The notes under the pieces: model-generated
The model's database searches: none
Seen by the model: only the letters and a program-made list of their open reading frames with translations
What the model was told of the DNA's origin: nothing
Assembly: GCA_021811105.1 (NCBI GenBank)
Contig: JAJZPM010000022.1
Span: forward strand, 1 to 50,346
Source: Nitrospirota bacterium
Lineage (GTDB): Bacteria; Nitrospirota; Thermodesulfovibrionia; Thermodesulfovibrionales; UBA6898
Direction of reading: 5' to 3'
Length of the DNA stretch: 50,346 nt
Shown here: positions 1-50,346 of the stretch, piece by piece
How the letters are laid out: each line of letters starts with the position of its first letter
Numbering within the stretch: the stretch's first letter is position 1
Position numbers and translations under genes: made by a program

Positions 1-122
1 ACTTTTTGCGCACTGGCAGATGGGAACGCTTCCTGCGGCTGGATGATGGGAGCCGGATGAGCCGAGAGGTTCACGTCCGGTTCTGCGAGGGACTGGCGGG
101 GCAGCTCCGCCGGTCTACTCAC
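1..122 (+). ncRNA. 3' end of an inner group II intron (domains V and VI)
   Basis: Domain V lies at about 50-88. It has an AGC triad at 51-53, outer arms AGCCGGA and TCCGGTT (one G-U pair) and an inner GAGCC/GGTTC helix capped by a GAGA tetraloop. Domain VI follows at about 92-113 as ACTGGCGG/CCGCCGGT. The sequence then runs CTACTCAC, ending in the AY dinucleotide expected at a group II 3' splice site. From 123 onward the DNA encodes the middle of a different intron's reverse transcriptase. The rest of the inner intron lies outside the window, so its class is not determined. Confidence 0.75.
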
Positions 123-707
123 CGTAACATCTACGTCAAAAGCATGAGGGCAGGGCAGCGGGTAATGGCCGGAATAAGCAGGTTCATAGAAGAGCGGTTG
201 AAGTTGAAGGTCAACGGGAAGAAAAGCGCGGTGGACTATCCTGAGAGGCGGAAGTTTCTCGGTTTTTCCTTTTACCGGAAGGAAGAGGGAGTACGGGTGA
301 AAATGCACCCGAAATCTCTGAAACGGTTTAAGGATAAAGTGAGGGAGATTACGTCGAGGAGCAAGGCACGGAGCATGGAGGCTCGAATTAGAAGGCTGAA
401 TCAGGCGGTACATGGCTGGCTCGGCTACTTTCGGATAGCGGACATGCGGGGGCATTGCGAGAAACTGGACAAGTGGATAAGAAGGCGTCTGCGCATGTGC
501 TATTGGAAGCAATGGAAGAAGATCAGGACGAAACGCGATAATCTCGTGCGTCTCGGATTGGACGACCAAAAGGCGTGGCAGTTTGCCAACACAAGGAAAG
601 GCTGCTGGCACACTTCCAATAGTCCCATCTTATCCACAACCCTTAGCAACAGGTACTTTAGCCGAGCAGGTCTTATCGGACTTCTCGATATTTACAGATC
701 TTTATAA
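123..707 (+). CDS. ltrA-like: Group II intron reverse transcriptase/maturase, C-terminal part
   Basis: This is the C-terminal part of a group II intron-encoded protein, which reverse-transcribes intron RNA and helps it splice. The visible sequence starts at RNIYVKSMRAGQRVM, which in the family directly follows the catalytic YADD motif. It continues with the RT thumb (KLKVNGKKSAV, RRKFLGFSFY), then the maturase domain X (AVHGWLGYFRIAD, WIRRRLRMCYWKQWKK) and the usual C-terminal WHTSNSPIL element. No H-N-H endonuclease domain is seen after it. The frame is open upstream to position 6, but those codons fall in the RNA domains V and VI of another intron and are unlikely to be RT protein. The N-terminal half with YADD must lie upstream of the window, separated by that inner intron. 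Confidence 0.85.
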   Translation, partial: RNIYVKSMRAGQRVMAGISRFIEERLKLKVNGKKSAVDYPERRKFLGFSFYRKEEGVRVKMHPKSLKRFKDKVREITSRSKARSMEARIRRLNQAVHGWLGYFRIADMRGHCEKLDKWIRRRLRMCYWKQWKKIRTKRDNLVRLGLDDQKAWQFANTRKGCWHTSNSPILSTTLSNRYFSRAGLIGLLDIYRSL

Positions 708-712
708 TTTAC

Positions 713-790
713 GAACCGCCGTATGCCGAACGGCACGTACGGTGGTGTGAGAGGACGGCAGGTGAACTAATCACCTGCCTCCTACTCGAT
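713..790 (+). ncRNA. 3' end of the outer group II intron (domains V and VI)
   Basis: Domain V begins six bases after the RT stop. ACCGCCGTA pairs with TACGGTGGT (one G-U), and inside it GCC pairs with GGC around a GAAC loop. Domain VI is a perfect 9-bp stem GGCAGGTGA/TCACCTGCC with an ACTAA loop that can supply the branch-point A. It is followed by CTACTCGAT. The intron therefore ends near 790 and the flanking exon begins with GGGCAG. This is the intron that encodes the RT fragment just upstream. Confidence 0.75.
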
Positions 791-886
791 TGGGCAGTTC
801 CAGCCGAGGCGATTCTGGTCCGGAAAGATGCTCGCCGCCGCCCGCCTGACCATAAAAAGCGAAAATAACCCCGTCCGCCACGCCTC

Positions 887-915
887 GTTTAAGAAAAGGA
901 GAATTGGGTTATAAT
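887..915 (+). promoter_or_regulatory. Possible promoter for the FKBP-rlmN pair
   Basis: A perfect TATAAT lies at 910-915, with a poor -35 match (TTTAAG, 888-893) 16 bases upstream. It sits 30 bases before the FKBP start. The call rests mainly on the -10 box. Confidence 0.4.
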
Positions 916-944
916 AAGAGATCCAAACCGGAAAGGAGTCTGGC

Positions 945-1379
945 ATGACAACAGTTAAAAGGGGCGATACAGTAAGGATACATTATGTGGGGAAACTGGA
1001 AGACGGGACGGTTTTTGATTCGTCCGAGGGAGGGGCTTCGCTCGAAATGAAACTCGGGCAGAGGGAGTTCATCACGGGCATCGAAAAAGCCGTCATAGGT
1101 ATGAGTGTCGGCGAAAAGAAGACCGTAGCGATCCAGGCGGAGGAAGGATATGGTCCGCATCGCAAAGAGAAGGTCTTCGAATACGACCGCAGCAGGCTCC
1201 CTGAGGGGTTTGCCCCGGTGGTCGGACAGCAGATGCAGATGTTTCGCGCCGACGGTCAGCCTGTTCAGGTCACGATTATGGATTTTTCAGACAGCACCGT
1301 GACAATGGACTGCAACCATCCTCTTGCGGGCAAAGACCTTATATTCGAGATTACGCTCGAGGAGATTGTCGCGCAGTAA
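945..1379 (+). CDS. slyD: FKBP-type peptidyl-prolyl isomerase, SlyD-like
   Basis: This is a cytoplasmic peptidyl-prolyl cis-trans isomerase and likely folding chaperone of 144 residues. The N-terminal FKBP half shows VRIHYVGKLEDGTVFDSS. It is followed by the GIEKAVIGMSVGEKK segment and an inserted flap-like stretch (GYGPHRKEKVFEYDRSRLPE) typical of SlyD-type FKBPs. The chain returns to the FKBP fold at NHPLAGKDLIFEITLEEI. There is no signal peptide and no His-rich metal-binding tail like that of E. coli SlyD, so a role in nickel handling is not supported. GGAAAGGAG is the ribosome-binding site. rlmN starts seven bases after the stop, so the two are probably co-transcribed. Confidence 0.88.
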   Translation: MTTVKRGDTVRIHYVGKLEDGTVFDSSEGGASLEMKLGQREFITGIEKAVIGMSVGEKKTVAIQAEEGYGPHRKEKVFEYDRSRLPEGFAPVVGQQMQMFRADGQPVQVTIMDFSDSTVTMDCNHPLAGKDLIFEITLEEIVAQ

Positions 1380-1385
1380 TCGAGG

Positions 1386-2408
1386 ATGCCGCAAAAAACC
1401 AACCTGAAGGGACTTTCACGCGAAGCACTCCTCCATTTTGCCGCGGAACAGGGTCTGCCCAAATACAGGGCTGACCAGCTGATCCACTGGATCTACCGGA
1501 AGCGCGCTACGGAGATACACTGCATTACTGAGTTTTCCAAGGAATTAAGGGCGAAACTCTCCGATGTTGCGTACATCAGTTCCCTCCGGCTTTCAAAGAG
1601 GCTGACGTCATCAGACGGGACAGAAAAGTTCCTTTTTTCTCTTGAGGACGGTGAGACGGTCGAGAGCGTACTTATCCCGGACAAAGACCGTCTTACCCTC
1701 TGCATATCCTCGCAAGTAGGCTGCGCCATGGGCTGCCGGTTCTGTCTTACCGGCAAACTGGGTCTGATCAGGAACCTGAAGGCACATGAAATTGTCGACC
1801 AGGTGATTTCGGTCGGGGGATCGGCGCTCCCCCGAAAGATTACGAATATTGTGTTGATGGGAATGGGAGAGCCGCTTGCGAATCTGGATGAGGTGACCGA
1901 GGCGCTCCGGAGGATCATCGGATTCGTCGGCATAGCAAAAAGGCGGATCACCCTTTCGACTGCTGGCCTCGTCCCGAAGATGGCGCTCCTTGCGGAACGG
2001 GGACCGGAGGTGAACCTTGCAGTATCGTTGAACGCGACAACTGATCAGGAGCGGGACCGGATAATGCCGATCAACAAGAGGTATCCCATTAAGTCGCTGA
2101 TCGATGCCTGCCGGCGTTTTCCGCTCGGTCCAAGGAGGAGGATCACCTTTGAATATGTCCTTATCGAAGGCCTCAACGATTCGGCCGAAGACGCCCTACG
2201 GCTCGCGAAGCTCGTAAAGGGTATCAGATGCAAGATAAACCTCATCCCCCTCAACCCTTACGCAGGGAGCGGACTGAAACGTCCTTCCGAAGGGGCTGTC
2301 CTCGAATTCAGGAATATTCTTGCCGACCTTAACCTGACTGTTTTAGTCAGAGAGAGCAAGGGGCAGGATATCCTGGCGGCATGCGGACAACTGAGGGCGG
2401 AGCATTGA
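1386..2408 (+). CDS. rlmN: Dual-specificity RNA methyltransferase RlmN
   Basis: This radical SAM enzyme methylates C2 of A2503 in 23S rRNA, and in many bacteria A37 of some tRNAs. The 340 residues match the usual family length. The iron-sulphur cluster motif is CAMGCRFC (Cys113, Cys117, Cys120). The GMGEPLANLDEV motif and the SAM-binding LSTAGLVPKM region follow. The C-terminal LAACGQL supplies the conserved Cys (about residue 333) that resolves the methyl-cysteine intermediate. The N-terminal LPKYRADQLIHWIYRK is the usual small RNA-binding accessory domain. The start lies seven bases after the FKBP stop and has only a weak, very close purine stretch, so translation may be coupled. Confidence 0.95.
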   Translation: MPQKTNLKGLSREALLHFAAEQGLPKYRADQLIHWIYRKRATEIHCITEFSKELRAKLSDVAYISSLRLSKRLTSSDGTEKFLFSLEDGETVESVLIPDKDRLTLCISSQVGCAMGCRFCLTGKLGLIRNLKAHEIVDQVISVGGSALPRKITNIVLMGMGEPLANLDEVTEALRRIIGFVGIAKRRITLSTAGLVPKMALLAERGPEVNLAVSLNATTDQERDRIMPINKRYPIKSLIDACRRFPLGPRRRITFEYVLIEGLNDSAEDALRLAKLVKGIRCKINLIPLNPYAGSGLKRPSEGAVLEFRNILADLNLTVLVRESKGQDILAACGQLRAEH

Positions 2409-2474
2409 CCCAAATCTTGTCGCCTTTATGGCTTTTTGCAGTAATGCCTTCCTCTGCGTTACGCACCACCATGG

Positions 2475-2622
2475 TTAGAATCTATCTCAAAATCGAGTTG
2501 CCTTTGCTAAGTTTGTCATACCCGCGGAGGCGGGTATCCAGGACTCCTCGAATACACTGGATTCCCGTCTTCACGGCGAGAGGAGCACTTTTGAAGAAAA
2601 TGCATTTTGAGATAAGTTCTAA
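2475..2622 (+). repeat. Dispersed palindromic repeat, copy 1, with outer inverted repeats
   Basis: The core (about 2515-2580) begins GTCATACCCGCGG and contains GGGTATCCAG and CTGGATTCCCG. The right arm is decayed. The core is flanked by a second inverted repeat: TTAGAATCTATCTCAAAAT at 2475-2493 is the near reverse complement of ATTTTGAGATAAGTTCTAA at 2604-2622. The short reading frames here are not genes. Confidence 0.6.
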
Positions 2623-2718
2623 TTCGTTCTCATATTTCTCTTTACTTGGCTGATTGCCTTCTGATAGGTTATGGATAGTGAAAAGCAGCTCGAATTCGGA
2701 TTTCTGGAGGCTGTCCTT

Positions 2719-3429
2719 TTGATAAAATCGAAAATTCTTTTTCTGATACTCGTGATTCTCTCTCTCTCGGCCTCCTGCGCAACTACCGACGGCATCAAAA
2801 ATTCGGACGCGCATTATAAACTCGGTATCGCCTATCTCAACAGCGACAAGGTCCAGCAGGCGTTCGTGGAGTTCCATAAGGCCTATGACCTGAACCCCAA
2901 CAACAAAGAAATCCTCAACGCCATCGGGATAGTCTATCTCCTGCACCTCGATGAGACAAAGAAGGCGATCGAATGGTTCGAAAAAGCGGTGAAAGAGGAC
3001 CCCTCGTTCTCCGAGGCCTATAATAACCTCGGCTATTCTTATGAGAAGCTCGGTGATTTCGAAAAGGCGCTCTCTTTTTACCGGAAGGCGCTTTCCAATC
3101 CCTTATATCCTACGGCGGAAAAGGCATATATTAATATGGGCAATGCATATTATCGCCTCGGGAAGAATGATGCTGCGCTGCAGTCCTATAAAGAGGCGAT
3201 AAAAAGGGCGCCCGGTCTCAGCCTCGGGTATTGGCGGCTGGCGCTCTGTCTGAACGCAATGGGAAGATACGGCGAGGCGTCGACTGCGATCACAGAGGCG
3301 GTCAAACTGGACCCTCTTTATCTCGGCGACCGGGAAAAGGCGGCGGAAGATCTGCGCGTCAAGAAGCTGGCGGCTAAGGGGTACGAGGAGAAGGACATTG
3401 CCGATTATCTCGAAATACTGAAATACTGA
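2719..3429 (+). CDS. TPR-repeat lipoprotein, PilF/PilW-like
   Basis: This is probably an outer-membrane-anchored lipoprotein with about five tetratricopeptide repeats. From the TTG at 2719 it begins with a short basic stretch and a hydrophobic run ending in the lipobox LSAS-C (Cys at residue 18). GGAGG at 2706-2710 is well placed for this TTG. The ATG at 2671 would put 16 extra residues before the signal peptide. TPR units follow, for example HYKLGIAYLNSDKVQQAFVE and AYNNLGYSYEKLGDFEKALS. The NPLYPTAEKAYINMGNAYY segment resembles PilF/PilW, which help assemble the type IV pilus secretin. No pilus genes lie nearby, so that role is only inferred. It appears monocistronic. Confidence 0.8.
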   Translation: MIKSKILFLILVILSLSASCATTDGIKNSDAHYKLGIAYLNSDKVQQAFVEFHKAYDLNPNNKEILNAIGIVYLLHLDETKKAIEWFEKAVKEDPSFSEAYNNLGYSYEKLGDFEKALSFYRKALSNPLYPTAEKAYINMGNAYYRLGKNDAALQSYKEAIKRAPGLSLGYWRLALCLNAMGRYGEASTAITEAVKLDPLYLGDREKAAEDLRVKKLAAKGYEEKDIADYLEILKY

Positions 3430-3519
3430 TCCGTCCGGCCTTCCGGTCCTGCCTTAGAAGTCGCGTCTCCATGCAAAGGAATCATATTTGCGATACCTTC
3501 CAAAATCTTCAGCCTGCAG

Positions 3520-3548
3520 TTGACAGATACCGTTTTCCGATATAATAT
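3520..3548 (+). promoter_or_regulatory. Sigma-70-type promoter of the OmpA-family gene
   Basis: A perfect TTGACA lies at 3520-3525. The -10 is either TATAAT (3541-3546, spacing 15) or TAATAT (3543-3548, spacing 17). It precedes a strong AAGGAGGG ribosome-binding site. Confidence 0.7.
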
Positions 3549-3578
3549 TACTCTAAATCCATATCCTAAGGAGGGAGC

Positions 3579-4538
3579 ATGAGAAGAATTTTATTGGCCT
3601 TTGTCTTTATCTCAGTCTTTGTCGCACCCTTGCTGTCATACGCTGAAATTAAGGAGGGAAGCTTCGAGGTCAACCCCTATGCAGGTTATTATTTTCCTTC
3701 GAATGAGACCCCGGACAAAGGGACCCTCGGTATCCGCGCAGGGTACAATTTTACCAGGAATTGGGGGGTCGAGGCAGCGTTCGATCATTTCGTCTCGAGG
3801 GCGGAGATGTATCACGCTGATTTGGTCTACCATATTACACCGGACGGGCCATTTAATCCGTTTTTAGTTGCCGGTGCGGGCGGCGCCTTCATCCGTGAGG
3901 GCACCGAAACCCATCTGATGGGGGACATTGGGCTCGGGTTCAAATATTTCCTGACCGACAATATCGCCTTCAGATTGGACACCAGGGGGGTGTTCACAGA
4001 ATTCAACAGCGTGGCCGTGACGGCAGGGTTTACGATAGCATTCGGCGGGAAGACTGCCGCGGCGCCACCGCCTCCTCCGCCACCGCCGCCACCACCTCCG
4101 CCGCCGCCTCCGCCTCCGCCTCCTCCTGCGGTTGAAGAGAAACCTGCGCCTCCTCCGCCGGCGCCGAAAGAGGAAGCAAAGGTCATTTCTCTCGAGGATA
4201 TTCATTTCGACTTCGACAAGGCGACTCTTACGGCCGAAGCTAAAAAAATTCTCGACGACAACATCGGGAAGATGAAAGCGGACGAGGGAATGCGGGTTGA
4301 GATAGAAGGACACGCCTGCGCCCATGGGCCGGACAAGTATAACATGGCCCTGAGTGAAAGAAGGGCGAATGCGGTGAAGGAATACCTTGTGAAGAGCGGC
4401 ATATCCGCGGACAGGCTTACCACGATCGCCTACGGCGAGACAAGGCTTGCGATGCCCGAGATCCCTACTCCTTACAACAAGGAGTCCGTAGAGGCGAAGG
4501 CCAACAGAAGAGTGCATTTTGTAGTCATCGTAAAATAG
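3579..4538 (+). CDS. OmpA-family outer-membrane protein with beta-barrel and polyproline hinge
   Basis: This 319-residue protein probably links the outer membrane to peptidoglycan. A signal peptide (MRRILLAFVF...LLSYA) is followed by an eight-strand OmpA-like barrel (about residues 24-155: FEVNPYAGYYFPSNE, GIRAGYNFTRNWGVEAAF, GLGFKYFLTDNIAFRLD). A run of 21 consecutive prolines follows (residues 163-183), then a second Pro-rich spacer. The C-terminal OmpA domain runs from about 205 (IHFDFDKATLTAEAKK, YNMALSERRANAVKEYL, ANRRVHFVVIVK). LSERRA carries the Arg that binds diaminopimelate. The loop usually written GHTD reads GHACAHG, so the Asp that normally contacts diaminopimelate is not at its expected place. 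It has a strong RBS, its own promoter and a terminator. Confidence 0.9.
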   Translation: MRRILLAFVFISVFVAPLLSYAEIKEGSFEVNPYAGYYFPSNETPDKGTLGIRAGYNFTRNWGVEAAFDHFVSRAEMYHADLVYHITPDGPFNPFLVAGAGGAFIREGTETHLMGDIGLGFKYFLTDNIAFRLDTRGVFTEFNSVAVTAGFTIAFGGKTAAAPPPPPPPPPPPPPPPPPPPPPAVEEKPAPPPPAPKEEAKVISLEDIHFDFDKATLTAEAKKILDDNIGKMKADEGMRVEIEGHACAHGPDKYNMALSERRANAVKEYLVKSGISADRLTTIAYGETRLAMPEIPTPYNKESVEAKANRRVHFVVIVK

Positions 4539-4550
4539 CCTCGAAATGAA

Positions 4551-4591
4551 AGACCCCTGACCGGTTTTTACGATCAGGGGTCTATTTTTTT
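4551..4591 (+). terminator. Rho-independent terminator after the OmpA-family gene
   Basis: A perfect 10-bp stem AGACCCCTGA/TCAGGGGTCT (4551-4560 and 4574-4583) is followed by a run of seven T (4585-4591). It lies 13 bases after the stop codon. Confidence 0.9.
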
Positions 4592-4606
4592 GTTCGAAAT
4601 GTTCCC

Positions 4607-4690
4607 TTTCGTAAAAGCGGAAACTTTTTCGCCGATCTAAGGGTCGACCGGATCAACAGGCGGGTGCACTTTGAAATAATCGCAAAATAG
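4607..4690 (+). pseudogene. Remnant of a second OmpA C-terminus
   Basis: Read in frame to the TAG at 4688-4690, this stretch ends INRRVHFEIIAK. That matches the NRRVHFVVIVK tail of the OmpA-family protein just upstream, and the nucleotide sequence is also similar. The residues before it do not clearly match the OmpA domain. It looks like the end of a duplicated or deleted second OmpA-domain gene. Confidence 0.45.
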
Positions 4691-4698
4691 TATACAAT
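4671..4698 (+). promoter_or_regulatory. Probable promoter of the FG-GAP-like lipoprotein
   Basis: TTGAAA (4671-4676) lies 16 bases before TACAAT (4693-4698), overlapping TATACA. The spacing and position fit the gene starting at 4767. Confidence 0.5.
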
Positions 4699-4766
4699 TG
4701 GACAATACGGGATGAGTGCTCCGTGGAACATCTCGGGGCCTTTGCCTTTTTGCAACGGACAGAATA

Positions 4767-6566
4767 ATGAGAGACCTGGCAGCCCAATTTTTTTCGAAGT
4801 GGACGATTGTTGTTTCGGCCCTACTTTTAGTATTCTCTTCGTGTTCGACGGAAAAAGAGATCGTGCGGCCCGTCGAGCCGCCTCCGCCTCCGCCGCGGGT
4901 TGTCAAAAAGCCGGTACCAACGCCTCCTTCCGCCCCGAAACTGCGGGTTTCCCTGCAATGCCGGGAGGACACAAGGCATATCTTTAACCGCTGCGGCATC
5001 GAAGCGCTTCCTTTTGTCAGAACGACATTCTATGATATGGACGGCGATGGGGCGGAGGAGTTGATAGCCGGCAGCAAGGACGGATCGCTCCGTCTCTACA
5101 AGAATCACGGGACGGCCCTGGACCCTGAATGGAGATTGAACGAGGATTATTTTCGGGGCGTATCGTCCGGTGCTTTTTCCGCTCCTGCCGCAGGTGACAT
5201 AGATGACGACGGAAAGCCCGAGATCATTGTAGGCACTGGAGGTTTTTCGTCCGACTCCGGAAGAGTGCTTATCTTCAGGAATGTCGGTACTGCAGCCGAG
5301 CCCATGTGGAGGAAGGTGGAGATGCCGGAAATACGGGTCGGCAACGATGCGGCCCCTGCGGTCGTCGTAACGGGCAAGAAAGGCAAGCCGGACCTTATCG
5401 TCGGGAATTCGGAGGGCCACCTTTTCCTTTTCAGGAACGTCTCGAAGAACGGGCATATTGAGTTCAGGAAAGATGCAGCCTTTTTCAGGGGGGTCCGTCT
5501 CGGAATGTACATAGTGCCCGCGGTATCCGCGAAGGGCGACAGGACCTATCTCATGGTGGGAAATGACATGGGGAAACTCTATCTTTTCGAGCACGCAAAC
5601 GGAAAGAGGGGGGGCTGGAGCAGGACAACGCTCAGGATATCGACCCCGAGTTTTGCCTCACCGTCTTTCACCAGAACTTCCGACCCGCTGGGTCCGGACC
5701 TGGTAGTGGCTGACGGAAGCGGACAGATCCGGTATTTCAGAAACGCCAAAGGCAATTTCCGGGAATGGGAAGAATCGCCGTCCCTCTTTGCCGGACGTAT
5801 TATGCCTGGTCCTGTCTGCACGCCCGTGATGGCTGACCGCGGCGACGGACGATGGATGACTTCCGGAAATATCGACGGCGAAATGAAATTTTTCGAATTC
5901 AATTCCCCGGCCGAAGGGATGCTGCCCGTGGAAAGAAAACAGTTTTTCAAAGGTATCAAGCTTTCGGGGTTTTCTAAAGGGGTGCTCACCGAATGGCAGG
6001 GGAAGACCCTCCTGGTCACCGGGCAGCAGGACGGCCTTGTTAGGGCCTTCATGAATTCCGGCAATATGGAAAGACCTTCATGGAACGAACAGAAGAATTT
6101 CTTCGCCGGACTCCCAAAGATGCTGCACGCCTCGCCCGCGATATTCGATCTCGACGGGGACGGCAGCTGGGAATTGATTGTCGGCGATGTCGACGGCCGT
6201 GTGCAGGGGTTCCGCTATAGGACCGGATCTGATGGAAGCCCGTCATGGGAAAGGATAGGCGGTGTCTTTGACCGGGTGAAGGTCGGCCGGTACGCTTCAC
6301 CGGCCTTCGTGCGGGACGCAGGTACGATTTATCTGCTGGTGGGGGAGCAGGATGGAAGGATCTCCATTTTTACGGCAAAAGACGACCCTTCAAAGGCACA
6401 CGTGTTCAAGCCCGATGGTTTTATTGAGGGCATCCTCGTCAAAGACCACAGTTCTCCATCGGCGGTGACAGGAAACGGAGGGATCGAGCTCGCCGTCGGA
6501 GATTATGACGGCAATCTGAGGCATTTCGCCTGTAAGAAGGTCTTTGTCGAGGCGAAGGGGAAATAG
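4767..6566 (+). CDS. Large lipoprotein with FG-GAP/VCBS-like beta-propeller repeats
   Basis: This is a predicted surface or periplasmic lipoprotein of about 599 residues. The ATG at 4767 gives a clean signal peptide ending in the lipobox VFSS-C (Cys26). A GTG at 4716 would add 17 residues. A proline-rich linker (PPPPPPRVVKK) follows. The rest is about ten units of the type DxDGDGxxELIVGxxDGxLRLFRN, for example YDMDGDGAEELIAGSKDG, DIDDDGKPEIIVG, DLDGDGSWELIVGDVDG and IELAVGDYDGNLRHF. Between units an aromatic-aromatic-x-G motif recurs (YFRG, FFRG, LFAG, FFKG, FFAG). Several units keep the DxDxDG calcium-binding loop. Such repeats form beta-propellers. No enzyme domain or partner gene points to a specific function. 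Confidence 0.8.
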   Translation: MRDLAAQFFSKWTIVVSALLLVFSSCSTEKEIVRPVEPPPPPPRVVKKPVPTPPSAPKLRVSLQCREDTRHIFNRCGIEALPFVRTTFYDMDGDGAEELIAGSKDGSLRLYKNHGTALDPEWRLNEDYFRGVSSGAFSAPAAGDIDDDGKPEIIVGTGGFSSDSGRVLIFRNVGTAAEPMWRKVEMPEIRVGNDAAPAVVVTGKKGKPDLIVGNSEGHLFLFRNVSKNGHIEFRKDAAFFRGVRLGMYIVPAVSAKGDRTYLMVGNDMGKLYLFEHANGKRGGWSRTTLRISTPSFASPSFTRTSDPLGPDLVVADGSGQIRYFRNAKGNFREWEESPSLFAGRIMPGPVCTPVMADRGDGRWMTSGNIDGEMKFFEFNSPAEGMLPVERKQFFKGIKLSGFSKGVLTEWQGKTLLVTGQQDGLVRAFMNSGNMERPSWNEQKNFFAGLPKMLHASPAIFDLDGDGSWELIVGDVDGRVQGFRYRTGSDGSPSWERIGGVFDRVKVGRYASPAFVRDAGTIYLLVGEQDGRISIFTAKDDPSKAHVFKPDGFIEGILVKDHSSPSAVTGNGGIELAVGDYDGNLRHFACKKVFVEAKGK

Positions 6567-6668
6567 AACAGCCTATCCTATCGTTGCATTGCGGCAGATC
6601 CCGAAGGCCTTCAGAACTCGACTATGCCTTTTTTCAGTACACCCGTTCTCTATTCATTCTCCTTTTCT

Positions 6669-6736
6669 GTCATGCCCGCAGGTCGTAAGCGGGCATCCAG
6701 TGCCTTCTGGATTCCCCGGTCGCGCCGGGGAATGAC
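6669..6736. repeat. Dispersed palindromic repeat, copy 2
   Basis: It begins GTCATGCCCGCAGG, contains GCGGGCATCCAG and CTGGATTCCCCGG, and ends CCGGGGAATGAC. It is built from two adjacent hairpins with GTCAT/ATGAC ends. It belongs to the same family as the repeats at 2475, 26364 and 33236. Confidence 0.75.
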
Positions 6737-6813
6737 TATGATTTTATTGTCATACTTTTTTGAGTCGGTTAGTGAGTGAGCATTGGACAGTATTCCGGGC
6801 CGATGTCGAAAGA

Positions 6814-6822
6814 TGTTATAAT
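6814..6822 (+). promoter_or_regulatory. Extended -10 promoter element
   Basis: TGTTATAAT matches the extended -10 consensus TGnTATAAT and lies 60 bases before the glutaredoxin-like start. Confidence 0.35.
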
Positions 6823-6882
6823 TAAGAGTATTTGCAACTATTTTTTACGGCTTGCGAAGGGTGGAAGGAAGATAGAAAAGGA

Positions 6883-7134
6883 ATGGAGATCGTACTGTAC
6901 ACCGCCCCGAACTGACACGATTGTCATGCACTGAAAGATTTTCTTTCGGCGAAGGGCGTAAAATTCGTGCATAAGAATGTCGGGACGGACAAATCCGCCA
7001 GAGAAGAACTCGCCTCGAAGCATGGACGGCTGGCCACGCCGACGCTCGTAATAGACGGCAGGGTCTTCCTGGGATTCAAGCAAAACAGGGAGGAGATAGA
7101 AAAGTTGGTCGACAAGATAGGTGGGGCCAAATAA
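6883..7134 (+). CDS. Glutaredoxin-like selenoprotein (UxxC), candidate
   Basis: This is an 83-codon thioredoxin-fold protein that reads through an in-frame TGA at 6913-6915 (codon 11). The N-terminus is MEIVLYTAPN, then TGA, then HDCHALKDFL. Glutaredoxins of this type have YTxPxCxxC here, so the TGA sits exactly at the first catalytic Cys and gives a U-x-x-C redox motif. The cis-Pro motif follows as ATPTLVIDG (Pro53), and the C-terminal helix is REEIEKLVDKI. After the TGA the frame stays open and family-like to the TAA at 7132. That argues for selenocysteine rather than decay. AAAGGA precedes the ATG, and the stop abuts the copA start, so the two are probably coupled. A nonsense mutation is the alternative. 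The gene is invisible to standard gene calling. Confidence 0.8.
6931..6949 (+). promoter_or_regulatory. Candidate bacterial SECIS hairpin (glutaredoxin-like gene)
   Basis: CTGAAAG (6931-6937) pairs with CTTTCGG (6943-6949, one G-U) around the loop ATTTT. The loop begins 23 bases after the TGA, within the range expected for bacterial SECIS elements. ATGCAC (6926-6931) and GTGCAT further out could form a longer competing helix. The exact fold is uncertain. Confidence 0.45.
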
Positions 7135-9597
7135 ATGGCCGAAAGTCAGAAATCATCTTCGAGGATAGAGCTGCCGGTGACCGGTATGTCCTGTGCTTCG
7201 TGCGCGGCACATATCCAGGAAGGCCTCGCGGCGCTTGAAGGGGTCGATGATGCCGCCGTGAACTTCGCCGCCGAGAAGGCAACGGTCCTCTATGACAAGG
7301 CGAAGGTCTCGGTCGACGACTTCATTAAGGTGGTAAAAGACCTTGGGTACGGCGTATCGGTCTCCAAAGTGATCCTCCCGATCAAAGGCATGTCATGCGC
7401 CGTCTGTGTGGATGCGGTGCAGAGGGCCTTGATTTCTCTCGACGGCGTGATCTCGGCCTCTGTGAACTTCGCTACCGAGAAGGCGGCGATAGAATACTTC
7501 CCGGCCCAGGTGGGGGTGCGGGAGTTCAGGAAAGTGGTCAGAGACGCCGGGTACGACATTGTCGAAACGGAGAAGGGCGAAGATGCGGTCGAAAAAGAGC
7601 AGAGGGAAAGGGAGGCGGCATACAGGACTCTGAAGAAAAAAGTGATCGCCGGCGCGCTCCTTGCCCTGCCGATATTCATCCTCATGCAGTGGGACCGTTT
7701 CGGGATTTCGAGGTTTCTGCCTCTTTCACGGCAGGCAAATTTCATTTTGCAGCTTCTTATAGAAACGCCTGTGCAGTTCTGGATCGGGTGGCAGTTTTAC
7801 ACCGGCGCCGTCTCCGCGGCCCGCCACAGGACAACTAACATGAACACACTGATCGCCGTGGGGACTTCGGCGGCGTATCTGTATAGCGTGGTTGCGACCT
7901 TTTTCCCGTCTGTCTTCGCACTGAAGGGCTATTCGCCGGAAGTCTATTTCGACACCGCCGCAACGATCGTCGTGCTCATTCTTCTCGGCAGACTTTTCGA
8001 GGCCAGGGCAAAGGGGCAGACTTCGGAGGCGATCAAGAAACTGATCGGCCTTCAGGCAAAGACGGCGCGCGTCCTTCGGGACGGAAGCGAGACGGATATC
8101 CCGATCGAAGATGTGGAGATCGGCGATATCGTCATCGTGCGGCCGGGCGAGAAGATCCCGGTCGACGGCGTGATCAGGGAAGGGTATTCGTCCGTGGACG
8201 AATCGATGGTGACCGGGGAGTCGATGCCGGTCGAGAAGAACGTGGGAGACGAGGTGATCGGCGCGACGATAAACAAGACGGGCTCTTTCCGGTTCGAGGC
8301 GACAAAGGTCGGCAGGGACACGATGCTCGCCCATATCATCGATATGGTCCAGACCGCCCAGGGCTCCAAGCCGCCGATCGCGCGACTCGCGGACTTTATC
8401 GCCTCCTATTTCGTACCCGCCGTGATCGGGGTCGCAACGGTGACCTTTATCGTTTGGTACTTCTTCGGTCCCGAGCCCTCGTTCACGTATGCGGTCCTCA
8501 ATTTCATTGCGGTCCTTATCATCGCCTGCCCGTGTTCGCTCGGCCTTGCAACGCCGACCTCGATCATGGTGGGGACGGGCAAGGGGGCGGAAAACGGTGT
8601 TCTGATCAGGAGCGGTGAGGCCCTGGAGACGGCCCATAAAATAAGTTCGGTCGTCTTCGATAAGACAGGCACTCTGACGAAGGGCGAGCCCGAAGTCACC
8701 GACCTTGTATCACGTGGATACAGTGACGAAGAAATTCTTTTCTATGCCGGCTCCGCAGAGAAAGGATCGGAACACCCGCTCGGAGAGGCGATCATAAAAA
8801 AGGCGACGGAAAAGAACGTCGCGATCAAAGATCCCGAGGACTTTGAAGCGGTACCCGGACATGGGATCAGGGCGATCATAGACAGGAAAAAGATCCTGCT
8901 CGGCAATCGAAAGTTCATGGAGGAAGAGGGCATCGAGGTCGGCGGGCTCGGACGGGATGCATCCGCACTGTCCGAACAGGGCAAGACCCCGATGTATTTG
9001 GGAGTTGACGGCAAGGCCGCGGGTATCGTGGCGGTCGCCGATGCCCTAAAGGAGGATTCGATCGAGGCGGTCAGGGCGCTCCACAGCCTCGGCGTCGAGG
9101 TAGTGATGATGACAGGGGACAACCGGCGCACAGGCGAGGCGATTGCGCGCCAGGTGGGGATCGATAAGGTTCTGGCTGAAGTGCTGCCCGAGGACAAGGC
9201 CGGGGAGGTGAAGAGACTGCAGGAGGGAGCAAAGGTGGTCGCTATGATCGGCGACGGGATAAACGACGCCCCCGCGCTCGCTCAGGCCGATGTGGGGATC
9301 GCGATCGGCACGGGGACCGACGTTGCGATGGAGGCCGCGGACATCACGCTGATAGGGGGCAGGCTGAAGGGTGTGGTGACTGCGATCGCACTTTCGAAGG
9401 CGACATTGAGGAACATCAAGCAGAACCTTTTCTGGGCCTTCGCCTATAACGTGATACTGATCCCTGTTGCCGCCGGGGTGCTCTTTCCGTTCTTCGGGGT
9501 CCTTCTTAATCCGATGCTTGCGGCCGGGGCGATGGGCTTTTCTTCCGTGACTGTGGTGACGAACGCCCTTCGACTGAAAAAGTTCAAGGCTGCCTGA
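7135..9597 (+). CDS. copA: Copper-transporting P1B-type ATPase
   Basis: This 820-residue inner-membrane pump probably exports Cu(I), using ATP. It has two N-terminal heavy-metal-associated domains with GMSCASC (Cys20, Cys23) and GMSCAVC (Cys88, Cys91). A basic linker leads to the first membrane helices. The actuator domain shows [14 protein letters not shown]. The transport-site motif CPC is at residues 465-467. The phosphorylated Asp is D509 in [32 protein letters not shown] and [14 protein letters not shown] form the nucleotide-binding and hinge regions. Length and the paired metal-binding domains match CopA. It directly follows the glutaredoxin-like gene without a gap (TAA then ATG), suggesting joint expression in copper or redox stress. 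No CueR-type regulator is seen nearby. Confidence 0.95.
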
Positions 9598-9604
9598 ATC
9601 TGCC

Positions 9605-9628
9605 GCGACGGTAAGCCGCTGCTTTTTT
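9605..9628 (+). terminator. Probable terminator after copA
   Basis: GCGACGG (9605-9611) pairs imperfectly with CCGCTGC (9616-9622: one mismatch, one G-U) around a TAAG loop. A run of six T follows. It lies between convergent genes. Confidence 0.5.
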
Positions 9629-9672
9629 CATCACGCTTGCAACGCGCGATCTCTCCCGCGGACGCCGGAATT

Positions 9673-10818
9673 TTAACCGGTTTCGTTAAGGGTGAAGAAG
9701 ATCGTAGCGCCCCTGCGCGGGGCGCCTTCAGCCCATATCTTTCCGCGGTGGAGATGGATAATGCGGCGCGCTGTTGCCAGACCGATGCCTGAACCCGGAA
9801 ATTCTTCGGATGAGTGGAGGCGCTGGAAGGGATTGAACAGTTTGCCGGCATACTTCATATCGAAGCCGGCGCCGTTGTCACGGACGAAATATACGGTCTT
9901 CCCGCCTTCTTTCAGTGTCCCGAATTCTATGCGCGCAGGACGTGTCTTTGCCGTGAACTTCCAGGCGTTTCCGAGGAGGTTCTCCAGGGCCACCCGCATG
10001 AGACGCGCGTCTGCCATGCCTTTTATGCCCTCGTCGATATGGAAACTGACTTCACGGTCCGGGAGCGACTTGCCGAGTTCCGAGGCTACTTCCCGGACGA
10101 GTGTGCTTAGGTCGACTTTTTCCGGACGCATCCCGCCGCCGTTGAGACGAGAAAGTTTCATAAGATCGTCGATAAGCTCCGACATGCGCCCGCCCGCCCT
10201 GACAATGCGGGTGAGGTAATCTCTGGCCGTTGCATCGAGCCCGTCCGAACAATCCTCGAGCAGGGCATTACTGAAACTGTTTATTGACCGGAGGGGAGCG
10301 CGCAGGTCGTGGGCCACAGAATAACTGAAGGCTTCGAGTTCCCTGTTGAGCGCCTCGAGTTGCTCTGTCCGCCGGCTGAGCGAGGCCTCGGCTTTCTTGA
10401 GTTCGGAGACGTCCTCCATGATCAGGAGTGCGAATTTCCGTCCTTCATATTCCATCAGACTCGCGGTAACGGACAGGTAGACCTCGGTGCTCCTCCCTTC
10501 GGCAAGCAGCGTCATCTTCGTCATCTCCCTTTTGACCTCTTCGCCGCGGAAGACCCTTGTGACGCTGTTTCTCACGACGCAGTCTCTGCAGTGGTCCGAC
10601 CTGCCGCAGCCTTCGGCCACTTCCCGCGAATGGATGCAGTGCAATACCTCTCCGCCCCTCTTCATAAGTACCGCCTTCCTTTCCGTCCCGAGCAGCTTCA
10701 GAGATGCGGCGTTCAGATGGAAGATGCGGACATCGCTGTCGACGACGAATAAAAAAGAAGGGACCGTGTCGAAAATATGATGCAGAAAATCAGCCTTCCT
10801 GAACAGGTCGTTTTCCAT
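9673..10818 (-). CDS. PAS-domain sensor histidine kinase with a Cys cluster
   Basis: This is a soluble sensor kinase of 381 residues with no membrane segment. A PAS domain (about 12-135) is followed by a coiled coil (KKAEASLSRRTEQLEALNRE), a HisKA domain with FSYSVAHDLRAPLRS, and an ATPase domain with LLGNAWKFT (N box), [18 protein letters not shown] (G1) and GSGIGLATARRII (G2). Inside the PAS domain lies C-x9-C-x5-C-x2-C (Cys61, 71, 77, 80), suggesting metal or redox sensing. GAAAGGAA precedes the ATG at 10818. An ATG 24 bases upstream has no such site. The gene overlaps the end of larC by 29 bases, so it is probably read from the same transcript. Its kinase half closely resembles the one at 42848. 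No response regulator is adjacent. Confidence 0.9.
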   Translation of the reverse strand: MENDLFRKADFLHHIFDTVPSFLFVVDSDVRIFHLNAASLKLLGTERKAVLMKRGGEVLHCIHSREVAEGCGRSDHCRDCVVRNSVTRVFRGEEVKREMTKMTLLAEGRSTEVYLSVTASLMEYEGRKFALLIMEDVSELKKAEASLSRRTEQLEALNRELEAFSYSVAHDLRAPLRSINSFSNALLEDCSDGLDATARDYLTRIVRAGGRMSELIDDLMKLSRLNGGGMRPEKVDLSTLVREVASELGKSLPDREVSFHIDEGIKGMADARLMRVALENLLGNAWKFTAKTRPARIEFGTLKEGGKTVYFVRDNGAGFDMKYAGKLFNPFQRLHSSEEFPGSGIGLATARRIIHLHRGKIWAEGAPRRGATIFFTLNETG

Positions 10819-12055
10819 ATTTCCTTTCTTGACTTTTTGCACTGTGAAGCGGCCGATCGGACCTGCACAGACCGGTCTTTTTTTCTGCTTCGCAGCGCGC
10901 GGCGCTCTTTGCCTCCTCGATAACTTCGAGCAGGCTGACCCCCTTTTCTGTTGCGATCAAGCGGCAGTCTTCATACTCCGGCGTAATCTTCCGGATATCG
11001 CCGGCCGAAGAGATCTTTACGCGCACCTTACCGTACCGCGTAGCCACTTTTCTTACCTCCCTGTCCATCGTTACCCTTGAGGCCTCGAAATAGCGTACGC
11101 CGATGCTCGTTGTTTCCCTCAGGATGAGACGGACGAGCTCGTCCCTGACCGTCTTCCTGCATAACACGCCGAGAATAGTTGCCGGCCTCATTTTCTTCAT
11201 GATCGTCTGGGTAAGTGTGACATCGAGGGCGCCCGCCATAAAAAGCCTTTCCGCTACATATTCATACGCCTGCGGGCTCATGTCATCGATATTTGTTTCT
11301 ATCACCGTAACCGTTTCTGCCGATCTAATTTCAGACGTATGTCCTATGAAGATACGGAGAATATTCGGGCTGTCCGCAGGGTCCTTGTCGCCCGCTCCGG
11401 TACCTATCCTTTCAGAGGAAAAAGCCGGAGTGTTGACAAATCCCCGCGCAAGATATTTCAGCAGGGCTGCGCCCGTAGGAGTGGCAAGCTCGAAGGGGAT
11501 GCCCGACGGATAGACCGGAATGCCCTTCAGTATCTCGGCGGCTGCCGGCGCGGGAACCGGCAGGGTCCCATGCTCGGCCCTGACGAAACCTCCCCCGAGG
11601 TTTACCGGCGAGGCATAAACGTCCTTCACGCCGAGAAGGTCGAGACCGATGAGGGTGCCGAATATGTCGACCATGCAGTCTACCGCGCCCAGTTCATGGA
11701 GGTGCACCTTCCGGAATGTCTCACCGTGCACCTTCGCTTCCGCCTCGAAAAGCAGCCTGAAGACAGCGAGCCCTTTCTGCCCGAGGTCCTCCGGCAACGC
11801 TGAAGAAAAGATGATTTTCCGGATGCCTTCCCATGTAGAGAGGTTTTTTCTCTTGTCGCTGTCTGCAGTCAAAACCACGTCAACCTTCGTTGCCGCGATA
11901 CCGGCGCGGAGCACTTTTTTTTCCGAAAGTTTGTAGCCCCGCAGAGGCAACCTTCTCAAGATTCCCGAAATTTCTTTGAGAGGGACGCCGGCATCGACGA
12001 GGGCCCCGAGGCACATGTCGCCGCTTATACCGGAGGAGCAGTCGAAATAGGCCAT
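10790..12055 (-). CDS. larC: Nickel-pincer cofactor nickel-insertion protein LarC
   Basis: LarC inserts nickel into the pyridinium bis-thiocarboxylate mononucleotide cofactor first found in lactate racemase. The protein is about 421 residues. It begins MAYFDCSSGISGDMCLGALV, the hallmark start of the DUF111/LarC family. VHLHELGAVDCMVDIFGT and the IETNIDDMSPQAYEYVAERL segment are also family-typical. The frame is open 20 codons further upstream, but the homology starts at 12055. The C-terminal tail after EEAKSAARCEAEK is not conserved. No larA, larB or larE lies in the window, so the client enzyme is unknown. The gene is intact, unlike the two-part larC of lactobacilli, which needs a frameshift. 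Confidence 0.9.
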   Translation of the reverse strand: MAYFDCSSGISGDMCLGALVDAGVPLKEISGILRRLPLRGYKLSEKKVLRAGIAATKVDVVLTADSDKRKNLSTWEGIRKIIFSSALPEDLGQKGLAVFRLLFEAEAKVHGETFRKVHLHELGAVDCMVDIFGTLIGLDLLGVKDVYASPVNLGGGFVRAEHGTLPVPAPAAAEILKGIPVYPSGIPFELATPTGAALLKYLARGFVNTPAFSSERIGTGAGDKDPADSPNILRIFIGHTSEIRSAETVTVIETNIDDMSPQAYEYVAERLFMAGALDVTLTQTIMKKMRPATILGVLCRKTVRDELVRLILRETTSIGVRYFEASRVTMDREVRKVATRYGKVRVKISSAGDIRKITPEYEDCRLIATEKGVSLLEVIEEAKSAARCEAEKKTGLCRSDRPLHSAKSQERKYGKRPVQEG

Positions 12056-12284
12056 CTTCGACGTCTCTTCGCAGAGCGGTATCGACTTCCGCATTCTGTG
12101 GGGTCTCCGTGACATTTTTTACTATATTCCATCCCCTCCGCACAAAACAAGTCTCCGGGACCTGCGGGATGCGGTGTGTCTCTTGCGGAGCACCATCGAA
12201 CGCATCTTCCCGTGAAGTTCGCAGGATGTGCATAATATTTTCGTGATATAATTTCCGCAGGGTACTCGCGTGAGAAGGTATACC

Positions 12285-13001
12285 GTGTCTAAAGACGATA
12301 CAGTCGCTTCTGTCCGGGAAGTCCCGCCGGAGGTGATTGAGTTCATAGAGCAGAACAAGGGAAGAAAGGTTTTCCTTGAGCATGAGGTCAAAGGCATCCT
12401 GAAAGAGATGGGACTGCCCGTGCCCGAGGGGATCTACCTGGCGAAGGGAGGCACCGCAGAAACGGCGGCGCGTCTGGGTTATCCTCTTGTGGCGAAGGTC
12501 TCTTCGCGGAAGATCGCTTCAAAGAGCGACGTGCACGGGGTTCGCACCGGGATCCCCGACAAAAAGACGCTGCAAAAGGTCGTGGATGAACTCATGCGCA
12601 TCGACGGGGCAGAGGGGGTGCTTGTCGAAGAGATGGCCCCGCAAGGAGTTGAAGTCATCGTAGGCGGGGTCATGGACGAGCAGTTCGGTCCTGTCATGAT
12701 GTTCGGCCTCGGAGGGGTTTTCGTCGAGCTGTTCAAGGATGTCTCCTTCGGACTTGCGCCCCTTTCGCATGATGAGGCGCTGCGCCTTGTGCAGGAGGTA
12801 AGGGGATACAGGCTCCTGGAGGGGTTCCGGGGAAGACCACGGGTGAACGTGGAGGGGCTTGCCGGAATTATCATCACTGTCTCCCGGCTTATGGCCACGG
12901 GTTTGGTCGAAGAGGTAGACCTGAATCCCGTTGCCCTTTATCCCGACGGGGCGTTAGTGCTTGACGCAAAGATGTCGGTCTTTCTTTCCCAAAAGCCGTA
13001 A
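12285..13001 (+). CDS. ATP-grasp subunit of an ADP-forming acyl-CoA synthetase
   Basis: This protein of about 238 residues matches the beta (ATP-grasp) part of ADP-forming acetyl-CoA synthetases, which make ATP from acyl-CoA. Family signs are EVKGILKEMGLPVPEG, YPLVAKVSSRKIASKSDVHGV (phosphate-binding Lys and the swinging-loop region), LVEEMAPQGVEVIVGG, FGPVMMFGLGGVFVELFKDV and the C-terminal EEVDLNPVALYPDG. GAGAAGG at 12272-12278 is well spaced for the GTG at 12285. A GTG at 12270 would add five residues. The alpha (CoA-binding) subunit is not adjacent, so it must be encoded elsewhere or this copy acts with another partner. It is divergent from larC. Confidence 0.85.
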   Translation: MSKDDTVASVREVPPEVIEFIEQNKGRKVFLEHEVKGILKEMGLPVPEGIYLAKGGTAETAARLGYPLVAKVSSRKIASKSDVHGVRTGIPDKKTLQKVVDELMRIDGAEGVLVEEMAPQGVEVIVGGVMDEQFGPVMMFGLGGVFVELFKDVSFGLAPLSHDEALRLVQEVRGYRLLEGFRGRPRVNVEGLAGIIITVSRLMATGLVEEVDLNPVALYPDGALVLDAKMSVFLSQKP

Positions 13002-13015
13002 AGCCGGCTGTTCCC

Positions 13016-13687
13016 TTATCGCGATATCAAATCGACGAGCGATTCGATATCGCCCTCATCAAGAGGACCTCCGTTTGTTTCTTCCCATCCCGGCATCACG
13101 GTATTGTCGACCCCTTCCCGTATCGCCTTGCGCAGGTATTCCCGCGGCTTTTTACTCATAGCGGTGAGCGAAGCATTTGTGCCCGCATTGTGACACATAA
13201 AACAGTCGGCCTTGAATAAATCCCATCCAGTCTTTCCCTTCCCCTGATCGACGTGGCACCCCCTGCATTTTTCGCCGAATATCTCGCCGGCGGCGTAACG
13301 GTCCAGATGTGCCCGGTCTTTTATGTTCATTCTTACGGAAAGGGTGGCAGCCGGCTTTACCGGGTCGTTAGTGTATACAGTTATTGTCTTGGTGATCTTC
13401 CCCAGCCTTCCCCTGACGTCGACCGAGACATTGATCTTTCCTTTTTCCCCGGGCCTGAGACGGTCCGAACTGGCCATCACGGCTGTGCAGCCTCAGGAAG
13501 GGGTGACTTTCTCTATCACCAGTTCCCTGTCGCCCCTGTTTGCAAACTCAAAAGTATGTTCGACGGTCTCTTCCTGCGATATGACAGAGAAATCGTGGTC
13601 CGGATGATCAAAGTGGATTGCGGGCTGCGCATAGGTTGGGATGGGAGTGAAGAAAATGCATGCGATCAATAAAAGAGCTTCTTTCAC
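13016..13687 (-). CDS. Exported DUF1573 protein with two CxxCH motifs; candidate selenoprotein
   Basis: Reading through an in-frame TGA (13493-13495, codon 65) gives one continuous 223-residue protein. It starts with a GTG and a signal peptide ending PTYA. The DUF1573 domain follows: HDFSVISQEETVEHTFEF, then VIEKVTPS-TGA-GCTAVMASSDRL, then the DUF1573-typical KITKTITVYTNDPVKPAATL. DUF1573 proteins normally read SSCGCT here, so the TGA replaces the first conserved Cys and leaves a U-G-C motif. The C-terminal part carries CRGCH (141-145) and CFMCH (162-166), with TVMPGW as a possible axial Met, as in c-type cytochromes. Without readthrough there would be two unrelated-looking fragments, the second lacking a signal peptide although heme attachment needs export. 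A nonsense mutation is the alternative. Confidence 0.82.
13459..13478 (-). promoter_or_regulatory. Candidate bacterial SECIS hairpin (DUF1573 gene)
   Basis: On the minus strand GATGG pairs with CCGTC (one G-U), then an unpaired A, then CC pairs with GG, closed by the loop AGTTC. The loop starts 22 bases after the TGA and has a G at its second position. The bulged stem with a small G-containing loop resembles the E. coli fdhF SECIS. Confidence 0.5.
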
Positions 13688-13910
13688 ATACCTATATTAC
13701 ACAAGCTTCACTTCAGAAGAAAGGTGGATGACCGCCATCTGCCTGCTCCAGGTGCGGTCGGAGAGGTGCCGTTAGCTTTCCTGTCTTGTTTTATCGCAGC
13801 CGGACATTGTTGAATGGGAAATCAAAGGAGATGAATACAGCAATATGTCGTGGTAGCGCTGCCTGAGCAACACAAAATATAGGGTAAGAGGATTTGGATG
13901 TATTTTCCCC
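13688..13910. other. Intergenic region upstream of the dcw promoter
   Basis: No gene is supported in this stretch between the divergent DUF1573 gene and the mraZ promoter. An 11-codon frame with a good AAAGGAG site (ATG near 13831) is present but too short to call. Confidence 0.4.
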
Positions 13911-13939
13911 TTGACATACAAAACATTCTCCCTTATATT
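13911..13939 (+). promoter_or_regulatory. dcw cluster promoter (PmraZ)
   Basis: TTGACA (13911-13916) and TATATT (13934-13939) are separated by exactly 17 bases. It is the strongest promoter upstream of the division and cell-wall cluster. Confidence 0.85.
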
Positions 13940-13941
13940 TG

Positions 13942-13966
13942 AGTGGTAGATAGTGGTAGAAAGTGG
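13942..13966 (+). promoter_or_regulatory. MraZ operator: three AGTGG repeats with 10-base period
   Basis: AGTGG occurs at 13942, 13952 and 13962 (AGTGGTAGAT, AGTGGTAGAA, AGTGGAGGAG). MraZ is known to bind short GTGG/TGGG direct repeats spaced one helical turn apart upstream of its own gene. The third repeat runs into the GGAGGAG ribosome-binding site, so a bound ring could block translation as well as transcription. Confidence 0.8.
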
Positions 13967-13977
13967 AGGAGAGCGAC

Positions 13978-14430
13978 GTGCCAGCATTCTCAGGAAAATA
14001 TTACTACTCGCTGGACCAAAAAGGGAGAGTCATCATACCGGCTCCTTTCCGAGAAATAATTTCCACTAATTATAGTCCCAAACTCTATGTTGTCAACGAT
14101 ATTTTTGATAAATGCCTCCATATCTATCCGCAGGAGGAATGGGCAAAACTCGAAGAGAAGGTCCGGACGCTCCCGAAGATGGACGAGGACGTCAAGCTTT
14201 TCATACGGAAGGTAATAGGCTCTGCCCAGGAAGTGGAAATAGATAAGCAGGGCAGGATCCTGGTCTCTGCTGCGCAGAGAGAAGACGCCGGCCTGAATTC
14301 CGACATCGTGATAGTCGGTCAGCTGGACAAGGTCGACCTTTGGGACAGAAAAGAGTGGGATGCGGTAAATGATCTGTCCCGGATCGACAAGAAGGCGACG
14401 GCGGAAAAACTCGCAGCCTACGGCCTTTAA
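13978..14430 (+). CDS. mraZ: Transcriptional regulator MraZ
   Basis: MraZ is an AbrB-like DNA-binding protein, usually a ring of eight or more subunits, that regulates its own dcw operon. The GTG at 13978 gives 150 residues. GGAGGAG at 13965-13971 is correctly spaced for it. The upstream GTG at 13963 lies inside that site. The two MraZ repeats are visible: GKYYYSLDQKGRVIIPAPFR at the N-terminus and VEIDKQGRILVSAAQREDAG in the second half. The DxxGR loops that contact DNA are both present. The stop is followed at once by rsmH. Confidence 0.95.
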   Translation: MPAFSGKYYYSLDQKGRVIIPAPFREIISTNYSPKLYVVNDIFDKCLHIYPQEEWAKLEEKVRTLPKMDEDVKLFIRKVIGSAQEVEIDKQGRILVSAAQREDAGLNSDIVIVGQLDKVDLWDRKEWDAVNDLSRIDKKATAEKLAAYGL

Positions 14431-15306
14431 ATGACCTCGGAACATCTCCCTGTGCTGCTGAGGGAGGTGGTCGAGATGCTTGCCCCGGTGCAAGGGGGAA
14501 TTTATATAGACGCTACGGTAGGGCTTGGGGGACATTCTGAGGAGATAGTGAAGATGATCGGCCGGAATGGAAGACTTATCGGAATCGACAGGGACGAAAA
14601 GGCGTTGGCCAGGGCCGCTGCGCGGCTTGCCGACGACCGGGTCACACTGAAGAAGGGAAAGTTTTCCGACATCGGCACGATACTCGGTTCGTTGAGTGTC
14701 GCGGAGGTGGACGGGGTGCTCTTAGACCTCGGCGTCTCAATGATGCAGCTTAGGGACCTTGCCAGGGGGTTCAGTTTCCGTTCCGATGAAAGACTCGACA
14801 TGAGGATGGACGCCGGACAGGTGTTTTCGGCCTGGGACGTTGTCAACGCATACGAAGAAGAAGAACTCATAAGAATCCTGAAGGAATACGGCGAGGAGTA
14901 CCAGGCACCGAAGATCATAAGGGCGATCGTCACTTACCGGAGCAGGAAGCCCATCGACTCCTGCACTGAACTCGCCGACATCATCTTCCGGGCCGTCGGG
15001 AGGCGGGGCAGGATACACCCGGCGACAAAGACCTTCCAGGCCATCAGGATAGAGGTGAACCGGGAGATCGAGGAACTGAGGGCCGGGCTGGATGCATCGA
15101 TGAGGGTCATGAAGGACGGCGGGAGGCTCTGCGTCATCTCCTACCACTCGCTGGAAGACCGGGTCGTGAAGAATTTTATACGGGACGGGGCGAAAGAAGG
15201 CCGGCTGAGGCCCCTCGTGAAGAAACCGGTCGTCCCGGACATTCGTGAAATGAGAGAAAACCCTTCTTCAAGGAGCGCAAAACTGAGAGGAGCTGAGCGG
15301 ATATGA
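14431..15306 (+). CDS. rsmH: 16S rRNA (cytosine1402-N4)-methyltransferase
   Basis: RsmH (MraW) methylates N4 of C1402 in the ribosomal P site, using SAM. The 291 residues are close to the usual length. Family motifs include EHLPVLLREVVEML, YIDATVGLGGHSE (SAM-binding), LIGIDRDEKAL, VDGVLLDLGVSMMQL, FSFRSDERLDMRMD, TFQAIRIEVNRE and VISYHSLEDRVVK. The start codon directly follows the mraZ stop. Its end overlaps ftsL by the four-base ATGA. Confidence 0.97.
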   Translation: MTSEHLPVLLREVVEMLAPVQGGIYIDATVGLGGHSEEIVKMIGRNGRLIGIDRDEKALARAAARLADDRVTLKKGKFSDIGTILGSLSVAEVDGVLLDLGVSMMQLRDLARGFSFRSDERLDMRMDAGQVFSAWDVVNAYEEEELIRILKEYGEEYQAPKIIRAIVTYRSRKPIDSCTELADIIFRAVGRRGRIHPATKTFQAIRIEVNREIEELRAGLDASMRVMKDGGRLCVISYHSLEDRVVKNFIRDGAKEGRLRPLVKKPVVPDIREMRENPSSRSAKLRGAERI

Positions 15307-15674
15307 TAGGTTCGAAAACAGATGCCAATATGTTATCATTACTCTATAAACCGCTGTGTGCAGTGATTCTCCTTTTGGGCTTGTTCGGGCTCATATGGCT
15401 CAGATCCAGCGTAGTGGCGATAGCGTACGACCTCAGGAACCTTGAGGAAAATAAGATGGGGTCGCTCAATGACAGAAACATACTCCTTGCCGAGAGGGCA
15501 AAGCTCATGTCCATTGAAAAGATCGACGCCTCGTTCCGCGGCAGCACACAGGAAAACGCCAGGCTTGCCGCCGGGGAGAACATGTTTTCGAACAGGGTGA
15601 GGGTCATACATATAAAGAGGAATACCATGCCCGGTCCTTACCGGGCTTCACTTGCGGTGAAGAATAAGGAGTAA
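15303..15674 (+). CDS. ftsL: Cell division protein FtsL-like
   Basis: This is a small single-pass inner-membrane protein of 123 residues. A short cytoplasmic N-terminus is followed by one hydrophobic helix (about 14-32: PLCAVILLLGLFGLIWL) and a periplasmic helix-forming stretch rich in charged residues (DLRNLEENKMGSLNDRN, LLAERAKLMSIEKI). Sequence conservation in this family is low. The assignment rests on size, topology and position between rsmH and ftsI. It would act with FtsQ and FtsB to activate septal synthesis. Confidence 0.8.
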   Translation: MIGSKTDANMLSLLYKPLCAVILLLGLFGLIWLRSSVVAIAYDLRNLEENKMGSLNDRNILLAERAKLMSIEKIDASFRGSTQENARLAAGENMFSNRVRVIHIKRNTMPGPYRASLAVKNKE

Positions 15675-15690
15675 GAAGGAAGAACGGCAT

Positions 15691-17421
15691 TTGAACAGGA
15701 AACGTGCGATTATTCTCAACACGGCAATCATCTTCGGGTTCTTCGCGATTTTTCTCCGCCTTTCTTCCCTCATGATAGTCGACCATAAGGCCCTTTCCGA
15801 TCGGGCCAAACTGCAGCAGATCAAGGGAGAAAACATTCAAGTCATGAGGGGGAACATTTACGACCGCAGGGGCAGGGAGTTCGCCGTGAACCTGGAGCTC
15901 GAATCGCTTTACTGCGACTCGACGGAGGTCGGTATCGACAGGGACAAGGTGAGAAGACTCTCGGCGGTGCTCGGCATGCAACCGAAGGCGATGCAGGCGA
16001 AATTCGAACCGGACAAAAGGTTCATCTGGATCGACAGGAAGCTGTCGCCCCAAAAGGCGGAGGAAGTGAAGACGATACTCGGCATGAAAGGAAAATCGGG
16101 GACCGTGGCCGCAGACGGTTTCGGCTTTATCCCCGAGGCCAAGCGGTTTTATCCAAAAGGGATGCTCGCCTCGCACGTGATCGGTGCCGTGGGTCTCGAC
16201 AATCAGGCCCTTGAAGGAGTGGAACTGAAATACAACAAGTACCTCAAGATCTCCGGTGGAAAGGTGTATTTCGAAAGGGACGCCAGCGGCAGGATGCTTT
16301 CTCCCGGTATCGACATGCAGGCCAGAGGCAATGACGTAGTTCTTACCATCGACGAAGGGCTCCAGTATATTGTCGAGAAGGAACTGGATAAGATGATGGC
16401 CCAGTGGAGGGCGGTCGCTGCCTCGGTGATCATGATGGACCCCTATACAGGCGAGATCCTGGCACTGGCGAACAGGCCGTCTTACGATCTGAACGATATT
16501 ATAAGGGCGGGCAAGAACGAGGTGCGGGACAGGGCGATCACCGACGTCTATGAACCGGGCTCCACATTCAAGATTGTGATCGGCACCGCGGCGCTGGAAG
16601 AGAAGATATTTACGCCGGAGTCGACCTTCGACGTCAGCAGGGGCAGTATCGAAGTGGGACGCAAGGTTGTCCACGACGCCCATCGCCACGGCGTGCTCGC
16701 ATTCAGGGAAGTGATACAGAAATCATCGAACGTCGGCTCTATCATGATCGGGATGAGACTAGGGAAAGAAAAGATTTATGAATATGCAAAGCGCTACGAG
16801 TTCGGAGAGCCTACCGGTATCGACCTTCCGGGAGAGGTCTCGGGGTGGATCAGAAAGCCGGAGAAATGGTCGGCCACCTCGATCGGCGCCATACCGATAG
16901 GTCAGGAAGTCGCGGTGACGCCGCTGCAGGTATTGCGGGCCTATTCCGTGGTCGCCAACGGAGGCTATTTGGTGAGGCCGCACGTCGTCTCGGAGATCAG
17001 GACGCATGGCGGGCAGGTCCTGATGTCCTTCGACAAAGCAGCGAATAAGCGGGTGATCTCGGCGAAGACCGCGGGGATCTTCAAACAGATACTCGAGACG
17101 GTTGTCGAGGAGGGCGGGACCGCCAAAGAAGCGGCGGTCGACGGCAACAAGGTCGCGGGCAAAACCGGCACCGCTCAGCTGATCGACAGGGTGACGAAGA
17201 GGTATTCGAAAAGCAGATACGTGAGTTCCTTTGTCGGTTTCGTCCCTGCCGATAAGCCAAGGATTGCGATGATCGTGGTGGTCTATGAGCCGAAGGGGGC
17301 TATATACGGCGGCGTGGTTGCGGGGCCGGCATTCAGGAACATCGCCGATCAGGCATTGTCGTATCTGAACGTCCCTCGTGACGACGTCTCTGAAAAGAAC
17401 CTGCTGCTGGTGTCGAAATGA
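15691..17421 (+). CDS. ftsI: Septal peptidoglycan transpeptidase (class B PBP)
   Basis: FtsI (PBP3) cross-links peptidoglycan at the division septum and is the target of some beta-lactams. The protein is 576 residues. It has one N-terminal membrane helix (AIILNTAIIFGFFAIFLRLSS), the dimerisation domain with GNIYDRRGREFAVNLE, and the transpeptidase domain. The catalytic motifs are STFK in YEPGSTFKIVIG (active-site Ser), SSN in IQKSSNVGS and KTGTAQ near the C-terminus. No PASTA domain is present. The start is a TTG preceded by GGAAG. The end overlaps murE by the four-base ATGA. Confidence 0.95.
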   Translation: MNRKRAIILNTAIIFGFFAIFLRLSSLMIVDHKALSDRAKLQQIKGENIQVMRGNIYDRRGREFAVNLELESLYCDSTEVGIDRDKVRRLSAVLGMQPKAMQAKFEPDKRFIWIDRKLSPQKAEEVKTILGMKGKSGTVAADGFGFIPEAKRFYPKGMLASHVIGAVGLDNQALEGVELKYNKYLKISGGKVYFERDASGRMLSPGIDMQARGNDVVLTIDEGLQYIVEKELDKMMAQWRAVAASVIMMDPYTGEILALANRPSYDLNDIIRAGKNEVRDRAITDVYEPGSTFKIVIGTAALEEKIFTPESTFDVSRGSIEVGRKVVHDAHRHGVLAFREVIQKSSNVGSIMIGMRLGKEKIYEYAKRYEFGEPTGIDLPGEVSGWIRKPEKWSATSIGAIPIGQEVAVTPLQVLRAYSVVANGGYLVRPHVVSEIRTHGGQVLMSFDKAANKRVISAKTAGIFKQILETVVEEGGTAKEAAVDGNKVAGKTGTAQLIDRVTKRYSKSRYVSSFVGFVPADKPRIAMIVVVYEPKGAIYGGVVAGPAFRNIADQALSYLNVPRDDVSEKNLLLVSK

Positions 17422-18899
17422 GACTCGGAGCAATATTGGAAGGGGTGGAAAAGTTGAGCGCGACCGGTGCACTGGATGCCGGAATCACTGGCATCTCCTA
17501 CGATTCGAGAAAGGTGGAAGGCGGCCACCTTTTTGTCGCGGTGCGTGGTGAGCATGCAGATGGTCACGATTTCATAGGGGCCGCGATTGCACGCGGCGCG
17601 GTCGCGGTAGTGTGCGAACAGGTACCGGCGGGTGGCCGATATCAGGGTGTGTCGTTCATCCGCGTGGCAGACAGCAGGAATGCCCTTGCAGCGATCGCTA
17701 ACAATTTCTACGGAAGACCATCGGAGGCGCTTTGCATCATTGGGGTGACCGGGACGAACGGAAAGACAACTACCACTTACTTGATTAAGTCGATCCTTGA
17801 AACGTGGGGAAAGAAGACGGGACTGGTCGGAACGATCCGGAGCATGATCGGAAGCGAGGTGTCCGAGGCAGAGCACACGACGCCGGAGGCGCCCGAGTTC
17901 CAGGGGCTTCTCAATAAAATGCGTGTGGCGGGCTGCACGCATGTGGTCTCCGAGGTATCGTCTCACGCGCTCGCGCAGAAGCGGGTGGACGGCACGGTGT
18001 TCAGGGCGGGCGTCTTTACTAATCTCACCAGGGACCATCTCGATTTCCATCAGACCATGGAAGAATACTTTCTCGCTAAAGAGCGGCTCTTCAGGGAGCT
18101 GCTGGCGGGCGCGGCGGTCATCAATTACGACGATGTCTATGGCAGAAGACTGCTCTCCGATATCGCCGGCCTGCAGACCACGGGAAAGGAAGTGCTCACC
18201 TACGGACTCGAAACAGGAGCTGACCTGACGGCCTCCTATATCCACGACTCTTTTAAAGGACTGCAGTTTACGATCATCGCGGACGGGGTCAAGCACAGGG
18301 TGCGATCGTCTTTTGTCGGGCTGCCGAACGTCTACAACATCCTTTCGGCGGCCGGAGCTGCGTTGGCCCTCGGCGTGCCCTGGGAAGTGATCCTCAGGGG
18401 GATCAGGAACGCAGGGCCGGTGACAGGACGTTTTGAGAAGATCGCCGCGGGCCAGAAGTTCCTCGCCGTCGTCGACTACGCGCATACCGAAGACGCACTC
18501 GAAAGGCTTATCTACACCGCCAAGGGTTTGACCGAAGGCAGGATCATCACCGTCTTCGGGTGCGGAGGCGACAGGGACAGGGGCAAGAGACCGAGGATGG
18601 GCGCGGTCGCCACCAGGCTGAGCGACCTTGTAGTGATTACTTCCGACAACCCGAGGTCGGAAGACCCGGGGAAGATCATCGCCGAAGTGGAAGCGGGCGC
18701 GGTGAAAAAAAATTATCTCGTCGAGCCCGACAGAAGGGAAGCGATAAAGCGGGCGATACTCCTTGCGGACAACGGGGACGTGGTCCTTGTAGCGGGCAAG
18801 GGGCACGAGGATTGTCAGATTATCGGGGGAAGAAGTTTCCATTTCAGCGACAGGGAGGTGCTCGAAGAGGCGATACGGCAACTCGTAAAAAATGACTGA
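17418..18899 (+). CDS. murE: UDP-MurNAc-tripeptide synthetase (meso-DAP-adding)
   Basis: MurE adds the third amino acid to UDP-MurNAc-L-Ala-D-Glu. The protein is 493 residues. It shows the ligase P-loop GVTGTNGKTTTTYL and the carbamylated-Lys region around HTTPEAPEFQGLL. LTRDHLDFHQTMEEYF and VVDYAHTEDALERL are also present. SDNPRSEDP is the DNPR motif that selects meso-diaminopimelate rather than lysine, so the cell wall is of the DAP type. It overlaps ftsI by four bases. Confidence 0.97.
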   Translation: MRLGAILEGVEKLSATGALDAGITGISYDSRKVEGGHLFVAVRGEHADGHDFIGAAIARGAVAVVCEQVPAGGRYQGVSFIRVADSRNALAAIANNFYGRPSEALCIIGVTGTNGKTTTTYLIKSILETWGKKTGLVGTIRSMIGSEVSEAEHTTPEAPEFQGLLNKMRVAGCTHVVSEVSSHALAQKRVDGTVFRAGVFTNLTRDHLDFHQTMEEYFLAKERLFRELLAGAAVINYDDVYGRRLLSDIAGLQTTGKEVLTYGLETGADLTASYIHDSFKGLQFTIIADGVKHRVRSSFVGLPNVYNILSAAGAALALGVPWEVILRGIRNAGPVTGRFEKIAAGQKFLAVVDYAHTEDALERLIYTAKGLTEGRIITVFGCGGDRDRGKRPRMGAVATRLSDLVVITSDNPRSEDPGKIIAEVEAGAVKKNYLVEPDRREAIKRAILLADNGDVVLVAGKGHEDCQIIGGRSFHFSDREVLEEAIRQLVKND

Positions 18900-18940
18900 A
18901 ACATAGCAGGCGTTTTCGAGGGGGGCAATATAAATACAGT

Positions 18941-20311
18941 ATGGCGCAGTTATTACTCGAAGAAATAGTGAAGGCGGCAGGGGGAAAGATACTCTACGGT
19001 AATCACAGGGCATTTACCGGCCTGTCCATCGACTCACGGACGATCCAACAGGGCGAACTCTTCTTTGCGATCAGGGGAGAACGGTTCGACGGTCACCAGT
19101 TCCTTTCCGATGCGCTCGAAAAGGGAGCAGGGGCGGTAGTCGACCATGCTCAGGCTGGGTACTTCGCGGGCAGGACGGTCATCGCCGTAAAGGATACCCT
19201 CACTGCTCTGCAAGACATCGCCCGTCATCTGCGCCATGCGAAGGACGTGAAGGTCGTGGGAGTGACCGGGACGAACGGAAAGACGACCACGAAGGAACTC
19301 ATCGCGTCGGTCCTGGGCGTCCGTCACAGGGTGCTTAAGACGGAGGGTAACCTCAACAACCACATCGGCCTTCCTCTCAGTATCTGCCGCATGAAAGGGG
19401 ATGAGTCGGTGATGGTGCTTGAGATGGGGTCGAACGCGGAGGGGGATATCGCCCTGCTCTGCGATATCGCGCGGCCGGACTTCGCGGTAGTCACGAACGT
19501 CGGTGCCGCACACCTCGAGGGGTTCGGGAGTCTCGAAACCGTGCTCAAGACCGATCTTGAAATACTTGCATATGTAAAGGCCGTATCGGTGAACGCCGAC
19601 GACGCGTTTCTCTGTGAAGGACTGAAAGGGTTCGGCGGGAAGATCATTACATATGGAATAAAGAGCAGGGCTGATGTGCGTGCAGAGGATATCAAACTCG
19701 CTGAAAAGGGTTCGCGCTTTGTGATTCGCTTCCCCGACGGCGGCGGGCTCCCTGTCAACCTCCGGATTTCGGGCGAGTTCAATGTCCGCAACGCCCTTGC
19801 GGCCGCCTCTCTTGCGGATGCACTTGGCACCGACCGGCGGGACATCAGAGAGGGTTTGGAATCTTTCGGCGGGGTGCCGATGAGGCTCGAGGTGAAGGAA
19901 CTGGCTGGGGCAGTGCTGATAAACGACGTCTATAATGCGAACCCGGCGTCGATGGAAGAGGCGGTCAGGGAACTGATACGGCTGAAACGGAAGAGGACGG
20001 TCGCGGTGCTCGGCGACATGCTGGAACTTGGGCGCTATGCGGAATCGGCGCACAGAGAACTCGTCGACCTGCTTACGCTTTCGGGCGTCGACATTCTTAT
20101 CGCTGTGGGCAGCGAGATGAAAAAGGCTTCCTCCGCGTTCAGGGGGGCCTGCTACAGGGCCGACGACGCTACTGTTGCAGGCTCGATGCTTTCAGAGGTG
20201 CTGTCTGCGGGCGATACCGTGCTGATAAAGGGCTCGCGGGGAATGCGCATGGAGAGGGTCTCGGCCGGCATTCGTGTGCGCACAGAAGGAGAGAAGACAA
20301 ATGCTCTATAA
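18941..20311 (+). CDS. murF: UDP-MurNAc-tripeptide:D-Ala-D-Ala ligase
   Basis: MurF attaches D-Ala-D-Ala to complete the UDP-MurNAc-pentapeptide. The protein is 456 residues. It has a MurE/F-type N-terminal domain (LSIDSRTIQQGELFFAI), the P-loop GVTGTNGKTTTKEL, the family-specific KTEGNLNNHIGLPL and LEMGSNAEGDI, VTNVGAAHLEGFGS, and the C-terminal VLINDVYNANPASMEEA and VAVLGDMLELG. The only purine-rich stretch upstream (GAGGGGGG at 18917) is 16 bases from the ATG, farther than usual. Its end overlaps mraY by 11 bases. Confidence 0.97.
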   Translation: MAQLLLEEIVKAAGGKILYGNHRAFTGLSIDSRTIQQGELFFAIRGERFDGHQFLSDALEKGAGAVVDHAQAGYFAGRTVIAVKDTLTALQDIARHLRHAKDVKVVGVTGTNGKTTTKELIASVLGVRHRVLKTEGNLNNHIGLPLSICRMKGDESVMVLEMGSNAEGDIALLCDIARPDFAVVTNVGAAHLEGFGSLETVLKTDLEILAYVKAVSVNADDAFLCEGLKGFGGKIITYGIKSRADVRAEDIKLAEKGSRFVIRFPDGGGLPVNLRISGEFNVRNALAAASLADALGTDRRDIREGLESFGGVPMRLEVKELAGAVLINDVYNANPASMEEAVRELIRLKRKRTVAVLGDMLELGRYAESAHRELVDLLTLSGVDILIAVGSEMKKASSAFRGACYRADDATVAGSMLSEVLSAGDTVLIKGSRGMRMERVSAGIRVRTEGEKTNAL

Positions 20312-21383
20312 GATCCTCTACGGCATGCATGCATTCTTCTCCCCGCTGAACGTTTTCAGGTATATCACCTTCAGGACCGCCCTCGCGGTGATCACTGCAA
20401 TGCTGCTGACGCTCTTTGTCGGCCCCAGGATTATCGCGTGGCTGAAGAAGGTGAGCGTGACGCAGCAGATACGCAACGACGGCCCGCAGACCCACCTGAA
20501 GAAATCCGGCACGCCGACGATGGGCGGCATTATCATCATTGTCTGTATTCTCGCATCGCTGCTGATGTGGGGGGACCTCGAAAACATGTACGTCTGGACC
20601 ATGGTCCTTTCTCTTCTCGGCTACGGCGGCATCGGCCTGCTGGACGACTATCTGAAGGTCATAAGAAAGGACCCGAAGGGGCTGAGGGCTTGCTACAAAT
20701 TCGGTGCGCAGATACTTCTTGCCCTTGCTATTGGAGTGCTGCTATATATGAATCCGAAGGACCCTTATACCGACGTGCTGAGCATCCCTTTCTTCAAACG
20801 ATGGATCTTCGACCTGGGCTGGTTTTATATCCCTTTTTCTATTCTGGTCATCGTCGGATCGTCGAACGCGGTCAACCTGACGGACGGAATCGACGGCCTG
20901 GCGATTGGTCTCGTCGGGATCGCTCTTCTAGCGAACATGATCCTCGTCTACATCTCCGGCAACGCCAAATTTGCCCAGTATCTTCAGGTCCTGTATCTTC
21001 AGGGCACGGGTGAGCTCACCGTGGTATGCGGGGCGATGCTCGGCGCTTCCCTCGGTTTCCTCTGGTTCAATTCCTATCCCGCTGATGTTTTTATGGGCGA
21101 CGTCGGCTCGCTGAGCCTCGGCGGCGCGCTCGGGACGCTTGCGATCATCACCAAACATGAGATAGTCCTCACCCTCGTAGGGGGGATTTTTGTGATAGAG
21201 ACGCTGTCGGTCGTATTTCAGGTTGCATCATTTAAACTTACCGGCAAGAGGATCTTCAGAATGGCGCCGATACACCACCACTTCGAGCTGAAGGGATGGC
21301 ACGAATCGAAGGTCATTGTGAGGTTCTGGATCGTCGGTATAATGCTGGCGTTGCTGAGTCTGGCGACGCTTAAATTGAGGTGA
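20301..21383 (+). CDS. mraY: Phospho-MurNAc-pentapeptide translocase
   Basis: MraY transfers phospho-MurNAc-pentapeptide to undecaprenyl phosphate, making lipid I. The ATG at 20301 is preceded by GAAGGAGAG and gives 360 residues, the same as E. coli MraY. A GTG 27 bases upstream lies inside murF and is not needed. About ten membrane helices are visible. Catalytic and conserved motifs include KKSGTPTMGGIII, GLLDDYLKV (Asp pair), NAVNLTDGIDGLAIG, DVFMGDVGSLSLGG and APIHHHFELKGW. It ends with a four-base overlap into the carboxypeptidase gene. Confidence 0.97.
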   Translation: MLYKILYGMHAFFSPLNVFRYITFRTALAVITAMLLTLFVGPRIIAWLKKVSVTQQIRNDGPQTHLKKSGTPTMGGIIIIVCILASLLMWGDLENMYVWTMVLSLLGYGGIGLLDDYLKVIRKDPKGLRACYKFGAQILLALAIGVLLYMNPKDPYTDVLSIPFFKRWIFDLGWFYIPFSILVIVGSSNAVNLTDGIDGLAIGLVGIALLANMILVYISGNAKFAQYLQVLYLQGTGELTVVCGAMLGASLGFLWFNSYPADVFMGDVGSLSLGGALGTLAIITKHEIVLTLVGGIFVIETLSVVFQVASFKLTGKRIFRMAPIHHHFELKGWHESKVIVRFWIVGIMLALLSLATLKLR

Positions 21384-22555
21384 GCATGAAAAAGCGGTTC
21401 AACATGGAAAGATCAAAGTCTCTGGTTGCCGGAAAAAAGATACTGTACTCCTTTGTCTTCTTACTTCTTACTTTTCACCTTTCACTTTTCACTGCTTCGG
21501 CCGAGGAGATCAAATCCCGTGCTGCCGTGGTGATGGACGCCGTGACCGGCAGGGTGCTGTATGCAAAGAACCCGGACCTCAGACTTCTGCCTGCGAGCAC
21601 CACTAAACTCATGACCGCTCTCGTGGTGCTCGAAAGGGTTAATCTGAACAGCGTGACGACGGTCAGCGCTAAGGCCGCTTCAGCGGCGCCGACGAAGGCC
21701 GGGTTGAAGGCCGGCGACAAGGTCACAATCGAGGCGCTGCTGTATGCCGCGCTCATGAAATCCGCCAACGACGCCGCAGTCGCGCTCGCCGAGGCGACGG
21801 CGGGGTCCGAAGATGCTTTTGTGACGCTCATGAACAGGAAGGCGATCGCGATCGGCGCCGACGGCACGCATTTTGTCAATGCAAACGGGCTCCCGGCGGA
21901 GGGTCAGCATATCACTGCCTACGATCTTGCGAAGATCATGAGACAGGCGATCAAGTACCCTGTCATAAAGGAGATCCTCGGTACGCGAATTACCGAGGTA
22001 TCCACCGAAACCGGCAAGACGATGTTCATCAAGAATACGAACAAGCTCCTATGGTCGGATGAAGAGGTGCTGGGCGGCAAGACGGGCTACACCCGCAAGG
22101 CGAGACACTGTTTTGTCTGCGCCGGAGAACGCGAAAACGAGACGATCATCGTGGCCCTCCTTGGCGCCCCGAGCCGCGACCTGCTCTGGAAAGAGTCGGA
22201 GGAACTCATGAACTTCGGCATCAAGGTGGTCAACAAGACAGAAGAGCCGGTCATTTATCTGACGAAAGACGACAGGGGCGCATTGAAGGCGACGAAGGCC
22301 CTCTACACCGGTGAAGATGCGCCCGTCGTGAAGAAACAGAAGATAAAAAGGGGAAAGAGGAGCGTGGTCCATGCCAAGCGTATCTCGAAGAAATCCAGCC
22401 GTCTGGCTGCAAGAAAACATGGCCGCCATATCGTTGCATTACATAAGAAAAAAGGTGCCGTCAAGCACAAAGAGGCGTCCGGAATGGCCGCCAAAAGCAA
22501 TAAGCTGAAGAAGACGAATGTCGCCAAAAAACAGGAAAATGGAAACGAAGGGTAG
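21380..22555 (+). CDS. dacA-like: D-alanyl-D-alanine carboxypeptidase (peptidase S11) with a basic tail
   Basis: This is a low-molecular-weight PBP that removes the terminal D-Ala of the stem peptide in the periplasm. The S11 motifs are complete: STTK in LPASTTKLMTAL, SAN in MKSANDAAVALA and KTG in LGGKTGYTRKARHC. The signal peptide core (FLLLTFHLSLFTAS) is encoded by a simple TTTTCAC-type repeat. The C-terminal 75 or so residues are strongly basic (KKQKIKRGKRSVVHAKR, RLAARKHGRH, KLKKTNVAKK), instead of the amphipathic membrane-anchor helix of E. coli PBP5. It sits between mraY and murD with overlaps on both sides, an unusual place for this enzyme. Confidence 0.92.
   Translation: MSMKKRFNMERSKSLVAGKKILYSFVFLLLTFHLSLFTASAEEIKSRAAVVMDAVTGRVLYAKNPDLRLLPASTTKLMTALVVLERVNLNSVTTVSAKAASAAPTKAGLKAGDKVTIEALLYAALMKSANDAAVALAEATAGSEDAFVTLMNRKAIAIGADGTHFVNANGLPAEGQHITAYDLAKIMRQAIKYPVIKEILGTRITEVSTETGKTMFIKNTNKLLWSDEEVLGGKTGYTRKARHCFVCAGERENETIIVALLGAPSRDLLWKESEELMNFGIKVVNKTEEPVIYLTKDDRGALKATKALYTGEDAPVVKKQKIKRGKRSVVHAKRISKKSSRLAARKHGRHIVALHKKKGAVKHKEASGMAAKSNKLKKTNVAKKQENGNEG
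21457..21494. repeat. Low-complexity TTTTCAC-type repeat inside the carboxypeptidase gene
   Basis: Repeated TTACTTC and TTTCACC/TTTTCAC units run through this stretch. They encode the hydrophobic core of the signal peptide. Confidence 0.7.
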
Positions 22556-24011
22556 AAAAATCACAGTGGTCGGTCTTGCCAGGTCCGGCGTCGGCGCCGC
22601 GAACCTGCTCGCCGGGCTTGGGGCCGACGTGACGGTAACGGACAGGAAGCCGGAGGCCGAATTGTCGGACTACGCGGGAAGACTCTTGCCCGGAGTGAAG
22701 CGCGCGCTCGGCGGTCACCCCGAGGAGATATTCCTTTCCGCTGATATTCTGGTCGTGAGCCCCGGCGTTCCCCTCGAGATGAAGCAGATCGCATCGGCGA
22801 GGGCGGCCGGTGTCCCGGTCGTCGGTGAACTGGAACTCGCATTCCAGATACTCGAAAGCGCGAAGCTCATGGCTCATGGCAAGAGTGGGGGCAAGATGCC
22901 GTTTCTGGCGGTCACCGGCAGCAACGGTAAATCTACGACCACGACGCTCCTCGATTTTATGTTGAAGAAGGGCGGCTTCAGGACGATACTTGCGGGCAAT
23001 ATCGGCAACGCGCTGACGGAAGAACTCGTGAAGCGTCAAAAGTTAAATGTGAAAAGTGAAAATTCAGGGAAAAGCGTGCCCTTCACTATTGATCTTTTAA
23101 CTGATTACATCGTCCTGGAAGTCTCGAGCTTTCAGCTCGATGCGATCGCGACTTTCAGGCCTCATATCGCCGCAGTCCTCAATATCACGCCGGACCATCT
23201 CGACCGGTATCATTCGATCGAAGAATACGGCCGCTCTAAGGCGAGGGTATTCGAAAACCAGGGGAGCGGAGATTTCCTCGTCCTGAATGCGGACGATCCT
23301 GAAACGATGAAGGTCGAGCGGGAGCTGCTTCAGCGCAGGAAAGAAAAGCCGGAGGTCCTCTATTTCAGCCGGAAAAAGGAAGTAAGAGGCGTTTTCTGGA
23401 GGGACGGGAGCGTCTTTTGCGACATCCCGCATCTCTCGATGCGACCCGATCGTCCTTTTCTGGCGTCGGAGGAGATAATGATCAAAGGAGTCCATAACCT
23501 GGAGAATGCCATGGCCGCTTCGGCCATGGCTCTCCTTGCAGGTTGCCCCGCCGGGCCGGTAAGGGAATCGCTGAGGGAATTCGGCGGACTTGAGCACAGG
23601 CTGGAGTTCGTGCGGGAGCTCGACGGTGTGCGATACGTCAACGACTCGAAGGGGACGAACGTCGGCGCGGTCCTGAAATCGGTCGAGAGTTTCGAAGAGC
23701 AGGTCATCCTGATCGCCGGCGGAAGGGACAAGGCTGGAGACTTCTCCGAGTTGAGGCCGCTGATATCGCGAAAGGTCAAGACGCTCGTCCTGATCGGCGA
23801 GGCCGCCCAAAAGATCAGAGACGCGGTAGGGGATGCGACGGATACGGTGACGGCGGCAGATCTCAGGGAAGCGGTCGGGATTTCCCGTGCGCGGGCCGGA
23901 AAAGGAGATGTGGTCCTACTCTCTCCCGCCTGCGCCAGTTTCGACATGTTCCGGGATTTCGAAGACCGGGGGAGGCAGTTCAAGAAGATCGTTATGGATC
24001 TGGGCACGTGA
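22539..24011 (+). CDS. murD: UDP-MurNAc-L-alanine:D-glutamate ligase
   Basis: MurD adds D-Glu to UDP-MurNAc-L-Ala. The ATG at 22539 (METKGRKITVVGLARSG) gives 490 residues. An ATG 21 bases upstream is also possible. Motifs include VVSPGVPLEM, the P-loop VTGSNGKSTTTTLL, GNIGNAL, VLEVSSFQLD, NITPDHLDRYHS, LEHRLEFVREL, YVNDSKGTNVGAVLKS, IAGGRDKAGDF and LSPACASFDMFRDFEDRG. Between the GNIGNAL helix and VLEVSSFQLD lies an extra Lys/Asn/Ser-rich segment (about residues 165-188), encoded by AGTGAAAA-type low-complexity DNA. It is in frame and likely a surface loop. The gene overlaps the carboxypeptidase gene and ftsW. Confidence 0.95.
   Translation: METKGRKITVVGLARSGVGAANLLAGLGADVTVTDRKPEAELSDYAGRLLPGVKRALGGHPEEIFLSADILVVSPGVPLEMKQIASARAAGVPVVGELELAFQILESAKLMAHGKSGGKMPFLAVTGSNGKSTTTTLLDFMLKKGGFRTILAGNIGNALTEELVKRQKLNVKSENSGKSVPFTIDLLTDYIVLEVSSFQLDAIATFRPHIAAVLNITPDHLDRYHSIEEYGRSKARVFENQGSGDFLVLNADDPETMKVERELLQRRKEKPEVLYFSRKKEVRGVFWRDGSVFCDIPHLSMRPDRPFLASEEIMIKGVHNLENAMAASAMALLAGCPAGPVRESLREFGGLEHRLEFVRELDGVRYVNDSKGTNVGAVLKSVESFEEQVILIAGGRDKAGDFSELRPLISRKVKTLVLIGEAAQKIRDAVGDATDTVTAADLREAVGISRARAGKGDVVLLSPACASFDMFRDFEDRGRQFKKIVMDLGT
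23034..23066. repeat. Low-complexity GTGAAAA-type repeat inside murD
   Basis: AAAAGTTAAA, TGTGAAAAGTGAAAA and TTCA units make an AT-rich island in otherwise GC-rich coding sequence. Confidence 0.65.
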
Positions 24012-25216
24012 ACAGCGACGTACACGACATAAAAGGGTCTTCGGCCGGGACCTACGACAGGGTACTCCTCTTCGGCATGATGCTGCTCCTTGCCTTCGGG
24101 GCGCTCATGATCTACAGCTCGACGTCTGTGGTGACACCCCTCAGCGCAAAAAAGAATATCACGGAATTTTACTATTTCAAGCGGCACCTTCTTACGATGG
24201 CCCTCGGGTGTCTCGCGATGCTCTGCACCTATTCGATCAAGCCGTCTACGCTGAAAAAGATGTCCATTCCTCTTCTGGTCTGTTCCTTTGTTCTCCTCGG
24301 CCTTGTGTTCGTGCCGCATATAGGAGTCACGGCGGGCGGGGCGAGGAGATGGATAAGGCTCTGGCCGACGACCTTTCAGCCCTCGGAGCTCGTCAAACTT
24401 GCGATGGTCATATTTCTCGCGAGATACATGTCGATGCCCGGCTACCGCACCGAGAGTTTCGGTTCGTTCGTGAAGCCTCTTATAGTGATGGCCGCATTCC
24501 AGGCGGTCTTTCTGAAACAGCCCGATTTCGGATCGACGATGAGCCTCGCGTTTCTCACGTTCGCTATGCTCTTCATCTCCGGGATGCGGCTGAGGTACAT
24601 CGCCTCGGTGCTGGTGCTCGCGATCCCGGTGGTCTACAAACTTGCGATGGAACCCTACCGGCTTCGCCGGATCACGTCGTTCCTCGATCCCTGGAAGGAC
24701 CCACTCGGCAGCGGTTTTCAGCTGGTACAGTCTTTTATCTCGCTCGGCAGCGGCGGACTCACCGGCCTGGGGCTCGGCGAGTCGAAACAGAAGCTCTCGT
24801 TCCTGCCGGCGTCCCACACTGACTTTATTTTCTGTCTTGTGGGCGAAGAGCTCGGTTTGATCGGAGCTTCGGTCCTCATCGCTCTTTTTGTGTTTCTCTT
24901 CGTGCGGGGCATCAGGATAGCCGGCAGGGCAAAGGGCAAATTCGTGGGGTATCTCGCGTACGGGCTTACCCTGATGATATCTGTCCAGGCGCTTATCAAT
25001 TTTGCCGTGGTCACCGGCCTCGTGCCGACAAAGGGCCTCCCGTTGCCTTTTATGAGTTATGGGGGCTCCGCACTCCTCGTCAACATGGCGGCGGTGGGTA
25101 TACTCCTGAAGATATCAAAGGGTGAGAGCGAGAAAGCGGCCGCAGAAGACGACAGTGCGAAGGCGCGGAGGATCGCCAGAAGAAATATCTATAGCAGAAA
25201 GGGGTACGGCCAATGA
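24008..25216 (+). CDS. ftsW: Septal peptidoglycan glycosyltransferase, SEDS family
   Basis: FtsW polymerises lipid II at the septum as partner of FtsI. The protein is 402 residues with about ten membrane helices. It begins with a GTG overlapping the murD stop (GTGA). Motifs typical of SEDS proteins are GGARRWIRLWPTTFQPSELVK, KQPDFGSTM, GSGFQLVQSFISLGSGGLTG, LGESKQKLSFLPASHTDFIF, EELGLIGAS, and GLPLPFMSYGGSALL near the C-terminus. A charged cytoplasmic tail follows. It overlaps murG by four bases. Confidence 0.97.
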   Translation: MNSDVHDIKGSSAGTYDRVLLFGMMLLLAFGALMIYSSTSVVTPLSAKKNITEFYYFKRHLLTMALGCLAMLCTYSIKPSTLKKMSIPLLVCSFVLLGLVFVPHIGVTAGGARRWIRLWPTTFQPSELVKLAMVIFLARYMSMPGYRTESFGSFVKPLIVMAAFQAVFLKQPDFGSTMSLAFLTFAMLFISGMRLRYIASVLVLAIPVVYKLAMEPYRLRRITSFLDPWKDPLGSGFQLVQSFISLGSGGLTGLGLGESKQKLSFLPASHTDFIFCLVGEELGLIGASVLIALFVFLFVRGIRIAGRAKGKFVGYLAYGLTLMISVQALINFAVVTGLVPTKGLPLPFMSYGGSALLVNMAAVGILLKISKGESEKAAAEDDSAKARRIARRNIYSRKGYGQ

Positions 25217-26322
25217 AAGTGCTCATCGCCGGGGGCGGCACGGGCGGCCACCTCTTCCCCGGACTGGCGATCGCGGAAGAATTACGAAGAAGGGACGAAC
25301 GCAACGAAGTGTTTTTTGTGGGCACTGAAAACGGGATAGAGGCAAGGATAATCCCGAGGGAGGGATACCCGATCAAGTTTGTCAGGTCCGAAGGGATCGT
25401 AGGGAAGTCCTTTGGAAAGAAGGCGAGGGCCCTCGTTAAGGTGCTGCTTTCCGCGCTGGACGCACGGCGGATACTCAACGCCGTGGTGCCGGACATCGTG
25501 ATCGGTGTCGGCGGTTATTCGTCGGGCGCGGTAGTCCTGATTGCCGGGCTCAAGTCGATCCCCACGATGATCCATGAGCAGAACTCCGTTCCGGGCCTGA
25601 CGAACAGAATGCTCGGAAAGGTCGTGAAGAGGGTCTGCGTGACCTATCACGAGAGTATCACCGCCTTTCCGATGGGCAGGACATTCTTCACGGGAAACCC
25701 GATACGCGCCAGGATCCTGAAGGGTGACCGGGAAGCTGCCTCCCGGCTTTTTTCGCTCGACAAGGACCTCTTCACCGTCTTCATCTTCGGCGGCAGTTCG
25801 GGCGCGAGGTCGATAAACAGGACGATGGTTGACGCCCTGAACCACCTCACCGACCTCAGAGACAGGATACAGTTCCTCCACCAGACGGGAGACAGGGATT
25901 TCGAGAATATACGGGACGCATACCGCAAGGCCGGTGTAAAGGGCACGGTTGCTCCCTTTATCTATCAGATGGCCGAGGCATATGCCATCGGCGACGTCGT
26001 CGTTTCGAGGGCGGGGGCTACTACGCTAGCCGAGATTACCGCACTGGGGAAGCCGGCTGTCCTTATTCCTTATCCCCATGCCGCAGGGCGTCACCAGGAA
26101 TTCAACGCAGTGAAACTGAGGGAGATGGGCGCCGCATACATGATACTCGAGGACGAGATGAAGGGCGAAACGCTCGCGGCTAGAATAAGGACGCTTTATG
26201 AAAGCGAGTCCGCGCGGACCGAGATGCAGAAGGCGAGCCGAGGGCTCGGCAGGCCCGACGCCTGCGCACGGATCGTAGACATTGCGGTGAGCCTCGCAAA
26301 AACAGTGAAGAGTGAAAAATAG
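25213..26322 (+). CDS. murG: Lipid II synthase (UDP-GlcNAc transferase)
   Basis: MurG adds GlcNAc to lipid I at the inner face of the membrane to make lipid II. The protein is 369 residues. The N-terminal glycine-rich loop GGGTGGHLFPGLAIAEEL, GVGGYSSGAVV, IHEQNSVPGLTNRML, GNPIRARIL, the second glycine loop FGGSSGARSINRTM and ISRAGATTLAEIT-like SRAGATTLAEI are all present. PYPHAAGRHQEFNA contacts the donor. The last residues and stop codon (TVKSEK) come from an AGTGAAGAGTGAAAAATAG low-complexity stretch, so the C-terminus may have been reshaped by the repeat. Confidence 0.97.
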   Translation: MKVLIAGGGTGGHLFPGLAIAEELRRRDERNEVFFVGTENGIEARIIPREGYPIKFVRSEGIVGKSFGKKARALVKVLLSALDARRILNAVVPDIVIGVGGYSSGAVVLIAGLKSIPTMIHEQNSVPGLTNRMLGKVVKRVCVTYHESITAFPMGRTFFTGNPIRARILKGDREAASRLFSLDKDLFTVFIFGGSSGARSINRTMVDALNHLTDLRDRIQFLHQTGDRDFENIRDAYRKAGVKGTVAPFIYQMAEAYAIGDVVVSRAGATTLAEITALGKPAVLIPYPHAAGRHQEFNAVKLREMGAAYMILEDEMKGETLAARIRTLYESESARTEMQKASRGLGRPDACARIVDIAVSLAKTVKSEK

Positions 26323-26323
26323 G
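26299..26323. repeat. Low-complexity AGTGAAAA-type repeat at the end of murG
   Basis: AACAGTGAAGAGTGAAAAAT supplies the final codons and stop of murG. It is related to the repeats inside murD and the carboxypeptidase gene. Confidence 0.55.
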
Positions 26324-26363
26324 AAATGAAAATTATTACTCCGGGAACAAAATTCCGTAATTT

Positions 26364-26441
26364 GTCATTCCCGCAGTCTTTAGGCGGGAATCCAGAAAGA
26401 ACAGAGTCCCTGGATGCCCGACAAAGAAACTCGGGCATGAC
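26364..26441. repeat. Dispersed palindromic repeat, copy 3
   Basis: It begins GTCATTCCCGCAG, contains GGCGGGAATCCAG and CTGGATGCCCGA, and ends TCGGGCATGAC. It fills most of the murG-murC gap and is the only sizeable interruption in the tightly packed middle of the dcw cluster. Confidence 0.75.
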
Positions 26442-26503
26442 GATATTTAATTGCCGGGTTAATAAAAAACGAAGCACATCGGGGAAAAGAAAAGAGAGCG
26501 CAA

Positions 26504-27892
26504 GTGTTTGAAAAATACAGGGTCATACATTTTGTGGGGATAGGCGGCATCGGCATGTCGGGCATCGCAGAGGTGCTGGTAAACCTCGGATACGAAGTCA
26601 CCGGTTCGGACATGAAGGAGTCCGACACCACGAAGCGGCTCCGTAATATGGGTATAAGGATCCACATCGGGCACCGGGAAGAGAACATCGACAGTGCGCA
26701 TGTCGTGGTGGTGTCATCGGCGGTCCCTTTCGATAATCCGGAAATCGAGAGCGCCCACAGGCGCAATGTTCCGGTAATCCCGCGCGCAGAAATGCTTGCC
26801 GAACTTGCGAGACTGAAATACAGCGTCCTTGTGGCCGGCGCCCACGGCAAGACGACCACTACGTCTCTTATCTCCACTGTCCTGGCCGGCGGAGGGTTTG
26901 ACCCGACGATCATCATCGGCGGCAAGCTGAAGGGGATCGGCAGCAACGCAAAACTCGGAAAGGGTGAATTCCTCGTGGCCGAGGCTGACGAAAGCGACGG
27001 GTCCTTCCTGAAGCTTTCCCCTACGATCGCAGTCGTGACGAACATAGACAGGGAGCATATGGAATTCTTCAGGGACATGAAGGGCCTCAGGGACGCCTTT
27101 CTGTCGTTTATCAATAAGGTGCCTTTCTACGGAGTATCTTTCCTCTGCGCTGAGAACGAGCATCTTCAGGAGTTGCTGCCGGACATACACCGGAGGTTCC
27201 TTACCTACGGTCTTTCTTCGGCGGCGGACATCTACGCCGACGACATCGAAAAGGGATTCATGTCGACGAGCTTCGAGGTGATCGCAAAAGGCGCCGGACT
27301 CGGCAGGTTCTCGATACCGGTCCCGGGGACGCACAACGTACTGAACGCCCTGGCCTGCATCGGTGTGGCCCGCGAACTGAAGATGGATGCCGCGAAGATA
27401 CGGGAATCGCTTGCGTCTTTCAGCGGCATACAGCGGCGGTTCGAGTTCAAGGGCGAGGCGAAGGGGATAAAGGTCTACGATGACTACGGACACCACCCGA
27501 CCGAGATACGGGCTACGCTGGCTGCAGCTTCCGAGAACCTCCGGTACCAGGGGAAAGACGCGAGGCTTTTCGTCGTCTTCCAGCCGCACCGTTTCACGAG
27601 AACGGCCGACCTGATGGAAGAGTTCGCGCGTTCCTTCACGGGGAATTATTCCGTTTTGCTCCTTGACATCTATCCCGCAGGCGAAAAGCCGATCGAAGGG
27701 GTGACGTCGAAGGCCCTGTACGAGAAGATTAAGCCCCTCGCCGGCGGGAACGTAACGTATTTCGCCGACAGGAGTGCGGCGCTGCGCAGACTGATCGTGG
27801 AGATGAAGAGGGGCGATCTGCTGCTAACCCTCGGCGCGGGCGATGTCTGGAAACTGGGCGAAGAGGCCCTGGAGAAATTACATGCGTCTTAG
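26504..27892 (+). CDS. murC: UDP-MurNAc:L-alanine ligase
   Basis: MurC adds L-Ala to UDP-MurNAc. The protein is 462 residues from a GTG start. It shows the nucleotide-binding VHFVGIGGIGMSGIAEV-like N-terminus, VVVSSAVPFDNPEI, the P-loop VAGAHGKTTTTSLIS, VAEADESDGSFLKL, VTNIDREHMEFF, FSGIQRRFEFKG and YDDYGHHPTEIRATL. C-terminal QPHRFTRTADLMEEF and GAGDVWKLGEE complete the family pattern. The upstream gap carries a palindromic repeat. The end overlaps murB by 11 bases. Confidence 0.97.
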   Translation: MFEKYRVIHFVGIGGIGMSGIAEVLVNLGYEVTGSDMKESDTTKRLRNMGIRIHIGHREENIDSAHVVVVSSAVPFDNPEIESAHRRNVPVIPRAEMLAELARLKYSVLVAGAHGKTTTTSLISTVLAGGGFDPTIIIGGKLKGIGSNAKLGKGEFLVAEADESDGSFLKLSPTIAVVTNIDREHMEFFRDMKGLRDAFLSFINKVPFYGVSFLCAENEHLQELLPDIHRRFLTYGLSSAADIYADDIEKGFMSTSFEVIAKGAGLGRFSIPVPGTHNVLNALACIGVARELKMDAAKIRESLASFSGIQRRFEFKGEAKGIKVYDDYGHHPTEIRATLAAASENLRYQGKDARLFVVFQPHRFTRTADLMEEFARSFTGNYSVLLLDIYPAGEKPIEGVTSKALYEKIKPLAGGNVTYFADRSAALRRLIVEMKRGDLLLTLGAGDVWKLGEEALEKLHAS

Positions 27893-28808
27893 CGAACAGG
27901 AATGGGTTGAAACATTCAAGGGCATCTATCAGGGAGAGGTCGGGTTCGACATCCCGATGAAGGAGTATACCAATCTCCTGATAGGCGGGCCCGCCGATGT
28001 TTTCCTGAGGCCGGAGGACCCTCTTTCGATAAGGAACCTTATGGTGACGCTCAAAAAAAAGAATGTGCCCTTTTTTACACTCGGCGGCGGCACGAACGTT
28101 CTGGTCCGCGACGGCGGGATCGAAGGGGTCGTCCTGTCTTTGAAGGAATTCAGGAGGATCGAGGTGCTGAAGGAAGCCGAAAACTATGCGGAACTGTTCG
28201 TGGAGGCTGGTGTCCCGCTCCAGAAACTCGTGAATTTCTGCAAGGAGCGCGGATATGCGGGTGTCGAGGGCCTCACCGGGGTCCCCGGCAGCGTGGGAGG
28301 TGCCATATTCGGCAACGCCGGTTCCTACGGCTGCGAGATGAAGGACACTCTTGTGTCGGTTGCGATCATGGACGCCTCAGGAAGACTGGACCGGTTTAAG
28401 GCCGAAGGCCTCGGCTTCGGGTACCGGAGTTCCGGCATAGCCCCGACCGATATCGTGCTTAGCGCAAACATGAAACTGGGCCGCGATGAAAAAGAGGCGG
28501 TCACCGCGCGAACGGAAAAATTTTTTGCCGAAAAAAAACAGACCCAGCCGATAGCCGAAAGATCTGCCGGCTGCGTCTTCAAGAACCCCGAAGGAACGTC
28601 TGCGGGTCGTCTCATCGACGAGGCAGGCTGCAAGGGGATGAAGGTCGGCGGTATTGAGGTGAGCCCGCTGCATGCGAATTTCTTTGTCAATACCGGAGCA
28701 GGCACCGCTTCGGATTATCTCGAACTCATGGACAGGGTCTCGTCTGTCGTGCAGAAGAGATTCGGTGTCGCGCTGGAAACCGAGATACGGGTGGTAGGAA
28801 GGGAATAA
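27882..28808 (+). CDS. murB: UDP-N-acetylenolpyruvoylglucosamine reductase
   Basis: MurB is a flavoprotein that reduces UDP-GlcNAc-enolpyruvate to UDP-MurNAc with NADPH. The ATG at 27882 is preceded by GGAG at seven bases and gives 308 residues. The longer open frame upstream lies inside murC. Motifs include TNLLIGGPADVFLRP, FFTLGGGTNVLVRDGGI, the FAD-binding GVEGLTGVPGSVGGAIFGNAG and RSAGCVFKNPEG with the conserved Ser-Ala-Gly-Cys. The C-terminal HANFFVNTGAGTASDYL and ETEIRVVG end the domain with the conserved Glu. Confidence 0.97.
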   Translation: MRLSEQEWVETFKGIYQGEVGFDIPMKEYTNLLIGGPADVFLRPEDPLSIRNLMVTLKKKNVPFFTLGGGTNVLVRDGGIEGVVLSLKEFRRIEVLKEAENYAELFVEAGVPLQKLVNFCKERGYAGVEGLTGVPGSVGGAIFGNAGSYGCEMKDTLVSVAIMDASGRLDRFKAEGLGFGYRSSGIAPTDIVLSANMKLGRDEKEAVTARTEKFFAEKKQTQPIAERSAGCVFKNPEGTSAGRLIDEAGCKGMKVGGIEVSPLHANFFVNTGAGTASDYLELMDRVSSVVQKRFGVALETEIRVVGRE

Positions 28809-28824
28809 AAAGAAGGAGGCGAAC

Positions 28825-29010
28825 ATGCTGAAAAAGTCCATAAATTCGGCAATTATCTATCCGATTCACGTAAACGCAGCCTTGGCCCTGAGTTACATTC
28901 AGAGAAAAAGTATTTCGCTGCGTGCGATGGCTGTATGGAGCCTCAGGTTATGGACCTTTTTCATCACATTCGCCCCTTATTTTCAGACTGAGTATGTAAT
29001 GGTGAGATAA
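28825..29010 (+). CDS. Small hypothetical protein between murB and ddl
   Basis: This is a 61-codon frame preceded by a strong GAAGGAGG site six bases before the ATG. The product has a basic N-terminus and a hydrophobic, aromatic-rich C-terminal half (WSLRLWTFFITFAPYF) that might insert in a membrane. I recognise no family. It fills the only non-repeat gap of the downstream dcw genes. It could be a real small membrane protein or a chance frame after a displaced ribosome-binding site. Confidence 0.3.
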   Translation: MLKKSINSAIIYPIHVNAALALSYIQRKSISLRAMAVWSLRLWTFFITFAPYFQTEYVMVR

Positions 29011-29028
29011 AGGAATGGAGATTGTGAA

Positions 29029-29994
29029 ATGAACATTAAGGCGCTGAAGACGAAGAAGATCGGGGTCCTTCTCGGCGGCAAGTCGGCGGAGAGAGAGGTT
29101 TCGCTCAAGTCGGGTATGGCGGTGTACCGCGCCCTCAAGGCGAAGAAATACAGGGTCGCGGCGATCGATACTGCGGGCGATGTCTGCAGTCTTCTGAAGA
29201 GGGAAAGGATCGACATAGCCTTTATCGTCCTGCACGGCGGCCACGGCGAAAACGGGGCGATCCAGGGCCTGCTCGAGGTGATGCGGATCCCGTATACCGG
29301 TTCGGGCGTCCTTGCCTCTGCGCTGGCCATGGACAAAGAGGCATCGAAAAAGGCCTTCCTCTATCACGGCGTCCCGGTGCCGCCTTTTAAAATAGTTCCA
29401 AGTTCCGAGTTCAAAGTTCCGGGTTTAAAAAAGACTGGAGAACTTAAAACTCAAAACTTAAGACTCAAAACTGGTTTTTCATTGCCCTGGGTCGTAAAGC
29501 CCGCGACGGAGGGCTCGAGCGTAGGCGTCGAGATCGTAAAGAGCCGGGCGGCGGTGGCAGGCGCGCTCAAAAAGGCGTTCGCGTACGGTGACAGGGTGTT
29601 GGTCGAGCAATACATTGCCGGCAAGGAGGTCCAGATAGGCATCCTTAACGGCAAGGTGCTCGGGGGTGTGGAGGTAAAGCCGTCCGTTGAGTTCTATAAC
29701 TACGAGGCGAAATATACGTCGGGCATGACCGAATATATCCTGCCGCCGCGGCTTGCCGTGAGGACATACGAAAAGGCGGCATCCGCGGCGCTTGCGGCAC
29801 ATACGGCGCTCGGATGCAGCGGGGCGACGAGGGTCGACCTGATAATTGCCGGCGTGAGGCCGTTTGTCCTTGAGGTCAATACTATCCCCGGCATGACCGA
29901 GACGAGCCTTCTGCCGAAGATCGCGAAACATGCCGGATTCGACTTTGTAGATCTCCTCGAAGAGATACTAGGAGGCGTCACGGGTGCGGACTAA
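29029..29994 (+). CDS. ddl: D-alanine:D-alanine ligase
   Basis: Ddl joins two D-Ala for MurF to use. It is an ATP-grasp enzyme of 321 residues. Motifs are [96 protein letters not shown] and [19 protein letters not shown]. Residues about 121-149, between PPFK and LPWVVKP, are an inserted Lys/Leu/Thr-rich stretch ([20 protein letters not shown]) encoded by low-complexity AAGTTCC and AACTCAAAACT repeats. Neighbouring motifs are intact, so the enzyme is likely active. It overlaps ftsQ by 11 bases. Confidence 0.95.
29391..29476. repeat. Low-complexity AAGTTC/ACTCAAAA repeat inside ddl
   Basis: Units such as AGTTCCAAGTTCC, AGTTCAAAGTTCC, AACTTAAAACTCAAAACTTA and AGACTCAAAACT make an 86-base AT-rich island that remains open in the ddl frame. 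Confidence 0.75.
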
Positions 29995-30760
29995 GAAGCA
30001 CGTCAGAAAAAACACGGTCGTGAAGCGGGGAAAATGGTCCCACTCACTGATAACGATGAAGAGGTTCCTCCTCGTGGTGCTGCCGGTGTTGCTTGTAGTC
30101 GGCCTCGGATACCTCCTCTTCGTCTCGGCTAAGTCCGCCTTTGTCGTGCGCAAGATCGTCTTCAGCGGCAACGCGCACCTTTCGGACGATGAACTCAGGG
30201 GCTTTGCGGGTCTCAAGGGCGGCGAGAACCTGATCACGTTGTCGAGCGCCGCGATTTACGAAAAGATTTTGGCCTCTCCGTGGATCAGGTCGGTCTCGGT
30301 GAGGAAGGAGTTCCCCGACAGGCTCATCATCCGTGTGAAGGAGACGGAGCCGTTTGCCCTTCTCGATATGAAGGGACGGCTTTTCATTGTAGACGAGAGA
30401 GGAAAGATGCTCGAAAGACTGAGAGAGAGTTTTATGCCCTTTCTCCCGATTATTACAGGGGACCCGTTCGGAGACAGGGAGGTTTTTTCTGAGGCGCTTC
30501 GCCTGGTGCGCGCGATCAAGGAAACGGGACTTATGGAGAGAAAAAACCGGATAGAGGTCATCGCCCGAGGGCTTAACGAACTGGCGGTAAACCTTGACGG
30601 GCTCGTGGTGAAGGTGGGTGCAGGAGAATACGAAGACAAACTCTCCCGCCTTGCCGAACTTGAAGATGAAATCGAGAACCGGCACATACCCGTCGATTAC
30701 ATCGATCTGAGGTTCGCCAACAGGGTCGTCGTGAAACCCGTCAACGAGGTGATCAGATGA
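29984..30760 (+). CDS. ftsQ: Cell division protein FtsQ
   Basis: FtsQ (DivIB) is a bitopic inner-membrane protein that scaffolds FtsL/FtsB and recruits FtsW/FtsI. The protein is 258 residues from a GTG preceded by AGGAGG. A basic cytoplasmic N-terminus leads to a membrane helix ([20 protein letters not shown], about 28-47). A POTRA domain follows ([20 protein letters not shown]), then the FtsQ domain with [30 protein letters not shown] and [16 protein letters not shown]. It overlaps ftsA by the four-base ATGA. Confidence 0.95.
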
Positions 30761-32034
30761 CGAGGCAGAACATCGTCGTTGGTCTTGATGTGGGCACCAC
30801 AAAGGTATGCACGGTGGTCGCGGGCCTGCACGACTCCGGGCCGGACATGCTCGGCCTTGGGATGTCCCCTTCAACGGGGCTCAGGAAGGGTATCGTAATC
30901 AATATCGACGAGACCGTCGATTCGATAAAAAAGGCGGTAAGGGAGGCGGAATCGTCTGCGGGGGTAAGGATCAAGTCGGTCTCGGTCGGCATATCGGGAG
31001 GTCATATCAGGGGTTTCGACAGCTCAGGGGCCGTGGGCATACGGGGGAAGGAAGTGAGTCCGTCGGACGTACGGCGGGCGATAGATTCCGCAAAGACCGT
31101 GTACATCCCTCTCGACAGGGAACTGCTGCATGCGGTCCCTGCCGAATTCACGCTCGACGGACAGGACGGCATCACCGACCCTTTAGGGATGTCGGGCGTA
31201 AGGCTGGAGGCCGGGGTCCATATAGTCACCGCCGCGGTGTCGCCGATGCAGAACCTCCTGAAGTGCTGCGGAAAGGCGGGGCTCGAAGTGGCGGAGGTCG
31301 TCTTCAATCCGCTCGCCTCCGCCAATGCAGTGTTTACGAGAGAGGAAAAGTCGGCAGGGACCATTCTGATAGATCTGGGCGGCGGTACGACCGACATCGC
31401 TCTCTTCAAAGACGGGATTCTTCGGTATGCGTCGGTTATCGGGGTGGGCGGCAACCATTTCACGAACGATCTTGCGGTGGGACTTCACGTCACCATGAAC
31501 GAGGCGGAAAAGCTGAAGAAGGAGGCAGGCGCCGCGTACGAGGGTATCGTCCCCTCTTCCGAGGAGATACAGATCACCCAGGCGGGCGGCCAGAGAAGGA
31601 CACTTCCGAGAAGATATCTGGCGGAGATACTTCAGCCTAGATGTGAGGAGATGCTCGATCTTCTCAAGGGAGAGATAAAAAAATGCGGCGGATACGGAAA
31701 CGCGATTTGCGGCGTCGTGCTCATAGGAGGTGCTTCCCTTCTGACCGGCTTCGGCGAGATGGCAGAGGTGGTACTCGGTCTTCCCGTGAGGACCGGCGCT
31801 CCCGGGCATGTAAAGGGCCTGGCGGCTGTTTCCGAAGGTCCCGCGTACGCAGCCGGCGTCGGTCTTGCAACCTACGGGCAGGAACCCGAACCGGGGACGG
31901 CGGAGACGGACGCCATTCACAGTGTATTCTCCAGGGTGACGGACCTGGTACGAGATATATTCAGGCACTCAGACCATTTTCATTTGAATAACAGAAAGGA
32001 AGGGGGAGTACTATGTTTGAAATCGAGGAGATAA
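30757..32034 (+). CDS. ftsA: Cell division protein FtsA
   Basis: FtsA is an actin-like ATPase that tethers FtsZ to the membrane and couples it to septal synthesis. The protein is 425 residues. It shows VVGLDVGTTKVCTVVAG (phosphate 1), the 1C domain VSVGISGGHIRGFDSSG, ILIDLGGGTTDIALF (phosphate 2) and GVVLIGGASLLTGF (adenosine motif). The C-terminal region contains VTDLVRDIF, a possible membrane-targeting helix. The frame runs 22 bases into ftsZ, adding a short tail. Confidence 0.96.
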   Translation: MTRQNIVVGLDVGTTKVCTVVAGLHDSGPDMLGLGMSPSTGLRKGIVINIDETVDSIKKAVREAESSAGVRIKSVSVGISGGHIRGFDSSGAVGIRGKEVSPSDVRRAIDSAKTVYIPLDRELLHAVPAEFTLDGQDGITDPLGMSGVRLEAGVHIVTAAVSPMQNLLKCCGKAGLEVAEVVFNPLASANAVFTREEKSAGTILIDLGGGTTDIALFKDGILRYASVIGVGGNHFTNDLAVGLHVTMNEAEKLKKEAGAAYEGIVPSSEEIQITQAGGQRRTLPRRYLAEILQPRCEEMLDLLKGEIKKCGGYGNAICGVVLIGGASLLTGFGEMAEVVLGLPVRTGAPGHVKGLAAVSEGPAYAAGVGLATYGQEPEPGTAETDAIHSVFSRVTDLVRDIFRHSDHFHLNNRKEGGVLCLKSRR

Positions 32035-33170
32035 AGGGGCAGAAGGCCAAGATCAAGGTAATAGGCGCGGGCGGCGCAGGGGGCAACGCGATCAATAATA
32101 TGATCGCGTCGAACCTGCAGGGAGTAGAGTTCATAGGGATCAACACCGACCTTCAGGTGCTCGAGACTTCGCTGGCGCCGGTGAAGGTGCAGATAGGGCG
32201 GGAGCTTACCAGGGGGCTCGGCGCGGGGTCCAATCCCGATATCGGCAGGCAGGCCGCGCTCGAAGACAAGGCCGCGATCATGGACTGCATGGACGACTGC
32301 GACATGGTCTTTATCACCGCGGGTATGGGGGGAGGGACCGGTACCGGTGCGGCCCCGGTGATCGCCGAAATAGCGCGAGAGCTGGGAGTGCTTGCCGTTG
32401 CCGTGGTGACCAGGCCTTTCTTTTACGAAGGGAAGAAGCGGCTGATGAACGCGGAAGCGGGGATAAGAGAACTGACGAAGCATGTGGACACGCTGATCGT
32501 CATCCCCAACGACAGGATCAGCCTTGTGGTGGAAAAGGGCACGCCGATGCTGAAGTCTTTTTCGATCGCCAACGACGTACTAAGGCAGGCGGTCCAGGGG
32601 ATATCCGACATCATCCTCGTGCCCGGCCTTATCAACGTCGACTTCGCGGACGTGAAGACCATCATGGACAACGTGGGCCGCGCCGTGATGGGGAGCGGAA
32701 CCGGCAAGGGCGAAGGAGGGGCTTTTGAGGCCGCCAAAAAGGCGATTTCTAATCCGCTTCTCGAAGACTCGTCGATCGAAGGGGCGAGAGGCATTTTGAT
32801 GAACATAACCGGCGGCCTCGAACTCTCGCTGAGCGAGGTGCAGGACGCAACGGCCCTGATCCACGATTCGGCGCATGAGGACGTCAACGTAATATTCGGC
32901 GCGGTCATCGACCCCGACATAAAAGATGAAGTGAGGGTAACGGTCATCGCGACGGGGTTCGACGAAAAAAAGGAAAAAGTCGAGCTCCCGCAGATCAAGA
33001 AATGGACCCCGGTAAAAGAGCCGGTCAGTTTTAGAGGATCTGAAAGGGTGCTGGCCAAGAGTCTGAGCACGCATCTCGATGCCAATACCCCGAAGGAAGA
33101 GATTTTCAATTACGAGGATGCCATCGACCTCCCTGCGTTCCTGAGGCGGTCTTCCTCTAAAGATTTCTAA
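32013..33170 (+). CDS. ftsZ: Cell division GTPase FtsZ
   Basis: FtsZ is the tubulin-like GTPase that forms the Z ring. The protein is 385 residues. Motifs are VIGAGGAGGNAINNMI, FIGINTDLQVLE, the tubulin signature GGGTGTGAAPVIAEIA (about 106-121), the synergy loop NVDFADVKTIM and NVIFGAVIDPDIKDEVRVTVIATGF. The linker is short. The C-terminal peptide DLPAFLRR, which binds FtsA, is present near the end. AAGGAAGGGGGAG is a strong ribosome-binding site inside the end of ftsA. Confidence 0.98.
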   Translation: MFEIEEIKGQKAKIKVIGAGGAGGNAINNMIASNLQGVEFIGINTDLQVLETSLAPVKVQIGRELTRGLGAGSNPDIGRQAALEDKAAIMDCMDDCDMVFITAGMGGGTGTGAAPVIAEIARELGVLAVAVVTRPFFYEGKKRLMNAEAGIRELTKHVDTLIVIPNDRISLVVEKGTPMLKSFSIANDVLRQAVQGISDIILVPGLINVDFADVKTIMDNVGRAVMGSGTGKGEGGAFEAAKKAISNPLLEDSSIEGARGILMNITGGLELSLSEVQDATALIHDSAHEDVNVIFGAVIDPDIKDEVRVTVIATGFDEKKEKVELPQIKKWTPVKEPVSFRGSERVLAKSLSTHLDANTPKEEIFNYEDAIDLPAFLRRSSSKDF

Positions 33171-33186
33171 TTTCCCTTTTCCCCCT

Positions 33187-33222
33187 GAGGGGCTTCCCAT
33201 TCCCCCCCCCGGGAAGCCCCTC
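33187..33222. terminator. Strong hairpin after ftsZ, possible terminator
   Basis: A perfect 12-bp stem GAGGGGCTTCCC/GGGAAGCCCCTC (33187-33198 and 33211-33222) encloses a 12-base loop with nine consecutive C. A T-rich tail is missing (TCCCCCC follows), so classical intrinsic termination is doubtful. Confidence 0.5.
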
Positions 33223-33235
33223 TCCCCCCAATTAC

Positions 33236-33330
33236 GGGGGACGAGAATCCAGTCCGTTCAGGCTTTTCTGGATGCCCGCTTTCGCGAGCATGACAGTCTT
33301 TCAAATAAAGATTGATTTTTAGATAGGTTC
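33236..33330. repeat. Dispersed palindromic repeat, copy 4 (degenerate)
   Basis: It contains GAATCCAG (33244-33251) and CTGGATGCCCGC...GAGCATGAC (33268-33294), with a decayed left arm. ATTTTTAGATAGGTTC at 33315-33330 resembles the flank of copy 1 (ATTTTGAGATAAGTTC). Confidence 0.55.
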
Positions 33331-33376
33331 CGGTATTTCCATAAGTGAACGATTATTCGTTGTCGACATTTTGACC

Positions 33377-33404
33377 TTGACAACTGCGATGCATTCCCTA
33401 TAAT
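33377..33404 (+). promoter_or_regulatory. Promoter of the peroxiredoxin-like gene
   Basis: A perfect TTGACA (33377-33382) and a perfect TATAAT (33399-33404) are separated by 16 bases. It is one of the best sigma-70 matches in the window. Confidence 0.8.
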
Positions 33405-33452
33405 TAAAAGTAGGTGGCTGCAGTTTTCCCATACGAGCGCGAGGGACAATAA

Positions 33453-34037
33453 ATGAAAGATGATATAAAGGTTAGCCGGGGTCCGTCACTCGGCGAACCG
33501 GCACCCTTTTTCGAGACGGAAATTGCCGGCAACAAGATCAGTCTTAATGACTTCAGAGGCAGATGGGTCATCATTTTTACAGGTCCCGCAGACGTTCTCC
33601 CGGTGTTCAAGACCCGGACGATCAATTACCTTCTTTGCAAGCGTAAAACGAAGGTCATCGCGCTGGGAGATGGAAACACGGAGGGCCTTTCGACGGGAAG
33701 GAACCTTCTTAAGAAATACATCCTCAAACATAACCTTACGATCGTCGATGATTCGAACGGAAAGATTGCGGCCGAATATGGCCTGTCTTCGGAATGTGCA
33801 GGCGGACCGTACGAGGAAAAAGGGGTATTCATCATCGACCCGAAGGGCATTTTGAGGGTGAAGCTCTATATTCCCCTGAACGCCGAGAGGAATTTTTACG
33901 AAATGCTGAAGCTGATCGACGCGCTCCAGATGACCGACAGCCAGAAGACCCGGTCTCCGGAGAAGTCCGGCTGGAGACGGAGGCTCAATGTCGTAATCAG
34001 ACCGAAGATTGCCTCAGGCGAGGGTCCTACAGGGTAA
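33453..34037 (+). CDS. Peroxiredoxin-like protein lacking the peroxidatic Cys
   Basis: This is a cytoplasmic thioredoxin-fold protein of 194 residues. It aligns in outline with AhpC/TSA peroxiredoxins: LGEPAPFFETEIAGNKISLNDFRGRWVIIF, then GPADVLPVFKTRT where active members read PADFTPVCTTE, then a mid-region and GVFIIDPKGILRVKLYIPL. The catalytic Cys position is Phe52. Three other Cys occur, including SSECAGG before GVFIIDP. The last 30 or so residues are basic and poorly conserved. It has a very good promoter of its own. Without the peroxidatic Cys it is unlikely to be a standard peroxidase and may be a binding or regulatory relative. Confidence 0.75.
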   Translation: MKDDIKVSRGPSLGEPAPFFETEIAGNKISLNDFRGRWVIIFTGPADVLPVFKTRTINYLLCKRKTKVIALGDGNTEGLSTGRNLLKKYILKHNLTIVDDSNGKIAAEYGLSSECAGGPYEEKGVFIIDPKGILRVKLYIPLNAERNFYEMLKLIDALQMTDSQKTRSPEKSGWRRRLNVVIRPKIASGEGPTG

Positions 34038-34102
34038 TTACAAAGACCGGTCGGAGGTCGTTCATTTTCACTACAAAGTCTGTCCTTACCAGCCCTGAGA
34101 GG

Positions 34103-34132
34103 TTGACAAAAAGCATAATTTTTCATTATTGT
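34103..34132 (+). promoter_or_regulatory. Possible promoter of the M4 protease gene
   Basis: A perfect TTGACA (34103-34108) is followed after 18 bases by TATTGT (34127-34132). The region around it is strongly AT-rich. Confidence 0.45.
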
Positions 34133-34181
34133 AATCACGTCAAAAAATCTTACAAGTGTCGTTATTTTTTTGAATCGCATA

Positions 34182-37100
34182 ATGCCCAGTTCTCTCAAGA
34201 GTTTCTGCAAAGCATCGTATGCAGGTGCGGTGCTCTCCTTAATGTTTTTGACGGCCTTCGTCTCTCCGGCATGGGCCGGGGGGACAGCCTCCCCGCTAAT
34301 AGATGAGTTGTCCCGTGCGACCGGAGATCAGGTCGACGTCTCCTATCATTCAGCAACCGGACTCGTCCGGTTCCTCCATCTGAAACAACCGGTCCGCTCT
34401 CCACAGATACGCGCGCTTTCGGCGAGCGGCAACAGGGCTGAAACTCGAGCGAGAGATTTTCTTGGCAGATACGGCGAATTGTTCGGACTGAGCGATCAAT
34501 CACGGGAACTCTCCGTGGAGCTCACGAAGACAGAGGAAAGGGGCCGTTCCTTCACGAGATTTCAGCAAAAGATCGACGATATCCCGGTCTTCGGTGGTGA
34601 GTTGATCGTCCAGATAGATCCTTCCGGCGGGGTCGTGAGCGTAAGCGGCAAGACATCGCCTCATGTTGTCGTGGATACGACGCCTTCGATCGACTCTTCT
34701 GTCGCAGCGGAGAAGGCCCTTCAGCTTGCAGGCAAGAGCTACCGTCTTGATCGCGCGGCCCTGACCGCAACAACGCCGGAGTTGTGGATATACAACCCGT
34801 CTCTGCTCGGCAGCGGTCCCAATGTGAATAAACTCGTCTGGCGTCTTGAAGTGAAGGCGGTCGAGCTCCGGCCGATCGACGAACTCGTCCTTGTCGACGC
34901 GCACAGCGGCGGAGTTGCGCTTCATTTCAGTCAAACAGGGTTGGCGAAGAACAGGATAATTTACGATAATCTTGATTCTTCATCATACGGTCTGCCCGGT
35001 AATGGACCTGTCCGCATAGAAGGTCAGGCAGCAACAGGTATCGCGGACGCCGATAATGCCTATAAATACGCTGGGTGGACCTATGATTTCTACTCTTCTC
35101 TCGGCAGGGACAGCATCGATAATTTGGGCATGCAGTTGATCAGTACCGTCCGCTACTGTGACGGAATACATCCGTGTCCTCTCACAGATGTTTACTGGGA
35201 CACAACTCACGAGCAGATGGTATATGGGCAAGGATATGCATCCGCCCTCGACATCGTCGCACATGAAATGACCCACGGGATTACCCGGCATACGTCGAGA
35301 CTCTTTAATTACATGCAGTCCGGAGCGGTCAGCGAGTCCCTCTCCGACGTCTTCGGCAAGCTTGTCGAACTGCAATACGAGCCGCCTGCCCTTGCCGACC
35401 GCTGGCTGATCGGAAAGAATCTGCCCTCTGGGATCGGGCCGCTAAGAGATATGAAGAACCCGAGAAGTCACATAGGAGGTGCCTGGTACAAAGACCCGGA
35501 CAGGATGACTAGCGCAAACTTTTACTGTTCCTCGCTCGGTACGGACGGACTACATCGCAACGCCGGAGTGAATAACAAGGCGGCTTATCTTATGGTCGAC
35601 GGAAGTTCGGCTGAATTTGGCGGTATTTTTAACGGATATGCCGTAGCAGGCATCGGGGCAGATAAAGTGGCAAAGATCTATTACGAGGCCCAGACGAACC
35701 TGCTGACCTCAGGAAGCGACTACGAAGATCTCTACAATGCCCTCCAGTTGGCGTGCGAGAACCTCATCGGGACTACCGGCATAACGGATGCCGATTGTGT
35801 TCAGGTGACGAACGCGGTCAACGCGGTTGAGATGAACCTCCAGCCGACGAACTGCGCCGCGCCCGAGGCACCTCTATGCGGGACTGGATTGGTGCCGAAG
35901 GACGTCTTTTTCGACAACTTCGAATCGGGCGGCGGCTGGGTGCCTTCGTTTGTTGTCGGGGCGAACGCATGGCATATTCCCTCGCTGGAGTATGCGACGA
36001 GCGGCGTCAACAGCATCTGGGGAGAGGATCTTGATAGTCGCTCTGAATCATATGTTACGATGAATTCAGACGTTCCTCTTCCGGCTGGCGCATATCTGCA
36101 TTTTCGTCATGCCTATGATTTCGAAGCGCCGGATAGCGACGGAGGCGTGCTCGAGTATTCGACGGACGGAGGAACGCAATGGTGGGACGTCGGGACGCTC
36201 CCTTCCACCCCGGTCAATGGATACAGCGGTGTGGTCTCTTCCCCTTCTACAAATCCCTATACTGGCCGCAATGCATTTGTTGGGACGAGCAACGGCTACA
36301 TATCGAGCCGTCTCGACCTGAAAGATTTGCATGATCAGAACGTGAGGTTCAGGTTCGGGATTGGCACAGACGACTCCTTCGGTTCAATGGGCTGGTACAT
36401 TGACGATTTCCGCATCTATACCTGTGACGTTGCCCCGGTCTCGATAGACGGTCTTCCTCAGGGACTGCTGATAATAGCCGACGGCACCTCCTGCACGACC
36501 CCCTGCGCGTTTGATTGGGCGCCGGGGTCAACCCATACGCTCAAGGCGGTATCGCCGCAGGGTGATGGCGCAGGTATTCAATATGTCTTTACGTCCTGGA
36601 GTGACAGTCAGCCACAGAGTCACTCGATCGTTGTCCCCGACACTCCTACGACATATACCGCAAATTTTGCCGCAAGCGGTTATGAATTGCTCTCCTCGGA
36701 AGGCCCTGCAGACGCAGGCACAATCAGCCCGGACTGCTCATTAGGTTGCTGGTACCCAAGCGGCGCAATTGCGACGTTGACGGCGATTACGGGCAGCGCC
36801 GGGTATGTCTTCAGTTCATGGAGCGACGCATGCAGCGGGAGCGGATCGAACGCCGCTGCCTCGATAGTCATGGACGGACCTAAAATCTGCACTGCCAATT
36901 TTGCGACTTGCACCGATATGGTGAAAATCGGAACTAAGCCATACATATCAATACAGGATGCATTCACTAACGCCAACCCAGACAACACAGTCATAGTTGC
37001 GGCTACGACCTTCTCCGAGCCTTCGCTGAGTTATAACGGCGGGGCAGGCGGAACAGCAGCCATAACCCTGAGCGGCGGATACAACTGCGGCTTCACAACC

Positions 37101-37184
37101 AATTCATCAGCATACTCGGCCCTCATAGGATCGCTCACCATCACCAGCGGAACGATTACGATCGACAACCTCATCATCAAATAA
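34182..37184 (+). CDS. Secreted M4-family (thermolysin-like) metalloprotease with C-terminal repeats
   Basis: This is a predicted exported zinc protease of about 1000 residues. A signal peptide ends VSPAWA. A propeptide with FTP/PepSY-like sequence follows (LIVQIDPSGGVVSVSG). The catalytic domain has the zinc site HEMTH (His361, Glu362, His365), the third ligand Glu in SESLSDVFG, and the HRNAGVNNKAAYL segment matching the thermolysin His region. After it come a jelly-roll-like domain (DVFFDNFESGGGW to WYIDDFRIYTC), two repeats of the type FTSWSD...YTANF with paired Cys, and a C-terminal beta-rich segment. The ATG at 34182 is preferred. A TTG 12 bases upstream is also in frame. No clear ribosome-binding site is seen. 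It is a single-gene unit. Confidence 0.88.
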   Translation: MPSSLKSFCKASYAGAVLSLMFLTAFVSPAWAGGTASPLIDELSRATGDQVDVSYHSATGLVRFLHLKQPVRSPQIRALSASGNRAETRARDFLGRYGELFGLSDQSRELSVELTKTEERGRSFTRFQQKIDDIPVFGGELIVQIDPSGGVVSVSGKTSPHVVVDTTPSIDSSVAAEKALQLAGKSYRLDRAALTATTPELWIYNPSLLGSGPNVNKLVWRLEVKAVELRPIDELVLVDAHSGGVALHFSQTGLAKNRIIYDNLDSSSYGLPGNGPVRIEGQAATGIADADNAYKYAGWTYDFYSSLGRDSIDNLGMQLISTVRYCDGIHPCPLTDVYWDTTHEQMVYGQGYASALDIVAHEMTHGITRHTSRLFNYMQSGAVSESLSDVFGKLVELQYEPPALADRWLIGKNLPSGIGPLRDMKNPRSHIGGAWYKDPDRMTSANFYCSSLGTDGLHRNAGVNNKAAYLMVDGSSAEFGGIFNGYAVAGIGADKVAKIYYEAQTNLLTSGSDYEDLYNALQLACENLIGTTGITDADCVQVTNAVNAVEMNLQPTNCAAPEAPLCGTGLVPKDVFFDNFESGGGWVPSFVVGANAWHIPSLEYATSGVNSIWGEDLDSRSESYVTMNSDVPLPAGAYLHFRHAYDFEAPDSDGGVLEYSTDGGTQWWDVGTLPSTPVNGYSGVVSSPSTNPYTGRNAFVGTSNGYISSRLDLKDLHDQNVRFRFGIGTDDSFGSMGWYIDDFRIYTCDVAPVSIDGLPQGLLIIADGTSCTTPCAFDWAPGSTHTLKAVSPQGDGAGIQYVFTSWSDSQPQSHSIVVPDTPTTYTANFAASGYELLSSEGPADAGTISPDCSLGCWYPSGAIATLTAITGSAGYVFSSWSDACSGSGSNAAASIVMDGPKICTANFATCTDMVKIGTKPYISIQDAFTNANPDNTVIVAATTFSEPSLSYNGGAGGTAAITLSGGYNCGFTTNSSAYSALIGSLTITSGTITIDNLIIK

Positions 37185-37457
37185 ATCCCGGAAAACAATT
37201 TCTCGATGTTGGAAAAGTCCTGTACCCTTCTTTAACGTCACGAATGTTTCTGAGTTCAACAATGTCGCTTGTTCTGGTTTCCGCCGTAGCCCTTGTCGGT
37301 CGCCGTGACTTCATCTTCTGAATCTTGCTGCGGATACTGCCGGCAATCAAAAAAGGGTCGGCTACAGAATCGTGGGCCCCGGCCGGAGTGTTTGCCGCGA
37401 CCCCCGTCATTTTTATATGATATGGAGAAGTTCAATAGCGAATAAAGGACCGGCAGG
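37185..37457. other. Intergenic region
   Basis: No gene, repeat or convincing promoter is recognised in this 273-base stretch. A purine-rich AAAGGACC precedes the next gene. Confidence 0.4.
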
Positions 37458-38231
37458 ATGAGCGTGAGGAACAAACTTTTTCTTTTTGTCGTCTCTTTCT
37501 CATCGATATTCTGGATATTCAGGACTATCGACAGGGGAAAGGTCCTGTTTGTCGATCTCTCTGAATTAAGCGGGCTTCCATGGCTCTACTCTTCGATAGG
37601 TCTTATTTTCAGTATCCTTGCGGCGTTCACAATACAGAAGGAATGGGAGCACTGGAACGAACTGGTCGAGGCGATCCACGGCGAAGTAAATGCACTGGAA
37701 GAATTATTGTTGCGATGCCGGTATGTACCGGATTGTGCCGGAAGTATAGCTGCACACACGGAACAATATCTTTCACATATTCTTGAATATTGGCCGACGA
37801 TCAAGGAGGGAATACGGAGTGAGGAAGGAGATAAAATTGTCGCTCTGCTTCGCAGTGATATTATGGAGGTAACGACGGAACCGGGAAAGATGCTGCTGCT
37901 GCCGCTGTTCAGTGATATTATCAGGAGCCGCAATAAAAGGATCTTTCAAAGCAGAAGTCACATCCCGAAAATATTAAAAAATACCCTCGTCTTCGCCGAC
38001 GTTATCATGATTATTCTTTCTCTCTTTATCGGCGTCAGGAATCCCCTGCTGGACTACATCTTTACTGTGAGCATCGGCGTACTGGCGTATACCATTTATC
38101 TCGTCATTGACGACCTCGACAGTCCATTCAGGCCCGGTGCGTGGCATCTGGCGCCGAATGAGTATGCCGATCTCCTTGAAGACATCAGGAAAGATCATGC
38201 AGCGAGTTGTCTTCCTCTGCCCAGGCAGTGA
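37458..38231 (+). CDS. Membrane protein, DUF4239/bestrophin-like
   Basis: This is a 257-residue protein with two pairs of predicted membrane helices: about 5-22 and 43-60 (WLYSSIGLIFSILAAFTIQ) near the N-terminus, and about 178-194 and 202-219 near the C-terminus. A soluble helical domain lies between them. The arrangement and the closing motif LVIDDLDSPFRPGAWHL resemble DUF4239 (bestrophin-like) proteins of unknown function. The assignment is tentative because overall similarity could not be tested. No operon partner is evident. Confidence 0.6.
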   Translation: MSVRNKLFLFVVSFSSIFWIFRTIDRGKVLFVDLSELSGLPWLYSSIGLIFSILAAFTIQKEWEHWNELVEAIHGEVNALEELLLRCRYVPDCAGSIAAHTEQYLSHILEYWPTIKEGIRSEEGDKIVALLRSDIMEVTTEPGKMLLLPLFSDIIRSRNKRIFQSRSHIPKILKNTLVFADVIMIILSLFIGVRNPLLDYIFTVSIGVLAYTIYLVIDDLDSPFRPGAWHLAPNEYADLLEDIRKDHAASCLPLPRQ

Positions 38232-38322
38232 GGAAGAGCGGGCAATCCCTGGCATTTACCTACAGGAAAACAGCAATGTTGGAAATTTGAAAATTCACTA
38301 CTGGACCGAGGGCTTGAAAACT

Positions 38323-39456
38323 CTATTTCAGTTCGTAAAGAAAATCAGAGCAAGGTTCAATCAGTATATTGTCCCTTTTCAGCCGTTCTGTGCCGCGATA
38401 AAGCAGGTATTTTTTTGCCTCAGGATAATCCTGTCCGAACGACTTCAGAGACCGAAGGTCCGATGGATGAATCGTAGGGGAGTTCTTCACCTCTATCGCC
38501 CAGAAGGTATTTTTCCCATAGATAATGAAATCGACCTCAGAACCGGCACTTGTCCTCCAGTAGTACAAACTGCAGTCCGGCATGCGATAATCTATCCAGG
38601 CCCTCAGATGCTGCGCGACGAGCCCTTCGATCGCAGCCCCGTGCGCTTCCTCCGGACGGTCAAGGGGGCCTGACGGCCGCAAGGTCATATAGATCCCCGC
38701 ATCAAACAGATAAAACTTGGGATGGGAGGCGATCGCCCTTTTTGCTCTTTTCGTAAAAACCGGTATTCTGTAAGCCAGAAGCAAATCTTCAAGGATCCCG
38801 ATATACCCTTCCACTACCTTCCTTTCGACTTCGCATTCCCGGGATACATTGCTCATATTGAGCATTGAGGCATGCGAAAAGCTGACGGCTTCGAGAAAAC
38901 GCGAAAAGTTCCCTATGTTTCTCGTCAGCCCTTCCATCTGAACCTCTTCTCTCAAATACAGTTCCACATAGGCATGAAGGGCCGCCTGGGGATCCGCACT
39001 GTCCATAACGAGCGGTATCAGGCCGGTCTTCAGGGCATTTGTCAGATCAAACCTGCTTCCAAGTTCGGCGGCAATGAAAGGATGCATATGTTTCATAAGA
39101 GCACGGCCCGCAAGGAGGTTCACCCCTGCTCTCCGGAGTTTTCTCGCGCTGGAGCCTGTCATAACGAACTGGTAGCCTTTTTTCTCCTCGATCAGGCTGT
39201 GCACAACCTCAAGGAGTTGCGGCGCTTTCTGTATCTCATCAACGATGATACTCTTTTTCCCTTTCTGGGCATGCACAGACTCCCTTAGCCTCTCAGGGCG
39301 CGCGCTATAGCTCCTGAAGACATCGGGCAGGAGAAGATCCACATACAATGCATCCCGGAACGCCTTTTTGATGAAAGTCGATTTGCCTGTTCCTCTCGGT
39401 CCGAGGAGAAAAAAGCTCTGCTTTTCTGATGTGAGAAATCTCTTAATTGTTTCCAT
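38323..39456 (-). CDS. AAA-type ATPase with DUF4143 C-terminal domain
   Basis: This is a 377-residue ATPase of the widespread archaeal/bacterial AAA plus DUF4143 type. The Walker A motif is LLGPRGTGKSTFIKKA (about 18-33). The Walker B-like segment is SIIVDEIQKAPQLL. FVMTGSSARKLRRAGVNLLAGRA is the family's sensor-1 stretch. The C-terminal DUF4143 portion shows PKFYLFDAGIYMTLR, GAAIEGLVAQHL and YYWRTSAGSEVDFII, then WAIEVKNSPTI. The last segment resembles a PD-(D/E)XK nuclease-like fold. Its cellular role is unknown in general. It is isolated and reads opposite to its neighbours. Confidence 0.88.
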   Translation of the reverse strand: METIKRFLTSEKQSFFLLGPRGTGKSTFIKKAFRDALYVDLLLPDVFRSYSARPERLRESVHAQKGKKSIIVDEIQKAPQLLEVVHSLIEEKKGYQFVMTGSSARKLRRAGVNLLAGRALMKHMHPFIAAELGSRFDLTNALKTGLIPLVMDSADPQAALHAYVELYLREEVQMEGLTRNIGNFSRFLEAVSFSHASMLNMSNVSRECEVERKVVEGYIGILEDLLLAYRIPVFTKRAKRAIASHPKFYLFDAGIYMTLRPSGPLDRPEEAHGAAIEGLVAQHLRAWIDYRMPDCSLYYWRTSAGSEVDFIIYGKNTFWAIEVKNSPTIHPSDLRSLKSFGQDYPEAKKYLLYRGTERLKRDNILIEPCSDFLYELK

Positions 39457-39679
39457 TTATAGTCGATAATTGGAATCAGTTATTCCAAATATATAATCTG
39501 AGAAGAGGAAAAGTCAAGTGGTTATGCAGGATCTTATTGCAGCGCATTCATGAACAAGAGGTTGCCCTGGCCCCTTTGTCTGAGGGGGGATCGGTTCCGT
39601 CATTACCTTTGTTCGTTTGTGTTGATAATGCAGTTTGTGTGGATTGTTCGATTGCTTGTATGCTTAACACACAGCGTGT

Positions 39680-39744
39680 TTGACCGAATGCCGGGCAATG
39701 TCTTAATATCAATCACGCGAGAGTGGCGGAACTGGCAGACGCGC
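39680..39744 (+). pseudogene. Promoter and 5' part of a tRNA-Leu gene, truncated
   Basis: From GCGAGAG at 39717 to GCGC at 39744 the sequence is identical to the first 28 bases of the intact tRNA-Leu at 41843. The promoter is matched too: TTGACC (39680-39685), 17 bases, TTAATA. The copy stops in the D-arm and no anticodon arm follows. Bases outside the promoter boxes and tRNA differ, so this may be an old second tRNA-Leu gene that was broken by an insertion. Confidence 0.75.
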
Positions 39745-39784
39745 CTCTACCTATCGGCAGACAGGTGCCGGCAGGCAGGCGCGC
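39745..39784. repeat. GC-rich palindromic repeat at the tRNA break point
   Basis: CCTATCGGCAGACAGG and TGCCGGCAGGCAGG follow the tRNA fragment at once. They are variants of a CCTGCCGGCAGGCAGG-type palindrome. Confidence 0.5.
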
Positions 39785-39796
39785 ATAAGATAAGAA

Positions 39797-39898
39797 ATGT
39801 ATTATGTATATGCACTCAAAAGCTTGGCGAGAAAATATACGTTCCAGACAGAGAACCCGGAAGCATTCATATTGCCCATAAAACTGACAGGGAACTAA
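39797..39898 (+). pseudogene. Decayed GIY-YIG nuclease gene start
   Basis: The frame opens MYYVYALKSLARKYT, the start typical of small GIY-YIG nuclease proteins (MYYVYxLKS). It loses similarity within 16 codons and stops after 33. The Y-x-G of the YIG motif and the rest of the domain are missing. A one-base shift partway gives no better result over any length. Confidence 0.5.
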
Positions 39899-39907
39899 GG
39901 AGAGAAA

Positions 39908-40586
39908 ATGGGGATTAAAGAAGAAGTCGAAGCAAGATTCAAGAATAGAAATGTCAAAGTGACGTTGTTCCCTGATAGCAGCGTCAGAGTATGGCGAATT
40001 CTGCAAGGGTATGACCGACTGGAAGGCAGGCATTCAGGAAAATACCGATGCAATGCTGAAAGAAAAGAAACAAGAACTTGAAGACCTGAAAAAACTTCAC
40101 AGCGAGCAGTTGAGACTAAAGGAACCCGCGAGATACTGGGAGGACTTGGCTACTCAGTATGAGATCAGAGGAAAATCCTGGCGGACTTGGCTTACAGCCT
40201 CATCCTCGCTCTTCCTTGTCTTCCTCGTTTCCGTTCTTTACAACCTGCCCGAAACCCTTTTCCCAGGACAGCGCTTCGGGTTAGGCGGCGTGAAATCGAC
40301 CTTGCTTTTGGCATTTATGGCGTCGGTTGGTATATACGTCGTTCATTACTTGGTTAAGATGTCTTTGAGTTCCTATCACATGGCCCGCGATGCGCGGGAA
40401 AGGTTCCAACTCACTCATGTCTATCTTTCGCTAATGCACGAGGGAGCCGTCACGCCCGAAGAAAGAGTCATAGTGCTTCAGTCGATATTCAGCCGTTCCG
40501 ATACGGGCCTAATCAAGGGAGATGGAAGTCCTACCCTCCCGGATGGAGTAGTGGGAGGCATCCTGAAAAATATTAAACCTTCATAG
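39908..40586 (+). pseudogene. DUF6161-like membrane protein gene with a frameshift
   Basis: The gene appears to start at 39908 after AAGGAGAG (MGIKEEVEARFKNRNVKVT), but that frame ends after about 55 codons. A second frame, open from 39963 and usable from the ATG at 40011, encodes 191 residues: a coiled-coil-like stretch (LKEKKQELEDLKKLHSEQL), two membrane helices (LTASSSLFLVFLVSVLY and LLLAFMASVGIYVVHYLV), then SYHMARDARERFQLTHVYLSLM and VLQSIFSRSDTGLIKGDGSPTLP. The C-terminal part matches the DUF6161 pattern. A one-base shift near 39985-40000 would join the two frames. It may be a damaged gene, a sequencing error or two short genes. Function is unknown. Confidence 0.55.
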
Positions 40587-41161
40587 GTCCCCCCGCAACC
40601 ATAACCCCGCTCCTCTTCGCTCCACGGCTCCGCTTCCGCTCCGTTCCGGGTGTTTTCGTTGCTCCGCACCTTCGCCGGCTGCCCTCACCCGCCTATGACA
40701 AACAACTCCGCTTCGTTCCACTTCGGTCGTAGACTTTCATTCGTCGTGGCCGACGACCGGCGGGGGGGACCTGTTAGAATGATGTTGAGCAGATAAGAAG
40801 TCGGCGCAATACCCGCTCCGATACTCTCCGGGGCAAGACTGTTTTTCGCAGAGCGACCGGCGGGTAAGTGTCAATATGTTTGACAAGGACGACTAAATTG
40901 CGTAAACTCCCTTCATTCTACGATAAGCCCGACTAGATGTCCGAGGCGCTCTGCATCACATCATGGTGCGTGCGATCGGCAAAGCAACAATATTCAGAAT
41001 TCAGAGACGGTGTGGAAAAAGCCGAGGTCAAGCCCATATTTGATACTTAAGCATCTGGGGCGCAGCCGCATCTGAACATCCGTCTCTCCCTTTGCTTTTC
41101 CCTGCCGATCTGCTAGACTACAATAAAGACTTAATTTGATCCTTATCAGGAGGAAACAACG
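40587..41161. other. 575-base region without a recognised gene
   Basis: No protein gene is supported. A promoter-like pair, TTGACA (40880-40885) and TAAACT (40903-40908) at 17 bases, lies about 250 bases before the antitoxin gene. The part at 40590-40760 is rich in short CCGCTTC/CTCCG direct repeats with no clear unit. Confidence 0.4.
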
Positions 41162-41446
41162 ATGAAGCTGAGCACTGCCGTCAAGCCCATCAGCCATATC
41201 AAGTCCCACGCGTCGGAGGTCATCAGCGAGATAGCCGAAACCGGCAATCCCGTGATCGTGACGGTCAACGGCGAGGCCAGGGTGATCATCCAGGACCTGA
41301 AGGAATATGAGCGGGACCGCGAAAGCATGGCGATGCTGAAGATGCTGGCGATGGGAAGGAAGGACATGCTGGAGGGCAGGCACAAGCCCCTTAAGCAGGC
41401 CTTCGGCGAACTAAGGAAGAAGATACGGTTGACCGGGGACCGGTGA
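41162..41446 (+). CDS. Antitoxin of the Phd/YefM family
   Basis: This is a 94-residue antitoxin. The N-terminal DNA-binding domain reads MKLSTAVKPISHIKSHASEVISEIAETGNPVIVTVNGEARVIIQD, the Phd/YefM pattern. The C-terminal half is charged and helical and would wrap the toxin. CAGGAGGAAACAACG is an excellent ribosome-binding site. It overlaps the toxin gene by four bases. Such antitoxins usually repress their own promoter. Confidence 0.92.
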   Translation: MKLSTAVKPISHIKSHASEVISEIAETGNPVIVTVNGEARVIIQDLKEYERDRESMAMLKMLAMGRKDMLEGRHKPLKQAFGELRKKIRLTGDR

Positions 41447-41769
41447 GATACGAAGTCCGGATAGACGACGTAGCTGCCGACGACCTTTTCGCGATCTACC
41501 GGTATGCGGCAGTCAAGGACTCTCCGGCAAAGGCGGCTATCCTGCTCGCCCATATCGAGAAGGTCATGTCTTCTCTGGAGGACACGCCGGCCCGGGGGAA
41601 TTGTCCCCCCGAGTTGAGGCGTTGGGGCATCCTGGACTTCAGGGAGGTCTTCTTCAAGCCTTTCCGCATCATATATGAGATAAGCGGCGGGACCGTGTTT
41701 ATCCATGCCGTTCTCGACGGCCGGCGCAACTGCGAAGAGCTTCTCCAACAGCGGCTTCTGGGGGCTTAG
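41443..41769 (+). CDS. Toxin of the RelE/ParE superfamily
   Basis: This 108-residue protein starts with a GTG overlapping the antitoxin stop. It has the RelE/ParE pattern: VRIDDVAADDLFAIYRYAA near the N-terminus and FREVFFKPFRIIYEISGGTVFIHAVLDGRRN at the C-terminus. Family members are either mRNA-cleaving (RelE) or gyrase-inhibiting (ParE). The sequence alone does not decide, but the DLxxIYxY start and the DGRRN ending suit the ParE side. Confidence 0.88.
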   Translation: MRYEVRIDDVAADDLFAIYRYAAVKDSPAKAAILLAHIEKVMSSLEDTPARGNCPPELRRWGILDFREVFFKPFRIIYEISGGTVFIHAVLDGRRNCEELLQQRLLGA

Positions 41770-41805
41770 GGCCGCAGGGAGCATGGATCTGATATCCTCC
41801 GCGCA

Positions 41806-41834
41806 TTGACCGAATATCCGCATATCCGATAATA
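41806..41834 (+). promoter_or_regulatory. Promoter of the intact tRNA-Leu
   Basis: TTGACC (41806-41811) and ATAATA (41829-41834) are separated by 17 bases, just upstream of the tRNA. The same arrangement precedes the truncated copy at 39680. Confidence 0.65.
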
Positions 41835-41842
41835 TCAATGAC

Positions 41843-41927
41843 GCGAGAGTGGCGGAACTGGCAGACGCGCTGGACTTAGGATCCAGTGGAGAAATCCGTA
41901 GGGGTTCAACTCCCCTCTCTCGCACCA
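41843..41927 (+). tRNA. tRNA-Leu (anticodon UAG), CCA encoded
   Basis: The acceptor stem GCGAGAG pairs with CTCTCGC. The anticodon stem is CTGGA/TCCAG with loop CTTAGGA, giving anticodon TAG. A long variable arm and the T arm GGGGTTCAACTCCCC follow, as in leucine tRNAs. The discriminator A and CCA are encoded in the DNA. Confidence 0.97.
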
Positions 41928-41992
41928 CATCTCCTGAAGAACCAAACGGTTACGCGGCGCACATGCTGCATTTCTTTTCTCTCGCTAAAGGC

Positions 41993-42034
41993 AGAACTTG
42001 AGACCTGGAATTTAAGACTTGAAACTTTATTTGA
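41993..42034. repeat. Low-complexity ACTTGAGA/ACTTGAAAC repeat
   Basis: AACTTGAGACC, AATTTAAGACTTGAAACTTT and TTTGAG units form an AT-rich stretch between the tRNA and the MEDS gene, similar in style to the repeat inside ddl. Confidence 0.5.
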
Positions 42035-42150
42035 GAAAAAGGGAAAATAATTCGCAGGCTGTATGAAATTGTTTTTGATTTACCCAAGGGTGGCTTCAGG
42101 GAGGAGTTACCCTCTTGGGAGCAAATACAGTGAATCAGGAGGCGCGTGAA

Positions 42151-42771
42151 ATGAAACCTTCGGCAGAGAGAAGGAATTCGGGAATAGCCCTGATCGGGGA
42201 TCTGCCCTGGGGCAGCCACTTCTGTCAGTTTTACCGGACAAAGAAGGATTTGACGGACGTGCTTGTCCCTTACTTCAGGGCAGGGCTCGAGAGCAACGAA
42301 CTCTGCGTCTGGGTCACGTCTGACTTCGTCGACGATGCGGGTGCCTTAAGGGCCATGAAGAGGGGCGTACCTGGCTTCCCGGAATACCAGGCGAAAAAGC
42401 AGATGGAGATATTTTCTTATACGGACTGGTACCTCAAGGGCGGGAAGTTCGACCTCAGGAGGACGCTCGACATGTGGATGGAAAAGCACGACGAGGCGTT
42501 GTCAAGGGGCTTTGCGGGGATGAGGGTGAGCGGTAATCCCTACTGGATCGACAATAAGAAGGACTGGGACGATTTCGCCTGCTACGAGGCGGAGATCAAC
42601 AACGTCATCGGCGGCACCAAGCTGCTGGTGCTCTGCACATACTCGCTTAAGAAGTGCGGGGTGGTCGAAATTATGGACGTAGTAAAGAACCATGAGTTTG
42701 CTCTTGCCATGAACCGCGGCGCATGGCAGATTGTGAGCATGCCTGCCTTCGGTCACCCCCATGCTTCATAA
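42151..42771 (+). CDS. Stand-alone MEDS-domain protein
   Basis: The protein is about 206 residues and consists of a single MEDS domain (first described in methanogen and methylotroph sensors such as DcmR). [48 protein letters not shown] and LVLCTYSLKKCGVVEIMDVVKNHEFAL are family-typical. AGGAGG at 42137-42142 fixes the ATG at 42151. An in-frame TTG further upstream is not needed. It is a close paralogue of the N-terminal domain of the next gene, so the pair probably arose by tandem duplication. No output domain is present. It might modulate the kinase downstream. Confidence 0.85.
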   Translation: MKPSAERRNSGIALIGDLPWGSHFCQFYRTKKDLTDVLVPYFRAGLESNELCVWVTSDFVDDAGALRAMKRGVPGFPEYQAKKQMEIFSYTDWYLKGGKFDLRRTLDMWMEKHDEALSRGFAGMRVSGNPYWIDNKKDWDDFACYEAEINNVIGGTKLLVLCTYSLKKCGVVEIMDVVKNHEFALAMNRGAWQIVSMPAFGHPHAS

Positions 42772-42847
42772 GTCTTTGTCCGGCGGCCTTTTAGCGAAAG
42801 CCTGGAAAGTGTTATATAACTTCAGCCTAACGTGAGATGCGGACACT

Positions 42848-44557
42848 GTGCAGTTTGATAGACGAAAATCAGGCATCTCTTTAATCGACGATCTGCCGTG
42901 GGGCAGTCATTTCTGCCAGTTTTATCAGGCCGGGAAGGACCTACTTGATAAACTTGTGCCCTATTTCAGGGCGGGGCTGGAGAGCAATGAACTCTGTGTA
43001 TGGGTCACCACAGAACCCCTCAGCGCTGAAGATGTAAGGAAGGCTTTGGAAAAGGCTGTGCCCAATTTCGAAAACTATGCTGAGAGCGGGCAGATCGAGA
43101 TAATCCCCGATAGAATGTGGCTAGCCAGGGGCGGAAAGTCCGGCAAGGCAATCGTGTCGAGGGTCGACAAGGCGGTCTCCGCGGGCTTTGACGGCCTCAG
43201 GATGGCGTGCAACGCCTTCCGTGAGAAGGAGGGCAGCAAAGCCTATTCCTGTTATGGGGCCGATGCCATCGGCAGATATAACGCAATCGCAGTCTTCACC
43301 TACCCACGCAACGAGTTCGATGCAATAGGGCTTATGGAGGTCGTAAAGAACCACAGGTTTGCGCTCGTCCGGAATGCAGACAGATGGGAGGTCATCGAGA
43401 GCTCGGAAGCGCGGACAGTCAAAGACGCACTAAAACGGAGCGAAGAAAAGCTGCAATCCCTTTTCAGCAATATGTCTGAAGGGTTTGCCTATCACAGGGT
43501 GGTGCTGGATGCCAGGGGAAAGCCCTCCGACTACCTCTTCCTTGAGGTCAATGATGCATTCGAGAGACTTACGGGTCTTAAAGGGAAAGACGTCATCGGG
43601 AAAAGGGTCACTGAGGCCCTCCCAGGCATAGAGAAAGACCCGGCAGACTGGATCGGAAAATACGGGAAGGTCGCCATGACCGGAAGACCTGCGCACTTCG
43701 AGAGCTACTCGGAATCGCTCAAAAGGTGGTATTCCGTATCGGCCTTCAGCCCGCACAAGGGCTTTTTTGCCGTGACGTTAAGTGACATTACAGAGCGCAA
43801 GCGGGGGGAAGAGGCGAGGAAAAAGGCGGAGGAATACATTACGACCCTCAACGAGAAGCTGAAACGAAATGTCGAAGAGCTGTCCTCTGCAAACAAGGAA
43901 CTGGAGGCGTTCAGCTATACTGTTTCCCACGATCTGCGGTCCCCGCTTCGGAGCATCGACGGCTTCAGTCAGGAAATCCTTGAAGACTACGGAGACAAGC
44001 TGGATAACAACGGCGTGGACGCCCTCCGAAGGATCCGCGCGGCAAGCCAGCGCATGGGCCTTCTCATCGACGGCCTTCTGAATCTGTCCCGGCTTTCACG
44101 CAGCGAGATTGTCCGCGGGACGGTGGATCTGAGCTTAGTGGCCCACGATATCGCCGGGGACCTCCGAAAGGACCAGCCCGGACGATCGGTAGAGATCGTC
44201 ATCGCCGAAGGTCTCATGGAGGAGGGGGACGAGAGGCTGCTTTATGTCTTGCTGCAGAACCTGCTCGGCAACGCATGGAAATTTACCGGGAAGGTTGCCG
44301 AGGCCCGCCTGGAATTCGGAGTAAATCAGATAGACGGGGAAAAAGCGTATTTTGTACGCGATAACGGGGCCGGCTTCGATATGGCCTTTGCAGGAAAGCT
44401 GTTCAGGCCGTTTCAGAGGCTCCATGACACAGTCGACTTTTCCGGTACGGGGATAGGATTGGCGACTGTTCAGCGCATCGTACATCGTCACGGCGGCCGG
44501 ATCTGGGCCGAAGGCGAGGTTGGAAAAGGGACAACGTTTTATTTTACTTTAAAGTAA
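42848..44557 (+). CDS. MEDS-PAS histidine kinase
   Basis: This is a soluble sensor kinase of 569 residues. A MEDS domain (about 1-185: [47 protein letters not shown]) is followed by a PAS domain (about 205-325: [33 protein letters not shown]), a coiled coil, a HisKA domain with [15 protein letters not shown] and an ATPase domain with [28 protein letters not shown] and [13 protein letters not shown]. It starts with a GTG. The response regulator just downstream is its probable partner. The kinase half closely resembles that of the PAS kinase at 9673. Confidence 0.92.
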
Positions 44558-44579
44558 TTCGCTGATTCAGAGAGACTGC

Positions 44580-45032
44580 ATGAGAAAGGATTTAAGTAGG
44601 ATGAAGAACAAGGTCATTCTTTTGGTGGAAGACAATCCCGATGACGTCAAGCTGACATTACGGGCGCTCAAGAAGAACAATATAGTGAATGAGGTGGTCG
44701 TAGCAAACGACGGGATCAAGGCCCTCGACTATCTTTTCGGCGCAGGGGAATACGCAGGCCGCGACATGAGTAAAACGCCGCAGGTGATACTGCTCGACCT
44801 GAATATGCCGCGGGTGGGCGGCATTGAGGTGCTGCAGCGCATGCGCGCCGACGAGAGGACGAAATTGCTCCCTGTTGTAGTTCTCACCACGTCGATTGAA
44901 GACGCCGACCGGGTCGAAAGTTATCGCCTGGGTGCAAATAGCTACGTCAGGAAGCCGGTGGACTTTGACCAGTTTGCAAAAGCAGTCCAGCAGCTGGGGC
45001 TGTATTGGCTTCTGTTGAATGAGGTGCCGTAA
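44580..45032 (+). CDS. Single-domain response regulator (Rcp1-like)
   Basis: This is a receiver-only protein of 150 residues (143 if the ATG at 44601 is used). The acidic pocket is VEDNPDD, the phosphorylated Asp lies in [11 protein letters not shown], the conserved Thr in VVLTTS, and the Lys in YVRKPVD. Single-domain regulators of this type usually pair with PAS or phytochrome kinases carrying the FSYxxSHDLRxPLRS box, as the upstream gene does. It carries no DNA-binding domain and probably acts by binding another protein. Confidence 0.92.
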
Positions 45033-45107
45033 TAAAGCAGCTTGACATGCCGTTGTAAGTCCAGGACTTCTGCCGTACTACATCCGGCCGCTCCCGTTGT
45101 CCTCATC

Positions 45108-46976
45108 TTAAATCTCCCAAAGCTGCGGACAGGAGGAAATTCGCGGGCTTCGTGGACCTCCATTTCGGCCTTTGCCAAGCCGGGTGGCCTGTCGTGTCGG
45201 TCTTTTTAAGTCTGCCACATGGTATCCTAGAAGCTGGAGCGGGATGACAGTGAGAAAAGGCAGCAGCGCCGGGTGAATAGAAGGGACAACCAGTATTTCG
45301 TCCGCAATCTTGCTCACTGATGCGGGTGAGTCGGTCACGATCACTACCCTGCCGCCCATCGCCTTTACCCTCGTTATCTCGTGCAGTATCTCGTCATCGA
45401 GACTTTCAATTGGGGATACGAATATCACGGGAACGCCGTCCCGGATGAGTGCCTGGGGCCCGAATTTCAGCTCTCCTATCGGATACCCTTCCGCATGGAT
45501 GGAAGACAGTTCCATCATCTTTAACGCCCCTTCCTTCGCAACGGGATAATTGATGCCCCTCCCCAAATATACGAACCCTTTTGAAGGCACAAGCATCCGG
45601 GCGATGTCCCTCACCTTTTTTTCATTCCCGAGGACCCGGGCGATAAGCCCCGGCAGATTGAAGAGGAGAGATTTCAGAGTCTCGACTTCCAGGTCTTGCA
45701 GCGTGCCTTTTCTTTTTCCGAGGGCCATACCCAGGAGACAGAGGGCCGCGAGCTGTGCCGCGAACGCCTTCGTCGATGCTCCTCCTCTTTCACGGCCCGC
45801 CCGCGTATACAGGACGGAATCCGCTTCCCGCGTGGATGAGCTGCCGGCCACATTGCAGAGGGCGAGAACGAACGCTCCCTTCTTGCGGGCATCGCGCTGC
45901 GCTTCGACAGTGTCGTGAGTTTCGCCGGATTGGCTGAGCGCCACAAAATATGTACCTTTGGTGATGTTCGGCTTCATGTAGACGCACTCCGAAGAGATAT
46001 CGACGCTCACGGGGATGTGGACGAATTTCTCTATAATATACCGTCCGACGAGTCCCGCATGATACGACGAACCGCAGCCCACGATATGCAGTCTTCTGAC
46101 GTTCCGGATGTCTCGTCTCAGGCCGAGCGCATCCATGAGCCCCTCAGGGTCGTCTACCCATTCACCTACGGTATCCATCACCGCCTTGGGCTGCTCATGT
46201 ATCTCTTTGAGAAGCACGTCCGCATCCCCTGCTTTTTGGGCGGGCAGGATATTCTCCCCGACTTCCGCTACACGATCTTTCAGGGAGATTACCCGGGAGG
46301 TATGAAGGTGCATCATCTCAATCCCGTTCCGTCGAAGCCCGCATATCTGCCCGTCCTCCGGAAAGATGAACTTTCTCGTATAGGGAAAAATGGACAGCAT
46401 GTCCGAACCGAAAAAGACCTCATTATCCCCAAGGGCGGCAACAAGGGGGCTTCCATTTTTTATAAGATAGATGGTCTCCGGGGAGTTTTCGAAGAGAAAT
46501 GCCAGTGCGTATCGTCCCTGCAGCATCGCGACTGTCTCCCCGATTGCATCCCTTACCGCAAGGCCTCTCCTCAGCGACTCGGCGATTGATGCTGATATGA
46601 GTCCCACTTCTGTAAGAGGCCGACACGCAGTCCCCATCGGGACAAGCTGTGTCCTCATTTTTTCCGGGACATCTACGGTCCCCGCGCAGACGACGCGCAT
46701 CCCCGTCTCGCGATGCATGTCTACGTTGTGCGGGGCGGGCGTATCGGCGACTGTGCAGTCGGCATACCCGATTCCCACCCTTACATCCGGGAGAGGTGAG
46801 GGAAGGGCCACCCGAAGTTTTGCGGCGCCCCCCCAGGTCTTACAGCTCTCTATCCCCTTACCATTTTGATAGGCGATAACGGTGCTGGCATAGCTCCTGT
46901 ATTCCAGCCTTTTCAGCTCGTCTATCAAAACCGACAGCGCATTTCTACGGCCGACATATCCTGCTATTCCACGCAT
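45108..46976 (-). CDS. Degenerate GlmS paralogue (probable pseudo-enzyme)
   Basis: This 622-residue protein aligns end to end with the GlmS encoded just upstream, but key residues are changed. The mature N-terminal nucleophile Cys of MCGI is Arg (MRGI). HTRWATHG has become [17 protein letters not shown] is lost (CAGTVDVPE). In the sugar-isomerase half, CGSSYHAGLVGRY, SQSGETHDT and GASTKAF survive, yet ELKHGP is ELKFGP and the terminal NLAKSVTVE with its Schiff-base Lys is replaced by an unrelated basic tail. GGGAGG sits seven bases before the ATG at 46976. A full-length open frame implies that the protein is kept. It may be regulatory or bind another sugar phosphate. It follows glmS in the same operon (55-base gap). 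Confidence 0.88.
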   Translation of the reverse strand: MRGIAGYVGRRNALSVLIDELKRLEYRSYASTVIAYQNGKGIESCKTWGGAAKLRVALPSPLPDVRVGIGYADCTVADTPAPHNVDMHRETGMRVVCAGTVDVPEKMRTQLVPMGTACRPLTEVGLISASIAESLRRGLAVRDAIGETVAMLQGRYALAFLFENSPETIYLIKNGSPLVAALGDNEVFFGSDMLSIFPYTRKFIFPEDGQICGLRRNGIEMMHLHTSRVISLKDRVAEVGENILPAQKAGDADVLLKEIHEQPKAVMDTVGEWVDDPEGLMDALGLRRDIRNVRRLHIVGCGSSYHAGLVGRYIIEKFVHIPVSVDISSECVYMKPNITKGTYFVALSQSGETHDTVEAQRDARKKGAFVLALCNVAGSSSTREADSVLYTRAGRERGGASTKAFAAQLAALCLLGMALGKRKGTLQDLEVETLKSLLFNLPGLIARVLGNEKKVRDIARMLVPSKGFVYLGRGINYPVAKEGALKMMELSSIHAEGYPIGELKFGPQALIRDGVPVIFVSPIESLDDEILHEITRVKAMGGRVVIVTDSPASVSKIADEILVVPSIHPALLPFLTVIPLQLLGYHVADLKRPTRQATRLGKGRNGGPRSPRISSCPQLWEI

Positions 46977-47031
46977 CGGGCAACCTCCCAATTACAGGGC
47001 CTGCATGTTTCATGCACTCCCGACATACGGA

Positions 47032-48861
47032 TTATTCTACCGTGACGCTCTTTGCCAGGTTCCTCGGCCGGTCGACATCGCACCCTTTTAGTACGGCGAT
47101 ATGATACGCGAGAAGCTGGAGCGGCACGACCGTTACGAACGCCGAGAACAGGGGATGAGCCGATGGGACCACAACAACATCATCTGCCTTGTGTGAGACA
47201 GCCCCGGGTTCGTCGGTGACCACGATCACCCGGGCGCCTCTCGCCCTGACTTCCTCGATGTTCGAGAGGATCTTGTCGAAATGGCTGTTCATCGGGGCCA
47301 ACGCCACCACTGGCATTGCTTCATCGATCAGCGCGATGGAACCATGTTTCATTTCACCGGCGGGATACCCCTCTGCGTGGATATACGATATCTCCTTGAG
47401 CTTCAGAGCGCCTTCGAGGGCGATGGGGTAATTGATCCCCCTGCCCAGGTAGAGGAAATCCCGCGCATTGATGAGCGTTGCGGCAAGGGCCTCAATTTCT
47501 CCGCTCTTCTTCATGACCTTTTCTATGAGCTCCGGGATCTTGAGGAGCTGGGACATCAATACCTTCAGCTCCCCATTCATCAGGCGTCCCCTTTTCAAAG
47601 CAAGTCCGCTCGCAAGAAGACAAAGGGCCGCCATCTGGGAGGTAAATGTCTTGGTCGAGGCCACGCCTATCTCCGGTCCGGCCCTCGTGTAGAGCACAAG
47701 GTCTGCTTCCCTTGAAGCGGTGCTGCCGACGACGTTGCAGATGGTGAGTGTCCTGGCCCCTTTGCATTTGGCCTCCCGCTGTGCGGCGAGTGTATCAGCC
47801 GTTTCGCCGGACTGGGTGATGGAAATAAAAAGGGTGTCATGTTCGATAATCGGCTTCATATAACGGTATTCGGAAGCGATCTCGACGGAGACGGGAATGC
47901 GCGCTAGCTCCTCGATGACATATCTTCCGACAAGCGCGGCGTGGTAGGACGTGCCGCAGGCCGCAATGTGGATCCGCCGGAGACCGAACGTGTTCTTCAA
48001 TGTAAGGTTCAGATCTTCAAACAATTTTTCGGAACAGTCGTTCCACTCCTTAAGCGTGTCTTCCACCGCCCGCCGCTGTTCGTGGATCTCCTTGAGCATG
48101 AAATGGGGGTAGCCGTCTTTTTCCGCCATGGCGGGGGTCCAGTCTACTTCCACTATGGACTGCTCTTTTGCGGCGGGCTCGCGCTGCCCGAAGGAATGAA
48201 TATCGACATTTGCCGCCGTGATGGTGCAAATCTGGCCGTCTTCAAGGAAAAGGAACCTCTTTGTATGGCTGAGCATCGCGGGGATATCGGAAGCAAAGAA
48301 GAATTCCCCCTCGCCGTATCCGATCACGAGCGGACTTCCCTTCTTCGCAGCGTAGAGAATCGCAGGGTCGCTTTCGCTCATGATTCCAAGCGCGAAGGAC
48401 CCCTTCAGCGCGGAAATCGACTCTATGATCGACTCATAAAGCGGCAGCCCTCTCTTCATGTTCCATGAAATCAGCTGCGGGACTACCTCGGTGTCGGTCT
48501 CCGAATTGAAAGTCTGCCCTTCTGCGATGAGTCTGGATTTGATCTCACGATAGTTCTCAATTATCCCGTTGTGCACCACCGCTACCCCGCCGACGCAATG
48601 GGGGTGGGCGTTTGTGGTAGAGGGTGCCCCGTGGGTGGCCCACCGCGTGTGTCCTATGCCCACATTGGCATCTTCGTAAGGGAAGGGGACGATCTCCTCC
48701 AACTCCCTTATTCTCCCCTTGGTCTTGTATATTTCTATACCCTTGCCGTTCTTATAAGCGATGCCTGATGAGTCGTACCCCCGGTATTCCAGCCTCTTAA
48801 GGCCGCTGATCAAAATAGGCAGCGCATTTTGGTGACCTATGTATCCGACTATGCCGCACAT
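47032..48861 (-). CDS. glmS: Glutamine:fructose-6-phosphate aminotransferase
   Basis: GlmS makes glucosamine-6-phosphate, the first step to UDP-GlcNAc. The 609 residues equal the E. coli length. All catalytic features are present: the N-terminal MCGIVGYIG with nucleophile Cys, RRYDS-like [21 protein letters not shown] and [10 protein letters not shown] in the glutaminase half. The isomerase half shows [54 protein letters not shown] and the terminal [17 protein letters not shown] is the ribosome-binding site. No glmS ribozyme signature was recognised upstream. Confidence 0.97.
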
Positions 48862-49209
48862 GGGGTCCTCCTCTCGACATCAGGGTTAATAGCCGCCGGG
48901 CTTTTTTCATCTTCCTTAATTTTAGATGCAAAAAATGTACCCATTCCGAGTTATGACGATTGCCCGCGATGTTTTTCGCTTGACTTTCGATAAAGGTATT
49001 CTAATAATAGATTTCGCTTGACTTTAGATTAAATTTTTTTAATAATGGGCTAAGGACTCGGGAAAACCGAAATGCCGGGCTTGATTTGCTTCATGAGGAA
49101 AGAGACGGTTTCTCTACCGAGCTCCCGGGGAAAAAGGTATTTGAGGCCCTCTGCGATAAGGCAGTCGAAGCTGCCATTTTCTGGGGTATAATGAATCAAG
49201 GGGTATAAA
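48862..49209. other. Divergent regulatory region between glmS and the kinase gene
   Basis: This 348-base stretch has no protein gene. It carries the glmS leader on the minus strand and, on the plus strand, two copies of a promoter-bearing direct repeat at about 48975-49045. Confidence 0.5.
48975..49049 (+). promoter_or_regulatory. Tandem direct-repeat promoters upstream of the kinase
   Basis: TTCGCTTGACTTTCGATAAA and TTCGCTTGACTTTAGATTAA are repeated 38 bases apart. Each carries TTGACT (48980-48985 and 49018-49023) and, after 16 bases, TAATAA (49002-49007 and 49040-49045). Confidence 0.55.
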
Positions 49210-50247
49210 GTGGAAGAAGGGTTTTCGTTTACAGTAGACAAGAATTCTCTTATCATCTCCTGGGAAGAAAAGCTTGGACAGGTAATGGGGAAAGCGTCCC
49301 CGAAGGCCCTGGGCAAGGTTTACCACGAGGTATTCCCGAGACTGTTAAAGGACAGCAACGATGCGGTATCATTGTCCCTGTCCGGGAACGAAAAAATCAT
49401 CCTGAGGAAATATGCCTTCAAATGTCCTTATGATGCCATTACGGCGGACATAAGGATCGAGCCGTTGGAAAACGTGAAAGACGCCAGGGGGAAAAAGGGG
49501 AGGGGCGCGAAGGTGACGCTGTCCAACGTGATCTGCCCGGTGTTACAGAACATGCGGAACGCACAGCGGTTCATCGGTCTCGGCAAAACGGCATCAACGC
49601 TCGCTCACGGAGTGAGGAACCCGCTCAACGCGATGAAGGGCGCCGTCCTCTATCTCAGCGAAAAATACGGGAACGAACGCACCCTTGTCGAGTTTGCGGC
49701 GATTATGGAAGATGAGATAAAGAGGTTTGATGAGTTTATTTCGCAGTTCCTCGTCGCATCTGTTACAGAGGCCGAATCCGCGGTTACGGACATCAATTCC
49801 CTGCTGAAAAAGATACAAGTCCTGACATCCTACCAAACGCACTTCTCTCAGATACGGACTGTATATGAATACGGAGACATCCCGGCCATCATGGCAAATT
49901 CCTTTCAGCTTGAGCATGCGATTCTGAACATCATCAACAATGCTATAGAAGTCATGCGGGGAGGCGGGAGGCTGACAGTAAAAACGCGCCTGGAGCCCTT
50001 TACCGGAGGCTGTTACATCGTGGTCGAAATTTCAGATACCGGCCCGGGGACGTCGGTCGATGCTTTCCGGCAGTTTGCGCCTCAGGCGCTGACGGAAGAC
50101 AGGGGGAAGGGGTTCGGGCTGCTCATTACCCGTGAAATTCTGAAGGGTTACGGTGGACATCTCGAGATAAAAAGCAGGAAAGGGAAGGGCACGGTTGCAC
50201 AGTTGTATATCGCTGCCAACGATAAGGGGGGACAAAATGAACGGTAA
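49210..50247 (+). CDS. NtrB-like histidine kinase
   Basis: This is a soluble sensor kinase of 345 residues from a GTG start. An N-terminal PAS-like domain (about 5-100: FTVDKNSLIISWEEKLGQVMGK) is followed by the HisKA H box STLAHGVRNPLNAMKGAV. The ATPase domain shows HAILNIINNAIEVM (N box), VVEISDTGPG (G1) and DRGKGFGLLITREILKGYGG (G2). The H box with HxxRNPLN resembles NtrB/AtoS-type kinases, which pair with sigma-54 activators. The response regulator gene starts eight bases before its stop. Confidence 0.9.
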   Translation: MEEGFSFTVDKNSLIISWEEKLGQVMGKASPKALGKVYHEVFPRLLKDSNDAVSLSLSGNEKIILRKYAFKCPYDAITADIRIEPLENVKDARGKKGRGAKVTLSNVICPVLQNMRNAQRFIGLGKTASTLAHGVRNPLNAMKGAVLYLSEKYGNERTLVEFAAIMEDEIKRFDEFISQFLVASVTEAESAVTDINSLLKKIQVLTSYQTHFSQIRTVYEYGDIPAIMANSFQLEHAILNIINNAIEVMRGGGRLTVKTRLEPFTGGCYIVVEISDTGPGTSVDAFRQFAPQALTEDRGKGFGLLITREILKGYGGHLEIKSRKGKGTVAQLYIAANDKGGQNER

Positions 50248-50346
50248 GGGAGACATTCTCATTGTAGACGATGAACCGAATGCACTGACGGTTCTGTCGG
50301 CCATACTCTCAGAAGAGGGATACAGCGTGTTGCGCTCCGGAGACGT
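50237..50346 (+). CDS. Response regulator, N-terminal fragment (cut by the window end)
   Basis: The first 36 codons of a receiver domain are visible: ILIVDDEPNALTVLSAILSEEGY, with the acidic DDE pocket. GGGGGGA precedes the ATG. It overlaps the end of the kinase gene, which suggests translational coupling. An NtrC-type sigma-54 activator is likely from the partner kinase, but the deciding domains lie outside the window. Confidence 0.85.
   Translation, partial: MNGKGDILIVDDEPNALTVLSAILSEEGYSVLRSGD

Follow-up and report, generated by a model that had tools for sequence, protein, structure and literature searches.

A predicted selenocysteine-containing DUF1573 protein fused to a small diheme c-type cytochrome in Nitrospirota

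DUF1573, a widespread domain whose function is unknown, is already on record in a selenoprotein form. A DUF1573 domain–containing protein (PF07610) with a UGC motif and one selenocysteine (Sec) appears in the tables of two reviews, from 2022 and 2026 (PMC9312934, PMC13188914), which credit the family to an earlier report (their references 63 and 60, respectively). The table of the 2026 review also holds two Sec-containing multiheme proteins, ExtKL (NF040886) and an octaheme family (TIGR04315), so the presence of Sec and hemes in one protein is not new, and that review describes most known Sec residues as redox-active (PMC13188914). The locus analyzed below brings these two themes together. Comparative sequence evidence indicates that it is very probably a selenoprotein gene, encoding an exported Sec-DUF1573 protein of the OS_HP2 type, with a UGC motif, joined to a small c-type cytochrome that carries two hemes.

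The gene lies in a window of 50,346 nucleotides, the whole stretch of DNA that was analyzed, and occupies positions 13016..13687 of the minus strand. Translated with TGA as Sec (U), it encodes 223 amino acids between a GTG start and a TAA stop. The frame, running from 13687 to 13016, contains a sole internal TGA at 13495–13493, in the context VTPS-U-GCTAVM, which falls on the site of the first Cys of the SCGCT motif and corresponds to Sec65 of the tripeptide U65-G-C67. Upstream of this codon the frame encodes a signal peptide (residues 1–20; 13628..13687, minus strand), recognized by sequence reading and expected to be cleaved after TYA in a TYA-QP junction, together with half of the DUF1573 domain; downstream it encodes the remaining half and two heme-binding motifs, CRGCH and CFMCH. 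The translation thus bears out the preliminary description of this DNA, which had proposed a single minus-strand frame interrupted at the first Cys of SCGCT and divided in just this way. A hydrophobic N-terminus ending in xYA-QP is kept in the relatives, again by sequence reading.

Both halves of the read-through protein match established domain families. Residues 24–119 (13331..13618, minus strand) score 94.1 bits against the DUF1573 model PF07610, above its gathering cut-off of 26.1, and the part C-terminal of this domain scores 43 bits against Cytochrome_CBB3 (PF13442), above a cut-off of 27. The first heme-binding motif comprises residues 141–145 (13253..13267, minus strand) and the second residues 162–166 (13190..13204, minus strand); in all 63 fusions that were aligned, C141, C144, and H145 of the one and C162, C165, and H166 of the other are invariant, as is Met198 of the sequence MPGW (13094..13096, minus strand). 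By analogy with class I cytochromes c, Met198 is the probable distal ligand of one heme. His127 (13307..13309, minus strand), which is a His in 39 of 39 Sec-type but 12 of 24 Cys-type fusions, is a candidate ligand of the other. Two CxxCH motifs, a predicted signal peptide, an invariant Met198, and a PF13442 match above cut-off are the sequence features expected of a c-type cytochrome.

Conservation of the TGA codon supports Sec. Protein searches covered 61 relatives and were then extended to 176 genomes from the order and 396 from the phylum. Within the order, 109 matches were obtained, of which 101 carry a TGA, including 38 complete heme fusions, and eight have no stop. Same-genus copies at 95, 91, and 63% identity all have the TGA, and independent genomes keep it at this codon even where protein identity is as low as about 38–45%. 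The genome under study has a second TGA-bearing fusion of its own (C45:141759-142415). In the extracted genes the TGA is followed by GG(N)TG(Y), giving U-G-C, and the sole exceptions among them are tandem-domain proteins with a UxxC motif. The comparison of homologous codons that the preliminary description had called for places TGA in 39 and TGC or TGT in 24 of the 63 fusions, all in one alignment column, and the Cys codons belong to sister lineages that mostly lack SelA and SelB. In a tree of the 63 fusions, 37 TGA genes group in a single clade, and two further ones come from outside the order; a Cys clade lies near the TGA genes, and one long-branched Cys sequence falls within the Sec clade. 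The data call for two or more switches between Sec and Cys. In the plasmid collection, the only DUF1573-like matches came from Bacteroidota-type hosts, and none spanned 80% of the query.

A simpler account would be that the TGA truly terminates translation, or stands for a TGC or TGT that was misread, and that the locus consists of two dead halves of a former gene. The assembly is a draft of 93 contigs, and a single base change would suffice. However, the same TGA recurs in dozens of independent genomes and in the second paralogue of the same genome, which is not the behavior of a sequencing error. The frame and the heme motifs persist downstream of it, and among same-genus pairs dN in the region after the TGA is about 0.02–0.05 compared to a dS of about 0.11–0.20, indicating that the downstream half is maintained as protein by purifying selection. 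Together with the covariation of the hairpin described next, these observations rule out a pseudogene or sequencing error for practical purposes and leave that account with almost no credence.

Sec insertion in bacteria is directed by a SECIS hairpin just after the UGA with GU in its apical loop, and such an element is present here. The predicted hairpin (13459..13478, minus strand) has 7 base pairs and one bulged A, begins 15 bases past the TGA, and presents the apical loop AGUUC at 13471–13467, 21 nucleotides past the UGA; both its starting point and its loop are as originally proposed. A strict perfect-stem reading was rejected, one of the four core positions being C-A in the window; the sequence forms a bulged stem with a 5-nucleotide loop. 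The hairpin folds at −8.4 kcal/mol, which in this short segment is not significantly better than shuffled sequences (z −1.08), and the case for a SECIS element consequently rests on comparison. Across 42 aligned sequences, all four core pairs are altered on both sides (32 cells), none of 500 shuffles attains the observed covariation or percentage paired, and slid registers score far lower. Among 52 distinct TGA genes, 94% of core-stem cells are paired in a single register, all four pairs can form in 50 genes once three registers and a 5- or 6-nucleotide loop are permitted, and the loop G-U-U is invariant in all 52. Pairing at the corresponding positions of 27 Cys genes drops to 43%, and the loop there is unconserved; by this comparison, the hairpin is lost in the Cys homologues.

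The genome also encodes the machinery that Sec insertion would require, as the selenoprotein reading had presupposed. It contains a tRNA-Sec with a UCA anticodon, SelA and SelB as adjacent genes, and a SelD that is itself of the Sec type, with an in-frame TGA at the usual CAGUxxK position (CAG-TGA-AAK; G000:C19:38459-39376, minus strand, L052). More broadly, SelA was found in 72 of 80 TGA genomes versus 6 of 16 Cys-only genomes (Fisher p 2e-5, with shared ancestry ignored; tallies made by hand), and neither SelA nor SelB occurs in the genomes checked of the Cys lineages f22 and f28. SelA gave no match in eight TGA-bearing genomes, three of which have SelB; neither gene was found in the other five, genomes G057, G130, G117, G212, and G246. 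G057 and G130, each with a TGA-type DUF1573 gene, are rated 99–100% complete. Missing contigs or incomplete assembly, or else divergent machinery, may perhaps account for these five cases. A second tRNA in the genome under study also exceeds the tRNA-Sec cut-off, at 62 bits (G000:C10:25953-26043, minus strand; L002 1501-1591); it combines a GCA (Cys) anticodon with a long variable arm, as in the selC*-type tRNA-Cys reported from Nitrospirae (PMC7609411).

The UGA might be read as an amino acid other than Sec, either by general recoding or as Cys, with SelB delivering a tRNA-Cys of the selC* type. The tRNA-Sec-like tRNA with Cys identity in this very genome lends that idea some substance, as do the selC* tRNA-Cys species with UCA anticodons known in other phyla (PMC7609411). 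The GCA anticodon of the present tRNA, however, would not read UGA by normal pairing, which rules out Cys insertion by this route, and a normal tRNA-Sec(UCA) is available. Genome-wide recoding is likewise ruled out, since UGA terminates other genes of the window, such as that for an 820-residue P-type ATPase at 7135-9597. The occurrence of Cys in place of UGA mainly in lineages without SelA and SelB also fits Sec, and decoding as another amino acid is thus very improbable. Conserved TGA, Cys homologues, SECIS covariation, and Sec genes all support the original selenoprotein assignment.

The structure of the protein was predicted with AlphaFold2 from an input alignment of 7 sequences. The DUF1573 part is a confident β-sandwich with pLDDT mostly above 90, and the C-terminal cytochrome half is helical at medium confidence. 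In the predicted secondary structure, U65 sits in the loop preceding a strand that begins at C67. Foldseek matches the Ig-like part to PDB entry 2qsv and to the ASH domains of HYDIN and OCRL, an ASH/PapD-like assignment, and a sequence search of the PDB with the protein gave zero matches.

Gene neighborhoods offer some indication of the setting in which the protein might act. The window copy lies alone, outside any informative operon, with mraZ(-rsmH) divergent on one side and an ATP-grasp gene convergent on the other. Several Sec-type fusions in relatives are immediately followed, on the same strand, by ubiA and a ubiX-like gene (the latter assigned by reading), at gaps of about −3 to 8 wherever the start site is evident; in others the gene directly downstream encodes a protein-isoaspartate methyltransferase. 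The Cys-type fusions of f28 and of some f22 genomes overlap a gene for a DsbA-like thioredoxin, and deeper Cys relatives adjoin a periplasmic rhodanese and a gene that reads as chemoreceptor-like. The neighbors of the Cys relatives suggest periplasmic thiol/selenol or sulfur redox chemistry coupled to the hemes. Elsewhere in the window, a Ni_insertion gene (LarC-type, PF01969; 10790-12115, minus strand) shares the strand of the selenoprotein gene and lies downstream of it, and two Rfam group II intron domain matches are found at the left edge (48-123 and 714-790, plus strand).

Based on these data, a model can be outlined. The hairpin that closely follows the UGA would recruit SelB with Sec-tRNA(Sec), Sec would be inserted at residue 65, and the finished protein would be exported and gain two covalent hemes. 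The Sec-Gly-Cys pair would then form a selenylsulfide/dithiol-type redox center on the Ig-like domain and trade electrons with a substrate in the periplasm, be it a thiol, a disulfide, or a sulfane, a DsbA-like thioredoxin or a rhodanese being candidate partners, and the hemes would link this center by single-electron steps to the cytochrome/quinone chain. Computation supplies the UGA at a conserved Cys site, the covariation of the SECIS element, the Sec genes, and the heme motifs, with the signal peptide assigned by reading; Sec insertion itself, the loading of the hemes, the redox partner, and the direction in which electrons flow are inferred from these. Thiol, disulfide, or sulfane exchange at a UGC center with relay through the hemes is the likeliest of the mechanisms considered, at somewhat less than even odds. 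Its more specific extension, a heme-wired selenothiol module that lies outside the thioredoxin fold, passes electrons between periplasmic thiol/disulfide or sulfur chemistry and the hemes of its own polypeptide, and serves Nitrospirota as a DsbA partner or a sulfur-redox enzyme, is somewhat unlikely as it stands; if true, it would provide a first function for DUF1573.

Two other roles for a true Sec protein deserve consideration. The first is a peroxidase or reductase in which the selenol reduces peroxide, a disulfide, or an oxyanion and the hemes feed electrons in, comparable to cytochrome c peroxidase but with a selenium active site. The redox activity of most known Sec residues and the diheme partner agree with such an enzyme, and the ubiA–ubiX linkage hints at the respiratory or quinone side; yet the Foldseek matches listed include no likeness to thioredoxin-fold peroxidases, and a substrate-specific neighboring gene was not found. 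We regard this role as unlikely. In the second, the UGC motif would bind or deliver a metal or heme in a chaperone function, with no turnover. Ig-like folds are often binding modules, a Sec/Cys pair can ligate soft metals, and the gene for the P-type metal ATPase is some 3.4 kb from the selenoprotein gene, although outside any operon shared with it; the diheme fusion and the linkage to DsbA and rhodanese genes favor redox chemistry instead, which makes a chaperone unlikely. More generally, because the Ig-like fold of DUF1573 is typical of binding modules, its CGC motif could serve structure or metal binding instead of catalysis.

The searches also returned DUF1573 proteins with other arrangements of the motif. 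Four such proteins of family f7 have in-frame TGA in the differing motif URAC or URLC (UxxC). In three of these four, two DUF1573 domains stand in tandem, and each of them has a TGA and an AGTTCG hairpin to itself (TGA at 0-based offsets 3506 and 3866 in L111, 3395 and 3713 in L112, 3276 and 3612 in L113, and 3404 in L114), and the second domain (UKKA or UKRA) is without a partner Cys. Judged by these sequences, the tandem proteins are likely double selenoproteins. Two diheme fusions of family f25, L133 and L134, have the motif CVY, which retains the first Cys but has lost the second.

That a form with Sec and two hemes is conserved across an order is a strong indication of redox chemistry at the CGC/UGC motif, and the association of Cys relatives with DsbA-like and rhodanese genes turns this into a concrete, testable hypothesis. 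It is important to note that standard annotation would split or truncate such genes, of which the 38 Sec-type fusions come from one Nitrospirota order alone.

The novelty of the protein is best judged against its closest counterparts. The preliminary description had suspected a little-described architecture. This holds in part: Sec-DUF1573 itself is an already listed family, and a cytochrome fusion of it was not found described in the literature searched, the portions of the selenoprotein reviews consulted being silent on such a fusion. The new part, which appears undescribed, is accordingly the fusion to a diheme cytochrome. Against NCBIfam NF041425, “OS_HP2 family (seleno)protein,” which by its name we take to be the tabulated UGC family, the window protein scores 82.0 bits (E 2.9e-23), below the cut-off of 100. 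With that family it has in common the domain, the Sec-Gly-Cys motif with Sec at the first Cys of CGC, and the logic of SECIS-dependent decoding; the two-CxxCH cytochrome c domain is its own addition. PDB 2qsv, a Porphyromonas gingivalis protein of unknown function, is the best structural match to the Ig-like part, at 24% identity over the aligned part only and with no matching heme domain in the alignment. Class I or cbb3-subunit-III-type cytochromes c (PF13442) are likewise small helical domains with CxxCH and a C-terminal Met, but in the window protein another invariant CxxCH precedes this one by about 20 residues, and a Sec-DUF1573 domain makes up the N-terminal part. ExtKL and the octaheme proteins of TIGR04315 join Sec to c-type hemes in one protein, as here, but they belong to different families, for which the table consulted names no DUF1573 domain.
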